A stretch of 46,465 bases of DNA from a virus: IMG/VR virus record IMGVR_UViG_3300030838_000016, positions 1 to 46,465 of that record. One strand, given 5' to 3'. The notes beneath the pieces were generated by a model. The model saw nothing but the letters and a program-made list of their open reading frames with translations. It made no database searches and was not told where the DNA came from. Position numbers and translations under genes: made by a program. Shown here in pieces: positions 1-46,465 of the stretch. Each line of letters opens with the position of its first letter. Positions within the stretch are counted from its first letter, which is position 1.

Positions 1-1
1 C

Positions 2-337
2 ATGGCGCTTTACAACGCCAATGCTGACTTGGGTCCGGATACTTTGATTTACACGTCGACTAACGAAGTGACCGGCCCCGGCTATACGGCAGGCGGTCTG
101 CGCCTCACCCCGATTCCGCCGGTAGTAGATAACGGCGTTGCCTTTCTCTCCTTCCAAAATGTGCTTTGGACGGGCGCCGACTTCATTACTCGCGGCGCCC
201 TTATTTATAATTTTACAACAGACGCCGCCGTGGCTGTGCTGGACTTCGGTGCAGACAAGCTTGCCTCAGGGGATTTCCCCGTGTGGTTCCCGCCGGCCAC
301 TTATACTACCGCCGTTATTAGGGACACCGTGTCATGA
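2..337 (+). CDS. Phage structural protein, probably 5'-truncated
   Basis: This 111-residue reading frame opens at the second base of the window and ends by overlapping the tail fibre start (ATGA-type overlap at 334-337). The text, with YTSTNEVTGPGYTAGG near the start and TGADFITRGALIYN in the middle, resembles a small beta-rich virion protein found just before tail fibre genes in many phages; that match is from memory. In relatives the segment beginning ALYNANADLG is usually preceded by more residues, so the ATG at 2 may be an internal methionine and the true start may lie outside the window. No catalytic motif is visible. It is most likely a minor structural or fibre-attachment protein. Confidence 0.6.
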   Translation: MALYNANADLGPDTLIYTSTNEVTGPGYTAGGLRLTPIPPVVDNGVAFLSFQNVLWTGADFITRGALIYNFTTDAAVAVLDFGADKLASGDFPVWFPPATYTTAVIRDTVS

Positions 338-2532
338 GCTTAGTCATAGGCAACAGGATAAGAGAAAATTCCACCGTTGAAGGACTTAACGTCATCACGC
401 TGCTGGGCGCGCCGTCGGGCTTTCAGGACTTTAGTGTGGTCGGTGACGGCAATACTACGTGGTACGTGATTGCCGATGTACCGAACGACAGCTGGGAAGT
501 GGGCGTGGGTACGTATAACGCCACGCTGCCACCGACCTTGGAGCGGACCACTATACTGGCGTCCTCCAACGCTAATACCCTAGTTAGTTTTTTACCCGGG
601 CCTAAAGATATCTTTTGTACTTTGCCTGCGGATATTGCCCCGATTGTGGCCATTCCTGTAGGTATGGGCGGTGGCACGGTCAGTACCAATACGGCGTTGG
701 GCGTCGGTGCGTTGGTCGCGAATACCACAGGCTCTACGAACACGGCTTTGGGGTATGCGGCGTTAAACGCTAACACTTACGGCGATTTTAATACGGCCGT
801 AGGCTTTAGTGCGCTATTGCTTAATACTACAGGCAGCTCTAATGTTGCGCTGGGTGCCTATGCGCTATCGGCGAATACGGTGGGCGTTCGTAATGTAGCG
901 ATAGGCGAGCTGGCATTGGCAAACAGTACGACAGGTAATTATAACGTCGCTATTGGCGCGTCAGCTTTAGCCTCTAATACGACAGGGCTGTCCAATATTG
1001 CGCTGGGGTATCAGGCGTTGGCCAATAACACCGTAGGCGTGTACAACATTGCGTTGGGCACATCGGCAATGACGTCCAATAGTATTGGCGGCTATAACAT
1101 TGCCATAGGGACTAATGCGCTGGACGCAAATACGGTGGGTGATGGTAATGTTGCTATCGGGCATGCAGCCATGCAGGCGAACACCACCGGTGTAGACAAT
1201 GTCGCTATTGGTTTTGGTGCGCTTACGACAAATACAACGGGCTCCGATAATACCGCAGTAGGCCACTTTGCGTTGCAATTAAATACCGAAGGTATCAATA
1301 ATACGGCGCTCGGTGACGAAGCGCTGCAGTCTAATACGGTAGGCAGTAATAACGTGTCTGTGGGGACGTTAGCCCTGCGTGCCAATACCTTGGGAAATTA
1401 CAATATTGCCATTGGCCCTTCGGCATTAACCGCCAACATCACGGGTAGCGAGAATGTGGCGGTGGGTTATTTGGCGCTGGCGGCCAGTACCAATGGAAAT
1501 AGCAACACCGCTGTCGGGACGTCTGCGCTGGCGGCCAATAGTGGCGGTGATTCCAATACCGCTTTAGGGTCATCAACATTAGCCTCTAATACCACAGGTT
1601 CTGGCAATACTGCGCTAGGCGCATCCGCACTGTCTGCCAACACGATAGGTGCCGCTAATGTCGCAGTGGGTTATGGGGCACTGAATAACAATACGACAGG
1701 CACGGCTAATGTTGCTGTAGGGCGTTCGGCACTAACCACTAATGTATCGGGCATTAATAATACCGCAGTAGGCCATCAGGCACTTACGCTTTCTACGGGC
1801 AATTACAATACGGCGGTGGGCTCTTCGGCGTTGGTCGCCAACACGACCGGGGGCAGCAACACCGCAGTAGGCTTAAATGCGTTGGGAGCCAACACCTCCG
1901 GCAGCAGCAACACGGCGGTGGGTGCCTCGACGCTGGCTGCCAATGTATCGGGGGCTAGTAATACGGCGATAGGCGCTAATGCCCTAAATGCCTGTACAAC
2001 CAGCAGTAATACGGCAGTCGGCGTCAATACGCTCTTAGCAAATACAACGGGTACGACCAATACAGCAATAGGTGCCACCGCAGGCAGCTCTATTACCACC
2101 GGCAGTAATAACACCTGTCTGGGAAATGCCGCCCAGCCGGCAACCGCGACGACCAGTAATACTATCACCTTGGGGAACGCGAGTATTACAACGTTACGTT
2201 GTCAGGTAACGACCATTACGGCTTTATCCGATAAGCGAGATAAAAGCGAAATCACCCCCCTTCAACCTGGCCTTGATTTCATCGACGCCTTGCAGCCAGT
2301 AAGGTTTGTTTGGGCGATGCGGGACGGGGGTAAAGTGGGCACCCCTGAACTAGGTTTCATTGCTCAAGATTTACAAGCAGCACAGAGAAAGACGGGCTAT
2401 GTCATACCGGGATTAGTATTGGAAGAAAACCCCGATAGACTGGAAGCGGCATCGGGCACGCTACTCCCCGTGATAGTTAAAGCCCTGCAGCAACTCTCCG
2501 CGCGCATGTCGCAACTGGAAGCGTTGTTATGA
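334..2532 (+). CDS. Tail fibre with 17-residue repeats and C-terminal S74 chaperone
   Basis: This 732-residue protein is a probable receptor-binding tail fibre. Residues 1-100 match the N-terminal domain common to phage fibres (GFQDFSVVGDGN, SWEVGVGTYN, ERTTILASSN), which attaches the protein to the virion. Residues 119 to about 608 are some 28 tandem copies of a 17-residue unit of the form N-T-A-V-G-x-x-A-L-x-A-N-T-T-G-x-x, like the stacked coils of YadA-type trimeric adhesin heads. The C-terminus is a peptidase S74 intramolecular chaperone: S632 and K637 in SDKRDKSEI fit the Ser-Lys pair that cleaves the domain off after trimer assembly, followed by PELGFIAQDL. The gene overlaps its neighbours on both sides by 4 bp, so it is translationally coupled in the late operon. 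Confidence 0.88.
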   Translation: MSLVIGNRIRENSTVEGLNVITLLGAPSGFQDFSVVGDGNTTWYVIADVPNDSWEVGVGTYNATLPPTLERTTILASSNANTLVSFLPGPKDIFCTLPADIAPIVAIPVGMGGGTVSTNTALGVGALVANTTGSTNTALGYAALNANTYGDFNTAVGFSALLLNTTGSSNVALGAYALSANTVGVRNVAIGELALANSTTGNYNVAIGASALASNTTGLSNIALGYQALANNTVGVYNIALGTSAMTSNSIGGYNIAIGTNALDANTVGDGNVAIGHAAMQANTTGVDNVAIGFGALTTNTTGSDNTAVGHFALQLNTEGINNTALGDEALQSNTVGSNNVSVGTLALRANTLGNYNIAIGPSALTANITGSENVAVGYLALAASTNGNSNTAVGTSALAANSGGDSNTALGSSTLASNTTGSGNTALGASALSANTIGAANVAVGYGALNNNTTGTANVAVGRSALTTNVSGINNTAVGHQALTLSTGNYNTAVGSSALVANTTGGSNTAVGLNALGANTSGSSNTAVGASTLAANVSGASNTAIGANALNACTTSSNTAVGVNTLLANTTGTTNTAIGATAGSSITTGSNNTCLGNAAQPATATTSNTITLGNASITTLRCQVTTITALSDKRDKSEITPLQPGLDFIDALQPVRFVWAMRDGGKVGTPELGFIAQDLQAAQRKTGYVIPGLVLEENPDRLEAASGTLLPVIVKALQQLSARMSQLEALL
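688..2157 (+). repeat. 51-bp coding repeat array in tail fibre gene
   Basis: About 28 degenerate 51-bp units encode the 17-residue repeats of the fibre shaft; two units are one codon short. The DNA has drifted far between units while N, G and A-L positions are kept, so selection acts on the protein. Arrays of this kind can change length by recombination. Confidence 0.85.
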
Positions 2533-3185
2533 GGCGTGTCCTGATTGGCACGCCGACCTATGACGGCACGCTGACTGCGCACTATGTTGACGCACTCTTG
2601 CGCACGCTTAAAGAAGCACCGAAGCAGGACATCGAGATTTTCCCGTTATTCATTTGCTATGACGCGCTGGTACAGCGGGCACGCAATGACATTGTTAAAC
2701 AGGCCATTAGCGCTAATGTAGATGATTTGGTGTTTATCGACGCGGATATTGGCTGGGAGCCTGAGGCCTTCTTTAGATTACTCCGCCACCCCGTGCAGGT
2801 CGTCGGCGGCGTGGTACCTAAGAAATGCGACAATCCGGCGTTCAATGTCAAGGTACTGCCGGGCGCATCTTTAGAGATTATTGACGGGGTGATGGAGGTA
2901 GAGTGTGTCGGTACGGGCATTCTGCGTATCACCCAACAAGCCCTGCAGAACCTGTGGACCATCAGCGAAGAGTACCAAAATGAAGGGCCGGTAGGCCGTA
3001 TGGTCTTTGATATAAAGATTATCGACGGGCAGCTGGTTTCGGAGGATAATATCTTTTGTCATAAGTGGCGGGATTTGGGCGGTAAGGTCTGGTTGGACCC
3101 GTACCTGCAGTGCACGCATACCGGCACCAAGACCTTTACCGCCAATTTTATGGAGTACCTGGAGGCAAACCGTGTACGGGAATAG
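2529..3185 (+). CDS. Glycosyltransferase-like protein (GT-A fold)
   Basis: This 218-residue protein starts in a 4-bp overlap with the tail fibre gene. The N-terminus has the pattern of GT-A nucleotide-sugar transferases seen in phages: a beta strand ending in GTPTYDG, CYDALVQRARN, and a DxD-type metal site in FIDADIGWEPEAF (about residues 73-85). GGVVPKK and a conserved C-terminal half including CHKWRDLG follow. The family is often found beside tail genes; a role in modifying virion or host glycans, or simply a domesticated fold, is inferred. The catalytic acceptor cannot be predicted. A close alternative label is a conserved phage protein of glycosyltransferase fold without proven activity. 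Confidence 0.72.
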   Translation: MRRVLIGTPTYDGTLTAHYVDALLRTLKEAPKQDIEIFPLFICYDALVQRARNDIVKQAISANVDDLVFIDADIGWEPEAFFRLLRHPVQVVGGVVPKKCDNPAFNVKVLPGASLEIIDGVMEVECVGTGILRITQQALQNLWTISEEYQNEGPVGRMVFDIKIIDGQLVSEDNIFCHKWRDLGGKVWLDPYLQCTHTGTKTFTANFMEYLEANRVRE

Positions 3186-3300
3186 TGCTTATTCAGAACT
3201 GGCTTTTTCACAAGACCCTAACGAACGACTGACCCAAGTCTGGGAGTTGATAGACAACAGCCAAACGGTCGATTGGGCTATTATAGACGACTCGCAATAG
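3172..3300 (+). CDS. Small hypothetical protein, GTG start
   Basis: A 42-residue frame starts at GTG 3172 inside the end of the glycosyltransferase-like gene and stops at TAG 3298-3300. GGAGG at 3162-3166 lies six bases before the GTG, one of the best ribosome binding sites in this region, which decides the start. The product begins MYGNSAYSELAFSQDPNE and is acidic, with VDWAIIDDSQ at its end. No family was recognised. It is the last gene before the hairpin and pentamer element at 3312. Confidence 0.62.
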   Translation: MYGNSAYSELAFSQDPNERLTQVWELIDNSQTVDWAIIDDSQ

Positions 3301-3311
3301 GGGGCATAAAA

Positions 3312-3420
3312 AAGCCTCGTTTTACCGAGGCTTGATTAGATACTTTAAAGTAACCTTTGCTTCGCAATGCTGCGCAACGCAACGCATAGCATCGCACCGC
3401 ATCGAAACAATATAATACCA
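3312..3420 (+). repeat. Pentamer element E1: hairpin, palindrome, nine GCNNN units
   Basis: Element order on the plus strand is an A-run, hairpin AAGCCTCG/CGAGGCTT (3312-3333), palindrome TACTTTAAAGTA (3341-3352), then CCTTTGC and nine consecutive pentamers starting with GC (3359-3403), ending before TATAATACC (3411). The hairpin would be a strong terminator when read on the minus strand (six T after the stem), but on the plus strand, where the surrounding genes lie, its T-run is poor. Five related elements occur elsewhere in the window. Confidence 0.85.
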
Positions 3421-3433
3421 CAGGATAATTAGC

Positions 3434-4396
3434 ATGGCAACCTCCTACTCCCCAAGTTTAAAAATAGCGTTATTAGGTACGGGGGAGAACACCGGCACCT
3501 GGGGCACGTTGACCAACACCAATCTCGGCACCTTGATAGAGCAGGCTATCACCGGCGTGCAGGCGATTGTGATATCAACAGCCAATGTCACGCTGACTAA
3601 TTCGGACGGCATCAGTAATCAGGCGCGTAATGCGGTATTGGTGGCGACGGGCACACCCGCCGCTATTTTTGACATCATTGCGCCGCTCGTCGAGAAGACC
3701 TATATTGTCCGCAATGCGACGACGGGGGGTTTTGATATCCGTATTCGTGGAGCAACGGGCAGTGCTGTCTCTGTTAAAGCCGGCGCAACGGTGCTGGTCT
3801 ATTGTGATACCGTGAATTTCGTTCAGGCGCTCAATAACACCAGTGTGACGGCAGGCACCAATATTACGATAGCGACAGTAGGCGATGCTACTGCTGTCTC
3901 GACGTCAACCACCCCTACCTTTAATACCATCGCTGCGACAGGGTTGGTTAAGTTCACCGGGGCCTCTTCCAATGTTACCGCCGGCGTCGGCACCTTAGCC
4001 CTACGGGGCGGGCAAGTAGGCTTCCCTGCTACACAGGTTGCCAGCACGGATGTTAATACGCTGGATGATTACCAAGAGGGGAGCTGGACGCCAACTATAG
4101 GCGCCTCTATTACCTTTGTTGGAGCGAACACGTCCTCTTTTCTCTATACAAAAATTGGCAGGCAAGTTACCTTAAATATGTTATTGCGTGGGGCAACATC
4201 CGTACAAATATCAAGCTTTTCAGTTATACCCTTACCCTTTGCCGCAATTGGCTCTTCGAGCGGTACTGTGCTGGGTAGCCCTGGAATATATGGAGTCTAT
4301 GTTGCGGGCAGTAACTTAAACTTTTTTACGGGTGGCCCTGCGCCAAGTACAACGTCCGGGTTTAATATTAGTATCACCTATTTTGCGGCGACTTAA
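3434..4396 (+). CDS. Phage tail/fibre-associated structural protein
   Basis: This 320-residue protein begins MATSYSPSLKIALLGTGEN followed by TGTWGTLTNTNLG, a start shared by structural proteins near tail fibres in many marine and environmental phages (recalled). The N-terminal 120 residues form the conserved part. The rest is Thr/Ser/Ala-rich beta sequence with a short distal domain beginning near DYQEGSWTPTIG (about residue 215), a phrase often seen just before the exposed tip of phage fibres. No enzyme motif is visible. The gene ends directly before the ATG of the next gene. A minor tail fibre or neck-appendage role is likely. Confidence 0.68.
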   Translation: MATSYSPSLKIALLGTGENTGTWGTLTNTNLGTLIEQAITGVQAIVISTANVTLTNSDGISNQARNAVLVATGTPAAIFDIIAPLVEKTYIVRNATTGGFDIRIRGATGSAVSVKAGATVLVYCDTVNFVQALNNTSVTAGTNITIATVGDATAVSTSTTPTFNTIAATGLVKFTGASSNVTAGVGTLALRGGQVGFPATQVASTDVNTLDDYQEGSWTPTIGASITFVGANTSSFLYTKIGRQVTLNMLLRGATSVQISSFSVIPLPFAAIGSSSGTVLGSPGIYGVYVAGSNLNFFTGGPAPSTTSGFNISITYFAAT

Positions 4397-6307
4397 ATGA
4401 CCCTCAAGGCCATCAAATTAGGCTCTGGTTTTTTTAGAGAAAGTACGACACTGGCGGCAGAAGGGCAGTGGTGGGACGGCGACAAGGTGCGCTTTCGCTC
4501 CGGCAACCCTGAGAAAATAGGCGGTTGGATACGTCTGTCCTCGGAGACTTATCTAGGCGTCTGCCGTACGCTCTGGAACTGGATTGATTTCGACGGTTCC
4601 AATTATTTGGGGCTCGGCACCAATCTAAAATACTATATTGAGATGGGCGGTGTCTATTACGACATCACGCCGATTCGGGCGACGTTTACAACGCCTGTGA
4701 CCAATTCCTGCTTTTCGACAACGGTCAACAGTTCGCTTGTCACAGCGACTATCCCGACCCATGGCGCAACGACAGAGGCCTTCGTGACCTTTTCCGGCGC
4801 GGCAGCTATAGGCGGTATCCCGGCAGCGACGCTCAATGCCGAGTATCAAGTCACGGTTCTTGACATCAATACATTTACGTTTGACACCGGCGTGTTGGCG
4901 ACCTCCTCAGTAGTCAGCGGCGGCGGTAATGCTATCACTGCTGTATTTCAGATTAACCCGTTCTCCGCCACCTACACCTACGGCAATGGCTGGGGTGCGG
5001 GCAGTTGGGGACGCGGTGCCTGGGGCTCCGGTACGTCATTTACCGTCGGCACACAATTAGGTCTATGGACTAACGATAACTTTGGTCAGGACTTGGTGAT
5101 TGCCCAACGTAACGGCGCAATTTACTACTGGCAAGACAGCTTGGGCGTCACCGCGCGAGCGCAATCTTTACAAGCCTTGGCGACTGCGTATGACGGTGCC
5201 CTAGGTCCGTATGTCCCGAATCAGACCCTACAAGTGATGGCCTCCGCTATCCAGCGTTTTGTCATTGCCTTTGGCGCCAATGGCTATGTACCGGGCACGC
5301 CAACAAGTGCGTTTGATCCGATGATGGTGCGCTGGTCTGACCAGTCCAACCCGTACCAGTGGGTGCCGTCCATTACCAATCAGGCCGGCGAGTTCCGGCT
5401 TTCCCATGGCTCAACCATTATCGCCGCGCAAATCACCCGTCAGGAAATCCTGGTATGGACAGACACGGCGTTGTACTCCATGCAGTATCTGGGCACCTCC
5501 TATGTATGGGGCTTTAATGTCTTGATGGACAATATCAGCCTTATCTCGCCCAACGCGATGATTACCGTTAATAACGCCACCTACTGGATGGGGCGGGAGA
5601 AATTCTTTGTTTACACGGGCCGTGTCGAGACGCTGCCAAGCACGTTGAAACAGTATGTTTACGATGATATTAATCTTGAGCAGTCGTTCCAGATATTCGC
5701 AGGTCTCAACCCGGGCTTTAATGAAATCTGGTGGTTCTACTGCTCCAAGCACTCGACCACGATTGATAAGTATGTGATTTACAACTATCTGGAGAATTGC
5801 TGGGTGTGTGGCCGTATGGCGCGCACGGCGTGGTTGGACTCCGGTATCCGGCAATACCCGATGGCAGCGGACTACAATGGCCTGATGCTCTACCATGAAG
5901 TCGGCTATGATGACGGCAGTGGTCTTGAGCCGGTGCCCATTGAAGCGTTCGTACAATCGGCGGATTTTGATATTGAGGACGGCCACACCTTTGGCTTTTG
6001 CTGGCGGATAATCCCGGACGTCAGTTTTAATGGGTCGACGGTCAATGCGCCGAGCGTCAACATGGAGGTCAAGCCCCGACAGTTTCCCGGCAGCCCGTAC
6101 GGCACCGCCGACAACCCCGAGGTCATTAGTACACAGAACTATACACCACCCAATCCTCCGGTCTACTTGGTGCAAGAGTTTACCGAGGAAGTGTTCACAC
6201 GGCTGCGAGGGCGGCAGATGGCGTTTAAAGTTTCAAGTGATACTTTAGGCGTGAGTTGGACGATAGGTCGTGTGTCGATAGATACGCGCCTTGATGGCAG
6301 GCGCTGA
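4397..6307 (+). CDS. Large virion structural protein
   Basis: The 636-residue protein starts MTLKAIKLGSGFFRESTTLA and continues with EGQWWDGDKVRFRSGNPEKI, the opening of a structural protein family common in podoviruses and recalled from such genomes. It is rich in aromatic, Gly, Ser and Thr residues, without transmembrane segments or catalytic motifs. Internal phrases such as MVRWSDQSNPYQW and AGEFRLSHGS suggest beta-propeller-like repeats. It follows the previous gene with no gap and is followed by an insertion carrying a Rha-type gene. A role as a tail or stopper protein is inferred only from context and size. Confidence 0.68.
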   Translation: MTLKAIKLGSGFFRESTTLAAEGQWWDGDKVRFRSGNPEKIGGWIRLSSETYLGVCRTLWNWIDFDGSNYLGLGTNLKYYIEMGGVYYDITPIRATFTTPVTNSCFSTTVNSSLVTATIPTHGATTEAFVTFSGAAAIGGIPAATLNAEYQVTVLDINTFTFDTGVLATSSVVSGGGNAITAVFQINPFSATYTYGNGWGAGSWGRGAWGSGTSFTVGTQLGLWTNDNFGQDLVIAQRNGAIYYWQDSLGVTARAQSLQALATAYDGALGPYVPNQTLQVMASAIQRFVIAFGANGYVPGTPTSAFDPMMVRWSDQSNPYQWVPSITNQAGEFRLSHGSTIIAAQITRQEILVWTDTALYSMQYLGTSYVWGFNVLMDNISLISPNAMITVNNATYWMGREKFFVYTGRVETLPSTLKQYVYDDINLEQSFQIFAGLNPGFNEIWWFYCSKHSTTIDKYVIYNYLENCWVCGRMARTAWLDSGIRQYPMAADYNGLMLYHEVGYDDGSGLEPVPIEAFVQSADFDIEDGHTFGFCWRIIPDVSFNGSTVNAPSVNMEVKPRQFPGSPYGTADNPEVISTQNYTPPNPPVYLVQEFTEEVFTRLRGRQMAFKVSSDTLGVSWTIGRVSIDTRLDGRR

Positions 6308-6399
6308 GTTTTATGTTTAAAATCAAGAACTTAATAGTAGCCTCCAAATTTGGATGCATCTTAATAGAATTGTGACCTTTTATCAGGTATTCAGCACTC

Positions 6400-6424
6400 G
6401 CCGTCGGTGTACAATATAGACGGC
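6400..6424 (+). promoter_or_regulatory. Leader hairpin before first Rha-type gene
   Basis: GCCGTC (6400-6405) pairs with GACGGC (6419-6424) around a 13-nt loop beginning GGTGT. The same structure with a changed but still complementary stem precedes the second Rha-type gene (10927-10947), and both leaders continue to the same TAGGAAACTAA just before ATG. GGTG in the loop can pair instead with CACC on the 3' side, so the leader may switch between two folds. Function is not known. Confidence 0.5.
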
Positions 6425-6456
6425 ACCAATCCCTTAACTGAATATAGGAAACTAAA

Positions 6457-7095
6457 ATGAACAGCGCAATGTTAGCACTACTAAAAATTGAAACGATGTC
6501 CTCTCTGACTATTGCGGAGTTGACAGGAAAACGGCACGACAATGTACTTCGAGATATTGAAAAAGTCTTAGCAGAAGTAGAAATAGATGTCCTCAAATTT
6601 GAGGGCTACTATTTTGGAGAGAATAATCGTCAACAACGCTGTTACCACTTGCCACGAAGGGAGTGCGATTTATTGGTATCAGGGTACAACGCTAAGTATC
6701 GCCTTGCTATTATCGACCGCTGGCAGTATCTCGAAGACCAACTAAGGATAGTCCAGTTACGCACGGGGACGAAGAAGCATCAACTCGAAGCTATGGAAGC
6801 ATTGAGTCGTCTTTTGCCAGATGATTTGAGTAAAGAGGAGCTAAGTTACATCAAAGCTAATACGGTAGTAAACAAGGCTGTGAGCAATCTGTTTGGCTTC
6901 CCTAAGATGCTTAAGAAAGATGAGATGTCTGACGATATGATAGAGGTACGCGGGAAGGTACTGGATGATTACATCAAACTTTATGAGGTGCTTGAAGATA
7001 ATGGTAAAGTAAAGGAGTTGCTTTATGACAAGTATCAGCCCAAGCGGATAGAAGATACCTCCGTTAAGGGCAATCTTAAGTTAGTGGGGGTGTGA
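6457..7095 (+). CDS. Rha-type regulatory protein, first copy
   Basis: This 212-residue protein has an N-terminal Rha-like domain (about residues 1-85): SLTIAELTGKRHDNVLRDIE is the typical start, with a winged-helix-like DNA-binding role inferred. The second half (residue 89 on, from WQYLEDQLRIVQLRTGTKKH) is nearly identical to the protein at 10977-11609, including 164 identical bases. The N-terminal halves differ strongly. AGGAAACTAAA before the ATG is the ribosome binding region. The gene sits between two virion genes and seems to be a later insertion. The following gene has lost any usual start codon at the junction. Members of this family are known from temperate phages and can affect phage development. 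Confidence 0.75.
   Translation: MNSAMLALLKIETMSSLTIAELTGKRHDNVLRDIEKVLAEVEIDVLKFEGYYFGENNRQQRCYHLPRRECDLLVSGYNAKYRLAIIDRWQYLEDQLRIVQLRTGTKKHQLEAMEALSRLLPDDLSKEELSYIKANTVVNKAVSNLFGFPKMLKKDEMSDDMIEVRGKVLDDYIKLYEVLEDNGKVKELLYDKYQPKRIEDTSVKGNLKLVGV
6721..6884 (+). repeat. 164-bp perfect direct repeat, copy 1
   Basis: These 164 bases are identical to 11238-11401 and encode the first part of the shared C-terminal domain of the two Rha-type proteins. Identity falls to a diverged but alignable level after 6884 and disappears sharply before 6721, at the domain boundary. This suggests recent gene conversion or domain shuffling. Confidence 0.9.
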
Positions 7096-7096
7096 T

Positions 7097-7402
7097 ATTA
7101 GTACCGGAACGACCAAATCCCCAAATCTCCCCTTAGCACCGCCGCAGTATGACCGGCAGTTCTTTGACGACTTATTGAAAATCCTGCGCTTGTATTTCGC
7201 AGAATTAGATAATCCCGGCATCTGTCAGGCGTCGACCAATTATAATCAGGGCAAGATACTCAGCGCGATGAATTTTAGTATTCTAAATGATGCCAATGTC
7301 CAGGAAGTTAGCCTGCCTACGCAAGCGGACCTCGCTAAATTACGGGTGGGTGATTTGTATTACGACACCACGGCGGGCAACGTGATAAAGATAAAAGTAT
7401 GA
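7097..7402 (+). CDS. Conserved phage virion protein with apparent ATT start
   Basis: The conserved protein should begin STGTTKSPNLPLAPPQYD and continue FFDDLLKILRLYFAELDNPG, a family recognised from the structural clusters of other phages. The frame is open back to a TAG at 7082, yet no ATG, GTG or TTG occurs before TTG 7175, which would remove most of the conserved N-terminus. ATT at 7097, one base after the stop of the upstream Rha-type gene and behind GGGGG (7086-7090), is the best start and gives 101 residues; TTG 7175 gives 75. The next gene overlaps its stop by 4 bp. The likely cause is insertion of the Rha gene at the old start. Confidence 0.65.
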   Translation: MSTGTTKSPNLPLAPPQYDRQFFDDLLKILRLYFAELDNPGICQASTNYNQGKILSAMNFSILNDANVQEVSLPTQADLAKLRVGDLYYDTTAGNVIKIKV

Positions 7403-7839
7403 GCCACTTAGCTGAAATCGGCAACATGCCGGAGATACTGCGGCTTTGCGCGCTTATCAGAACGCTGCCGCAAGTGGACTGTCCACTGGAGCATTACTAC
7501 CTTCCTGGCGTGTGTTTTCGGGTGATGCGCTTAAAAGCGGGCACGTCGCTTACAGGGAAAATACACAAGCATGCGCATATTGCCGTCTTGTTGGAAGGTA
7601 CACTACGACTGGCGGATGACGAGCATGCTTTTATCATTACCGCACCCTGGGTGGGGATGGGCAAAGCAGGCGCAAAAAGGCTGGGCTATGCCGAGACAGA
7701 CTGCGTGTTTGCGAATATACTAAGTACCGATATCACCGACCCTGCCGAGATGGAAGCTGTTCTTACATGCGACACGTTTGATGAGTATGAAATCTTTTTG
7801 TTGGAGCAAGACCATGAAATTCCGAAGCAACTCCCCTGA
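7399..7839 (+). CDS. Cupin-like phage protein
   Basis: The 146-residue protein has a single cupin-type beta barrel: RVMRLKAGTSLTGKIHKHAH (about residues 42-61) carries the His pair typical of metal-binding cupins, followed by AVLLEGTLRL and a turn with TAPWVGMGKAG. No substrate can be predicted. Genes of this type occur between virion genes in podoviruses with unknown role, perhaps structural. Its start overlaps the stop of the previous gene, and its own 3' end overlaps the next gene by 26 bp, so the three are probably co-translated. Confidence 0.65.
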   Translation: MSHLAEIGNMPEILRLCALIRTLPQVDCPLEHYYLPGVCFRVMRLKAGTSLTGKIHKHAHIAVLLEGTLRLADDEHAFIITAPWVGMGKAGAKRLGYAETDCVFANILSTDITDPAEMEAVLTCDTFDEYEIFLLEQDHEIPKQLP

Positions 7840-9133
7840 TTTAGAAGCCCGTGGCTGCTATGTGTTTGTCACCGGCGCGACGGCGATGACCATTGCGACC
7901 GGGGCATTAATTGGCGCAGGAACAGGTGCCGTTATTGGGGGTGCCAGCTCGGCGTTATCCGGGGGTAATGTTTTAAAAGGTGCGCTAATAGGCGCTGGTG
8001 GCGGTGCTTTAACCGGCGGCGTAGCCAGTGGCATTGGTGCTGCCGGAGGGGCTGCAGCAGGCGCAGGGACAGGCGGGGCAGGTGGCGCTGCAGGCACAAC
8101 AGCCAGTAGTGCTATTACACCGGAACTTTCTACAGCAGCACAACAAGCCGTCGCACAAGGCGGAAATCAAATGGGTATTGCTGGCGCGGTGCAGGCGCCG
8201 GGTTCTGCAACACTCCCAGGATTCACACAAGGTACGACGCAGATGGGCCAGCAAGCCTTATCGCGTGGCGCTACTGAGGGCATAGGTAAGATAGGGCTTG
8301 AAGGTGTCGCAGGCGGATCCGGGTTGGTGCCCGATGCAACCTCAGCCACGGGTATAGCCCAAGAGCAAATGGCGCGGGTAGCCTCAGAGCAAGCCGCTAA
8401 AGAAGCCGGCATGTCCTCATTTGAAAAAGGCTTATCCCACTTTACTACCGGTCTAAAAGGCATGCCTGATAAAGTTATGAACTGGGCTGGCGAGAACCCG
8501 TTGCAGGCGATTGGCTTCGTCGGACAAGGTATTAATGCCCTTACCCAAAATAATGGGGGAGGGTATGATACTACCCCCCAACCGCAGCAACCAACGTCAG
8601 CGTGGGGCATATCCCCCAACTACCAGCCGTCACGACCCACGGCCTATAAGCCCAAGCTAGGCTATGCCGAAGGCGGGCCGGTCAATAAATTCTATGCGGC
8701 GGGTTTACAACAAGCGCAGCAGGCACAGACTCAGCAAGCACCCCCGCCTCAGGCACAAGCTATGGCGCCGTTGCAAGCGCAGCCGTTGCCACAGGCACCC
8801 CCACAGCAACAAGGCATAGCCGGTTATGCACGCGGACGCATGGTTGAGGGGCATGGCGATGGCTACGCGCGCGGACGCATGGTGTCCGGTGAGGGGGACG
8901 GGGTCTCAGACGGTATAGAAGCCATTATTGATGGGCGTCGTCCGGCGGCTATTGCAAGTGGTGAGTTTATCATACCGGCAAATGCGGTCTCAGCTCTTGG
9001 GAATGGGTCCAGTGATGCCGGGGCTAAACGCCTTGACAAGATGGTGAATGATATCCAACGCAGCCGTAAAAAATCAATAGGTCGCGGCAATATCGCCAGA
9101 GACATTAAGGCATACAAGGCGCTCCCTGTGTAG
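7814..9133 (+). CDS. Virion structural protein, Gly-rich N-terminus
   Basis: The product from ATG 7814 has 439 residues; the start is chosen because GAGCAAG lies just before it and the upstream in-frame ATG at 7778 lacks such a site. Residues about 20-95 are a Gly/Ala-rich hydrophobic segment (TGALIGAGTGAVIGGASSAL) that could insert in a membrane during DNA delivery. A Gln/Pro-rich linker follows, then a conserved C-terminal domain with YARGRMV repeated, GDGVSDGIEAIIDG, and SGEFIIPANAVSALGNGS, a signature of podovirus internal or portal-associated proteins. The last eight codons (9107-9130) are duplicated in diverged form beyond the HNH gene at 10032-10055, so this C-terminus was probably brought by that insertion. 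Confidence 0.75.
   Translation: MKFRSNSPDLEARGCYVFVTGATAMTIATGALIGAGTGAVIGGASSALSGGNVLKGALIGAGGGALTGGVASGIGAAGGAAAGAGTGGAGGAAGTTASSAITPELSTAAQQAVAQGGNQMGIAGAVQAPGSATLPGFTQGTTQMGQQALSRGATEGIGKIGLEGVAGGSGLVPDATSATGIAQEQMARVASEQAAKEAGMSSFEKGLSHFTTGLKGMPDKVMNWAGENPLQAIGFVGQGINALTQNNGGGYDTTPQPQQPTSAWGISPNYQPSRPTAYKPKLGYAEGGPVNKFYAAGLQQAQQAQTQQAPPPQAQAMAPLQAQPLPQAPPQQQGIAGYARGRMVEGHGDGYARGRMVSGEGDGVSDGIEAIIDGRRPAAIASGEFIIPANAVSALGNGSSDAGAKRLDKMVNDIQRSRKKSIGRGNIARDIKAYKALPV
9107..9130 (+). repeat. Recoded C-terminal segment, copy 1 (KAYKALPV)
   Basis: These eight codons encode KAYKALPV and precede TAG. A second version, KAYRALPA followed by TGA, is found at 10032-10055 after the HNH gene. The two flank the HNH cassette like a repaired insertion site. 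Confidence 0.7.
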
Positions 9134-9192
9134 TATAATTCGTGTGTGGCTAGACTTAGCGGTCGAACAGCGTTAGCCTGACGCTCGCCACA
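9134..9192 (+). promoter_or_regulatory. -10 box and 48-nt conserved leader before HNH gene
   Basis: TATAAT at 9134-9139 follows the stop codon of the upstream gene directly; no good -35 is seen. Five bases later a 48-nt element starts: TGTGGCTAGA (9145-9154), TCGAA (9163-9167), TCGCCACA (9185-9192), with TGTGGC able to pair with GCCACA. The same three blocks at the same spacing occur on the minus strand at 38532-38579 before another free-standing HNH gene. It may be a 5' RNA structure or a protein-binding site. Confidence 0.65.
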
Positions 9193-9225
9193 TTTAATCC
9201 AGGCATATTTTAATGAGGCATTAAA

Positions 9226-10011
9226 ATGAAATTAAGCGCAAAGAAAATCTCTACACTTAACAGGCAAGCGGCTAAAGAGAAGGGGGAAAGCCACTATATT
9301 CCGGGCAGACCGTGCTTAAGGGGGCATAACCTTAGGTATGCAGCAACAGGATATTGTGTTGGATGTAAATCAAAACATGATAAAGACCGTGCGGCGAGGG
9401 TCAAAGAAGCGTATCAAGGAGAGGGGCTTTATTATATCCCTGATGTACCTTGTAATAGAGGACATAGTTTGCGGTATTCTGCTAGTGGGGGCTGTGTGGA
9501 GTGTGCTCGATTAAAGGAAAATGCGCGGGTTGCGGCTAATAGGGAAGCCTATAACGCACGCAAGGTACGAGAGAATGCACATAAACTACCCCTAATAGCA
9601 GAAAGAGCTAGGTTGGCGCGAACAGTAGAAACCTCAGAGCAGCGCAAAGTTCGGTTAGAAAAAGCTATAGCTCGTTCGGTTAAGTGGAGGCAAGAAAATC
9701 CCGACCATCCTAACACTAGGTTTTGTAAGACAAGGTGGACGAAGAATAACCCCGGTAAAGTTCAAGCGATAGGTATGAAACGGAAAATTGCGAAGATGCA
9801 TCGTACCCCTTCTTGGCTATCCCCCACTGATATATGGTTAATGGAAGAGATATACATACTTTCAGAATTACGAACCCGCCTAACTGGGATACAATGGAAT
9901 GTAGACCACATCATCCCACTACAAGGTAGGAAAGTATCGGGGCTCCACGTGCCTATGAATTTACAGGTTATCCCCGCCCTATTAAATTTTAGAAAGGCTA
10001 ATAAATGGTAA
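9226..10011 (+). CDS. Free-standing HNH homing endonuclease with two zinc-finger repeats
   Basis: The 261-residue protein carries two tandem metal-binding repeats with C-x3-H-x9-C-x2-C spacing: C30, H34, C44, C47 and C76, H80, C90, C93. Each repeat begins YIPG/YIPD and includes RGHxLRY. A basic linker leads to a C-terminal HNH nuclease: NVDHIIPLQGRKVSGLHVP with D227-H228, then MNLQVIPALLNFRKANKW. This is the layout of phage homing endonucleases: zinc fingers and basic region for DNA contact and HNH for cutting. It lies between virion genes, is A-rich compared with them, has its own -10 box and leader, and is bordered by duplicated coding ends of the gene it entered. Confidence 0.85.
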   Translation: MKLSAKKISTLNRQAAKEKGESHYIPGRPCLRGHNLRYAATGYCVGCKSKHDKDRAARVKEAYQGEGLYYIPDVPCNRGHSLRYSASGGCVECARLKENARVAANREAYNARKVRENAHKLPLIAERARLARTVETSEQRKVRLEKAIARSVKWRQENPDHPNTRFCKTRWTKNNPGKVQAIGMKRKIAKMHRTPSWLSPTDIWLMEEIYILSELRTRLTGIQWNVDHIIPLQGRKVSGLHVPMNLQVIPALLNFRKANKW

Positions 10012-10031
10012 AGTATAAGCAACATAAATGT

Positions 10032-10055
10032 AAAGCATACCGGGCATTGCCAGCA
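10032..10055 (+). repeat. Displaced original C-terminal codons, copy 2 (KAYRALPA)
   Basis: AAA-GCA-TAC-CGG-GCA-TTG-CCA-GCA followed by TGA encodes KAYRALPA, matching KAYKALPV at the end of the gene at 7814-9133. Its TGA overlaps the endolysin ATG (10055) in an ATGA arrangement typical of intact neighbouring phage genes. This is therefore probably the old end of that gene, cut off by the HNH insertion. Confidence 0.7.
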
Positions 10056-10471
10056 TGAGCAGCCGGGACATCAATGATTTACACCCCGAAGTGGCTAGCT
10101 TGTGTCGTAAGTTTGTAGCAAAGTGTAAAGAACAAGGCATTGAGATTCTCATCACCAGCACATATCGCTCGATACAGGAGCAAGACGCACTGTATGCACA
10201 AGGGCGTACTAAGCCCGGCGCCATTGTAACCAACGCACGCGGTGGCTATTCGTTCCACAACTTTGGGGTTGCATTCGATATCGTCCCTATCGTCAATGGC
10301 AAAGCGCAGTGGAACAGTATTGCTCTATTCCGACGCTGCGGTGATATTGGCAAATCATTAGGCTTGGAATGGGCAGGCGATTGGCCAAAGTTCCGCGAAT
10401 ATTGTCATTTTCAGCGAACCCAAGGTATGACGCTAGCGGACTTTAGAGCCGGCAAGCACTATAATGCCTGA
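10055..10471 (+). CDS. Endolysin, peptidase M15 (L-Ala-D-Glu type)
   Basis: The 138-residue protein is a zinc peptidase of the M15 family that cuts peptide cross-links or stems of peptidoglycan to release progeny phage. Visible landmarks are TSTYRS (residues 35-39), the zinc ligands H68 and D75 in SFHNFGVAFD and H118 in REYCHFQ, with the helper acid in LEWAGDW. The length fits single-domain M15C endolysins. There is no signal peptide, so a holin would be expected, but none is obvious nearby. It has no clear Shine-Dalgarno site; its ATG overlaps the TGA of the displaced codons left by the HNH insertion, which suggests it once depended on translational coupling. Confidence 0.85.
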   Translation: MSSRDINDLHPEVASLCRKFVAKCKEQGIEILITSTYRSIQEQDALYAQGRTKPGAIVTNARGGYSFHNFGVAFDIVPIVNGKAQWNSIALFRRCGDIGKSLGLEWAGDWPKFREYCHFQRTQGMTLADFRAGKHYNA

Positions 10472-10886
10472 AGCCTCCCTAGTCCCGTTGGCTATGCTGC
10501 CGCTATTCTGGGAGCAAGTTGAGCCACACCTTAGTAAAGCGGCAGACAAATCTTTGGGTCGGTACGCAGTAGAAGACATCCATGATTTACTGACGCAGTA
10601 CGAGTACCACTTGTTTGTGGTTTATGAAGAAGGCGCCATACTCGGCGCGGCGGTGGTTAATCCGGTGATTTACCCGCGCAAGATACTACTCAATGTTGCC
10701 TTTGTTGGTGGCGTTGAGCCCATGGAGCCGTGGGGTGTACCGTTACTCAATCTATTACGGTTCTATGCTAAGGGGATGCAGTACGACGGCATCGAAGCCC
10801 AAGCCCGGTTTGGCTGGAGTAAGAAGTTATTGACGAATGATTTCGGGTATAAGAAGGTGGCAGACGTTTTCGAGATTGAGATATAA
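10464..10886 (+). CDS. GNAT-like acetyltransferase-fold phage protein
   Basis: This 140-residue protein overlaps the endolysin gene by 8 bp. The order LFVVYEEGAILGAAVVNPVI, then KILLNVAFVGG, and a C-terminal FGWSKKLLTNDFGYKKVADV is that of GNAT-fold proteins found next to phage lysis or internal virion genes. The acetyl-CoA-binding loop (Q/RxxGxG/A) is not convincing, so activity is uncertain. The likely function is structural or accessory. TATAAT-like strings occur at its very end (10882-10887) and just after it (10903-10908), before the second Rha-type gene. Confidence 0.55.
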   Translation: MPEASLVPLAMLPLFWEQVEPHLSKAADKSLGRYAVEDIHDLLTQYEYHLFVVYEEGAILGAAVVNPVIYPRKILLNVAFVGGVEPMEPWGVPLLNLLRFYAKGMQYDGIEAQARFGWSKKLLTNDFGYKKVADVFEIEI

Positions 10887-10926
10887 TAAGTTTTCGCAGC
10901 CTTATAATTCAGGTTTTTCAACACTG

Positions 10927-10947
10927 GCCCGGTGTGCGGAGAAGGGC
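10927..10947 (+). promoter_or_regulatory. Leader hairpin before second Rha-type gene
   Basis: GCCC (10927-10930) pairs with GGGC (10944-10947) around a loop beginning GGTGT. This corresponds to the hairpin at 6400-6424: the stem has changed on both sides and stayed paired, while the flanking CACT, loop GGTGT and trailing ACC are kept. It ends about 30 bases before the ATG. Confidence 0.5.
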
Positions 10948-10976
10948 ACCCCTTAAATGAAAAATAGGAAACTAAG

Positions 10977-11609
10977 ATGAGTAATGTAATGCTGTCACTA
11001 TTAAAAATAGATTCGATGACATCTCTGGAAATTGCAGAGTTATTGGGCTGTCGACATGATAATGTAAAACGGTCCGTATATAGGCTTGTCCAAAGCAGTA
11101 TAATTGGGCTTCCTCCATTGGAGGAAACTAAGAACAATCAAGGGGTTATGGTCAAAGCGTACCGAATCCCAAAGCGTGATACGTATATACTCGTTGCACA
11201 AATGTCCCCCGCATTTACGGCGCGGCTGGTAGATAGGTGGCAGTATCTCGAAGACCAACTAAGGATAGTCCAGTTACGCACGGGGACGAAGAAGCATCAA
11301 CTCGAAGCTATGGAAGCATTGAGTCGTCTTTTGCCAGATGATTTGAGTAAAGAGGAGCTAAGTTACATCAAAGCTAATACGGTAGTAAACAAGGCTGTGA
11401 GTAATCTGTTCGGTTTCCCTAAGATGCTTAAGAAAGACGAGATGTCTGACGATATGATAGAGGTACGCGGAAGGGTACTGGATGATTACCTCAAGCTATA
11501 TGAAGTGCTTGAAGATAATGCCAAAGTAAAAACAATACTCTATGATAAATACCAACCAAAGCGAATAGAGGACAATTCTGCCAAGAGCGCGCTTAAGTTA
11601 GTTAAGTAG
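10977..11609 (+). CDS. Rha-type regulatory protein, second copy
   Basis: This 210-residue protein is the paralogue of the one at 6457. The N-terminal domain is different (SLEIAELLGCRHDNVKRSVY, then PPLEETKNNQGVMVKAYRIP), as expected for a different DNA target, whereas the C-terminal half from WQYLEDQLRIVQ on is almost the same. The ribosome binding region TAGGAAACTAAG is also shared. It lies between the GNAT-like gene and a large virion gene, and a 20-bp palindrome plus a GC-rich hairpin follow it. The pair may be competing versions of a mobile regulatory cassette. Confidence 0.75.
   Translation: MSNVMLSLLKIDSMTSLEIAELLGCRHDNVKRSVYRLVQSSIIGLPPLEETKNNQGVMVKAYRIPKRDTYILVAQMSPAFTARLVDRWQYLEDQLRIVQLRTGTKKHQLEAMEALSRLLPDDLSKEELSYIKANTVVNKAVSNLFGFPKMLKKDEMSDDMIEVRGRVLDDYLKLYEVLEDNAKVKTILYDKYQPKRIEDNSAKSALKLVK
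11238..11401 (+). repeat. 164-bp perfect direct repeat, copy 2
   Basis: Identical to 6721-6884, offset by 4517 bases in the same orientation. Recombination between the copies would delete the endolysin, the HNH gene and three virion or accessory genes. Confidence 0.9.
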
Positions 11610-11621
11610 TAAAATGTTTTA

Positions 11622-11641
11622 AATGCTACCTAGGTAGCATT
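11622..11641. repeat. Perfect 20-bp palindrome
   Basis: AATGCTACCTAGGTAGCATT is a perfect inverted repeat with no spacer, 12 bases after the second Rha-type gene. It may be an operator for a dimeric regulator, possibly the neighbouring Rha protein, or part of a transcription end signal with the hairpin that follows. Confidence 0.6.
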
Positions 11642-11643
11642 AA

Positions 11644-11667
11644 GCAAGGGCGGGGTTCCGCCCTTGC
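11644..11667 (+). terminator. GC-rich hairpin after second Rha-type gene
   Basis: GCAAGGGCGG and CCGCCCTTGC form a 10-bp stem with a 4-nt loop. The tract after it (TATCAAAATC) is T-poor, so termination on the plus strand is possible but not strong. Confidence 0.45.
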
Positions 11668-11684
11668 TATCAAAATCAGCACTG

Positions 11685-11741
11685 CTGATACAAATGTAGA
11701 CCCACTCACGCCGCCTTGGCGTGCACATAACTTTGTATCAG
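11685..11741 (+). promoter_or_regulatory. Long-range stem holding the ribosome binding site of the next gene
   Basis: CTGATACAAA (11685-11694) pairs with TTTGTATCAG (11732-11741), enclosing an inner hairpin CACGCC/GGCGTG (11707-11723). AGGA at 11740-11743 is the likely Shine-Dalgarno site for ATG 11752 and is partly inside the stem. Translation of the large virion gene could thus be controlled by opening of this structure. Confidence 0.5.
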
Positions 11742-11751
11742 GACAAATCTC

Positions 11752-14532
11752 ATGGGCTCCAGTGCGCCGAAGACCCCCACCAATACCACCCAAACCATCA
11801 ATACAAACTCAATCCCCGACTTCATGCAGCCGTATTTCAATACGATGATGTCGAGTGCACAAGGCCAAGTCTACCAGCGTGACGCGCAGGGTAATGTTTC
11901 CGGTCTACAGTCCTACCAGCCGTACAGCACGAATCCCAACGACTATGTCGCACCGCTGTCAGGCCTGCAGAACCAAGCCATCCAGGGCGCAGGCAATCTA
12001 CAAGTCCCCGGCCAGTTCCAGCAAGGCAGCCAGATGGTCGGTGGCTCGGGCGCAGGCGCTCTGGGTATCGGCATGCAGGCGGCCAATGCCGGTAATCAAT
12101 ATAACCAGATGGCGACCGACCCTAATGCCTTGAAAGGCTTCATGTCACCGTACATGAACAATGTCGTGAACTACGAGACCGGGCAAGCCAACCGGCAATA
12201 TGATATCACCGGGCAAGAGCAGCAAGCCGCAGCAACGCGCAATGGCGCCTTTGGGGGTAGTCGTGAGGCCATCATGGGCGCGGAGAACGAGCGCAATCGC
12301 AATCAGGCCATCACCGGCATCCAGTCCACCGGCGCGGAGAAAGCCTTCCAGAATGCCCAGCAAGCGCAGCAGTTCGGCGCCAACTTAGGCATGCAAGGCT
12401 ATCAGTTCGGCATCCAGGGCATGAACGCCGGCATCCAGGCAGGGATGGGCTTGGGCACACTTGGTGCGGGCCAGCTCGGCGCCCAGCGCGATATCCTGAA
12501 CACCCAAGCGCAGTTCGGCAGCATGCAGCAAGACCAGCAACAGAAGGTCATCGACGCGGCTACCAATAATTACAACAAGGCGCAAGCCTACCCGATGGAC
12601 CAGATGAACTGGCTGTCCGGTCTGATACACGGCTTTCCCGTTGCTCAGACTGGCTCGACACAACAGAATTATCAAGCCCAACCTAACATGATGTCGCAAC
12701 TATTCGGTGGTATCGGTGCCATGGGCAGCATGTACAACGCCTATAAGAAAGAGGGCGGCATTGTCGGTTATAACGTCGGGGGCGCTATAGAGTCTGATTT
12801 AGACCAGATGAACCCCGAGCAACTGCAAGAGATTATCCAGACCACCACCAGTGATATTGAGCGGCAGATGGCTAAAAAGCTATTGGCTGAAAAGACCATG
12901 GCCGGTGGCGGCATTGTTGCGTTTGCACAGGGCGGCACGATGAAAGAGCAGCTAACTAAACTCAAACCTGAAATAGAGGCGGCCCGTGCCGCACGTGAGC
13001 AGGCACGCATAGATGCCGCTAAAAATGCCCGTGCCGGTCAGCCCCGTCAACCGATGAACGCAGGCCAAGCAAGAGAGCAGCTACTGGCACAAGAGACGGC
13101 AGCCGCACCTAAGCCAACGCCAGGGATAGAGGCCGTTAAGCCCCCTAGCTCCTGGACAGAAGAAGGCCAAAGTATCTCCGGTCAAGCCGTTAAGAAAGGC
13201 TTGGGCAAAGTCGCCTCTACGTTAGGCAAGGGCTTGGGTGCAGCCGGTGCTTTGGTTGGTATTGCTGAGGGCGCTTCTGAAAAATCTGATATGGACAAGT
13301 ATCTGGCCGTCCGCGCCGAGAACGGCGATGTGCAGGCCAAGCAAGTGCTGGACAGCGGCGGCTCTGATTCTATTATGGAGAATTTGAAAAAGCCGGTCCG
13401 TGATGTCGTCGGCAAGATGGATGTCGCCGGTGCATGGGAAGCTATCAAAGGTGCGTTCTCGGGCGGTATAGACTCGGTACAAGCTGCACCCACAGAGCAG
13501 CCGACGTTAAATGTACCACAGCCATTACAAGCCGAGCCTGCACCCGCAGGTATCCCGCAGCTACAAGGCTCCATGACACCCACGGGTGCAGGCGGAGGAG
13601 AAGGTAATTGGCAAGAGGCACCACCACTTAATCAAGGTATCCCGCAGGCCGCTCCACAAGCCGCCGGCAGTCCGTTTGACCCGATGATTGCCGAAGACCA
13701 AGCGAAACTTAATAATCTGCAAGACACACCGTATGAGACACCGGAAGCGTTACTGCAACGTCGTCAAGAAATCATGGGGCAACGCGCCAATACCGCCGAC
13801 GAGTCCAAGCGCCAGTTCAACTTGCGCATGGCGGACTTCTTCGCGCATTGGGGCTCGACACCAGGACCGGTCATCTCTGCAGGGCTTAAAGCATTAACCG
13901 AAACCATGCCGGGCTTCTTGAAAGATAAAGATGACCAGGAGAAATTGTCCCGCACCCTATCCGAGGCGCAGTTCCAGATTGATTGGGCTGACCATTTAGA
14001 GCATAAAGGTGATACCGAGAAAGCCGCTGCTGAACGTGAGAAAGCGGCAGAAACACTTAGGTCTGATAAAAGGCTCAAAGCCGCTGCTGATGCTAAATTT
14101 GCTGAGTCAGAGATGGAGCAGTTCAATCAGAATAACCGTAACTACGCCGATAATATGACCAAGTTTACAACGGCGCAGATGACGAATAGTCCGAACAGCG
14201 CCAAGAACACCAATCTCGATAATCTAATGGGGCAGTATAACGCACAAATAAAGAACGCCGACGCCATACTCCAAAGTGATGACCCTACCATTGTACTGGC
14301 GGGTGAGGATACTTCTAAATTAAGCACAGAACAAATCAACAGAAAGATGGTGCTTAAAAAGCAGGACGTCGCCGAGTATAAGAGTAAATCAGAAGAGGCG
14401 CTCAATGGCGTGATGGAGCAGATGAAGCAAGGCGGGGGGAGCACCAGCGGGGGTGGAGGTTATGATTTCCATGGCACCAAACTAAGCCCTCCCGAAGTCA
14501 AGGCGTTTTTGAAATTCAACCAAGGAACCTAA
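11752..14532 (+). CDS. Large internal virion protein (926 aa)
   Basis: The protein begins MGSSAPKTPTNTTQTINTNS and is Gln-, Asn- and Gly-rich for its first 340 residues, with YNVGG and GGGIVAFAQGG segments typical of large internal virion proteins of environmental podoviruses. The middle has Ala/Pro-rich linkers; the C-terminal third (from about residue 640) is helical and charged, with an Ala/Glu-rich stretch (ADHLEHKGDTEKAAAEREKA) that probably forms coiled coil. No enzymatic motif is seen. It ends one base before the gene for the transglycosylase-containing protein. By position it is likely ejected with or forms part of the internal core. Confidence 0.7.
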   Translation: MGSSAPKTPTNTTQTINTNSIPDFMQPYFNTMMSSAQGQVYQRDAQGNVSGLQSYQPYSTNPNDYVAPLSGLQNQAIQGAGNLQVPGQFQQGSQMVGGSGAGALGIGMQAANAGNQYNQMATDPNALKGFMSPYMNNVVNYETGQANRQYDITGQEQQAAATRNGAFGGSREAIMGAENERNRNQAITGIQSTGAEKAFQNAQQAQQFGANLGMQGYQFGIQGMNAGIQAGMGLGTLGAGQLGAQRDILNTQAQFGSMQQDQQQKVIDAATNNYNKAQAYPMDQMNWLSGLIHGFPVAQTGSTQQNYQAQPNMMSQLFGGIGAMGSMYNAYKKEGGIVGYNVGGAIESDLDQMNPEQLQEIIQTTTSDIERQMAKKLLAEKTMAGGGIVAFAQGGTMKEQLTKLKPEIEAARAAREQARIDAAKNARAGQPRQPMNAGQAREQLLAQETAAAPKPTPGIEAVKPPSSWTEEGQSISGQAVKKGLGKVASTLGKGLGAAGALVGIAEGASEKSDMDKYLAVRAENGDVQAKQVLDSGGSDSIMENLKKPVRDVVGKMDVAGAWEAIKGAFSGGIDSVQAAPTEQPTLNVPQPLQAEPAPAGIPQLQGSMTPTGAGGGEGNWQEAPPLNQGIPQAAPQAAGSPFDPMIAEDQAKLNNLQDTPYETPEALLQRRQEIMGQRANTADESKRQFNLRMADFFAHWGSTPGPVISAGLKALTETMPGFLKDKDDQEKLSRTLSEAQFQIDWADHLEHKGDTEKAAAEREKAAETLRSDKRLKAAADAKFAESEMEQFNQNNRNYADNMTKFTTAQMTNSPNSAKNTNLDNLMGQYNAQIKNADAILQSDDPTIVLAGEDTSKLSTEQINRKMVLKKQDVAEYKSKSEEALNGVMEQMKQGGGSTSGGGGYDFHGTKLSPPEVKAFLKFNQGT

Positions 14533-14533
14533 G

Positions 14534-17500
14534 ATGGCTGCGCCTAAAGAGCTTCACAAAACCGTCGAGTGGATGGAGTCCCGAGGCAAGGCTAATGCCG
14601 TGTCAGGTAAAGGTGCACGTGGGCCGATGCAGGTCATGGACGCGACGGCGCGGTCGCCTGGTTACGGTATCACGCCCATTCGTAATAACTCGGTTGCTGA
14701 GCGCGAGCGGGTAGGGCATGAATACCTTGATGCACTCTATGATACCCATGGCGGTGACCCGGCACTGACACTGGCGGCCTATAATGCCGGCCCCGGTGCT
14801 GTCCAAAAGCATGGCGGCGTGCCGCCTTATAGAGAGACCCGGAACTATGTCGGCAAAGGCCTGCAGTTCTTGCAGCTAGCCGGTGCGCAACCCCAAGCCC
14901 AGCCAACCGGACTACCTACGTTGGACGATTTAGCCGACGTTGAAGAAGCGCCGTTAACGCCGGAGCTGATTGCCAAGTTCAAGCGCATTCAGTCGGGCGA
15001 AGCACCGCCACCGCGAAAAGCCATACCTACGCTAGAGGACTTGGCAGATGTCGAGGAAGCACCGTTGACGCCTGAGCTTAAAGCCAAGTTTGAGCGCATT
15101 AACGAGCTGCAGCAAATTCAAGACAATCCGCAAGGCGAGCAACCCGGACGCTTTAGTTCGGCGCTCAGTCGGGGCTGGGAAGGGCTTAAAGAGTCAACGC
15201 AGGGCATCGGGTTAGGCATAAGCTCGGCCTTGGGCAATGGCCCCGAAGCACAAGCACAGATGGAGGGCATCAAGTCCAAATCACAAGAGCCACAATCGGG
15301 TAGAGCGTCGCAGACGTTTCAAAATATTCAGGATATCTATTCCAAAGACGGTGCTTTGGCAGCCGCTAAAGAGTTACCGGGCTTTGCTATGGAGAAGACC
15401 GCTGAGTCTGTACCGGGCATGGCACCGGCATTAGGTATGGGCTTGGCCGCAGGCGCCGTTAATCCATTATTGGCGCTCCCCGTTACAGTAGGGGCTTATA
15501 TTGTGCAGCAGTTCGGCGATATGATGCATCGGCAAGCATTGGAGAAATCCAAAGCGGAGGATTTATCTTCTGGAGATGCTTTGGCCGCCTCGATTCCCGC
15601 AGGTTTTTTGGATGCCGTCACCGACCGCTTTACACTAGGCTTAGGCAAGAAAGCCAAAGCCGTGTTTAGGGATAGTGTTGAGCAAGAGGTTAAAAAGAAC
15701 CTCCTCACCCGTATAGGCACACATGCCGTTAAGTCAGGTACCTTGGAAGCCGGCGTCGGCGCGACACAATCGGAATTAGAGCGGGCGCAAGCAGGGCTGC
15801 CCATCACCGGACCGGAAGCAGGACAAGAAGCTAAAGAGGCCGGCGCCTCAGGGTTCTTCGGGGCTTTGATACCCGGCGCTGCCGGCGGTGTCAGTACGCC
15901 CGCTACACCCGCTACGCCACAGTCGGGTGATACCGAGACCACACCACCCGACTTAGCCGCGCAGACTAAGCAAGCCAAAGCCGTCGACGAAGAGAACAAC
16001 GCCAAGAAAAAAGCCGCTCGCGTCGAGGATTTCGGCGTTGCGCCCAAATCCAAATTGTTCAAATCATTAATGGACGCCGACCTGACCACGCAAGAAGGCA
16101 TTGACGCGGCAAAAGCTGCGGTCGATGAACACGCACCGGATGATTTCGACTACGAAGAGTTTGATTCCCATATCAATGCAGCGGAACAGGTATTAAAGAG
16201 CCAAGAAATTCCCGAACCCACTTTACGAGGTAAAAACGAGCCATGGACACCGGAAAGCGAAACAACGACAACCAAACCGGAAGAAACTCCAGTTACTACC
16301 GAGACCCAGGAGCCGCCACCGGACACTACGGCGACAGCGCAGGAAACCGAAGTGCCTATTGCCCAAGTTGCTCCCACACCACAATCTGCTCCAAAGGCAA
16401 GTTCTGTATTGGGGACTATACCCCCGTCCTCAGAAGCCGCGCCAAAGCCAACCTTCTCTGATGTCGCCAAAGCCCATCAGGAAGGGACTCGGGCAAAGAA
16501 TGAGGCAGAAGATAACCCAAGCCCTGAAGCAGACGCCAAGCGGAATGAAGCGTGGGCTAAGCTGCAGGAGACTGGTAAGGCGTTCCAGCCTGAGTCCTTT
16601 GCTTTGTCCACCGAGCCCGAGACCCAACACACAGCTAAGTCATTAGAGCGCCATTTGCCCAAAGAACTCAAGGCTATGATAGCCAGCGGCAAGGCGGTGT
16701 TCCATGATACCCAAGCGACGCTCCCCGGCGAGAACCATCCGCCCAATGTGAAGGGTATGGTCGATGCAGCAGGCGTTTCTCATTTCATAGCAAATCGACT
16801 CACGCCTAATACTATTGAGAGCGTGATGCTCCATGAAGCGGGCGTACACGCCGGGATGGCCAAACTGGTCGGGCCCAAGCTCTGGGAGCAGTACAAAGCC
16901 GAAGCGATGAACAGTCAAGACCCGGCGTTTATCGCTGCGCGTGAAGCGGTACCGAAGTCCACTCCAAGCCATTTGATTCCCGAAGAAGCCTTAGCCCATC
17001 TGGTTGAGCACGCACCCAAGCACTCATTGGTTCGCCGATTGATATCAGCCGTCCGTAATTGGGCGCGGGCTAATCTGGGCATTGGCAGTAAGTTCACCGA
17101 GGCTGACGCACGGCAATTAGCGGTGTCGGCGTTGAAATATGCAGGTTCACGGGCTGACACAGCGTACGCGCTGTCCTCGTCTGAAGAAGCCGCCGTAACA
17201 GCAAAAGCGGAGCGGCTTGCAGCGGCGCGGGAGAAGCACCTAAAAGCCAATCCACCTAAGCCTATTCCCTCGCGTTCGACCAATCTAAAACGCACCGTGC
17301 TCAAGATAGAGAACGAACTGTTCGACTACAGCTCGGGATTGTATAACCAACTGCGGCCGCGTTTGGAAGCGATGGGCTTGGCGACGCCGGAGGTACAGAA
17401 GATTATGGCGCAGGCGTTCCAAGGCCAGACCGTGTATGTCAATTCACTGGCAGCCCAAGGCGCTATCCAAGGCGAGTTGCACTACAACCCAAACACGATG

Positions 17501-19918
17501 CAGTGGGAGGCCAAGGCCGGGCAGTTCTCCATCACCAAGATGAAAGATATCCTGGCCAAGCATGCCAAGAAGCAAGGCAAGCCGTTTGAGACGGTCAGTG
17601 GCATTTTCACCGATATTGCCTCAGCACTGCGTATCAAAGAGTTCCGTGAGCAGGCGGCGACCTATCGGAAAGCCATTGATATGGCTACCGACCCTAAGGT
17701 TAAAGCCATGGCTGAGCGTAAGTTCGCCAATATCTTGCGGCGTGCGGATGTAGAGCACATGACGGATGACCAGATTGCCACGGCGCTTAAAGTCTTGGCC
17801 GACCATCCCGAGTACGCCGAGGCACTGAAAGAGTGGCATGGGGTACGGGCTTATATGGTCAAGTTCCTGGTCGATACGGGCCGCTATTCTGAGAAGCAGG
17901 CCAAAGCCTATATGGACGCGACGATGTATGTGCCGTTCAACCGGCTCATGGATGCGAAAGACCCGGATGCATTTTATGGCTATATGGCGGGCGGACGGGG
18001 TCGGAGCTTAATGGCAAATCAAAAGGAGCATGCCATCAAAGGCTCCGAACGGGAAGTCAAAGACATGGTTGAGAACATGGAGAAGTGGATTCTCAACAGC
18101 TTTGTAAAAGGCGTGAAGAACGCCAAGAATCTGGAGCTCCAAGAGGTTGTCGCCAAGCACTTTTACCCCGGTGCCGTTAAGCCGGCGGCCAATACCAAGA
18201 ACGGCGGCATTAAAGTCTATCGGCACGGGCGTGAGGAGTATTGGGAGTATGAAGACCCTTTGTTAACCTCGGCGTTTAACGGCGTCAATACCGTAGCCCT
18301 GCCTACCTTAACCATGGCCGCCAAGTTCGCTAACCGACTGCGCAATGCCATCGTACTGGACCCGTTGTTTACGATAAATCAATTACCGCAAGACGCTTAC
18401 TCGGCGATGTTCTCGTCAGGGGTCAAAAACCCCGGTGCGCTATTAATTGATATCGCCAAGGAGTGGACCGGTACGTTGAAAGGCACGACCGATGCGCATG
18501 AGCACTTAAAAGGCATCGGCATTGTCGGACAGAAAGATACCGTCAGTATGGCGACCGAGCATATTCACGAGTTAGCCATGCATGGCCGTGCTAAGAAAGG
18601 TCCGTTTGCGGCACTGCATAGGGCACTGGAGCACTTCGCCAATGTCGGTGATAATGCCATCCGTCAAGGCATCTATGTGCGTACCATGAAAGAGATGAAA
18701 GGCCAACCCAATGCGCAGATGATAGCCCAACAAAGAGCGTTTGAAGTGATTAACTTCAGGAAGCGGGGTGCCAATGCGACCTTAAGTGCGTTCATGCAAG
18801 TGACGCCGTTTTTAGGGGCGTATTTACAGGCAACCCGCACCCAGCTCAATATCATCTCGGGGCGCGGCATCTCGCCCGTTGCCCGCAAAGAAGCGCTGAT
18901 GCGCTTGGCAGCCACCTCGGCACAAGTGGCAACGTTTACCTTTTTATACAACATGATGTTGGGGGATGACGACGAGTTCAAGAAGAAAGATATCCAGGAG
19001 CGCGACACCCATATCTACCCGTTCGGCTCTAAATCAGACTATGCGATGACGGTGCGGGCGGACGTATTCTCACTGTCGTTTATTGCCATGAACCATGTGT
19101 ACCGATATCTGATGGATAAGGGTAGTGAGAACCCGTATCAGACCCGTCAAGCTATGTTGGATACGACAGTGCGCATATTAGCCGGGGCACCGATGGGGCC
19201 GACAGTTATCAAGCCGGTCTTGGAGAATATCACGGGTATTGATTTCCACACCAACCGCCCGATTATCCCCGAGCGCTACAAGCATTTATCGGGGACGCCG
19301 GAACTGCAGTACAACGAGAAGACCTCAGAGCTGGCTAAACTATTAGGTCATGCCGGCCTGTCACCGTTTTTGGTCGACCATTTTATTAAGGGCTATTTTG
19401 GCTATGCAGGGGCAACGACCATGATGGTGACCGACATGGCGCTACGGGCCGGCTTGGATATTCCGTATACGGCCACGCGTGAAGACCAGTTTAATATCGG
19501 TTACGGTAAATCAGCGAAAGACATTCCGGGCATGCCGCTGCGTAACGACCGGATGACGCAGGGGGTGGATGATTTCTATACCTTGGGAGGCGCGGCGCGG
19601 GAAGCTAAGGCCAGTGTGAATCGCTTCGAGGCATTGGGCAAGACCAAAGAAGCGCGGGAATTTAAGCGGCGGGAGGCCAATCTGGCCTTGGGGCGTGCGG
19701 ATAACCGCCGGTTGTTATCTGACAGCGTGCAACGAGAAGTAAACCAAAAAACAGCAAAAATACACGATCTAACAGCGCAAAAGGACAAAATCATGGCGAC
19801 GCCGAATGATAGAATATCGCCAGAAGCTAAGCGTGCGCGCCTCGAACGCATTGATGCACAGATAAAGCGGATTACCGAGAGCGCCTCTAGGACGTATAAT
19901 CGGGTGTATCGTCCGTAA
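14534..19918 (+). CDS. Giant internal virion protein with N-terminal lytic transglycosylase
   Basis: This is the largest gene, 1794 residues. Residues 1-120 are an SLT-type lytic transglycosylase: catalytic E15 in WMESRG, GARGPMQVMDATA, LAAYNAGPGAVQKHG and ETRNYV. Such domains open the peptidoglycan during DNA entry. Residues about 127-195 hold two copies of LPTLDDLADVEEAPLTPEL, 37 residues apart. A hydrophobic Gly/Ala stretch (about 290-330) may cross membranes. After a Thr/Pro/Glu-rich linker (about 450-660) comes a conserved body with LHEAGVHAGM near 767, resembling polyvalent-protein domains of phage ejection proteins, then a long helical C-terminus. The 3' end overlaps a minus-strand gene by 32 bp. 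Confidence 0.85.
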   Translation: MAAPKELHKTVEWMESRGKANAVSGKGARGPMQVMDATARSPGYGITPIRNNSVAERERVGHEYLDALYDTHGGDPALTLAAYNAGPGAVQKHGGVPPYRETRNYVGKGLQFLQLAGAQPQAQPTGLPTLDDLADVEEAPLTPELIAKFKRIQSGEAPPPRKAIPTLEDLADVEEAPLTPELKAKFERINELQQIQDNPQGEQPGRFSSALSRGWEGLKESTQGIGLGISSALGNGPEAQAQMEGIKSKSQEPQSGRASQTFQNIQDIYSKDGALAAAKELPGFAMEKTAESVPGMAPALGMGLAAGAVNPLLALPVTVGAYIVQQFGDMMHRQALEKSKAEDLSSGDALAASIPAGFLDAVTDRFTLGLGKKAKAVFRDSVEQEVKKNLLTRIGTHAVKSGTLEAGVGATQSELERAQAGLPITGPEAGQEAKEAGASGFFGALIPGAAGGVSTPATPATPQSGDTETTPPDLAAQTKQAKAVDEENNAKKKAARVEDFGVAPKSKLFKSLMDADLTTQEGIDAAKAAVDEHAPDDFDYEEFDSHINAAEQVLKSQEIPEPTLRGKNEPWTPESETTTTKPEETPVTTETQEPPPDTTATAQETEVPIAQVAPTPQSAPKASSVLGTIPPSSEAAPKPTFSDVAKAHQEGTRAKNEAEDNPSPEADAKRNEAWAKLQETGKAFQPESFALSTEPETQHTAKSLERHLPKELKAMIASGKAVFHDTQATLPGENHPPNVKGMVDAAGVSHFIANRLTPNTIESVMLHEAGVHAGMAKLVGPKLWEQYKAEAMNSQDPAFIAAREAVPKSTPSHLIPEEALAHLVEHAPKHSLVRRLISAVRNWARANLGIGSKFTEADARQLAVSALKYAGSRADTAYALSSSEEAAVTAKAERLAAAREKHLKANPPKPIPSRSTNLKRTVLKIENELFDYSSGLYNQLRPRLEAMGLATPEVQKIMAQAFQGQTVYVNSLAAQGAIQGELHYNPNTMQWEAKAGQFSITKMKDILAKHAKKQGKPFETVSGIFTDIASALRIKEFREQAATYRKAIDMATDPKVKAMAERKFANILRRADVEHMTDDQIATALKVLADHPEYAEALKEWHGVRAYMVKFLVDTGRYSEKQAKAYMDATMYVPFNRLMDAKDPDAFYGYMAGGRGRSLMANQKEHAIKGSEREVKDMVENMEKWILNSFVKGVKNAKNLELQEVVAKHFYPGAVKPAANTKNGGIKVYRHGREEYWEYEDPLLTSAFNGVNTVALPTLTMAAKFANRLRNAIVLDPLFTINQLPQDAYSAMFSSGVKNPGALLIDIAKEWTGTLKGTTDAHEHLKGIGIVGQKDTVSMATEHIHELAMHGRAKKGPFAALHRALEHFANVGDNAIRQGIYVRTMKEMKGQPNAQMIAQQRAFEVINFRKRGANATLSAFMQVTPFLGAYLQATRTQLNIISGRGISPVARKEALMRLAATSAQVATFTFLYNMMLGDDDEFKKKDIQERDTHIYPFGSKSDYAMTVRADVFSLSFIAMNHVYRYLMDKGSENPYQTRQAMLDTTVRILAGAPMGPTVIKPVLENITGIDFHTNRPIIPERYKHLSGTPELQYNEKTSELAKLLGHAGLSPFLVDHFIKGYFGYAGATTMMVTDMALRAGLDIPYTATREDQFNIGYGKSAKDIPGMPLRNDRMTQGVDDFYTLGGAAREAKASVNRFEALGKTKEAREFKRREANLALGRADNRRLLSDSVQREVNQKTAKIHDLTAQKDKIMATPNDRISPEAKRARLERIDAQIKRITESASRTYNRVYRP

Positions 19919-20132
19919 GAGGAACCCTCCACCAACGGACGCCAGCCATACCATTTTCTGTACGTTCTTCGTGGATAAGCTTATATCCCCTACGCTCCGC
20001 TTCGGTATAGATGGTGCGGAGCATTGTCTCCGTGTCTAAGCACGGGATGAAAAATGAGAAGCCAATCTCCAATTCATCCCACGCTAGTTTGAGCCTCAAA
20101 CCTTGATACTCTGTCGGGTTAAACAAGGGCAT
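19887..20132 (-). CDS. Small hypothetical protein at end of early operon
   Basis: An 81-residue product, MPLFNPTEYQGLRLKLAWDE, with RRGYKLIHEERTENGMAGVR near the end. No family was recognised. It is the last gene of the leftward transcription unit: its 5' end overlaps the stop of the 74-residue gene upstream by 14 bp, and its 3' end runs 32 bp into the convergent virion gene. The overlap with its operon neighbour supports that it is real. Confidence 0.6.
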   Translation of the reverse strand: MPLFNPTEYQGLRLKLAWDELEIGFSFFIPCLDTETMLRTIYTEAERRGYKLIHEERTENGMAGVRWWRVPLTDDTPDYTS

Positions 20133-20343
20133 GGTAGGCTTCTACGTCCCAATCATGGATGACCCTGTCCATTTCAAACGACGATAGGCACATGCGCAGT
20201 TCCTTCTGTGTCTCCAATGATAGGATAAACCCTTTATAGAAACCAACTTTTGCGGCGGTAACGGACATATCTGAAAAGCCATCTTCATGCATTTGATTTT
20301 CGATACGACTCCATAGGTCTTCTAATTTCGGGATAACGCCCAT
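20119..20343 (-). CDS. Small hypothetical protein (74 aa)
   Basis: The product starts MGVIPKLEDLWSRIENQMHE and has SVTAAKVGFYKGFILSLETQ, probably a small helical protein. No motif was recognised. It overlaps the HTH gene upstream by 22 bp and the next gene by 14 bp. A preceding GGAG, GGAGCTAAAT in the leftward sense, supports the ATG at 20343. Confidence 0.62.
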   Translation of the reverse strand: MGVIPKLEDLWSRIENQMHEDGFSDMSVTAAKVGFYKGFILSLETQKELRMCLSSFEMDRVIHDWDVEAYHALV

Positions 20344-20681
20344 ATATTTAGCTCCTTTACTTCTACTTTGATAGTTTGTGGTTTATTGTGTCGGGCTTTC
20401 ATAAGCCGTAATCTATAGTCAATTCTTTGGTCAATAGACAGTTGGAACGGCATCGGCAGGCCTTCGGGTTTGGATTGAAACGTCCCTTCGGCTTTGGCCT
20501 GCACCATCTCCCGATAATTCGCCGCCCAGTTCTCGGCCTCGACTTTATCATAGTAAAACGTGTTCTTGACACGATGGTGTATTTTGGGGAGCCTACTGTG
20601 CTTGCCGCGTGCGTAGGACGCTACGGCTTCCAGAGTAATACCGGCCAGCTCGGCCATCTCTTTGCGGGTGATGGTGGTCAT
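20322..20681 (-). CDS. Helix-turn-helix DNA-binding protein
   Basis: From ATG 20681 the protein has 119 residues; GGGGAG eight bases before the ATG fixes this start over an upstream in-frame codon. The N-terminus MTTITRKEMAELAGITLEAV continues into SYARGKHSRLPKI, a MerR/AlpA-like winged helix-turn-helix. KNTFYYDKVEAENWAANY then matches the usual strand and helix in which such proteins read a site name. The rest is basic. The upstream 65-residue gene overlaps it in an ATGA. It probably acts as a small transcription or recombination regulator. Confidence 0.68.
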   Translation of the reverse strand: MTTITRKEMAELAGITLEAVASYARGKHSRLPKIHHRVKNTFYYDKVEAENWAANYREMVQAKAEGTFQSKPEGLPMPFQLSIDQRIDYRLRLMKARHNKPQTIKVEVKELNIWALSRN

Positions 20682-20875
20682 TGCTTCTCCCCACAAAACG
20701 GGCAAAAAGTAACCGTTACAGAGGGCGGATTTTTACGGATTTTAGTGTCAATCTTTTCTGTAGCGACACACAACTTATAGGTTAACTCCATGTCTTTTGA
20801 AAGAATAAACGCGCCGACCAAGCGTAAATTCATATCGGCTAATTTGACATTAATTTCTTCTGCGCAATTACACAT
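20678..20875 (-). CDS. Small zinc-ribbon-like protein
   Basis: The 65-residue product begins MCNCAEEINVKLADMNLRLV and ends TFCPFCGEKQ. The C-x-C at the start and C-x2-C at the end are spaced as two halves of a zinc-binding site in a small beta-rich protein. This type occurs in many phage replication regions with unknown role. It starts six bases after the primase-helicase stop and ends in an ATGA overlap with the HTH gene. Confidence 0.65.
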   Translation of the reverse strand: MCNCAEEINVKLADMNLRLVGAFILSKDMELTYKLCVATEKIDTKIRKNPPSVTVTFCPFCGEKQ

Positions 20876-20880
20876 AGTTT

Positions 20881-23679
20881 TTATAACCCCATCTCATCTA
20901 AAATTGTCTTGTCTAAAATAAGCGCCCGTACTGCGGGCGATGATGTCTGCGTGCCTTCGGCCATCTTCACTTGACCGGTGGTTATCAAAGCACCTTTGGT
21001 CTTGAGCTCCTCGACGGTGTCATTGAACGACACCCGCTTCTTGCTGCACCAACTGCGCAGGCTGGTAGTGGTGATATAAATCATTTTGGTATCGGTTTCA
21101 ATGCGTATCATCAGCTCGCCACGCGGCATTTGTACCGCCGGGCGTAGGTCACCGGGGATATTCGACGGGCGCATGTCAATCACCAAGGTATGATTGCCGG
21201 CGTGCTCGTTGATAAATGTCCCGATGGTATTACCCGATATTTGCTCAGGCGTACGCACCTCGCTACGGGTGTCTGTGTTTTGTTTCATCAAGTAATCTAC
21301 AATAGGCGCCAGCGGGATATCAATCAGGCCGAGCATGTTGCCAATCTCCCCACCCCATAAGGCTGTGGTTGTGAGCAATGAATAATAGCGCTCGGGGTTA
21401 AGGTAGCCCATGGCCAAATCAAACTCTTTCTGGATGGCCTTCAGACGCGTGAAGCACTCCTCCCGATGGTTGAGGATATACTGGACAATGATTTCCCCCG
21501 CATGCCCGTAGTTGTTCTGCAGGACATCAATAAACAGTCGGTCAGACTCTTCCTTGGTGATGCCGGTGATGGGCTCGACGCGCATCTCCAGCACCCGCAT
21601 GACCTCGCCATCGGAGTTCATGCTGTTGGCTTTTAAGACGTCATGGATATTGGCGTTGCCCGAGGTAATGCACGGCACGCTCCAGGTGGTGTTATTGGCC
21701 CGCTCACGGTTGGCCGACGCCTCCATGCGGCCTTTGCCTCGGCCTTGGCTAATCGAGTACGCCAGGGTACCGACTTCTTCGGCGGTCATCTGGGTGATTT
21801 CATCCATGCAGAACACCACATTGTTCATCACACCCAGGCGATGCAGACGCATGTTCAGGGTGTCTTTCATCAGACTCATGCCCTTGTCGGGGTGACCCCA
21901 GGCGCTCAATGCCAAGCCTTGGGCGGCAGACTTACCGACACCCGATAGTGTGTTGGTCAAGTGCAGGATAGCGCCGCCGTGACCCAAGTATTTGAACATC
22001 GGGCAGCCCAAGCCTATCATTAAGGCAAATGCCCGTACCTCATTATCAGGCCCTGCGTAGCGCTGAGCGACCGATTGCCATGCCGCCAAGGTACCGACTT
22101 TGGTAAACTGGACAGAGGCTTGCAGGGTATCGTTGGAGGGCATTGAGTAATAGATGCCGTCTTTGCGAATCTCCCGGTTGCCGACAATGAAGCAGGTGTC
22201 ATTGTCATGCCAACCGAACTGGACACGGATATTGTCGGCTTTGTCGATCTCTTGTAAGTAACTGCAAAACTCGGTGGTGTATTCCATCAGCATCTTCATT
22301 TTAAACGCATCTGCGGCCATGCCTTGTTTGGAGAAGTGCTCCCTGCATTTCTCCTTGGCGGTAATCTCGGATAACGGCGCGGAAAAGTCCTTAACACCGT
22401 CGTGGGGGCGTATCAGTTTCATGTGGACCAGCTCTCCCTCGTGCGGGTCAAGGCAGCGCCCTGACACGTAAAAGGTATGATTGTAGACGTGTTTGATGGC
22501 CATGGAGCCACCGTCGCCGTCTTTGTTAGGGATAAATTGTTTAACATAAATACCCGCCCGCGCGCCGGGTAAATACGGATAAACTATGGGGGGTAAGCCG
22601 CTGCGGGCAATGTCTTCATTGAGTGGGTGGACCTGCTCCGGGCGGGGGGTCCTATCGAGCAAAAAAGGGTAAGTGATATTCCCGTAATGAGGGCAGGCGG
22701 TGCAGAGCTCCGGACGATGCTCGCTTATCTTGGCGCAGGCATACGGCCCGTCGGTGCGCTCGGCCTTAAGCAAGGTGGCTTCGATTGAATAGTTGCTGTG
22801 CTGATAGGAGAGGTTATGCACCGCTTCCTGGCGTTGCTCGGTGAACTGCGGGATAGACATCACGCTCCACCAATGCATACCCGTTAAATCATCCTGATTG
22901 ATATAAGCATTAGCCAACTGCACACAACCTGTTCCCTGCATCGACCGGGTAATCACCTGCCCGTATTGCTGGCCTTGGTGAGACATCAAGGCGCGGGTTA
23001 ACGGAGAGAGTTTACTTACCGCCTGTGAAGTTAGATTCGTTCTAACTTTGGGATTATTCGGGATGGGTGCGCCGACGCTAAGCAAACTCCCCAGTACAGT
23101 CGGGTCGGTTGGTGTGCCAGTCTTGATAACGGCGACGAGTCGCAGTGGGTCGAACTTATGGTTAGTTGTTCCGGGAACCCGTAGAATGCGGGCGCTGTCT
23201 TTGGAAACACCGATGTCTTTAATGCTAAACCCGTGCTCCGTCGCTTTGCTTAGTAATGCCAGAACCAACGCCTTCCACTCAGGGATATCAATAGCCTGTG
23301 TTAGTGGCCAATAGATATGTGCACCACCACCGGAGTCTACCAGCGTAGGTGCAGGAAGCCCGGCAGCAGCGACGAATTTATCAAGCGCTTGTTTGGCATC
23401 CTTCTTGGTAGCATAGGCTGATTTGCCGCCGACGTCCAAATCAATCCATAAGGATTTAAGTTGGGCGACATTGGCTTGGGTGCGGCTGGTTTTGGTTTGG
23501 AAGCTGGCGACGGCGAAATAAATATCGTGGTCGGCGTAGTCGTTGGCGAACTCTACGAGCTCGGCATCAGTGGGGATAGCATCAATGAATTGTTGATTAA
23601 CGAGGCCGTTCTTAATGAGGGTGAAACAGTACGGGCCGGTGTTGGGTAGGATGGAGCTGAGGAAATCATGTGGGTCCAT
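20881..23679 (-). CDS. Primase-helicase (AEP primase plus SF3/DUF927-like helicase)
   Basis: This 932-residue enzyme should prime and unwind DNA at the phage fork. The N-terminal 250 residues are an archaeo-eukaryotic-type primase: D80 and D82 in SLWIDLDVGG bind metal, H121 lies in DSGGGAHIYW, and ARILRVPGTTNHK follows. A Cys/His segment (CAKISEHRPELCTACPHYG, about 315-335) may bind zinc. The C-terminal half is a DUF927/superfamily 3-like ATPase with Walker A LSGVGKSAAQ near 580 and Walker B VVFCMDEITQM near 625. It follows a pentamer element and a leftward terminator, so it may begin its own transcript. A 17-bp palindrome of the operator family lies inside the gene at 23030. Confidence 0.85.
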   Translation of the reverse strand: MDPHDFLSSILPNTGPYCFTLIKNGLVNQQFIDAIPTDAELVEFANDYADHDIYFAVASFQTKTSRTQANVAQLKSLWIDLDVGGKSAYATKKDAKQALDKFVAAAGLPAPTLVDSGGGAHIYWPLTQAIDIPEWKALVLALLSKATEHGFSIKDIGVSKDSARILRVPGTTNHKFDPLRLVAVIKTGTPTDPTVLGSLLSVGAPIPNNPKVRTNLTSQAVSKLSPLTRALMSHQGQQYGQVITRSMQGTGCVQLANAYINQDDLTGMHWWSVMSIPQFTEQRQEAVHNLSYQHSNYSIEATLLKAERTDGPYACAKISEHRPELCTACPHYGNITYPFLLDRTPRPEQVHPLNEDIARSGLPPIVYPYLPGARAGIYVKQFIPNKDGDGGSMAIKHVYNHTFYVSGRCLDPHEGELVHMKLIRPHDGVKDFSAPLSEITAKEKCREHFSKQGMAADAFKMKMLMEYTTEFCSYLQEIDKADNIRVQFGWHDNDTCFIVGNREIRKDGIYYSMPSNDTLQASVQFTKVGTLAAWQSVAQRYAGPDNEVRAFALMIGLGCPMFKYLGHGGAILHLTNTLSGVGKSAAQGLALSAWGHPDKGMSLMKDTLNMRLHRLGVMNNVVFCMDEITQMTAEEVGTLAYSISQGRGKGRMEASANRERANNTTWSVPCITSGNANIHDVLKANSMNSDGEVMRVLEMRVEPITGITKEESDRLFIDVLQNNYGHAGEIIVQYILNHREECFTRLKAIQKEFDLAMGYLNPERYYSLLTTTALWGGEIGNMLGLIDIPLAPIVDYLMKQNTDTRSEVRTPEQISGNTIGTFINEHAGNHTLVIDMRPSNIPGDLRPAVQMPRGELMIRIETDTKMIYITTTSLRSWCSKKRVSFNDTVEELKTKGALITTGQVKMAEGTQTSSPAVRALILDKTILDEMGL
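23030..23046. repeat. 17-bp palindrome inside primase gene (GTTAGA-N5-TCTAAC)
   Basis: GTTAGA and TCTAAC separated by TTCGT. It is the only copy of the family found within a coding region; the others precede genes. It could be chance or an internal binding site. Confidence 0.5.
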
Positions 23680-23706
23680 TTTTGATGTGTCCCGAAGAGG
23701 AAAAAG

Positions 23707-23724
23707 GAGCGGCCTAAGCCGCTC
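23707..23724 (-). terminator. Rho-independent terminator, leftward
   Basis: GAGCGGC and GCCGCTC pair around a 4-nt loop. Read leftward the stem is followed by CTTTTTCC. It would end transcripts from the ssDNA-binding protein gene just before the primase-helicase gene. Confidence 0.75.
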
Positions 23725-23805
23725 GTTCTTGCCACTTTAAAGTGGCCTTTGCACTGCATAGCATCGCATCGCAACGCTAAGCTAGGCTAGGCATCGCATC
23801 GCTAT
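23707..23805 (+). repeat. Pentamer element E2: hairpin, palindrome, eleven GCNNN units
   Basis: Order on the plus strand: A-run, hairpin (23707-23724), palindrome GCCACTTTAAAGTGGC (23731-23746), CTTTGC, then eleven pentamers each starting GC (23751-23805), drawn largely from GCATC, GCATA, GCTAG and GCTAA. The core CTTTAAAG is shared with E1. The genes here run leftward, opposite to those at E1, but the element keeps the same plus-strand orientation. Confidence 0.85.
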
Positions 23806-23820
23806 GGAAGAAAAATTATA

Positions 23821-24798
23821 TCACTCGTCGCCCCACTCCGATAGCAGCTCATCAATATTTGTCGAGGCGGGTTGCGGCGCGGCGTGGCTTTCACGGCGTA
23901 TCGGCTCCGGAATGACTTCAGGGGCAGGCGCAGCGGCTGCGGCGGGGCGATTTCGAGTGACCCTTGTGCGTGCCGGAACGACGGGCTCTGGCTCAGGCAC
24001 TGACGCAGCTGCGGGGGCAGGAGCTGGGCGAGGCTGGATAAAGGGCAATTCGGCAGCCGCCGGTTTCACCACCACCCCACCAAAGCTGTATGTGATAGCC
24101 TGGATAGTCTCCGGCAATTTGGAATATTCCTCAACCAGCAACAGCTCATCCGTCTCTAACGGTCTTAATGCCGCGAACAGTAATTTCGGGGTGGCGGCGT
24201 CCAAATCAAAGCGCAATTCAGTGACCACGGCGTCGATGTTGACGCCGTAACCACCCAAAAAGTTGGCGTACTGGCGCATGCCCATCTTGTCGGGGTCAGG
24301 CTTGCCCTTGCCACCAAACAGACTGGTCGCTGCCAGCGTCATTTCATAAACCTCACCATCTTCCAGGTTTTTCTCCAAGACCACCGCAATGCGGCGTTGG
24401 AAGCGGCAGGCTTTGGAATCACCTTGGCCTGAGCCTGCGATATTCTGTGGACAGGCGGCGCAGGTGGCTGCTTGAATCGCCGTCGCTGTTGCCATCGGCG
24501 TGATGCCGTCAGCACTGTAGCAGTCCGGTGCCACCGGGTCGGCATTCTCCTGATAGGCGGCTTTGTAATACTGCCGGGAAGTATGCTCGGCGACGCCAAC
24601 AATGACCACGTTCAGTGCCCGTTCGGGGATGGAACCCACCTCCTGACCATTGATGACCTTGCGGAAGACCCCGCCCCGGATAGAGATACGGCGGTTTTCA
24701 AAACCACCCATCAAGGCTTTGGTGGCGGCAGACAGCTCTCTTTTTTGAAGATGGGCAGGGACGCCGCCGCCGTTTTTAAATATGCTTAAGTTGCTCAT
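23821..24798 (-). CDS. Probable ssDNA-binding protein with acidic tail
   Basis: The 325-residue protein fits the phage single-stranded DNA-binding group recalled from replication clusters: N-terminal SIFKNGGGVPAHLQKRE, a core with NRRISIRGGVFRKV, then a Cys cluster (C109, C128, C131, C145 region: PDCYSADG, CAACPQN, SKACRFQRR) that probably binds zinc. The C-terminal 90 residues are Pro/Ala-rich and disordered and end IDELLSEWGDE, an acidic tip like that used by SSB proteins to recruit partners. It lies between the small HTH gene and the primase-helicase, in keeping with a replication role. Confidence 0.68.
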   Translation of the reverse strand: MSNLSIFKNGGGVPAHLQKRELSAATKALMGGFENRRISIRGGVFRKVINGQEVGSIPERALNVVIVGVAEHTSRQYYKAAYQENADPVAPDCYSADGITPMATATAIQAATCAACPQNIAGSGQGDSKACRFQRRIAVVLEKNLEDGEVYEMTLAATSLFGGKGKPDPDKMGMRQYANFLGGYGVNIDAVVTELRFDLDAATPKLLFAALRPLETDELLLVEEYSKLPETIQAITYSFGGVVVKPAAAELPFIQPRPAPAPAAASVPEPEPVVPARTRVTRNRPAAAAAPAPEVIPEPIRRESHAAPQPASTNIDELLSEWGDE

Positions 24799-24807
24799 GG
24801 TGCTCTC

Positions 24808-25194
24808 TTATATAAAGTAATTATCAAAGTCCTCATACGATGGTTCTGGCATCGTAGCAGGGGGTGGGGTGCGCTTGCTCATCTTGGCAACAGACGGGGC
24901 AGGCTTGGTATAAACTCTTTCCTTCTTCGGTTCGCCGGGTTTGGCACGCGTTCTGATTGTTGGCGTCACACGGATATCAGGCAATGATTTGCGCTCAATG
25001 TACGCTTCGACTTCTTTGGCCGAGTATTTCACTTTGCCTTTGATATAGTGGCTGGTGAAGATGCCGGCTCGGCGCATATTATAACAAGACTGCCGGGATA
25101 ACCCTAAAATTTCCCTGACTTCTTTTTCGGTTAAGAAAATGTCCGGTTCAGGAAGGTCCGGATGTAACAGTTCATTATTAGAATAATCGCTCAT
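24808..25194 (-). CDS. AlpA/excisionase-like HTH protein
   Basis: The 128-residue protein has a MerR-type helix-turn-helix at residues 20-75: FLTEKEVREILGLSRQSCYN, then GIFTSHYIKGKVKYSAKEVE. The tail is basic, Pro-rich and ends SYEDFDNYFI. Proteins of this form act as excisionases or small transcription activators in temperate phages and islands; no integrase is seen in the window, so a regulator is as likely. Its ATG overlaps the stop of the gene upstream. Confidence 0.65.
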   Translation of the reverse strand: MSDYSNNELLHPDLPEPDIFLTEKEVREILGLSRQSCYNMRRAGIFTSHYIKGKVKYSAKEVEAYIERKSLPDIRVTPTIRTRAKPGEPKKERVYTKPAPSVAKMSKRTPPPATMPEPSYEDFDNYFI

Positions 25195-25583
25195 GGCTTA
25201 CCTCTCCTAACCGTTATAGTAAACTTTCTGTCTACAACCACAGACGGGATAGGTTTGTCTGGGAAGTCTTTTATCCATGACTTAGCCGCGTTCTGGGCAA
25301 GCCTTTTCTCGACCAAATCAAACGCGTCATTGTCGTAGATGAATTGCTCTACAGCTGCCCAATCCGATACGAAGACTCGTTCTTTGATAGTCCTAAAGGC
25401 AGTGCCGGATTCTGTACGAACTGATTCAACGCCCAGTTCTTTACACAAATCAAGCAATGCGCTTTGGAGCATATCTTGTTTAGCGTCAAGCTCTGCTATC
25501 TGCGCTTCATAAGCCTTGGTGATTTCCGCTTTCTTGTTTCTGATTTTCAGATAGACGGATACTATCTTTTCTACATCGGGCAT
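25191..25583 (-). CDS. Coiled-coil phage protein, replication cluster
   Basis: The 130-residue protein opens with a coiled coil (KIRNKKAEITKAYEAQIAEL) and continues ESVRTESGTAFRTIKERVFV and SDWAAVEQFIYDND, ending TITVRRGKP. It belongs to a widespread phage family recalled from replication clusters, without known function; a nuclease-modulating (Gam or Gp157-like) role is only a guess. It is the first gene after the strongest promoter in the window (25618-25646), with AGGAC before the ATG. Confidence 0.65.
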   Translation of the reverse strand: MPDVEKIVSVYLKIRNKKAEITKAYEAQIAELDAKQDMLQSALLDLCKELGVESVRTESGTAFRTIKERVFVSDWAAVEQFIYDNDAFDLVEKRLAQNAAKSWIKDFPDKPIPSVVVDRKFTITVRRGKP

Positions 25584-25617
25584 AGTCTTGTCCTGTTTAG
25601 TTGTTGACTGTGAGATT

Positions 25618-25646
25618 ATTATACAGTTGTAAAGCTAGTTTGTCAA
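25618..25646 (-). promoter_or_regulatory. Consensus sigma70 promoter, leftward
   Basis: Read leftward, TTGACA (25646-25641) is followed by a 17-base spacer and TATAAT (25623-25618). Both boxes match consensus perfectly. It should drive 25583 to 23821. Its -35 box overlaps the stop codon of the small membrane protein gene. Confidence 0.85.
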
Positions 25647-25762
25647 CTCTTATCCCGCTCATCTTGTTTATTCAGCGCCTTGCCTACACTGTGTAGCACC
25701 CACATCATACCGATAGCGCCAATAAGCAGTACAATGGATATCAAATGTAACGTCTCACACAT
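25643..25762 (-). CDS. Small single-pass membrane protein (39 aa)
   Basis: The product starts MCETLHLISIVLLIGAIGMM, one hydrophobic helix of about 20 residues, followed by a short charged tail ALNKQDERDKS. Its ATG lies inside the end of the 59-residue gene upstream (8-bp overlap), which supports translation by coupling. A role cannot be given; small phage membrane proteins of this kind may be accessory inhibitors. It is too small for a typical holin. Confidence 0.6.
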   Translation of the reverse strand: MCETLHLISIVLLIGAIGMMWVLHSVGKALNKQDERDKS

Positions 25763-25934
25763 TTGCAATCTTCTCCAGGTGATGTAATTGCTTGGCGGAC
25801 ACATAGGTGTCATCGCCATATTTTTTATAATGCGCCCTCATACTACCGGTGAATTCGAGTTCCCAATCCGTGCTGGCGTTCATCTCAGCATCAGATAATA
25901 AATCATTAAAATCTTCTATTTCGCTTGCTGTCAT
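25755..25934 (-). CDS. Small acidic hypothetical protein (59 aa)
   Basis: From ATG 25934 the product starts MTASEIEDFNDLLSDAEMNA and ends KQLHHLEKIANV. GAGG stands nine bases before the ATG, and the start overlaps the helicase stop in an ATGA manner. The sequence looks like a small helical protein; no family was recognised. Confidence 0.6.
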   Translation of the reverse strand: MTASEIEDFNDLLSDAEMNASTDWELEFTGSMRAHYKKYGDDTYVSAKQLHHLEKIANV

Positions 25935-28576
25935 TTTATTACCTCTTTAAATAATGCCAATAGAGTCGTTGCGGACATATTCTTTTTGTCCAACGCGTTC
26001 AATACTTTCTTCTCAACATCACTACCTATCAAATGGACAACAGTACATTGGTTGCGTTGTCCGGCGCGGTGCGTACGCCCATTCCCTTGTTGGTAAATTT
26101 CAAAGGACATGGGTACCCCGAACCATATTGTCGTATCCGCTTTTGTCAATGTCACACCGTGTGCCGCAGCTTGCGGCTGGATGATTAACACTTGCGGGTC
26201 GGGTTTGTTTTGGAAATCAGAGAAGATGACATCCCGCTTATTCATGGGGATTTTCCCGTGAATGGCCTCGCAAGTAATGCCTTCATCCTGCAGCATCCGC
26301 ATGATTCGCTCGATGGAGTTCCTAAACTGCACAAACACTATCGTTTTGTTACGCGTCTCACGGATGATATCACACAGCTCTCTGAATCGGTTGGAGATAT
26401 CAAACTCAATAATATCCCCACGTTCATCATAACAGTTGCCCGCTGAAATTTGCAACAACTTTCCAATCAGAACCGCTGCGTTCGCCGCAGTGACCGTTGT
26501 ACCCGCAGCGAGAATCATCATTTCCTTTTTTAGAAGTTTGTAATACTTGTTTTGCTGTGCGGTCAGAGGTACTTCACGCGTCTCATATAATAGCTCAGGT
26601 AAATCCAAACATTCTGATTTAGTAAATCTAATTGCGGGTTGTAAAACTCTGTGTACTGTTCGCTCTGCATCGGGTTTATTTATCCACATAAACATATTGA
26701 TTTTATACTGCACCATCTCCCTAAATGCACCATAAGACCGAGGCACTGATTTAGGGTCTATCATACGCGCCAGACCATAGGCATCACAAGGGCTCTGCGC
26801 AGCCGGTGTAGCGGTCATTAGCCAGCACCAGGTATCCGCTTTAATCAACTTGTTAATGAACTTGTGCTTGCGGGTTTGGACGTTCTTTATGTAGTTGCAG
26901 TTATGGACTAGCACATCCTCAACGATATAATCATGAGGGCCCGCTACTTCCAGATTCCAAACATCGCGAGGACATCCTTGTTGGATACGCGTAACACTGA
27001 CCACCCTAAGTCCTGAAGCAACGCCTCTTTCTTCCTGTCTTGTTCTTGACGCTGTATTGTATTGTGGCTGTACCCGTCTACTTCTAAACAAATCATCTGT
27101 AAAGGGTCTGCGAAATCCAGCTTGTAGTGATAGGGATACCCGCTTCCACGCTTTTGTAATGTCTTTACAATATAGTTGTATTGGAAACTTTCTGGGAGTA
27201 TTGAGCGCATTAGTAACTCTACTCTTGACATACCCGTACCATTGCCGCCCCGCACTCGCATGAACGGTTCCCGACTCCCCAACTCTACTGCCAGCGCACG
27301 CTGTTGTTGCTTGCGCTCTTCTGTATGGGGAATCCCCCTGAGAGGTGAGGGTTGGCCCCGATGCTTCTCCGCTGCTTTCTGTACGCCATCCATCATCCGC
27401 TTTCGCTCTGTTTGCCACACTAACTTTCTGGCGCAGGAACGGGAACAGGTTAATGCTGGACGATACCGCAACACTCTGTGGGGTACAAAATGCTCCCCTC
27501 CGCAGACCGGACACATAACTGTCTCCCCCATAACTTTTGCAGAGCGCGCTTGCGCCGTACATTTTGTGCTGCAATATTTTGCAGGGTTGGTTCTTAAGTA
27601 ACTCTTTACCTTTCGATACTTTTTTCCGAAATGCCCGCACACCAAATCTACATAGTACGACTCTTTCCAACATGCGCGAGAACAATAGTGAGATGCCTTC
27701 TGGTTGGCAAACACCTTCTGCTCGAACGGCGTCCCGCAGGTGTGACAATTCTCTTGATGTAGTACATATTTCACCAAGGAGGTCTTTTGCGGCGACCCAA
27801 CCATTTCGGGTTGAGAAAGGGTGCTCTTCTGTGCAGGTAATTTTGATACCATCTTCAAACTCGACTTCAACTATGTTGGATGATTGTTTATGAAACGTTT
27901 TGGTTACGGGTCTTGGCCCCCAACTTGTCTCTATTATATCACCTTCTACGATTTGTTCAATAGCTCTAAAACCAATAGGCGTAAGAACTCGTGTCCCAGC
28001 TACAAAGCACTCATCAATTATGATTAAATCAAAGTTACCTCGGTCCAAAGCGTCAATCACAATCTCGACGCCATCATAATTGATAAGTATAAACTCAGCT
28101 TTACTATTGATTATTGCCTCGCGTTTCTCCTTTGTGCCATGCGCCACATCAACAGACCGATGCATCACTGTCCTGAATATCTCCTGCTTCCATGCAGAAT
28201 CGAGGATGCTAAGCGGCGCGATAACCAATACACGCCGTATAGCACCTATACTTAGTAGGTAGTCGGCAGCCCAGATAGCGCTTTTCGTTTTGCCAATTCC
28301 TAATTCGCCAAAGTTATACGCCCGCCTATTCAAGGTCAAAAACGAAGCGATACTGCGCTGATGCGAAAAGGGTTTATGGAGTCCAGGCCACCCATACCGA
28401 GTCTCAATGGGCGACGGTACCGTAAAGCCCATGTTTTTTAATATGTGAACATTCCCCAGATTAAAGGGGATGAGCACTTTGCCATTGTCTATCTTGTACT
28501 TGTCTATTACTGTTGTAATGTCGTCAGGGCTATCCGTGGTGACGGATAACACCTTATCATGTATTATCTCAATCAT
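25931..28576 (-). CDS. SNF2/SF2 helicase interrupted by an intein
   Basis: The 881-residue precursor splices to a predicted 511-residue superfamily 2 helicase. N-extein: FSHQRSIASFL (Q-motif-like), Walker A in GELGIGKTKSA (GKT 95-97), VLVIAPLSILDSAW (motif Ia). The DE-box IIIDE is cut after E189 by the intein (190-559) and resumes CNYIKN. C-extein: LMTATPAAQ (motif III), IVFVQFRNSIERI (IV), QAAAHGVTLTKAD (V), YQQGNGRTHRAGQ (VI), which is SNF2-like. It probably remodels DNA at forks or during recombination. Without splicing, the ATPase site cannot form. The start overlaps the 70-residue gene upstream. A homing endonuclease is encoded within the intein in another frame. Confidence 0.88.
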   Translation of the reverse strand: MIEIIHDKVLSVTTDSPDDITTVIDKYKIDNGKVLIPFNLGNVHILKNMGFTVPSPIETRYGWPGLHKPFSHQRSIASFLTLNRRAYNFGELGIGKTKSAIWAADYLLSIGAIRRVLVIAPLSILDSAWKQEIFRTVMHRSVDVAHGTKEKREAIINSKAEFILINYDGVEIVIDALDRGNFDLIIIDECFVAGTRVLTPIGFRAIEQIVEGDIIETSWGPRPVTKTFHKQSSNIVEVEFEDGIKITCTEEHPFSTRNGWVAAKDLLGEICTTSRELSHLRDAVRAEGVCQPEGISLLFSRMLERVVLCRFGVRAFRKKVSKGKELLKNQPCKILQHKMYGASALCKSYGGDSYVSGLRRGAFCTPQSVAVSSSINLFPFLRQKVSVANRAKADDGWRTESSGEASGPTLTSQGDSPYRRAQATTACAGSRVGESGTVHASAGRQWYGYVKSRVTNALNTPRKFPIQLYCKDITKAWKRVSLSLQAGFRRPFTDDLFRSRRVQPQYNTASRTRQEERGVASGLRVVSVTRIQQGCPRDVWNLEVAGPHDYIVEDVLVHNCNYIKNVQTRKHKFINKLIKADTWCWLMTATPAAQSPCDAYGLARMIDPKSVPRSYGAFREMVQYKINMFMWINKPDAERTVHRVLQPAIRFTKSECLDLPELLYETREVPLTAQQNKYYKLLKKEMMILAAGTTVTAANAAVLIGKLLQISAGNCYDERGDIIEFDISNRFRELCDIIRETRNKTIVFVQFRNSIERIMRMLQDEGITCEAIHGKIPMNKRDVIFSDFQNKPDPQVLIIQPQAAAHGVTLTKADTTIWFGVPMSFEIYQQGNGRTHRAGQRNQCTVVHLIGSDVEKKVLNALDKKNMSATTLLALFKEVIK
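26900..28009 (-). mobile_element. Intein in helicase motif II (370 aa)
   Basis: The intein runs from Cys190 to Asn559 of the precursor. Block A is CFVAGTRVLTPIGFRAI; block B TEEHPF has its His at 252; blocks F and G are RDVWNLEVAGPHDYIVED and VLVHN, with Cys as the +1 extein residue. All residues needed for Cys-type splicing are present. Between blocks B and F the frame shows no LAGLIDADG or HNH motif, only Arg/Ser/Gly-rich unstructured text, because that DNA encodes an EDxHD endonuclease in the +1 frame (26944-27852). Insertion in the conserved ATPase motif is the typical choice for inteins. Confidence 0.92.
26944..27852 (-). CDS. EDxHD (Vsr-like) homing endonuclease nested in intein, +1 frame
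   Basis: This frame lies wholly within the helicase intein, offset by one base. It has zinc-finger-like Cys pairs (CHTCGTPFEQ, HYCSRAC, KYCSTKC, CPVCGGEHF, CSRSC), a NUMOD3-like HRGQPSPLRGIPHTEERK, and a C-terminal very-short-patch-repair-like nuclease: HYKLDFADP, CLEVDGYSHN (E-x-D and H), QDRKKEALLQDLGWSVLRVS. These are the marks of intact EDxHD homing endonucleases. The open frame extends to TTG 27870; ATG 27852 is given, and GTG 27774, just after block B, is an alternative. No strong ribosome binding site is seen. Its stop lies at the beginning of block F. Confidence 0.85.
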   Translation of the reverse strand: MVSKLPAQKSTLSQPEMVGSPQKTSLVKYVLHQENCHTCGTPFEQKVFANQKASHYCSRACWKESYYVDLVCGHFGKKYRKVKSYLRTNPAKYCSTKCTAQARSAKVMGETVMCPVCGGEHFVPHRVLRYRPALTCSRSCARKLVWQTERKRMMDGVQKAAEKHRGQPSPLRGIPHTEERKQQQRALAVELGSREPFMRVRGGNGTGMSRVELLMRSILPESFQYNYIVKTLQKRGSGYPYHYKLDFADPLQMICLEVDGYSHNTIQRQEQDRKKEALLQDLGWSVLRVSNKDVLAMFGIWK

Positions 28577-28781
28577 GCTCCGTCAGCGCCTCAAGTAGCG
28601 GCGGCTTGCTCAGGGACTTGTCTATGGTCCAGTTGCGCAGCTTATTACGACAAACGCGCCGTTCTGCCATGCGCAGGCGGAGTGCAAAATGCGTTAAAGC
28701 ATCGGTGTGGCGCTCGATTAAAGAGGGCGGGAGCCCCGCTTCCTCTGCCAGTGATATCACTGACTTGGTTGATATTTGCAT
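28569..28781 (-). CDS. Small hypothetical protein (70 aa)
   Basis: From ATG 28781 the product is MQISTKSVISLAEEAGLPPS followed by a helical basic part ending LSKPPLLEALTEHD. AGAGGAAG before this ATG identifies the start, although the frame is open far upstream. It overlaps the helicase start by 8 bp. This small helical phage protein often stands beside the helicase in related clusters (recalled). Its role is not known. Confidence 0.62.
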   Translation of the reverse strand: MQISTKSVISLAEEAGLPPSLIERHTDALTHFALRLRMAERRVCRNKLRNWTIDKSLSKPPLLEALTEHD

Positions 28782-28782
28782 G

Positions 28783-29046
28783 TTACTTCCTCTTTGCAGT
28801 GTGATTTGAATTACGTGGGAATGACCGGTTCTGTGACGGCGTCTGTAGCCTGAGATTGCTCTTGGCGTTGCCGGCTTCGGTGCCCTTAATATGGTCAATA
28901 TCCTTACCTTTTCTAGGGATATCGAGTTTATCGTACAATTGTCTAGCCTGCTGCCGTTTCTTGCGTGCGGCCACGGCTTTGGGGTTTTTCTTTTCGACCT
29001 GGGCCTCGTGTGACGGGTCGCGGTCATTCATGTCTTTGTACGGCAT
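28783..29046 (-). CDS. Small HNH-type nuclease domain protein
   Basis: The 87-residue protein is a minimal HNH fold: KGKDIDHIKGTEAGNAKSNL with D-H and N-x3-SNLR, then QTPSQNRSFPRN. The first His-Asp (DH) and the trailing N and N/H positions fit HNH nucleases. Such short genes occur in podovirus replication clusters. Whether it is a homing, packaging or replication nuclease cannot be said. GGAG before the ATG supports the start, and the 5' end overlaps the 81-residue gene upstream by 23 bp. Confidence 0.65.
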   Translation of the reverse strand: MPYKDMNDRDPSHEAQVEKKNPKAVAARKKRQQARQLYDKLDIPRKGKDIDHIKGTEAGNAKSNLRLQTPSQNRSFPRNSNHTAKRK

Positions 29047-29269
29047 CTGCCTTCTCCTCAGTAATTATTTCACGTATTTCTTTAGCCATTGTTTCAAGCA
29101 TATCGGGTAGTTGGACTACTACATCCGGATGTTCCGACTGTAGTGAGAAACCACTGCCCAACACGCCATTAATTATAATAACAATGGCGGCTTGCGCATC
29201 GGTTCTTTCTCGCGCCACCGTACAAATATCATCGTATTTGCCGGGGCCGTTTGTGGGTAGTTCATTCAT
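29024..29269 (-). CDS. Hypothetical protein (81 aa)
   Basis: The product MNELPTNGPGKYDDICTVAR contains AAIVIIINGVLGSGFSLQSE and PDVVVQLPDMLETMAKEIRE. It looks like a small alpha/beta protein known from other phages without function. It overlaps both neighbours in the operon (ATGA with the coiled-coil gene upstream). Confidence 0.62.
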   Translation of the reverse strand: MNELPTNGPGKYDDICTVARERTDAQAAIVIIINGVLGSGFSLQSEHPDVVVQLPDMLETMAKEIREIITEEKADAVQRHE

Positions 29270-29487
29270 TCTAACTCCAATCGTTTCTCGATATGCCCCA
29301 AGCGCCCATCGAAAGTATCCAGACGATAGTTGATTTGAGCTAAATCAAGGTGTAGTAATGCCGTTGACCTCTCAAGTGAGGACACACGGTGTATGATATC
29401 TTTCACGTCCTCTGCGGTACGCTCGCCGGTCTTGCGGATAGCTTTCAGATGCTCCAGCGTTAAGTACGCTACCTCTTCCTCACTCAC
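29266..29487 (-). CDS. Coiled-coil protein, GTG start
   Basis: The likely start is GTG 29487, nested in the stop region of the nuclease gene (GTGAGTGA) with GGAG six bases before it, giving 73 residues. An upstream in-frame codon at 29523 would lie deep in the nuclease gene. The sequence is helical with heptads: LTLEHLKAIRKTGERTAEDV and SLERSTALLHLDLAQI, ending LGHIEKRLELE. A dimeric accessory protein is probable; no family was recognised. Confidence 0.6.
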   Translation of the reverse strand: MSEEEVAYLTLEHLKAIRKTGERTAEDVKDIIHRVSSLERSTALLHLDLAQINYRLDTFDGRLGHIEKRLELE

Positions 29488-30169
29488 TATATTCTCCGTT
29501 ATGTACACAGGTATGTACCGCACACCAGCGCTTGCAGAAATTGTTCTGCGTTGGATTCCACACGTTACTTTCGTACGCCGCTTTCAGGCGTTTTAAGTCC
29601 TGATTCAGATGCGCAAACACTGTAAACCGACTGGCAAAATCATACTCTGCTTTGACAATTTGTCCAGCCTTGACGAACAACAGCATGCTTTTGACCGTTT
29701 TGACCTTCGGGAAATGCAGAAAAATAAGCGCCGCCAGTAATGCCAACTGGGTGGTGTCGGCATAGGCTGCACTCTTACCGGTCTTAAAATCGACCAGGTA
29801 AGCTTTCTCATTATCGTGGTCAACGGAAATAAAATCACTGACGCCCCGATACCAGCAGCTTGAATCCCAGTAATCACAATGGACAAACGCCCAATCTTTG
29901 ATAGCTATGCCCATCTGTAGCTCGACATATTTTTTGCCCGGCAACGCTATTAGCTTATCCAGGTAGCTCTGCATGAACGCAAACTCGGCAGGCAAGGGCA
30001 TGTTGGACTTGATGTAAAACTCCGCCGCGCTGTGCAGGGCTTTGCCGTACTTAATCGCATCGGTCTCTATGAACGGTACGCTTTTACGTACGCGATGCTC
30101 GTAGAATTGCAACGGGCATACTTGAAATTGGCTTAGCCCCGAATAACTCCACGGCAACATTTTTGACAT
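29480..30169 (-). CDS. Cas4/RecB-like PD-(D/E)XK exonuclease with Fe-S cysteines
   Basis: The 229-residue protein starts WSYSGLSQFQVCPLQFYEHR, the N-terminal signature of Cas4/RecB-type nucleases, with C18. GVSDF near residue 110 and YLVDFKTGKS near 125 give the D...D-x-K metal site; YADTTQLALLAA is the usual Q-x3-Y-like helix. C212, C216 and C221 at the end plus C18 can hold a 4Fe-4S cluster. Enzymes of this type resect DNA ends in phage recombination. AGGAG lies seven bases before the ATG, directly after the T-run of the hairpin of element E3. Confidence 0.82.
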   Translation of the reverse strand: MSKMLPWSYSGLSQFQVCPLQFYEHRVRKSVPFIETDAIKYGKALHSAAEFYIKSNMPLPAEFAFMQSYLDKLIALPGKKYVELQMGIAIKDWAFVHCDYWDSSCWYRGVSDFISVDHDNEKAYLVDFKTGKSAAYADTTQLALLAALIFLHFPKVKTVKSMLLFVKAGQIVKAEYDFASRFTVFAHLNQDLKRLKAAYESNVWNPTQNNFCKRWCAVHTCVHNGEYSE

Positions 30170-30191
30170 TTGATTCTCCTAAAAATAGGGT

Positions 30192-30276
30192 GCCGTGCCT
30201 AAAAGGCACGGCCTTTGCTTCGCTGTGCTATGCTAAGCTTGGCACTGCAAGGCATCGCACTGCATCGCAGTGGTAC
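30192..30276 (+). repeat. Pentamer element E3: hairpin, eleven GCNNN units
   Basis: Hairpin GCCGTGCC/GGCACGGC (30192-30212) runs straight into CTTTGC and eleven GC-started pentamers (30217-30271), ending with TACAATACC. Read leftward the hairpin is followed by CCCTATTTTT and is a likely terminator before the Cas4-like gene. E3, E4 and E5 together fill the 425-base gene-free interval 30170-30594. Confidence 0.82.
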
Positions 30277-30312
30277 AATACCGCACTAACCACTCGTTGG
30301 AATGGCTAGTAC

Positions 30313-30378
30313 GCTATTATTAAAATAGCCTTTGCATTGCTCCGCATGGCTTCGCATAGCAAGGCACAGCAGCGCTTT
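30313..30378 (+). repeat. Pentamer element E4: palindrome, nine GCNNN units
   Basis: GCTATT/AATAGC stem (30313-30329), then CTTTGC, then nine pentamers (30334-30378), followed by TTAATTACCGCAC. The 30 bases before it (CGCACTAACCACTCGT and on) are similar to those before E5, so E4 and E5 look like tandem copies. Confidence 0.8.
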
Positions 30379-30423
30379 GGTAAATTAATTACCGCACTAA
30401 GCCCTCGTGAGAAGACTCAGTAC

Positions 30424-30516
30424 CCTAATTAATTAGGCTTTGCATTGCTCCGCAGAGCATAGCTAGGCACGGCATCGCTCAGCATCGCAGTGCACGGCTA
30501 AGCATTGCATAGCTTT
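30424..30516 (+). repeat. Pentamer element E5: palindrome, fifteen GCNNN units
   Basis: Palindrome CCTAATTAATTAGG (30424-30437), CTTTGC, then fifteen pentamers without interruption (30442-30516), the longest run in the window. An AT-rich stretch with promoter-like boxes follows. Confidence 0.82.
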
Positions 30517-30558
30517 GACTCACATAAATTAACCCCCTCTATAAATTTCATATATAAT

Positions 30559-30586
30559 ATTATACACCCCCTAATTTAATACGCAA
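30559..30586 (-). promoter_or_regulatory. Candidate leftward promoter in AT-rich hub
   Basis: Leftward TTGCGT (30586-30581), 16-base spacer, TATAAT (30564-30559). On the plus strand TTGACT (30515-30520) and TATAAA (30540-30545) are 19 bases apart, a weaker possible promoter for the gene at 30595. Divergent control of the two sides is plausible. Confidence 0.5.
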
Positions 30587-30594
30587 CCTTATAT

Positions 30595-30750
30595 ATGAAT
30601 AAAAAATATGTTTCTCTGCTGGTTAAGGTTCAGACACACAAAAACCTTAAGCAGCTATCATTAGATTTGGGACTCCCCCTAACACAACTCATTGATTTGC
30701 TATTGAAAGAGTATCAGGAGAATCGAGATGCTCCCAAATCGCCTGTTTGA
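30595..30750 (+). CDS. Ribbon-helix-helix-like small regulator on opposite strand
   Basis: A 51-residue frame on the plus strand, alone among leftward genes. MNKKYVSLLVKVQTHKNLKQ followed by LSLDLGLPLTQLIDLLLKEY fits the ribbon-helix-helix pattern: a short beta strand, helix with T-H-x2-L-K-x-L, turn L-G-x-P, second helix. Such proteins are Arc/CopG-type repressors. It follows three pentamer elements and an AT-rich segment. No clear ribosome binding site is visible, and its 3' end overlaps a convergent leftward gene by 62 bp. Confidence 0.55.
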   Translation: MNKKYVSLLVKVQTHKNLKQLSLDLGLPLTQLIDLLLKEYQENRDAPKSPV

Positions 30751-30895
30751 TTTCCGAAACCGCGTAGAAATTAAGATAACAGGAGATTTCCTCATCGAAA
30801 TGGTAGATATACAAAATATTCAAGCCAATCTTGGGGTCGATATTATAAAAAATACTTAACTCAATACTGTGAAAACTAATCTCTATTTCATTCAC
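30689..30895 (-). CDS. Small hypothetical protein, GTG start (68 aa)
   Basis: GTG 30895 with GAGG seven bases before it begins MNEIEISFHSIELSIFYNID; the sequence is acidic, with YIYHFDEEISCYLNFYAVSE. No family was recognised. It is downstream of the DNA polymerase gene, and its 3' end overlaps the small plus-strand regulator gene; one of the two may be weakly expressed. Confidence 0.5.
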   Translation of the reverse strand: MNEIEISFHSIELSIFYNIDPKIGLNILYIYHFDEEISCYLNFYAVSEIKQAIWEHLDSPDTLSIANQ

Positions 30896-31014
30896 GTGGT
30901 CGCCTCTGTGAGCCTAAATGATAGTTAGAATTTTCGCGGATGCCTTGGCGTCTAAGCCAAATCTCCGCTCCAGTTTTCATGCCAAAGCCGTGTAGCCAAC
31001 AATACAGACACTGC

Positions 31015-33813
31015 CTAACAATCGAAAAGAGTTCGGCCATAATGAAACTCAACCTCCAAGGGAATATCCGGCATCCAGTCCGGCGGCTGGCACATGATTT
31101 CTTCTAAAATCTGCTTCGCCTCCTCTACACCCCCCTCCGGCACCAGGACATAGGCGGCGTCGTGAATCAATAATACAATAGGGTAATGCTTATTGATTTT
31201 GGGTAGCGCCTCAGCAAAGATACAGCGTGCAGTTGCCTGAGTAATATTGTTAAAACACTTACCGCTGTACAATCTATCCCAACTGCTTCTAATTTTGTAT
31301 TTATATTCCCGCTTCCGGGTCTGCGCATCTTCAGAATACTGTAGCTCAGGGTATTTTAAATACAGTCCTGACGGTAGCCGGATACCCTTGCGCCCTTCGA
31401 CCTTGATTAAATTATCGGTTAGTATCATCCCCTCACCGCCTGTGGTTAATAACTTAATAGCGTTACCACACGCCGACCATGCTGCTCTCACACCGGGGTG
31501 GTTGTCTCGGTAAAATTCCACTATCCGTTTACTTTCGACGATGCCCACATCCAAACCTATACCCGAGAGAATAGCCGCTTGCAGCTTCGCCGCGCCCACC
31601 CCAAAAACCAATGACAGACAGTTATGGACTAACACGTTAGACACCGTGAAGCGATGCCTAGGGCCGGCGTTTAATATGTCATAGACTCTAACTTTCTTTT
31701 TATCCCCCGCCAATTCTTGCATTTCTTCGCCACTGAGTCCCATGCGGTCTGGATAATTTGTTCCCCCGTTAAACCCTGCTGAACATACTTGCAGGTTACT
31801 CTCAGTGCGTAAGGGGATTCTGCCCAGTCCGCTACCAGAAGCATTTCCTCTCGCCACGAAATCCACATCGTATTTCGACGATTGCTGGTCTGTACCTTGC
31901 GGGACACCATACGCAAGTTCCCTACTGCATAGTGTCCATTGTTGTCGATTCGGTCCACCTCCAACCCGGAATCCCAGAGAGGCAACGTTTTGATATACTC
32001 TACACACTCTTTCGTTGAGCCAAACAAAAACTGAATCCCTCGTCCTCCGTAATTGGCGTAGCCTTTGTCCATAGGATTGCAGCATCTTTGTTGCATAGCT
32101 GTTGCCCGTTTTTGTATAAGCTCCGTAACCTTGTCCCAGACAATCAGATGACCTTGCCTTTGGTGCCGAGTTCGTGTTGCACAAGGCTTGCATCGTCTGG
32201 ACTGCCCTCTGATAATGGCCTCTACATACGCCCACTGCTCTCTGCCACAAACGCAGCGCACATGTATCTTTATGCTCCCCGATTTCACTGTTTGTTGTAT
32301 CTCGGTACTGATTATCTCCCATGAATTTAAGCGGGCGCCTATCATCTCCGGTAGTAGCGAGACGCGCTGATAAATTGGCGGCATCCCCGAACTGGCGGGT
32401 CTCACCAGTTTGCGTAAATATAATATGGTCGGTAGTGGCTGTAAGTCCTTGGTATGTGATGACATCTCTCTCCCCTTGGTAAATGACCCCATCATGTGAG
32501 ACCCATTCTACCCCATCCCATACTCTATCGTCTACCAAAATGTTTTCTATAGGCACTAAACCCCTTGGGGTAAGGACAAGCTGTCCTTCTGCGATACAGG
32601 AGGTCTTGGCAATAAAGCGCTGGTCTTCTGTGACCTCATCATAGGCAACACCCAGTACCTCTGAGGCGAAGACTTTATACAAGTCCAGCCCGCCTGCCAG
32701 GATATCCAGTTTCTCCCACTCCGACGACAGCCAGAGGCCCACGCGCAGTTCGATTTGTTTTAAGTCCGCGCCCAGAATAACATAACCCTCGGGGGCCTTG
32801 AACGCTCGCTTTAACGGCGACTTACGCGGGAAATTCTGGACATTGATTTTATCTGCCCCCGCCCAGCGCCCTGTCGCGGCACTGTAATACTTCAGCGGGA
32901 AAGGACAACACCTGTTCCTTTCTGCAATGCCAATAACCCTTTCACATCGCGTTTCTTCAAGCGTTGATTTAACACCCAACCGAGCAGCAACAATAGTTTG
33001 TACCATAAGGTTATCAGAGTCAAGTAATGCTTTGAAGCCCTCGTCTGTTTTAGCGAACGCATAGGCCGGCTTACCGGTAGTCGGCGACAGCTTCATTGGC
33101 GGCTCCACGCCACAGTCTATCAGCAGTTGCGCCAATTTGACGTTGGACATCAGCTCTTTTCGAGAGACAATGACCTTGTCCATGAGCGCTTGTTTTTTAG
33201 CTTGCACGTCGGCAAGGTGTGCGGTCAGCACGGCTTTATCCAATTCCAACAACGGTCGTGTGGCCATCTTCAGGGTGATATCAATAATGTCTAATTCAGA
33301 TTTAGTAAAGTGCGGCAGTAGTTTGTAAAACAATTTGTACGTTAGCTCGGTGTCGTTCTTGCAGTACTCACCATAGCGCGCTAGTTCTTCAGTAGTAAAG
33401 TCTTGTTTACGTTTACCCAAGGCATTGATGACCTCAGTGCCCTTGACACCCAGCTGGTAATGCTCAGCCAGCTTGGCCAGACTGCCCCCGACCTCGATGC
33501 CATGGATTGCTCTTGACATACTTAGCGTGTCGATGAGCTTCTTAGGGTGGATACCGAAGCGCAGGCCAAGGATGCTTGAGTCGAATAGACTATTGTGGTT
33601 TACTAATGCAATATCATCCCAATCAAATTGGTTTAGGTATGCTTTCGTCTCATCAAATGTTCCGGAGAACCATTGTGCGGGCTCGTTGTTAATCTTGGTG
33701 GATACACCGATAACCTCGAAGCGGTCATCTGTTATATATTGCTCGGTCGTCAGCTTACTTAGGGAATAATCTTTTGCATAAAAAGTTTCTGCGTCCAGAG
33801 TTAGTAGTTGCAT
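31015..33813 (-). CDS. polA: Family A DNA polymerase interrupted by an intein
   Basis: The 932-residue precursor splices to a predicted 606-residue replicative polymerase. The 3'-5' exonuclease part has TLDAETF (D-x-E), VNHNSLFDSSIL and YCKNDTELTY. Polymerase motif A is LGADLKQIELR near 350. Motif B starts RFIAKTS and is cut after S405 by the intein (406-731), resuming CLSLVFGVG. Motif C is LLIHDAAYVLV near 880. In the spliced motif B the residue aligned with E. coli Phe762 is Leu. No 5'-3' exonuclease domain is present, as in other phage PolA proteins. The start overlaps the VRR-NUC gene by 13 bp. Replication depends on splicing because the O-helix is split. Confidence 0.92.
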   Translation of the reverse strand: MQLLTLDAETFYAKDYSLSKLTTEQYITDDRFEVIGVSTKINNEPAQWFSGTFDETKAYLNQFDWDDIALVNHNSLFDSSILGLRFGIHPKKLIDTLSMSRAIHGIEVGGSLAKLAEHYQLGVKGTEVINALGKRKQDFTTEELARYGEYCKNDTELTYKLFYKLLPHFTKSELDIIDITLKMATRPLLELDKAVLTAHLADVQAKKQALMDKVIVSRKELMSNVKLAQLLIDCGVEPPMKLSPTTGKPAYAFAKTDEGFKALLDSDNLMVQTIVAARLGVKSTLEETRCERVIGIAERNRCCPFPLKYYSAATGRWAGADKINVQNFPRKSPLKRAFKAPEGYVILGADLKQIELRVGLWLSSEWEKLDILAGGLDLYKVFASEVLGVAYDEVTEDQRFIAKTSCIAEGQLVLTPRGLVPIENILVDDRVWDGVEWVSHDGVIYQGERDVITYQGLTATTDHIIFTQTGETRQFGDAANLSARLATTGDDRRPLKFMGDNQYRDTTNSEIGEHKDTCALRLWQRAVGVCRGHYQRAVQTMQALCNTNSAPKARSSDCLGQGYGAYTKTGNSYATKMLQSYGQRLRQLRRTRDSVFVWLNERVCRVYQNVASLGFRVGGGPNRQQWTLCSRELAYGVPQGTDQQSSKYDVDFVARGNASGSGLGRIPLRTESNLQVCSAGFNGGTNYPDRMGLSGEEMQELAGDKKKVRVYDILNAGPRHRFTVSNVLVHNCLSLVFGVGAAKLQAAILSGIGLDVGIVESKRIVEFYRDNHPGVRAAWSACGNAIKLLTTGGEGMILTDNLIKVEGRKGIRLPSGLYLKYPELQYSEDAQTRKREYKYKIRSSWDRLYSGKCFNNITQATARCIFAEALPKINKHYPIVLLIHDAAYVLVPEGGVEEAKQILEEIMCQPPDWMPDIPLEVEFHYGRTLFDC
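31621..32598 (-). mobile_element. Intein in DNA polymerase motif B (326 aa)
   Basis: The element spans Cys406 to Asn731. Block A is CIAEGQLVLTPRGLVPIEN, block B TATTDHIIF, block F VRVYDILNAGPRHRFTVSN and block G VLVHN, with Cys at +1. Between B and F the frame has no endonuclease motif, and the text is Arg/Gln/Ser/Gly-rich, since this DNA encodes an HNH homing endonuclease in the +1 frame (31671-32465). The intein frame stays open across all 326 codons. Confidence 0.92.
31671..32465 (-). CDS. HNH homing endonuclease nested in intein, +1 frame
   Basis: This frame is inside the polymerase intein, shifted by one base. From about 32345 it reads like an intact phage homing endonuclease: MIGARLNSWEIISTEIQ, VRCVCGREQWAYVEAI, SRRCKPCATRT (zinc-binding N-domain), MQQRCCNPMDKGYANYGGRG, then the HNH core LEVDRIDNNGHYAVGNLRMV followed by SRKVQTSNRRNT. 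ATG 32465 is given because GGGGAG stands four bases before it; ATG 32345 matches the family start and lies after block B; the frame is open to 32495. It stops about 50 bases before the intein end, next to block F. Confidence 0.87.
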   Translation of the reverse strand: MSSHTKDLQPLPTILYLRKLVRPASSGMPPIYQRVSLLPEMIGARLNSWEIISTEIQQTVKSGSIKIHVRCVCGREQWAYVEAIIRGQSRRCKPCATRTRHQRQGHLIVWDKVTELIQKRATAMQQRCCNPMDKGYANYGGRGIQFLFGSTKECVEYIKTLPLWDSGLEVDRIDNNGHYAVGNLRMVSRKVQTSNRRNTMWISWREEMLLVADWAESPYALRVTCKYVQQGLTGEQIIQTAWDSVAKKCKNWRGIKRKLESMTY

Positions 33814-34109
33814 TTCATTATCTCTTGTAGTATGAGGGGAAAAGCGTGTATGTTGTCGGCGTTAACCACCAAAGCCACGCCGCCTGCGGCGTTGATTAAG
33901 TCAAGTTCACGTTGTTGCAGCAGCGTCGGCAGCTTGCGCCCGGCCTTGGCTTCGATGGCTATGAAATGCCCATTAAGGCAGCATATATAGTCTGGAACGC
34001 CTACTTTACAAGTAAACCCGGGCGCTGGCATGAAATAATATACCCCATACTCAGCCAGTATAGCTTTGATTTGCTTTTTGATTCGCCCTTCGGGCGTTAA
34101 ATAGGACAT
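33801..34109 (-). CDS. VRR-NUC nuclease
   Basis: The 102-residue protein is a minimal VRR-NUC domain: LTPEGRIKKQIKAILAEYGV, then GVPDYICCLNGHFIAIEAKA with D40, E53 and K55 as the PD-(D/E)XK site, followed by Q in LLQQRELDLINAAGG. Stand-alone phage VRR-NUC proteins can resolve branched DNA. It overlaps the DNA polymerase start by 13 bp, so the two are probably produced together. It is the first gene after pentamer element E6. Confidence 0.85.
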   Translation of the reverse strand: MSYLTPEGRIKKQIKAILAEYGVYYFMPAPGFTCKVGVPDYICCLNGHFIAIEAKAGRKLPTLLQQRELDLINAAGGVALVVNADNIHAFPLILQEIMKCNY

Positions 34110-34137
34110 AAGACACCTTATAATTAGTTACTGGAAA

Positions 34138-34230
34138 ACACTCTCGTCAGAGAGTGTAGACCACTAATTAATTAGTCTTTGCTTTGCAGCGCATCGCTAA
34201 GCTAGGCTAAGCAGGGCAAGGCAGCGCTTA
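34138..34230 (+). repeat. Pentamer element E6: hairpin, palindrome, ten GCNNN units
   Basis: Hairpin ACACTCTC/GAGAGTGT (34138-34157) after AAAA, palindrome ACTAATTAATTAGT (34163-34176), CTTTGC, then ten pentamers (34181-34230) and TATAATACCC. The AT palindrome shares CTAATTAATTAG with E5. Read leftward the hairpin is followed by TTTTCC and may be a weak terminator before the VRR-NUC and polymerase genes. Confidence 0.83.
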
Positions 34231-34247
34231 GGGTTCATATAATACCC

Positions 34248-34478
34248 TCACCCGTCGTAATGGTCAAGGTTTCGATTAAAGAACTGCTCATTTACAATAA
34301 AGAAATCATCCATGCGCTCAAAAGAACGCATCATTACTTTCTGCCTTAAAATATCGTTATATCCCGTCCAATGCCGTAAGTCATAGCGGGTTCTGAAGCA
34401 GCCGAGGCAGATGCCCCGGGCTTCGTCGAAGTGGCAGAATAGGGACTCACAAGGGGTGGATATCCGATACGTCGCCAT
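34248..34478 (-). CDS. DUF1289-like Cys-rich protein
   Basis: The 76-residue protein begins MATYRISTPCESLFCHFDEA and continues RGICLGCFRTRYDLRHWTGY. The pattern C-x-S-x2-C, GIC-x-GC-x-RT, W is that of the DUF1289 family, small proteins expected to bind iron-sulfur or zinc. The function is unknown. It overlaps the previous gene by 32 bp and is followed by element E6. Confidence 0.7.
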   Translation of the reverse strand: MATYRISTPCESLFCHFDEARGICLGCFRTRYDLRHWTGYNDILRQKVMMRSFERMDDFFIVNEQFFNRNLDHYDG

Positions 34479-34644
34479 CTAATTTACTCTCGCAGGTCTC
34501 GTTAGGGTGCCGCCTGAGGGACAGTGCATACGAAAAAACTGTGTTAGGCGGGTCAATTTTCATCGTCATAAAGCGCAGGCAGCTGGCCTTCTCAGGGCAT
34601 CCGTCACCGTAGCAGCGGGTGAAATCAGAATTAAGTGGTTTCAT
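34447..34644 (-). CDS. Small Cys-rich hypothetical protein (65 aa)
   Basis: The product MKPLNSDFTRCYGDGCPEKA continues SCLRFMTMKIDPPNTVF. Three close Cys residues (RCYGDGCPEKASC) and a distal one (NETCESK) suggest a metal site. This type appears in many phage genomes without a role. It begins in an ATGA overlap with the paralogue gene upstream. Confidence 0.62.
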   Translation of the reverse strand: MKPLNSDFTRCYGDGCPEKASCLRFMTMKIDPPNTVFSYALSLRRHPNETCESKLDGDVSDIHPL

Positions 34645-34901
34645 GAAAGGGCCTTAATAAAAATCAAAATATCCTCAATGGTAGGATTATGGCCGGGTGA
34701 GAGTTCGCAGCAAATGAACACAGATGGCGTTAGTTTAACACCAATATCGGCCACCGTATCACCGACCTCGGCTAATTTTAACATCGCTAGATTACCCATC
34801 ACCAACGGTGTAAGCGGGTCATCCAGCGCAAGGGAGATAAGGTCAAGCCGTGTGTAGCTGTAGATATCTCCCTTGGAATTGACGTGGATACGCAGTGTCA
34901 T
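34641..34901 (-). CDS. Paralogous small protein, family member 3
   Basis: An 86-residue protein with MGNLAMLKLAEVGDTVADIG in the middle, matching AMLRLVAIGDTVPDIG in the gene at 35155 and AMLRIAPEEDEVIGVG in the gene at 34898. The three adjoining genes are similar in length and layout: a beta-rich N-part, the A-M-L-[RK] core, then an aromatic C-part. They are probably tandem duplicates. No function is known. Confidence 0.62.
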   Translation of the reverse strand: MTLRIHVNSKGDIYSYTRLDLISLALDDPLTPLVMGNLAMLKLAEVGDTVADIGVKLTPSVFICCELSPGHNPTIEDILIFIKALS

Positions 34902-35158
34902 GGCCGCAACCTCGTCAAGTCGAAGTCATCGGGGAAGTAGAGGAAGTACAAGTCACCGCCCAGATTCCTGCCGACTCCGATGACCTCATCCTCCTCGGGC
35001 GCTATACGAAGCATTGCGATACGGTCAGTGATTTCCGACGACAGTTCATCGACAGATATTTCTACTGAGCCTGATACAGTAGGCGACCTTACTTGTACCC
35101 TACGGAAAGGGGTACCCGTCAAAGGTTCAAACTCTTGTGATACATAAACTTTTTTCAT
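34898..35158 (-). CDS. Paralogous small protein, family member 2
   Basis: The 86-residue product starts MKKVYVSQEFEPLTGTPFRR and has EITDRIAMLRIAPEEDEVIG followed by LYFLYFPDDFDLTRLRP. PDDF near the end parallels PDDYG in member 1. ATGA overlaps with both neighbours show tight coupling. It is the most diverged of the three in its core. Confidence 0.62.
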   Translation of the reverse strand: MKKVYVSQEFEPLTGTPFRRVQVRSPTVSGSVEISVDELSSEITDRIAMLRIAPEEDEVIGVGRNLGGDLYFLYFPDDFDLTRLRP

Positions 35159-35418
35159 AGCTCCAACCCTTTTATCCCATAATCGTCAGGAAGATGGACG
35201 GCGAACTTGTGCTCGTCCACCCGTTTTCCAATGTCCGGCACGGTGTCGCCTATCGCAACCAGCCTGAGCATGGCGACCTTCTCAGCGACCAGCTCAGGTA
35301 AACTATAGGCATTGACCGTTACTGTGCTTAAGGAATTGGCGATGGGGTAATGCGGGGAGCAATACAGCATCGACCAAGTATACATAGTAGGATTATAAAT
35401 CACGGCCAGGTGTTTCAT
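35155..35418 (-). CDS. Paralogous small protein, family member 1
   Basis: ATG 35418 (87 residues) is chosen because GGGAG stands nine bases before it; an in-frame codon at 35433 is less likely. The product begins MKHLAVIYNPTMYTWSMLYC and has AEKVAMLRLVAIGDTVPDIG, FAVHLPDDYGIKGLEL at the end. It opens the run of three related genes. Its upstream neighbour is the VWA protein gene. Confidence 0.62.
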   Translation of the reverse strand: MKHLAVIYNPTMYTWSMLYCSPHYPIANSLSTVTVNAYSLPELVAEKVAMLRLVAIGDTVPDIGKRVDEHKFAVHLPDDYGIKGLEL

Positions 35419-35452
35419 GACTGAGTCTCCCACGTAGTGGGGGATGAAGCCT

Positions 35453-36616
35453 TCACAGCTTCACCCTGATAAAGCTCCCGAACGGCGGTTGGTGGTGGTC
35501 ACTACCGTTGCATATCACCCACAGCACCGGATAGTTGGGGGGTAGTTGCGGGTACTCAATGAAGCCATCAGTAATGTGGATACACACTAACGGGTCGAGC
35601 TTGTTGTCTTTGATATACTCGAACACTTCGACGCAGCTCGAACCGCCGCCACCCGCAGGTTTCGTGGACGTTGCAATGCTCTCATAGTCGCCCTCGAAAT
35701 AGGTTTCATGTGAAACGACGCGAGTGTCCCAATATAAAAGGTCAACTCGTTCGGGCGTGGTGTTATTACAGATGCCAACTAATTCAGACAGCGCCGCAGT
35801 GATGGCTTCGCCCGATATCGAGCCGCTCGTGTCGATACCCACGACGATATTGCCAATAGACTCACTGATTTGGCTGGGTAAATACAAGTCCATGGCCATA
35901 AAACGGCGGTTAGGGCGTGCCCAAGTGCTGTCCCCACGACCGGCTGTTACGGTACTTACATAGTCCCGGAGCTGGTCGCGCCAGTCGACCTTAGGCTCCA
36001 GCAAGGCATTGAAGCCACGGGAGACATCGCCACCGAGCTTTCCGCTCATAAAAACGCCTTGGCGTATGGCATTGTCAATCTCCTTGGCCAAGGCTTGGCG
36101 CTCTTCTTCAGGCAAGGCTTGGGCGTCTTCCCATTGATGGTCGTCCATCGGCTCGCCCTTGCCGCCTTGGCCCCCATTGGCTTTGTCTTGCTTGAGTAAT
36201 TCAAACACCTGTTTCGTGTCCATGCCCCGATACTTCTCGTCCAGGCAGGGGTTAGGGGGCAGAGCTATCTCAACCCCGCGTGGGTCAAGGTCATAGATTT
36301 CAAGATTTATAACATAATCACAAGCCATGTTCGCCAGCTTGGCATCCTCTTTGTACAGCTCTTGCCATAAAAAGAGATGTTGGTAAGCTTTGTGCCCTGC
36401 CTCGTGCAGCACCAAGCCCCGCAGTTGCTGCTCGGTGAGAGAGTCCACGAACTGTGGATTATAAGTTACATCACGACCATTGGTGCCCGCCGTGGGCAGC
36501 GCATCCGATATGTCCACGTCGCCCACCATAACAATACCTGAGTAATGCATAGTGGGTTTGTGCCCCATCAGCCAAATATGTTGCTTAGTTATTCTGTCTG
36601 CTGTTGATAAGCTCAT
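35453..36616 (-). CDS. Metallopeptidase-like plus VWA domain protein (DUF2201-like)
   Basis: The 387-residue protein has an N-terminal zincin-like domain with HEAGH at 71-75 (LRGLVLHEAGHKAYQHLFLW) and a C-terminal von Willebrand A domain with MIDAS residues D-x-S-x-S in VVGIDTSGSISGE near 262, and HITDGFIEYP later. A central Gly/Glu-rich linker contains a Gln/Asp-rich stretch. This is the arrangement of DUF2201 proteins, which pair with MoxR-type ATPases, and the ATPase gene lies just upstream. The pair may act as a chaperone or metal-insertion device or a remodeller of host proteins. It starts in an ATGA overlap with the 55-residue gene. Confidence 0.8.
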   Translation of the reverse strand: MSLSTADRITKQHIWLMGHKPTMHYSGIVMVGDVDISDALPTAGTNGRDVTYNPQFVDSLTEQQLRGLVLHEAGHKAYQHLFLWQELYKEDAKLANMACDYVINLEIYDLDPRGVEIALPPNPCLDEKYRGMDTKQVFELLKQDKANGGQGGKGEPMDDHQWEDAQALPEEERQALAKEIDNAIRQGVFMSGKLGGDVSRGFNALLEPKVDWRDQLRDYVSTVTAGRGDSTWARPNRRFMAMDLYLPSQISESIGNIVVGIDTSGSISGEAITAALSELVGICNNTTPERVDLLYWDTRVVSHETYFEGDYESIATSTKPAGGGGSSCVEVFEYIKDNKLDPLVCIHITDGFIEYPQLPPNYPVLWVICNGSDHHQPPFGSFIRVKL

Positions 36617-36780
36617 GGCGTTGTTCTCCCAAAATCTTCAACGGTTTCAAAGTCATCCGCTGTTAAAGTGTGCCCTTCCGGGAGCCTGATATCATCAAGC
36701 ATACGGTCAATCTCTTGCGGCGTAAGCTTAAATGTTTCGAGGATAGCGCGCAGGTCCTCTTCTTTCATTGTAATTATCAT
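36613..36780 (-). CDS. Small acidic hypothetical protein (55 aa)
   Basis: ATG 36780 with GGAG ten bases before it gives MIITMKEEDLRAILETFKLT followed by PQEIDRMLDDIRLPEGHTLT. It is helical and acidic; no family was recognised. It is placed between the MoxR ATPase and VWA genes and overlaps the VWA gene start, so a subunit or adaptor role in that module is plausible. Confidence 0.6.
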   Translation of the reverse strand: MIITMKEEDLRAILETFKLTPQEIDRMLDDIRLPEGHTLTADDFETVEDFGRTTP

Positions 36781-36793
36781 GTTATGTCTCCTA

Positions 36794-36820
36794 CCAAGGT
36801 TATAACCGTTATAACCTTGG
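36794..36820. promoter_or_regulatory. 27-bp palindrome before 55-aa gene
   Basis: CCAAGGTTATAAC and its inverse flank a central base. The inner 17 bp (36799-36815), GTTATA-N5-TATAAC, fit the operator-like family with one change per half. It stands 13 to 19 bases before the ATG at 36780 and just after the stop of the MoxR gene. Confidence 0.6.
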
Positions 36821-36830
36821 CTATAAGGTA

Positions 36831-37916
36831 TTAAGAGAAGAGAAAACCTAAACGAACGGCCAGCTCGGTAAATTTCCGATTGGTGACCGCGATGGGTCGC
36901 TTCGGGCTATTGGAACTCATGATGCCCCGCATAAACAAAGCAATCGCCTCGCGGGGTAGCCGGTCCAGGTAAATCAATACATTGTCCATGTTCTCTTTGG
37001 TGCAGTTACCGATGAGCTTGCTGACAATGAGACAGAGGGACGCCCCGGATTTACTTATTTTGGCTGTCTCGGGACTGGCGGCGATGGAGGCGAAGGTGGG
37101 TAGGCTATTATCAAGTTTTAAAATCATAAGTATGTCTTGAGCTGCTCTTTCGCCAACTGCACCTTGTAGCAGGTGTACCAGCACATCTTCGTTCAGTGCT
37201 GAGCAGGCATGGAGAATATCACTGGCACGCTCCAGACTTCGTGGCGTCACGAATGCTCTGCGTGGGCTGCGAGGGTCATAAATATACGAGTTCTGTTCGG
37301 GTTTTTCATAGTCCTGGAAACTCGCGAACATCTCCGGAAATTCTAAAACCGTTGCAATGGCAACGGGGTGAACACCGTTATGCTCCGCAAAATTCATGCG
37401 CCAGTCCATCGGGCTTGGTTTAGCCATTCGTACGGTTACGATACGATTTCGAGCATGCGCTGGCATGTTATCCCCCAGCCCTTCTGCGGTCAGGTTGGTC
37501 GTCGCGAAGACGATAGAGCCCTCAGGCAAAGCATGTGTGCCTATCTTGCGCTCCAACATCACCCTAAGGCACGAGTTCATGACAGATTTCGACGCCTTAC
37601 CCAACTCATCCAGCATGACTATCAGTGGCTTGCCATGTTGCAAGCCCCATTCAGAGTTGGGCACGAACTCGGACACGGGTGTGCCATCAATGGTCGTGAT
37701 GCGGGGGATAAGCAAATCACCGGTATCTTTGGTTGATATGTCCACATAAGCGGCGACATGGTTGGGGTGGAGCTTGGCCAGCTCCTTGAGAATAGAACTC
37801 TTACCTGTTCCCGTTTCACCTTCAACGAGGACAGTAACTTTGTGGCCAATCAGACTGATGCTATTGATAACTTCAGTCATTGGGATGGATTCGTAGGGTT
37901 TTTTTATTGCGCTCAT
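36831..37916 (-). CDS. MoxR-type AAA+ ATPase
   Basis: The 361-residue protein has Walker A VEGETGTGKSS (residues 31-41), Walker B PLIVMLDELGKAS with D103-E104, a sensor-like IVFATTNLTAEGLGDNMPAH and arginine-rich PAHARNRIVTVRM. It belongs to the MoxR branch of AAA+ ATPases that open or load partner proteins. Its partner is expected to be the VWA protein of the same operon. An HNH gene stands immediately upstream, twelve bases away, probably as an insertion between this gene and the 294-residue gene at 38602-39486. Confidence 0.82.
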   Translation of the reverse strand: MSAIKKPYESIPMTEVINSISLIGHKVTVLVEGETGTGKSSILKELAKLHPNHVAAYVDISTKDTGDLLIPRITTIDGTPVSEFVPNSEWGLQHGKPLIVMLDELGKASKSVMNSCLRVMLERKIGTHALPEGSIVFATTNLTAEGLGDNMPAHARNRIVTVRMAKPSPMDWRMNFAEHNGVHPVAIATVLEFPEMFASFQDYEKPEQNSYIYDPRSPRRAFVTPRSLERASDILHACSALNEDVLVHLLQGAVGERAAQDILMILKLDNSLPTFASIAASPETAKISKSGASLCLIVSKLIGNCTKENMDNVLIYLDRLPREAIALFMRGIMSSNSPKRPIAVTNRKFTELAVRLGFLFS

Positions 37917-37928
37917 TTTAAACTCTCA

Positions 37929-38495
37929 TTATTTACTGTCAGTGTTTCGGCACCGACGAGACCGTTTCATTACTGGTGCATCGGCACCAACGAGACCTCC
38001 CTCCAAACTAGAATGGAGAAATTCTTTACATATAGCAGCGGCGAACGCCGTATACACTGCTATTGCTTCTTCTTTCGTAGGGTATACGCCTAAGTACCGT
38101 AATTTTTTGTTGTAGTGGATATGCGCCTCCCATTTATCTAGGCGGGCATGATAATAGACACCTTTATGCCCAGATATATTGTTCTTATATACACCACTAT
38201 GTCTTATATTTTGGCTACGCGTAGCCTCTCTAAGATTACACAACCTATTATCAGCTTTGATACCATTTATATGGTCGATATCAGATGGAGGCCACTTGTT
38301 GTATACATAAAGCCAGACAATCCTATGCAGCTTATATGTTTTGCCATATAAGATAATACTTCGATACCCCTTCTTCTCTGTAAATCCAGCAACACTCCCC
38401 GGCTTCATCCAATTGGCTCTTGGCCTAATCCAGACAAACTCTCCGGTTTCAGGAGCATAAGACAAATGGTATTTTAGGATTTCTTGGGTAAGCAT
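37929..38495 (-). CDS. Free-standing HNH-AP2 homing endonuclease
   Basis: The 188-residue protein begins LTQEILKYHLSYAPETGEFV, the usual N-terminus of phage HNH-AP2 enzymes. The HNH core is LHRIVWLYVYNKWPPSDIDH followed by INGIKADNRLCNLREATRSQ; an AP2 DNA-binding domain follows: SGHKGVYYHARLDKWEAHIH, YLGVYPTKEEAIAVY. The family copies itself into uncut alleles. It has its own promoter (38587-38615) and the conserved 48-nt leader. The C-terminal 30 residues include a duplicated 18-base stretch (SLEGGLVGADAP and RSRRCRNT) of no known function. Confidence 0.87.
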   Translation of the reverse strand: MLTQEILKYHLSYAPETGEFVWIRPRANWMKPGSVAGFTEKKGYRSIILYGKTYKLHRIVWLYVYNKWPPSDIDHINGIKADNRLCNLREATRSQNIRHSGVYKNNISGHKGVYYHARLDKWEAHIHYNKKLRYLGVYPTKEEAIAVYTAFAAAICKEFLHSSLEGGLVGADAPVMKRSRRCRNTDSK

Positions 38496-38531
38496 GTGAA
38501 CCTCTGAACGTAGGTTAGGAACGAAAGGATG

Positions 38532-38579
38532 TGTGGCGACGGGTGTTCATGCCGGTTTCGAGGTATCCCTCTAGCCACA
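38532..38579 (-). promoter_or_regulatory. 48-nt conserved leader before HNH-AP2 gene
   Basis: Leftward TGTGGCTAGA, eight variable bases, TCGAA, seventeen variable bases, TCGCCACA. The block order and spacing are the same as at 9145-9192 before the other free-standing HNH gene. TGTGGC and GCCACA can close a stem. It starts seven bases after the -10 box, so it would be at the very 5' end of the transcript. Confidence 0.68.
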
Positions 38580-38586
38580 GTTACCT

Positions 38587-38615
38587 ATTCTACAGATACC
38601 CCTAGAACTTGTCAA
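38587..38615 (-). promoter_or_regulatory. Sigma70 promoter for HNH-AP2 gene
   Basis: Leftward TTGACA (38615-38610), 17-base spacer, TAGAAT (38592-38587). The -35 box is inside the last codons of the 294-residue gene at 38602-39486. The homing gene thus carries its own host-type promoter. Confidence 0.8.
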
Positions 38616-39486
38616 GTATCGAATCTACAGAAGACTTGAGGAGAGTGCGCTGGTAATCTGAATTTCTAACATCCGTCACATCAAGCCCATTCATGGCACT
38701 CTCCAACGCTTGGCGCATGGATTCCAATTTCGTATCGCCGTTTATGTTTAAGTGACTTAGAAGTGTACATAGCTCCTTCGCTCCGTCGAACGTGCTACCT
38801 ACTATGATACCACGTTTGCCGCCCTCAATCTTTAAGCCATTAGACAAGCGGGTCAGGCTGTCATACAGACGGTCCCAGACAGACTGCATCGCATTGCTGA
38901 GGCTGTCATTATACATGGTTTGGTACTGCTCTTGCAACTCCCGCAAGCCTTGGTTATTGATGTCCAATCTGAAATCCCCTACTTCGGGCAGTGGCATATA
39001 GCTTACGGTCAAGCCGAACTTGCCCCGGATATTTTCCAAAGTCGGATAATCCTCGTGGTTGTACAAGTCGCCCAAGGTGTACTGGGCATAGGCTATCTTA
39101 TGCGGGTAGTCCAGCAGGAACGCTTCGACCTCTTGAGTGTACAGTTTCTCGAAGCGCGCCATCTCTTTTTTGTAATCGAAGAATAACGCTGTCGGCAGCA
39201 GGCGGGGCCCCATATCAGACCATGGCGTGGTGACGTTGTTATGATAGGCCCGTGCTGCACTGCCCAGCTTCTGTAAATTAGACAGCGCCGAGTCACCGGC
39301 TAATAGATTTTTATTGTAATTGCCTGAGCGTGTGGTAGTATTGTTCTCGATATCAATATCGACCGACACTTTCTTGTCCAACTTACGCGCTGTCCACTGT
39401 GTAACGGTAAGGTTTACTAACATCGCACTTGATGACAGGGTAGCAACATTGGAAACAGGTGTTTTAAAATTTACTATGTTTGACAT
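38602..39486 (-). CDS. Conserved protein of MoxR-VWA module (294 aa)
   Basis: The product begins MSNIVNFKTPVSNVATLSSS and is helical and polar throughout, with LTVTQWTARKLDKKVSVDID near the start and MPLPEVGDFRLDINNQGLRE in the middle. It has no known motif. Similar proteins accompany MoxR and VWA genes in other phages (recalled), so it may be a third component or the substrate. The C-terminus SSVDSILDKF overlaps the promoter of the HNH-AP2 gene. AGAGAGAA before the ATG is the likely ribosome binding site. Confidence 0.65.
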   Translation of the reverse strand: MSNIVNFKTPVSNVATLSSSAMLVNLTVTQWTARKLDKKVSVDIDIENNTTTRSGNYNKNLLAGDSALSNLQKLGSAARAYHNNVTTPWSDMGPRLLPTALFFDYKKEMARFEKLYTQEVEAFLLDYPHKIAYAQYTLGDLYNHEDYPTLENIRGKFGLTVSYMPLPEVGDFRLDINNQGLRELQEQYQTMYNDSLSNAMQSVWDRLYDSLTRLSNGLKIEGGKRGIIVGSTFDGAKELCTLLSHLNINGDTKLESMRQALESAMNGLDVTDVRNSDYQRTLLKSSVDSILDKF

Positions 39487-39551
39487 TTCGTTCTCTCTTA
39501 TTACTCACTGACCCCTATTATAATAGGATGGGGTCGTACTCCTTATTGCAG

Positions 39552-39591
39552 TCACTCCCCTAAGGGCGAGTGACGTTAGAATCAATCTAAC
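39552..39591. repeat. Inverted hairpin plus 17-bp palindrome, left flank of clamp cassette
   Basis: TCACTCCCCTAAGGGCGAGT (39552-39571) is exactly inverted at 40472-40491. Adjacent 39575-39591 is GTTAGA-ATCAA-TCTAAC of the operator-like family, ending two bases from the clamp stop codon. The pair of structures mirrors the pair on the other side of the two-gene unit. Confidence 0.65.
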
Positions 39592-39592
39592 T

Positions 39593-40177
39593 TTACACTC
39601 GCTTGGACATGATAATGTAGGTCGCATTATCCACTTCAAAATACCCGAAGCCCAAGCCATCTTCAATTATATGCAGCTCGGTGGCCAGCGAGCTGCCTTT
39701 TGCTACTTTGCTCCACACTTCCAGCCCCGCATAGGCCTCATGCAGGTAGCGCCACTCAAACTGCATAGAGTAGGTTGGCTTGATAACCGGACCCTTTGCA
39801 ATCAGTTCGAGTAGTTTATCAAAGCTTGGATACCGTTGGCAATCTATCGGATGGAAGAACTCTATCACACCGGCACACTCTAACGTGTACTGGTTGGGAT
39901 ACATGCCCTGCTTGATTTCAACCGGCATATTGGGCGGCACTTTGCCACACTTGGACAGGAACGCCTTGATGGATTCACGTGGAACCATAATGTTATTAAC
40001 ATGGGCATCCTCCTCCCCTGCCGGGAAGTAATAGGGCTCATCGAACATCACCCTGGCCAAGCGATGGCCATCGCTGGCAACCACATACCTGGATGTCACG
40101 TTGACGCCATTCAAGTAATAGCGCACATCCTTTACAGCGCTAGCGGTCATCATTAGTTTTAGGTCTTTGATTTTCAT
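39593..40177 (-). CDS. Beta-clamp-like (DnaN-like) protein
   Basis: ATG 40177, with GGAG seven bases before it, gives 194 residues. ASAVKDVRYYLNGVNVTSRY and VVASDGHRLARVMFDEPYYF are typical of bacterial beta-clamp folds (the T-DGHRLA strand turn). FHPIDCQRYPSFDKLLEL corresponds to the next clamp repeat. The protein is about half the length of DnaN, so it would need to assemble as a larger ring or serve a different role. It probably raises processivity of the phage polymerase. It is coupled to the signal-peptide gene upstream and is flanked by inverted hairpins. Confidence 0.75.
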   Translation of the reverse strand: MKIKDLKLMMTASAVKDVRYYLNGVNVTSRYVVASDGHRLARVMFDEPYYFPAGEEDAHVNNIMVPRESIKAFLSKCGKVPPNMPVEIKQGMYPNQYTLECAGVIEFFHPIDCQRYPSFDKLLELIAKGPVIKPTYSMQFEWRYLHEAYAGLEVWSKVAKGSSLATELHIIEDGLGFGYFEVDNATYIIMSKRV

Positions 40178-40178
40178 T

Positions 40179-40439
40179 TCATTCTCCTGACGTGATGGCT
40201 TGTTCGTAGGCTTGCCTCTCCATATACTTTTCACGGATAGCACGGCCACGGGCTTCCGGCATTTGGTTCTCGTAATCCTCTGTAGCCTGTCTGCCGTACT
40301 CTTGCATCTGCTCAAACTGTTGGGTCTGTTGGATTTGTTGCAAGACTTGCAGCTGTTGCTGGTCGGTGTACTCATCCGCTTTTACATAATAAGTGACGAG
40401 GGATGCCACAAGCGTGGCGACAATTGTTACTGATTTCAT
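40179..40439 (-). CDS. Exported Gln-rich small protein
   Basis: The 86-residue protein starts MKSVTIVATLVASLVTYYVK, a clear signal peptide with cleavage likely after VKA. The mature part is Gln/Glu-rich and helical (QQQLQVLQQIQQTQQFEQMQ). No cysteine for lipid attachment follows the hydrophobic core. It ends one base before the clamp ATG. A periplasmic accessory or exclusion function is a guess. Confidence 0.65.
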   Translation of the reverse strand: MKSVTIVATLVASLVTYYVKADEYTDQQQLQVLQQIQQTQQFEQMQEYGRQATEDYENQMPEARGRAIREKYMERQAYEQAITSGE

Positions 40440-40456
40440 TATGGTATCTCGGTAAG

Positions 40457-40491
40457 GTTAGAAAAGTTATAACTCGCCCTTAGGGGAGTGA
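40457..40491. repeat. 17-bp palindrome plus inverted hairpin, right flank of clamp cassette
   Basis: 40457-40473 is GTTAGA-AAAGT-TATAAC, a one-change member of the operator-like family, 17 bases before the ATG at 40439. 40472-40491 is the inverse of 39552-39571. Confidence 0.65.
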
Positions 40492-40500
40492 TGGGAGGTC

Positions 40501-40552
40501 GTGCAGCGATAGTCTTAACGGTATGGACACGGTTAAGTTAGCTGTCCTGCAC
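40501..40552 (-). ncRNA. Candidate pseudoknot leader RNA upstream of clamp operon
   Basis: Read leftward, GTGCA (40552-40548) pairs with TGCAC (40505-40501) as a closing stem. Inside, GGACA (40547-40543) pairs with TGTCC (40529-40525), and CTTAAC (40537-40532) pairs with GTTAAG (40519-40514). The two inner stems cross, with connecting loops of 5, 2 and 5 bases, an H-type pseudoknot. It lies in a 222-base gene-free leader between a promoter (40621-40650) and the ATG at 40439. Confidence 0.5.
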
Positions 40553-40620
40553 TGCCCGGTCGTTACAATGCCACGAGTCCGGTAGGCTTTACTCTAAATC
40601 TGAATTTTTAAGTCAGGCAT

Positions 40621-40650
40621 ATTATAGCATTAGTAAAGCTAGTTTGTCGA
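40621..40650 (-). promoter_or_regulatory. Sigma70 promoter for clamp operon
   Basis: Leftward TCGACA (40650-40645), 18-base spacer, TATAAT (40626-40621). The bases AAACTAGCTTTAC after the -35 are the same as in the promoter at 25618-25646. Confidence 0.78.
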
Positions 40651-40661
40651 GTCTAGGTTTA

Positions 40662-41288
40662 CTACCTAATTTTCACATAGTCCTCAGATACATGTCGGTT
40701 GAATGTCTCCATATCATACCAATAACAACCCACGCATGAGCCCGTATAGTGCGTAGTTCCTATGTATTGTGGGACACTGTATCCTAGTCGAGTTGCATCA
40801 AAGCGTATTCTGGTTTCTTTACATACATTACAATGTCGGCGTTTGGCTACATTAGCACTCTTATGTAAGGGCTGAAAATCATCCAATGTTTGATTATCGT
40901 GCAAGCTATAGTCATCTTTGCGCCCATCTTTATGGTCTATCTCGATAGTCTTGCCTTTAATAGCCAACACTCTACAATTAGCATTCTTGTAAGCGTCGAT
41001 GATAGCAGTATCAATTTTGTTAGTGAAATTATTCTTGGCAAAGCCGACAAGCTGTACCGACACTATCCTGCCCCCTGCCAGCCGCCTATGGATGTTAAAC
41101 TTGGAACCGAGTACACCATCGGAGCGGCACCAGCTACCTCCATTACTGCCTACCTCTTGTTGCAGGCCGACCGCAATAAGTGTGGGCAATTCTACAATAT
41201 CAGAAAATCCCGTAAGGTAATCAACATGTGCTATCTCACAGAACAGGTGTGCTTGTGTCCCAGGACGGAACGGATTACTATTTTCCAT
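40662..41288 (-). CDS. HNH restriction-like endonuclease
   Basis: The 208-residue protein has TGFSDIVELPTL near the N-terminus, then IEIDHKDGRKDDYSLHDNQT with D118-H119, FQPLHKSANVAKRRHCNVCK with C153-C156, RFDATRLGY and CVGCYWYDMETFN. The two C-x2-C pairs around an HNH core resemble HNH-type II restriction enzymes. The adjacent upstream gene is an adenine methyltransferase overlapping by 11 bp, which supports a restriction-modification pair. A homing endonuclease is less likely, because these do not normally have a paired methylase. The recognition site cannot be read from the sequence. Confidence 0.7.
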   Translation of the reverse strand: MENSNPFRPGTQAHLFCEIAHVDYLTGFSDIVELPTLIAVGLQQEVGSNGGSWCRSDGVLGSKFNIHRRLAGGRIVSVQLVGFAKNNFTNKIDTAIIDAYKNANCRVLAIKGKTIEIDHKDGRKDDYSLHDNQTLDDFQPLHKSANVAKRRHCNVCKETRIRFDATRLGYSVPQYIGTTHYTGSCVGCYWYDMETFNRHVSEDYVKIR

Positions 41289-41898
41289 AATCTTTCAATG
41301 ACCCCATAATGAGTTGTTTAGGTAGGAAGTTCCAGCAATAATAACTACTGCTAAAAGTAATTTTGTTTTGCGAGTTGTCTTGATTATCAAACTTCATGCG
41401 CTCATTAAACATTAGCAATTGTAAATCCTTATCCTTAAATAATTGTTTTGGAGCGGCGTCGTTAAGCCAAGTATTGCTCATGATTAAAGCAAAAGGCTTA
41501 TTGAAACTTAATGCGCGCTCAAAAATTTTGCGCTTCCCTGTAAAAGGCGGGTTGGAAATCATAATGTCCCATTTTTTAGGCTCGTATTTATAAAAGTCTT
41601 GACCTTGGCTTATATGCGAGTACACTACTTCAAACCCCGCTTGTTTTAACTGAATAACAAATTGACTTGCCTCAGTATCGAACGGGCACCATACAATAGA
41701 CCCTTCCGGAATATATTGAATAATAGGTTTTACTGCGTAGTCCGGCGTGTAACACTCATCGTTTTTACCTTGCTTGCCGTACAATACATCTCTTGATTTC
41801 ATAAATCGTCCATAGTGGGTTGGAAAATTTTCCCCGATGGGAGGGGTGGTCTGAGTCCATTGGGCGTAAGCTATGGCTTCGATTGCGTCGTTATTCAT
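41278..41898 (-). CDS. Adenine-specific DNA methyltransferase
   Basis: The 206-residue protein has DECYTPDYAVKPIIQYI, IVWCPFDTEASQFV (motif I-like S-adenosylmethionine site), and WDIMISNPPF with the catalytic N-P-P-F at 116-119, followed by KPFALIMSNTWLND and ITFSSSYYCWNFLPK. This is a phage-type N6-adenine methylase. It could protect phage DNA from the partner nuclease and host enzymes. Two hairpins and a palindrome lie in the leader between its promoter (42003-42031) and the ATG. Confidence 0.78.
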   Translation of the reverse strand: MNNDAIEAIAYAQWTQTTPPIGENFPTHYGRFMKSRDVLYGKQGKNDECYTPDYAVKPIIQYIPEGSIVWCPFDTEASQFVIQLKQAGFEVVYSHISQGQDFYKYEPKKWDIMISNPPFTGKRKIFERALSFNKPFALIMSNTWLNDAAPKQLFKDKDLQLLMFNERMKFDNQDNSQNKITFSSSYYCWNFLPKQLIMGSLKDYGK

Positions 41899-41923
41899 TG
41901 GTATGTCCTAAGTAGCTTGAAAA

Positions 41924-41989
41924 GTTAGAATGTTTCTAACCTTGCCGAAGTCGGCAAAGTGTCTGGCATCCCTTCGGGAAGGGATGCCA
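41924..41989. promoter_or_regulatory. Palindrome and two hairpins in methyltransferase leader
   Basis: 41924-41940 is GTTAGA-ATGTT-TCTAAC. Next are TTGCCGA/TCGGCAA (41942-41957) and a strong 12-bp stem, TGGCATCCCTTC/GAAGGGATGCCA (41964-41989). Read leftward the stem is not followed by a T-run, so it is not a plain terminator; it would sit near the 5' end of the transcript and may stabilise or regulate it. Confidence 0.6.
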
Positions 41990-42002
41990 AACTGTGAGAT
42001 AC

Positions 42003-42031
42003 ATTCTACAGGACTACAAGTAGTTTGTCAA
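42003..42031 (-). promoter_or_regulatory. Sigma70 promoter for methyltransferase operon
   Basis: Leftward TTGACA (42031-42026), 17-base spacer, TAGAAT (42008-42003). It follows the small gene ending at 42043 and drives the methyltransferase and endonuclease genes. Confidence 0.8.
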
Positions 42032-42042
42032 GTGCTGCTTTA

Positions 42043-42261
42043 CTACTTGAATTTAGATAGCGGGTTATGTAACTGTGCGTTAATGTAGTCCACGCCTTTT
42101 TTCAGTTGTATGCCGTTGTCATTGAAGAGTAAATCATTCACTTGGCAGTCCAATAAAAAGACTTCGAACGGTGCGTGATTGATTTCATTCCATTTTTGGT
42201 ATGCAAAGCATTTAGCTTCGATAGGGCTGTAGACGCCCGTCATGCGGTATTTAAAGCCCAT
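42043..42261 (-). CDS. Hypothetical protein (72 aa)
   Basis: The product MGFKYRMTGVYSPIEAKCFA continues YQKWNEINHAPFEVFLLDCQ. It is a small mixed protein without a known family. It overlaps the upstream gene by 11 bp and is the last gene before the methyltransferase promoter. Confidence 0.6.
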   Translation of the reverse strand: MGFKYRMTGVYSPIEAKCFAYQKWNEINHAPFEVFLLDCQVNDLLFNDNGIQLKKGVDYINAQLHNPLSKFK

Positions 42262-42754
42262 TAACTAACTCCTTCAACGCTTTTTTATGCTGGTCTTTGA
42301 TTAGGCTTAATACTTGTTCATTCCTCTGTGTACCGGGTGGGATAGCCAGATAGGACACCTGTTCCTCCATGATAATGCGGCGGGTGATGTCAATTAAATC
42401 ACTGATGATTTGCACGGTCTCAGGTGTAGCAGACTCGGCCCACTCATGCTGCCGCTGCCAGAACTCACGCGCGCGGGTGAGCGTCGATAAATCAAGCCCA
42501 TCCCTTTCTCGGACGATGCCCCACGGTGTCTCGACGGGGTTAGGTAGGGCTAGCTCATGCGCGAGGCCAGCCGTTGTCAACTGCGATTCATAGTAAGCTT
42601 GGCGCTCTTCAGGTGTTTTGTCGTTGACATGAACATCGTTGGCATACTTGGGTAGTATTTTGGTGATGAAATACTCAGGCCTGTTTAGGTTCCATTGTGC
42701 GAGTCGGGCGATGCATTCGTTCTGTTTGATTGTTTCTATTATGGATATTGTCAT
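42251..42754 (-). CDS. Hypothetical protein (167 aa)
   Basis: ATG 42754 overlaps the previous stop (ATGA) and gives MTISIIETIKQNECIARLAQ; an open frame continues upstream but lies inside the previous gene. The middle part has PEERQAYYESQLTTAGLAHE and LDLSTLTRAREFWQRQHEWA, helical throughout. No function was recognised. It is co-translated with its neighbours. Confidence 0.62.
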   Translation of the reverse strand: MTISIIETIKQNECIARLAQWNLNRPEYFITKILPKYANDVHVNDKTPEERQAYYESQLTTAGLAHELALPNPVETPWGIVRERDGLDLSTLTRAREFWQRQHEWAESATPETVQIISDLIDITRRIIMEEQVSYLAIPPGTQRNEQVLSLIKDQHKKALKELVNGL

Positions 42755-43161
42755 TTGAGTTCCGTGAACTGTTTGAAGTGATGAGCAATACTTCCCGCTG
42801 CGTGCCAAGACCCATCCGTATCTATGTCCGGTGTCATACCATCTTGTGAATGATAGACCTTGCCCGGTGCCCAAGGTGCACGTTTTATCAACTCTTCTAG
42901 CTCTGACGAGGGCGGCATTTGGTAAGCTGGACACTTCCAGCTGTTATATACGACAGCGGTGGGTGTTGGCTTAGGCTCAATATCGGCGCTTTCTTGTGTC
43001 CGGTACTCAAGGGGGCTGTCTTTACCGTGTATCTTTTTGTATAAATCAAGACAATCGTCACAAGGGCAGGTTGAGAGACGCTCTTTTACAGGATGGTTTT
43101 GGTAGTCGATGGACTCGGGACCTGTTCCCCGTGATAATAAATCAATGTGTGGCTTGCTCAT
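42751..43161 (-). CDS. Hypothetical protein with C-x-C-x2-C motif (136 aa)
   Basis: The start at 43161 gives MSKPHIDLLSRGTGPESIDY. STCPCDDCLDLYKKIHGKDS holds a close Cys cluster, and IKRAPWAPGKVYHSQDGMTP follows. The frame extends upstream to 43275, but the ATG at 43161 is the second of two in a 14-bp tandem duplication and is the one in frame. A metal-binding role is possible. It overlaps the next gene in ATGA. Confidence 0.62.
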   Translation of the reverse strand: MSKPHIDLLSRGTGPESIDYQNHPVKERLSTCPCDDCLDLYKKIHGKDSPLEYRTQESADIEPKPTPTAVVYNSWKCPAYQMPPSSELEELIKRAPWAPGKVYHSQDGMTPDIDTDGSWHAAGSIAHHFKQFTELK

Positions 43162-43175
43162 TGTGGCTTGCTCAT
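43148..43175 (-). repeat. 14-bp tandem duplication at a start codon
   Basis: ATGAGCAAGCCACA occurs twice in a row when read leftward. The first ATG reads MSKPQ and stops; the second opens the 136-residue gene. The stop of the upstream 205-residue gene lies in the first copy. Confidence 0.8.
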
Positions 43176-43789
43176 TGTGCGCGCTCCTGCATTTTTTGTG
43201 CAAACAATGCCATCCCATGACGGTCTTCTTGTTGCGTACGCGTATGTGATGGCACTTTTGCTGCATGGAACTCATCCCACGTTTTGCAGGCTATCAGATT
43301 TATGTCGGGTGGACGCTTGGCGGTGCGGTCGTGATGCGCAGGAGGGGGCGTCCATTTCAACCATTCGACCATACTGTCGCTAATTGACTTTAATGCTTCT
43401 TCACCTTCTAACCCCCATTCGGATAAAATGCGCAATCCCTCGATCACTTTGTATCGCCCCATTGCGCCAGGATAGTGATGCGTGACGATTGCACACAACT
43501 CTTGGTAACGTTTTAATTGCTCGGGGTCGGTGATTGGCTCAAAGTCCTTTATTATTGCGCCGTCGTTATCGTACTTTTTCGGTATGGGTTTGATTTCGAC
43601 TTTGTTGGGGGCAACGGATTCTTTATTAAATATAGCATGGTGCACATCCTCACGTAACTGACCATTATCAGATAACTTACCATTGAGAGGGCTGTTTGGG
43701 TCAGCACAATGTGGGTGTACACTCTGATTTATCCCATTATCTATAGCCGACGAATACGGATTGCTCTTCTGTCTCTTACTTAGCTTCAT
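43172..43789 (-). CDS. Hypothetical protein (205 aa)
   Basis: The product starts MKLSKRQKSNPYSSAIDNGI and has a polar N-terminal third, then a helical domain with LKRYQELCAIVTHHYPGAMG and EEALKSISDSMVEWLKWTPP. The C-terminal part TWDEFHAAKVPSHTRTQQED is basic. No family was recognised. It starts three bases after the coiled-coil gene stop. Confidence 0.62.
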   Translation of the reverse strand: MKLSKRQKSNPYSSAIDNGINQSVHPHCADPNSPLNGKLSDNGQLREDVHHAIFNKESVAPNKVEIKPIPKKYDNDGAIIKDFEPITDPEQLKRYQELCAIVTHHYPGAMGRYKVIEGLRILSEWGLEGEEALKSISDSMVEWLKWTPPPAHHDRTAKRPPDINLIACKTWDEFHAAKVPSHTRTQQEDRHGMALFAQKMQERAQ

Positions 43790-43791
43790 AA

Positions 43792-44184
43792 TTATTGCTC
43801 CAATAGTTTCGTAGCTTCAGCATACTGCGCATTTATAGTAGCAAGCTCGCTGGTTTTACTAGCTAGCATTGCGCGCGCGCTCTGTAATTCGATAGCAATA
43901 TTGTACTCGATCTGTTCCCACGCTTGCAGCTTAGCCTCCCAACGGGTGATTATATCACCTAATCGTTTTACCTCGGTGTCATAGGCTTTAATATCGCTGG
44001 TGATAGTCGTCACCTCTTTGAAAAGAGAATCTCTGTGTAAAGCCAATTCAAGCACCTTATCTCGTACCTCGGCATCCCTGAGGGGTCTGACCACCACATC
44101 AATTTTACTCTTTATCTTAAGCCGCTCGGACTCCATCTTTTTGCGGTCTTTCCATCCGAGGGGTTGTATGTCTACTGCGCTCAT
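43792..44184 (-). CDS. Coiled-coil protein (130 aa)
   Basis: MSAVDIQPLGWKDRKKMESE leads into a long helix with heptads (VRDKVLELALHRDSLFKEVT, KRLGDIITRWEAKLQAWEQI). The composition and length suggest an elongated dimer. No family was recognised. It is the first gene after the promoter at 44217-44245 with its overlapping palindrome, and so may be repressed directly. Confidence 0.62.
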   Translation of the reverse strand: MSAVDIQPLGWKDRKKMESERLKIKSKIDVVVRPLRDAEVRDKVLELALHRDSLFKEVTTITSDIKAYDTEVKRLGDIITRWEAKLQAWEQIEYNIAIELQSARAMLASKTSELATINAQYAEATKLLEQ

Positions 44185-44213
44185 CTGTGATATCTCATAG
44201 TGTTAAAGGAATG

Positions 44214-44245
44214 GTTAGAATACGTCTAACTTTAAATAATGTCAA
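44214..44245 (-). promoter_or_regulatory. Sigma70 promoter overlapped by 17-bp operator palindrome
   Basis: Leftward TTGACA (44245-44240), 17-base spacer, TATTCT (44222-44217). The palindrome GTTAGA-ATACG-TCTAAC (44214-44230) covers the -10 box and half of the spacer. A dimer bound there would block RNA polymerase, which makes this the best evidence that the palindrome family are operators. Confidence 0.75.
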
Positions 44246-44248
44246 TAA

Positions 44249-45856
44249 CTAATCTGTATTATTTTGTGACTTAATGTGGGTGTTGTTGATTTTACCCTTT
44301 CGTGTTAGCTCCTCTATTACTTGTGTATGATGTGCTATGGCGTCAGCCTCAGAAAAGAACACTTGCTTTTCTTGGTACGGAATAGCCACTACCCATTTGT
44401 TTTGCACTTTGTTAAAGGTCGTTTTCGTGATGCATTTGTCCTGATTGTATTTTGTGGATTCACGGAGCTGGCGTTTTTCTCGGGCAATTCGCTCTTTGCG
44501 CATCTTGTCAGATAGCGCTTTACGCTTATTTTCAGCGGATAATGCCTTGAACGTTCGCTCTTGTTGTTTGAGTTTGGCATATTTCTTGTCATATTTGCGC
44601 TGTGCTGCGATTAGCATTTCTTGTGTTGGCATGATTGGAGGTAAATCAGGACGGATATTGTCCCAGGTTAGGTTGAGTGTGTTGCCATCACGGAACACGG
44701 GCGGTGCAGGGCGCCCATCTAGCATTGTAAAGGTGAGGTCTACATTGGTATCAGGCTCGTCGTTACCCTTGCATCCCTCACCGACCTGCTCGCGCAGGTC
44801 AGCTCGGGAAGGAACAGGTGTTGGGGCCACGGCTCCGTAGGCGTACAGCCATTTGCATCCTGCACCCATCCAGAGAATAGCCAGTTGCCAAGCGGGGTAG
44901 GTGACGCCGCCGACGGTGATGACGCGCATCGGGTTATACGGGCGGACGAGGTGGAAATCATGGGTGATGTGCTCCAAGCCATTGGCGTCGCGGGTTGTAG
45001 TATGAATCGGGAGCTTGATGGCGGGCTTGCATATCGGGTTATTGTTTTTATCGACGGGGTGTAGCTCGCGGGTGCGGCCAGTGATGATGTGTCCACCGGG
45101 GTATGAGCGAGGTGGGTGTGGGCTGGTGGCACGTTGTGGGCGGAGGCCTGCGTAGGGGTCGGCAAATCTTTTCGGGGCGTGAGCGGGATATTTGGCGCCT
45201 TTATGCTCGCGTGTGTGGGTGAGATGACGGTCGTAACCGGCTTCGTTGCCGGTGCGCTGGCCTGATATCCACCAGAACTCGCCGAGATGGGGGACATAGT
45301 CCATGATTTCGTGGAGCATGGTCTGGGTGAGCGTGCCGCGCGGGATGGCAGGGCGCGGTGCATCCCCGTTGGGGCGATGCACACTCTTGCTGAGAAGCTT
45401 GTTCTTGCGCAGGATGGACGGGCGGATAGTCGGGGCAAGACCAGACCATCGAGTTTCTTTGACGGGGCGGCCTAAGCGGCCATTGCAACGGCGTGATTTG
45501 CGCACGTAAGGCGTGGTACGCGGGCGATACTCGGCTTTCTCTTTGGTGAGCTGTGGGTTATGGCGCGCGAGGTTGTAGAGGCGTGTGTATTCGGCGCTAT
45601 GCGTATCGCCTGTAGGATGCGGGTAATAATGCTCACCTGGAGGCACGGTGTAAGACATGGCGGGGCGATTGATGGCCTTGTAGAGACGGTCGAGTTGCTC
45701 TCGTCGGGTTAAGTTAGCGCGAGGACGGCATTTGGTGCCTAGTTTAATGCGTTGGCGCTCGCGGTAATCACGGGTGCGAGAGGTGTTATAGGCGGTGATT
45801 TGCTCGGGGGTTAGTGGGCTATTCTTGCCCACAGGGGAGAACTTTTTCTTAGTCAT
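44249..45856 (-). CDS. Large basic protein with remnants of an HNH-AP2 layout
   Basis: The 535-residue protein is basic, with Arg/Pro/Thr-rich N-terminal text. Parts recall HNH-AP2 enzymes: TQTMLHEIMDYVPHLGEFWW followed by ISGQRTG corresponds to the usual LxxxLxYxPETGxFxW start, PMRVITVGGVTYPAWQLAIL to the strand before the HNH helix (His replaced by Gln), TWDNIRPDL to the distal N site, and NKWVVAIPYQEKQVFFSEAD to an AP2 strand set. The catalytic DH pair is not evident. It may be a degraded or domesticated homing enzyme or a DNA-binding protein. Pro/Arg-rich insertions separate the pieces. The 5' end overlaps the zinc-finger gene by 8 bp. Confidence 0.55.
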   Translation of the reverse strand: MTKKKFSPVGKNSPLTPEQITAYNTSRTRDYRERQRIKLGTKCRPRANLTRREQLDRLYKAINRPAMSYTVPPGEHYYPHPTGDTHSAEYTRLYNLARHNPQLTKEKAEYRPRTTPYVRKSRRCNGRLGRPVKETRWSGLAPTIRPSILRKNKLLSKSVHRPNGDAPRPAIPRGTLTQTMLHEIMDYVPHLGEFWWISGQRTGNEAGYDRHLTHTREHKGAKYPAHAPKRFADPYAGLRPQRATSPHPPRSYPGGHIITGRTRELHPVDKNNNPICKPAIKLPIHTTTRDANGLEHITHDFHLVRPYNPMRVITVGGVTYPAWQLAILWMGAGCKWLYAYGAVAPTPVPSRADLREQVGEGCKGNDEPDTNVDLTFTMLDGRPAPPVFRDGNTLNLTWDNIRPDLPPIMPTQEMLIAAQRKYDKKYAKLKQQERTFKALSAENKRKALSDKMRKERIAREKRQLRESTKYNQDKCITKTTFNKVQNKWVVAIPYQEKQVFFSEADAIAHHTQVIEELTRKGKINNTHIKSQNNTD

Positions 45857-46292
45857 AAATCACCTCGCCACGTGCGATTTGTGCGCCGATTGCACGGATT
45901 GTATCCAGGCGCGCTACCCTTTCTTCCCACGCTTTTTCTTTGGCGACGTCCTCCGGCGTGGGGTGGGTTAGCCTGTGTGCGTACGCTTCGTAATCGCGCT
46001 GCCACTGTTTGGGTGATAGGTACAAATACGCCCTCAAAGCACCGTGGTGTATGTTGCAATAGTCGCCATAAATCATGAAGGCAAGCGCGCGCTTACATTT
46101 CCAACAATAGCTGTGTTCAGCTATCAAAGCTCGCTGGCTGTAGGATGACCGACAGTAGCGGCAATAGTTCTTACCTTGTTTTTGCTCTAAGTGGCTTGGG
46201 GTTGGGATGATATACGGGTACTCGCCCGTAGGGCTGGATACGGGGCTGGTCTGCCGGTGGTCATAGTAGTATTTTTCTTCGGTGCGTGTCAT
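45849..46292 (-). CDS. Zinc-finger-like early protein (147 aa)
   Basis: The product starts MTRTEEKYYYDHRQTSPVSS and has YCRYCRSSYSQRALIAEHSY followed by CWKCKRALAFMIYGDYCNIH, a four-Cys or Cys/His zinc site of about 30 residues. A helical tail with AYAHRLTHPTPEDVAKEKAW follows. It is the first gene of the leftward unit, downstream of a promoter-like site, so early expression and a regulatory role are plausible. No family was recognised. Confidence 0.6.
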   Translation of the reverse strand: MTRTEEKYYYDHRQTSPVSSPTGEYPYIIPTPSHLEQKQGKNYCRYCRSSYSQRALIAEHSYCWKCKRALAFMIYGDYCNIHHGALRAYLYLSPKQWQRDYEAYAHRLTHPTPEDVAKEKAWEERVARLDTIRAIGAQIARGEVIYD

Positions 46293-46344
46293 GCTCGTCG
46301 TCTCATTTGGGAACAGGTGTTTGAATAATCACCTTGAGCGGTAC

Positions 46345-46372
46345 ACTATACACAGATTTGAGGTTAAAACAA
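46345..46372 (-). promoter_or_regulatory. Candidate early promoter at right end
   Basis: Leftward TTGTTT (46372-46367), 16-base spacer, TATAGT (46350-46345). The remaining upstream sequence carries TGAGAC/GTCTCA inverted around GGTC (46443-46458); TCGTCTCA recurs at 46293-46304, close to the ATG. These may be binding sites for a regulator. Confidence 0.5.
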
Positions 46373-46465
46373 GACAATTGTGTACACTTTCTTCAAAAAC
46401 GGGTGTTTTTTAAACGGGCCTTCTATCGAGTGATAAGGAAAGTGAGACGGTCGTCTCAGTTCTTG

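Follow-up and report, generated by a model that had tools for sequence, protein, structure and literature searches.

An HNH-family nuclease gene lying in the +1 frame of a viral DNA polymerase intein, and its out-of-frame relatives in other inteins

The window, a 46,465-nucleotide stretch of viral DNA analysed here as a whole, carries on its minus strand a gene for a family A DNA polymerase (31015..33813). The 932-aa precursor, made up of exteins and intein, matches the Pfam models DNA_pol_A (6.1e-21) and exonuclease (2.6e-8) and the DNA polymerase family PHROG 17 (1.8e-79). The in-frame intein of 326 aa (31621..32598, minus strand) is situated in polymerase motif B (KTS^intein^CLSLVFGVG); it begins with C1 at 32598 and ends with N326 at 31621, which is followed by Cys+1, and its 326 codons are open throughout. 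The residues of a class 1 (Hint) intein are present: C1, T55-H58 of the block B TxxH motif, D307, G312 and P313 of block F, H325-N326 of block G, and Cys+1. These coordinates, together with the invariant residues of related inteins, agree with an earlier sequence-only reading, which had described a 326-codon frame open across motif B with blocks A, B, F and G. Nested in the +1 frame of the same DNA is a second gene, predicted to encode a zinc ribbon and an HNH-family endonuclease.

In an alignment of 31 inteins, C1, L9, T10, G13, I17, W27, D28, G29, W32, T55, H58, D307, G312, P313 and N326 are invariant and correspond to the splicing blocks, and the ~200 linker residues between these blocks display no conservation. 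Some of the related inteins end in SN, AN or LN rather than HN. The AlphaFold2 model of the window intein has the same division: pLDDT is about 95-97 for the N-terminal splicing half (blocks A and B, residues 1-86; 32341..32598, minus strand), about 95 for the C-terminal half (blocks F and G, residues 300-326; 31621..31701, minus strand) and about 40 for the linker (31702..32340, minus strand). The linker is predicted to be disordered, has no conserved columns and is, in effect, an in-frame shadow of the HNH gene read out of frame. Comparison of the intein model with known structures by Foldseek identified gp41-1 (6qaz; E=3.5e-4, probability 1.0) and other inteins as well, which indicates a Hint fold. 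No catalytic intron RNA was matched in Rfam up to E=1, and the insert thus does not belong with group I or group II introns by this search. We also note that PHROG 26005, a family of "unknown function", matches the N-terminal splicing part of the window intein, which suggests that this orphan family consists of pieces of intein-bearing polymerases.

The residues and the model depict an insert that looks competent for splicing and would be removed from the precursor as a protein. It could instead be an RNA intron or an insertion that is simply retained, and for the latter there is a precedent in the ShiLan domain, where an out-of-frame HNH sits in a phage methylase gene within an insert that has no detectable splicing element (PMC11855218). 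We consider such alternatives highly unlikely for the polymerase insert and reject them on the Rfam result, the invariance of the splicing residues and the predicted Hint fold matching gp41-1. Furthermore, mini-inteins of the family keep the Hint domain after loss of the HNH, and retention within motif B, a part of the polymerase active site, would be expected to be lethal.

The +1 frame of the intein is open for 278 codons and, from the ATG at 32465 to the TAA at 31671, specifies a protein of 264 aa (31671..32465, minus strand). Its sequence contains a CxC...CxxC zinc-binding module (32181..32255, minus strand), followed by an HNH-type core, LEVDRIDNNGHYAVGNLRMV...SNRRNT, with LEVDRIDNNGHYAVGNLRMVSRKVQTSNRR at 31872..31961 (minus strand). 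The ORF matches the HNH families PHROG 374 (5.6e-21) and PHROG 3377 (2.5e-19); searches of Pfam and NCBIfam matched no HNH model. A profile of the nested family matches the homing endonuclease I-HmuI (1u3e) with E=0.0057. The AlphaFold2 model of the nested protein has a mean pLDDT of 85.5, and its comparison with the PDB by Foldseek gave no significant match.

A 24-member alignment of the nested HNH family reveals that C71, C73 and C95 of the zinc module and R172, Y179, N183 and N195 of the HNH core are invariant, and that D171, R185 and R197 are at least 90% conserved. Alignment of the core with the active site of I-HmuI indicates that the catalytic first His of the HNH motif is absent: the DH of I-HmuI is DR here, with the Arg (R172) invariant in all 24 members, and free-standing relatives of the nuclease were recovered with the same [LIV]DR motif. 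The claim of an intact zinc-binding HNH enzyme in the +1 frame holds with respect to the 264-aa ORF, the two PHROG families and the zinc module; it does not hold for the catalytic His, which is replaced by Arg. Since Arg occupies the position of the I-HmuI catalytic His, catalysis by the nested nuclease is an assumption, and this substitution, common to the nuclease family, appears to be the weakest functional point of the case. Its most likely role would be to cut intein-less polymerase alleles at motif B.

The window contains a second intein (26900..28009, minus strand; Pfam Intein_splicing 2.3e-7, TIGR01445 above cut-off) in a SNF2-type helicase gene (25931-28576). It also has a nested +1 ORF (26944..27870, minus strand), in which Cys-rich zinc modules are combined with a DUF559/Vsr-like nuclease (PF04480, 2.7e-7, above cut-off); as had been noted from the sequence, the nuclease family thus differs from that of the polymerase intein. 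All of the helicase-intein relatives L103-L108 (34-47% identity) have a nuclease nested in +1, and a Vsr/DUF559-like nuclease is likewise found in +1 inside annotated helicase CDSs of CP-T1, MR14 and 159E43-1b. Two nuclease superfamilies therefore share the nested arrangement. The suggestion that it arose twice was too modest, considering the +1 and +2 HNH groups described below, the separate nuclease superfamily, and the several polymerase and helicase sites. Pseudomonas phage MR14 (L343, L096) resembles the window in having both a polymerase intein with an HNH (in +2) and a helicase gene with a Vsr-like nuclease (in +1). Just upstream of the helicase gene of the window lies an apparently free-standing 87-aa ORF of HNH type (DHI..N..N; 28783..29046, minus strand), with weak matches to PHROG 99 and PHROG 4578.

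A scan with the window HNH ORF alone returned identical copies only, and the relatives were therefore gathered via the in-frame intein, which gave 94 relatives, of which 80 were retrieved for study. Two open frames over the same DNA could in principle result from an indel introduced by sequencing or assembly, the more so as the source is metagenomic. This possibility is practically negligible: three separate, independent assemblies of the locus are identical, and the same out-of-frame layout is present in cultured phages, prophages and bacterial genomes, which together refute a sequencing error.

Among 74 distinct inteins, all those longer than about 250 residues have an ORF of 186-292 codons in another sense frame, with HNH motifs recognisable in nearly all of these ORFs; the inteins that lack such an ORF are mini-inteins of 129-187 aa. 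A broader HMM survey, which did not require an open host frame, took in viral contigs, cultured phages and bacterial genomes and yielded 168 distinct related inteins. With the host frame open, 122 have the HNH in +1, 16 have it in +2, and 18 are mini-inteins without HNH; with the host frame broken, eight have the HNH in +1 and four have none. The host frame is thus open in 138 of the 146 HNH-bearing inteins. The same nuclease in frame with the intein in close relatives, which according to the sequence-only reading would point to an indel error, was sought and found in 0 of these 146, so that the canonical class with an in-frame endonuclease was not encountered, and an independent scan seeded with the nuclease also gave none. 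Most relatives in the latter scan are free-standing genes, and all nested ones lie out of frame inside inteins.

Examples in cultured phages and prophages include Streptococcus Javan113/255, Gardnerella vB_Gva_AB1, Hamiltonella APSE-1, Caulobacter GB2A and Shewanella SFCi1 for +1, and EBPR siphovirus 2, Vibrio 97.13 and Pseudomonas MR14 for +2. In their annotated records, a single polymerase CDS covers the nested nuclease. The APSE-1 record also holds a deposited overlapping ORF, P46 (L092 2231-2653), which is read in +1 relative to the P45 intein and corresponds to the C-terminal half of the nested HNH; the name P46 is given to a gene at a different position in a table of PMC8579659. Inteins are inserted at several positions of PolA motif B, at a second site in PolA (C|ENxxQAxARD) and at a helicase site. 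In three loci from bacterial genomes (L196, L214 and L215), both halves of the intein are recognisable, the host frame is broken and no HNH was found in between; these may hold other nucleases or be degraded copies. Judging from the sequences compared, the out-of-frame HNH intein is a widespread arrangement selected in both frames, neither a one-off nor a sequencing error.

Selection on both frames is observed in several ways. Synonymous shuffling of 67 nested HNH ORFs leads to an expectation of 504 stops in frame 0, where none is observed; the loci for this and for the codon-phase test had to have an open frame, and the unfiltered HMM survey gives the same picture (138/146 open). For the window ORF, the shuffles contained a mean of 8.4 frame-0 stops and 0 of 2000 were open, as opposed to the 0 stops observed. 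The identity of the HNH frame exceeds that of frame 0 of the same DNA in 26 of 26 independent pairs (mean 0.71 vs 0.51) and in all 218 pairs. Differences at HNH codon positions 1, 2 and 3 number 991/908/1984 for the +1 group and 238/184/348 for the +2 group (p below 1e-11 for each), the relatives in these tests not being phylogenetically independent and the codon-phase alignments, built on HNH proteins, slightly favouring the HNH frame. The window and its closest distinct relative, L008, differ at 97/96/147 sites of HNH codon positions 1, 2 and 3 (p=5.5e-4), with 54% identity in the HNH frame and 34% in frame 0, and the close pair L044/L057 has the same third-position bias (12/5/38). Because the differences are concentrated on HNH third positions and the HNH identity is the higher one, the conserved product of the two is the nuclease, and the main demand on the in-frame linker is that it contain no stops.

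These patterns bear on whether the HNH is a formerly in-frame domain that an indel has moved out of frame, leaving a dead gene. In-frame HNH inteins do exist, as in the dCTP deaminase of cyanophage CL131 (PMC6293099), and the HNH frame is broken in some members of the present family (L017, L087). Nevertheless, decay of this kind is hardly credible, since the third-position bias of the HNH frame marks purifying selection with the in-frame linker being less conserved, none of the 146 members is in frame, and the residues of the zinc module and the HNH core are invariant. A dead relic is contradicted in that the neutral substitution pattern expected for the HNH frame was not seen.

The GGGGAG proposed as a ribosome-binding site ahead of the internal ATG 32465 is indeed found at 32475-32470, 4 nt upstream, and is part of a putative Shine-Dalgarno (SD) sequence, AAGGGGAG (32470..32477, minus strand), lying inside the intein codons for Q-G-E-R. 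Taken alone, the window SD is no stronger than chance in synonymous shuffles (p=0.33); this start, of the nt-133 type, has the same position and SD in L008, L014 and L018. Across the family, synonymous shuffles of the intein codons give a weaker best SD and start than is found in the HNH frame (mean -5.6 vs -7.8 kcal/mol; Wilcoxon 1.7e-9, Fisher 7e-7), and the third frame, which is unused, is also weaker (p=9e-4). The nested starts cluster at intein nt 145, 202, 220 and 133. At nt 145, the intein K-E-V-I-T-Y codons read AAGGAGGTNATNACNTAT-G, which supplies a near-perfect SD and, shifted by one frame, an ATG, and in several loci a near-perfect AAGGAGGT precedes the ATG formed from these codons. 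Of 138 nested ORFs, 129 have their stop within the intein.

A different route to the same protein would be programmed +1 ribosomal frameshifting, by which the nuclease would be fused to the N-terminal part of the intein without internal initiation. The dominance of the +1 frame (122+8 vs 16) and the fact that the open +1 frame often begins ahead of the start selected (by 14 codons in the window) are in keeping with such a fusion. However, the +1 frame is shut by a stop two codons or fewer before the start in 21 of 57 +1 loci, which leaves almost no room for a shift and argues against frameshifting. The SDs surpass the synonymous expectation at a few fixed positions, the +2 members would require a different shift, and the free-standing relatives have no fusion partner. 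We regard frameshifting as unlikely, and independent internal translation of the nuclease as the best-supported reading of these signals.

The distribution of the element was approached through a tblastn search across the joined polymerase flanks. Of the 79 closest polymerases, whose N-exteins are 51-59% identical, 76 read through the empty site and three are only partly aligned there; the examples shown have V, Q or S at the position of the carrier's Cys. Decay of the nuclease with the host frame kept open is seen in Javan422, where a deletion has left a zinc-domain remnant in an open intein of 168 aa, in PhiSdyV1524, where the HNH is shortened, and in the mini-inteins, where the HNH is lost and the Hint domain and open frame 0 are kept. 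A tree of 198 HNH sequences implies at least five changes between free-standing and nested states and contains a 15-member +2 clade with full support, several deeper branches being weakly supported. No recent transfer event was caught in this set, the closest distinct HNH being 54% identical.

In four loci (L061, L128, L169 and L052), a stop terminates IntN, an HNH ORF comes next, and IntC has an ORF to itself. The order of IntN, nuclease ORF and IntC is that of the fractured genes with split inteins and a free-standing endonuclease that Dassa et al. are said to have described in 2009; the nuclease family in that case was reportedly Vsr-like, as is that of the helicase intein. The window differs from fractured genes in that its host frame is unbroken, splicing would occur in cis, and the nuclease overlaps the intein halves rather than separating them.

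The window element can be compared with several other known systems. Canonical inteins, such as PI-SceI and that of the CL131 dCTP deaminase (PMC6293099), likewise combine a Hint domain and a nuclease in one insert at a conserved host motif. In these inteins, the excised protein includes the nuclease as a domain, whereas in the window the nuclease is a separate gene in another frame, with only a disordered linker in the host frame. Group I introns with HNH ORFs of the I-HmuI type share a nuclease ORF independent of the splicing element, in line with the I-HmuI profile match; in contrast, the window has a protein splicing element, its nuclease ORF overlaps translated coding sequence, and no intron was found. 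The ShiLan domain (PMC11855218) is similar in having HNH and zinc modules out of frame in a host gene, an open insert and a patchy distribution, and differs in lacking a splicing domain and a detectable SD, a leaderless GTG start having been proposed for it. Here, the HNH resides within a complete intein and has SD sites, and two frames, several genes and many hosts are involved. ShiLan is the sole report of an out-of-frame HNH in an inserted element that was found in the literature covered.

We propose, with a probability of roughly 0.8, that the locus is a dual-coding mobile intein, in which an in-frame splicing element is combined with a separately translated +1 nuclease captured out of frame. 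Frame 0 would be translated through as part of the polymerase precursor, and the two Hint halves would assemble and remove the intein from motif B, the disordered middle acting as no more than a linker. The nuclease would be translated separately from the internal SD and the start codon embedded in splicing-domain codons, its gene ending near the C-terminal splicing half, and would cut intein-less alleles at motif B and so drive homing of the whole element. It would derive from a phage HNH gene that at first stood alone, complete with a stop codon, and was captured out of frame.

For the family as a whole, we think it somewhat probable that these elements represent a widespread, unrecognised intein class, in which the nuclease is always a separate overprinted gene, the linker is its shadow, the splicing motifs also serve as the start codon and ribosome-binding site of the nuclease, and an element whose host frame is lost becomes a fractured split intein. 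If this is true, inteins with overprinted nucleases would provide the link hitherto missing among free-standing nucleases, inteins and split inteins, and the family would supply natural intermediates toward the last of these. They would also show how an intein can acquire a nuclease: the gene, free-standing at first and bringing its stop codon along, would be tolerable only out of frame, and selection would then clear the host frame of stops. Production of the nuclease would be uncoupled from splicing, and the puzzling disordered Arg/Gln-rich linkers of many phage polymerase "proteins" would be explained, and annotation pipelines would be shown to hide such nucleases beneath a single polymerase or helicase CDS.
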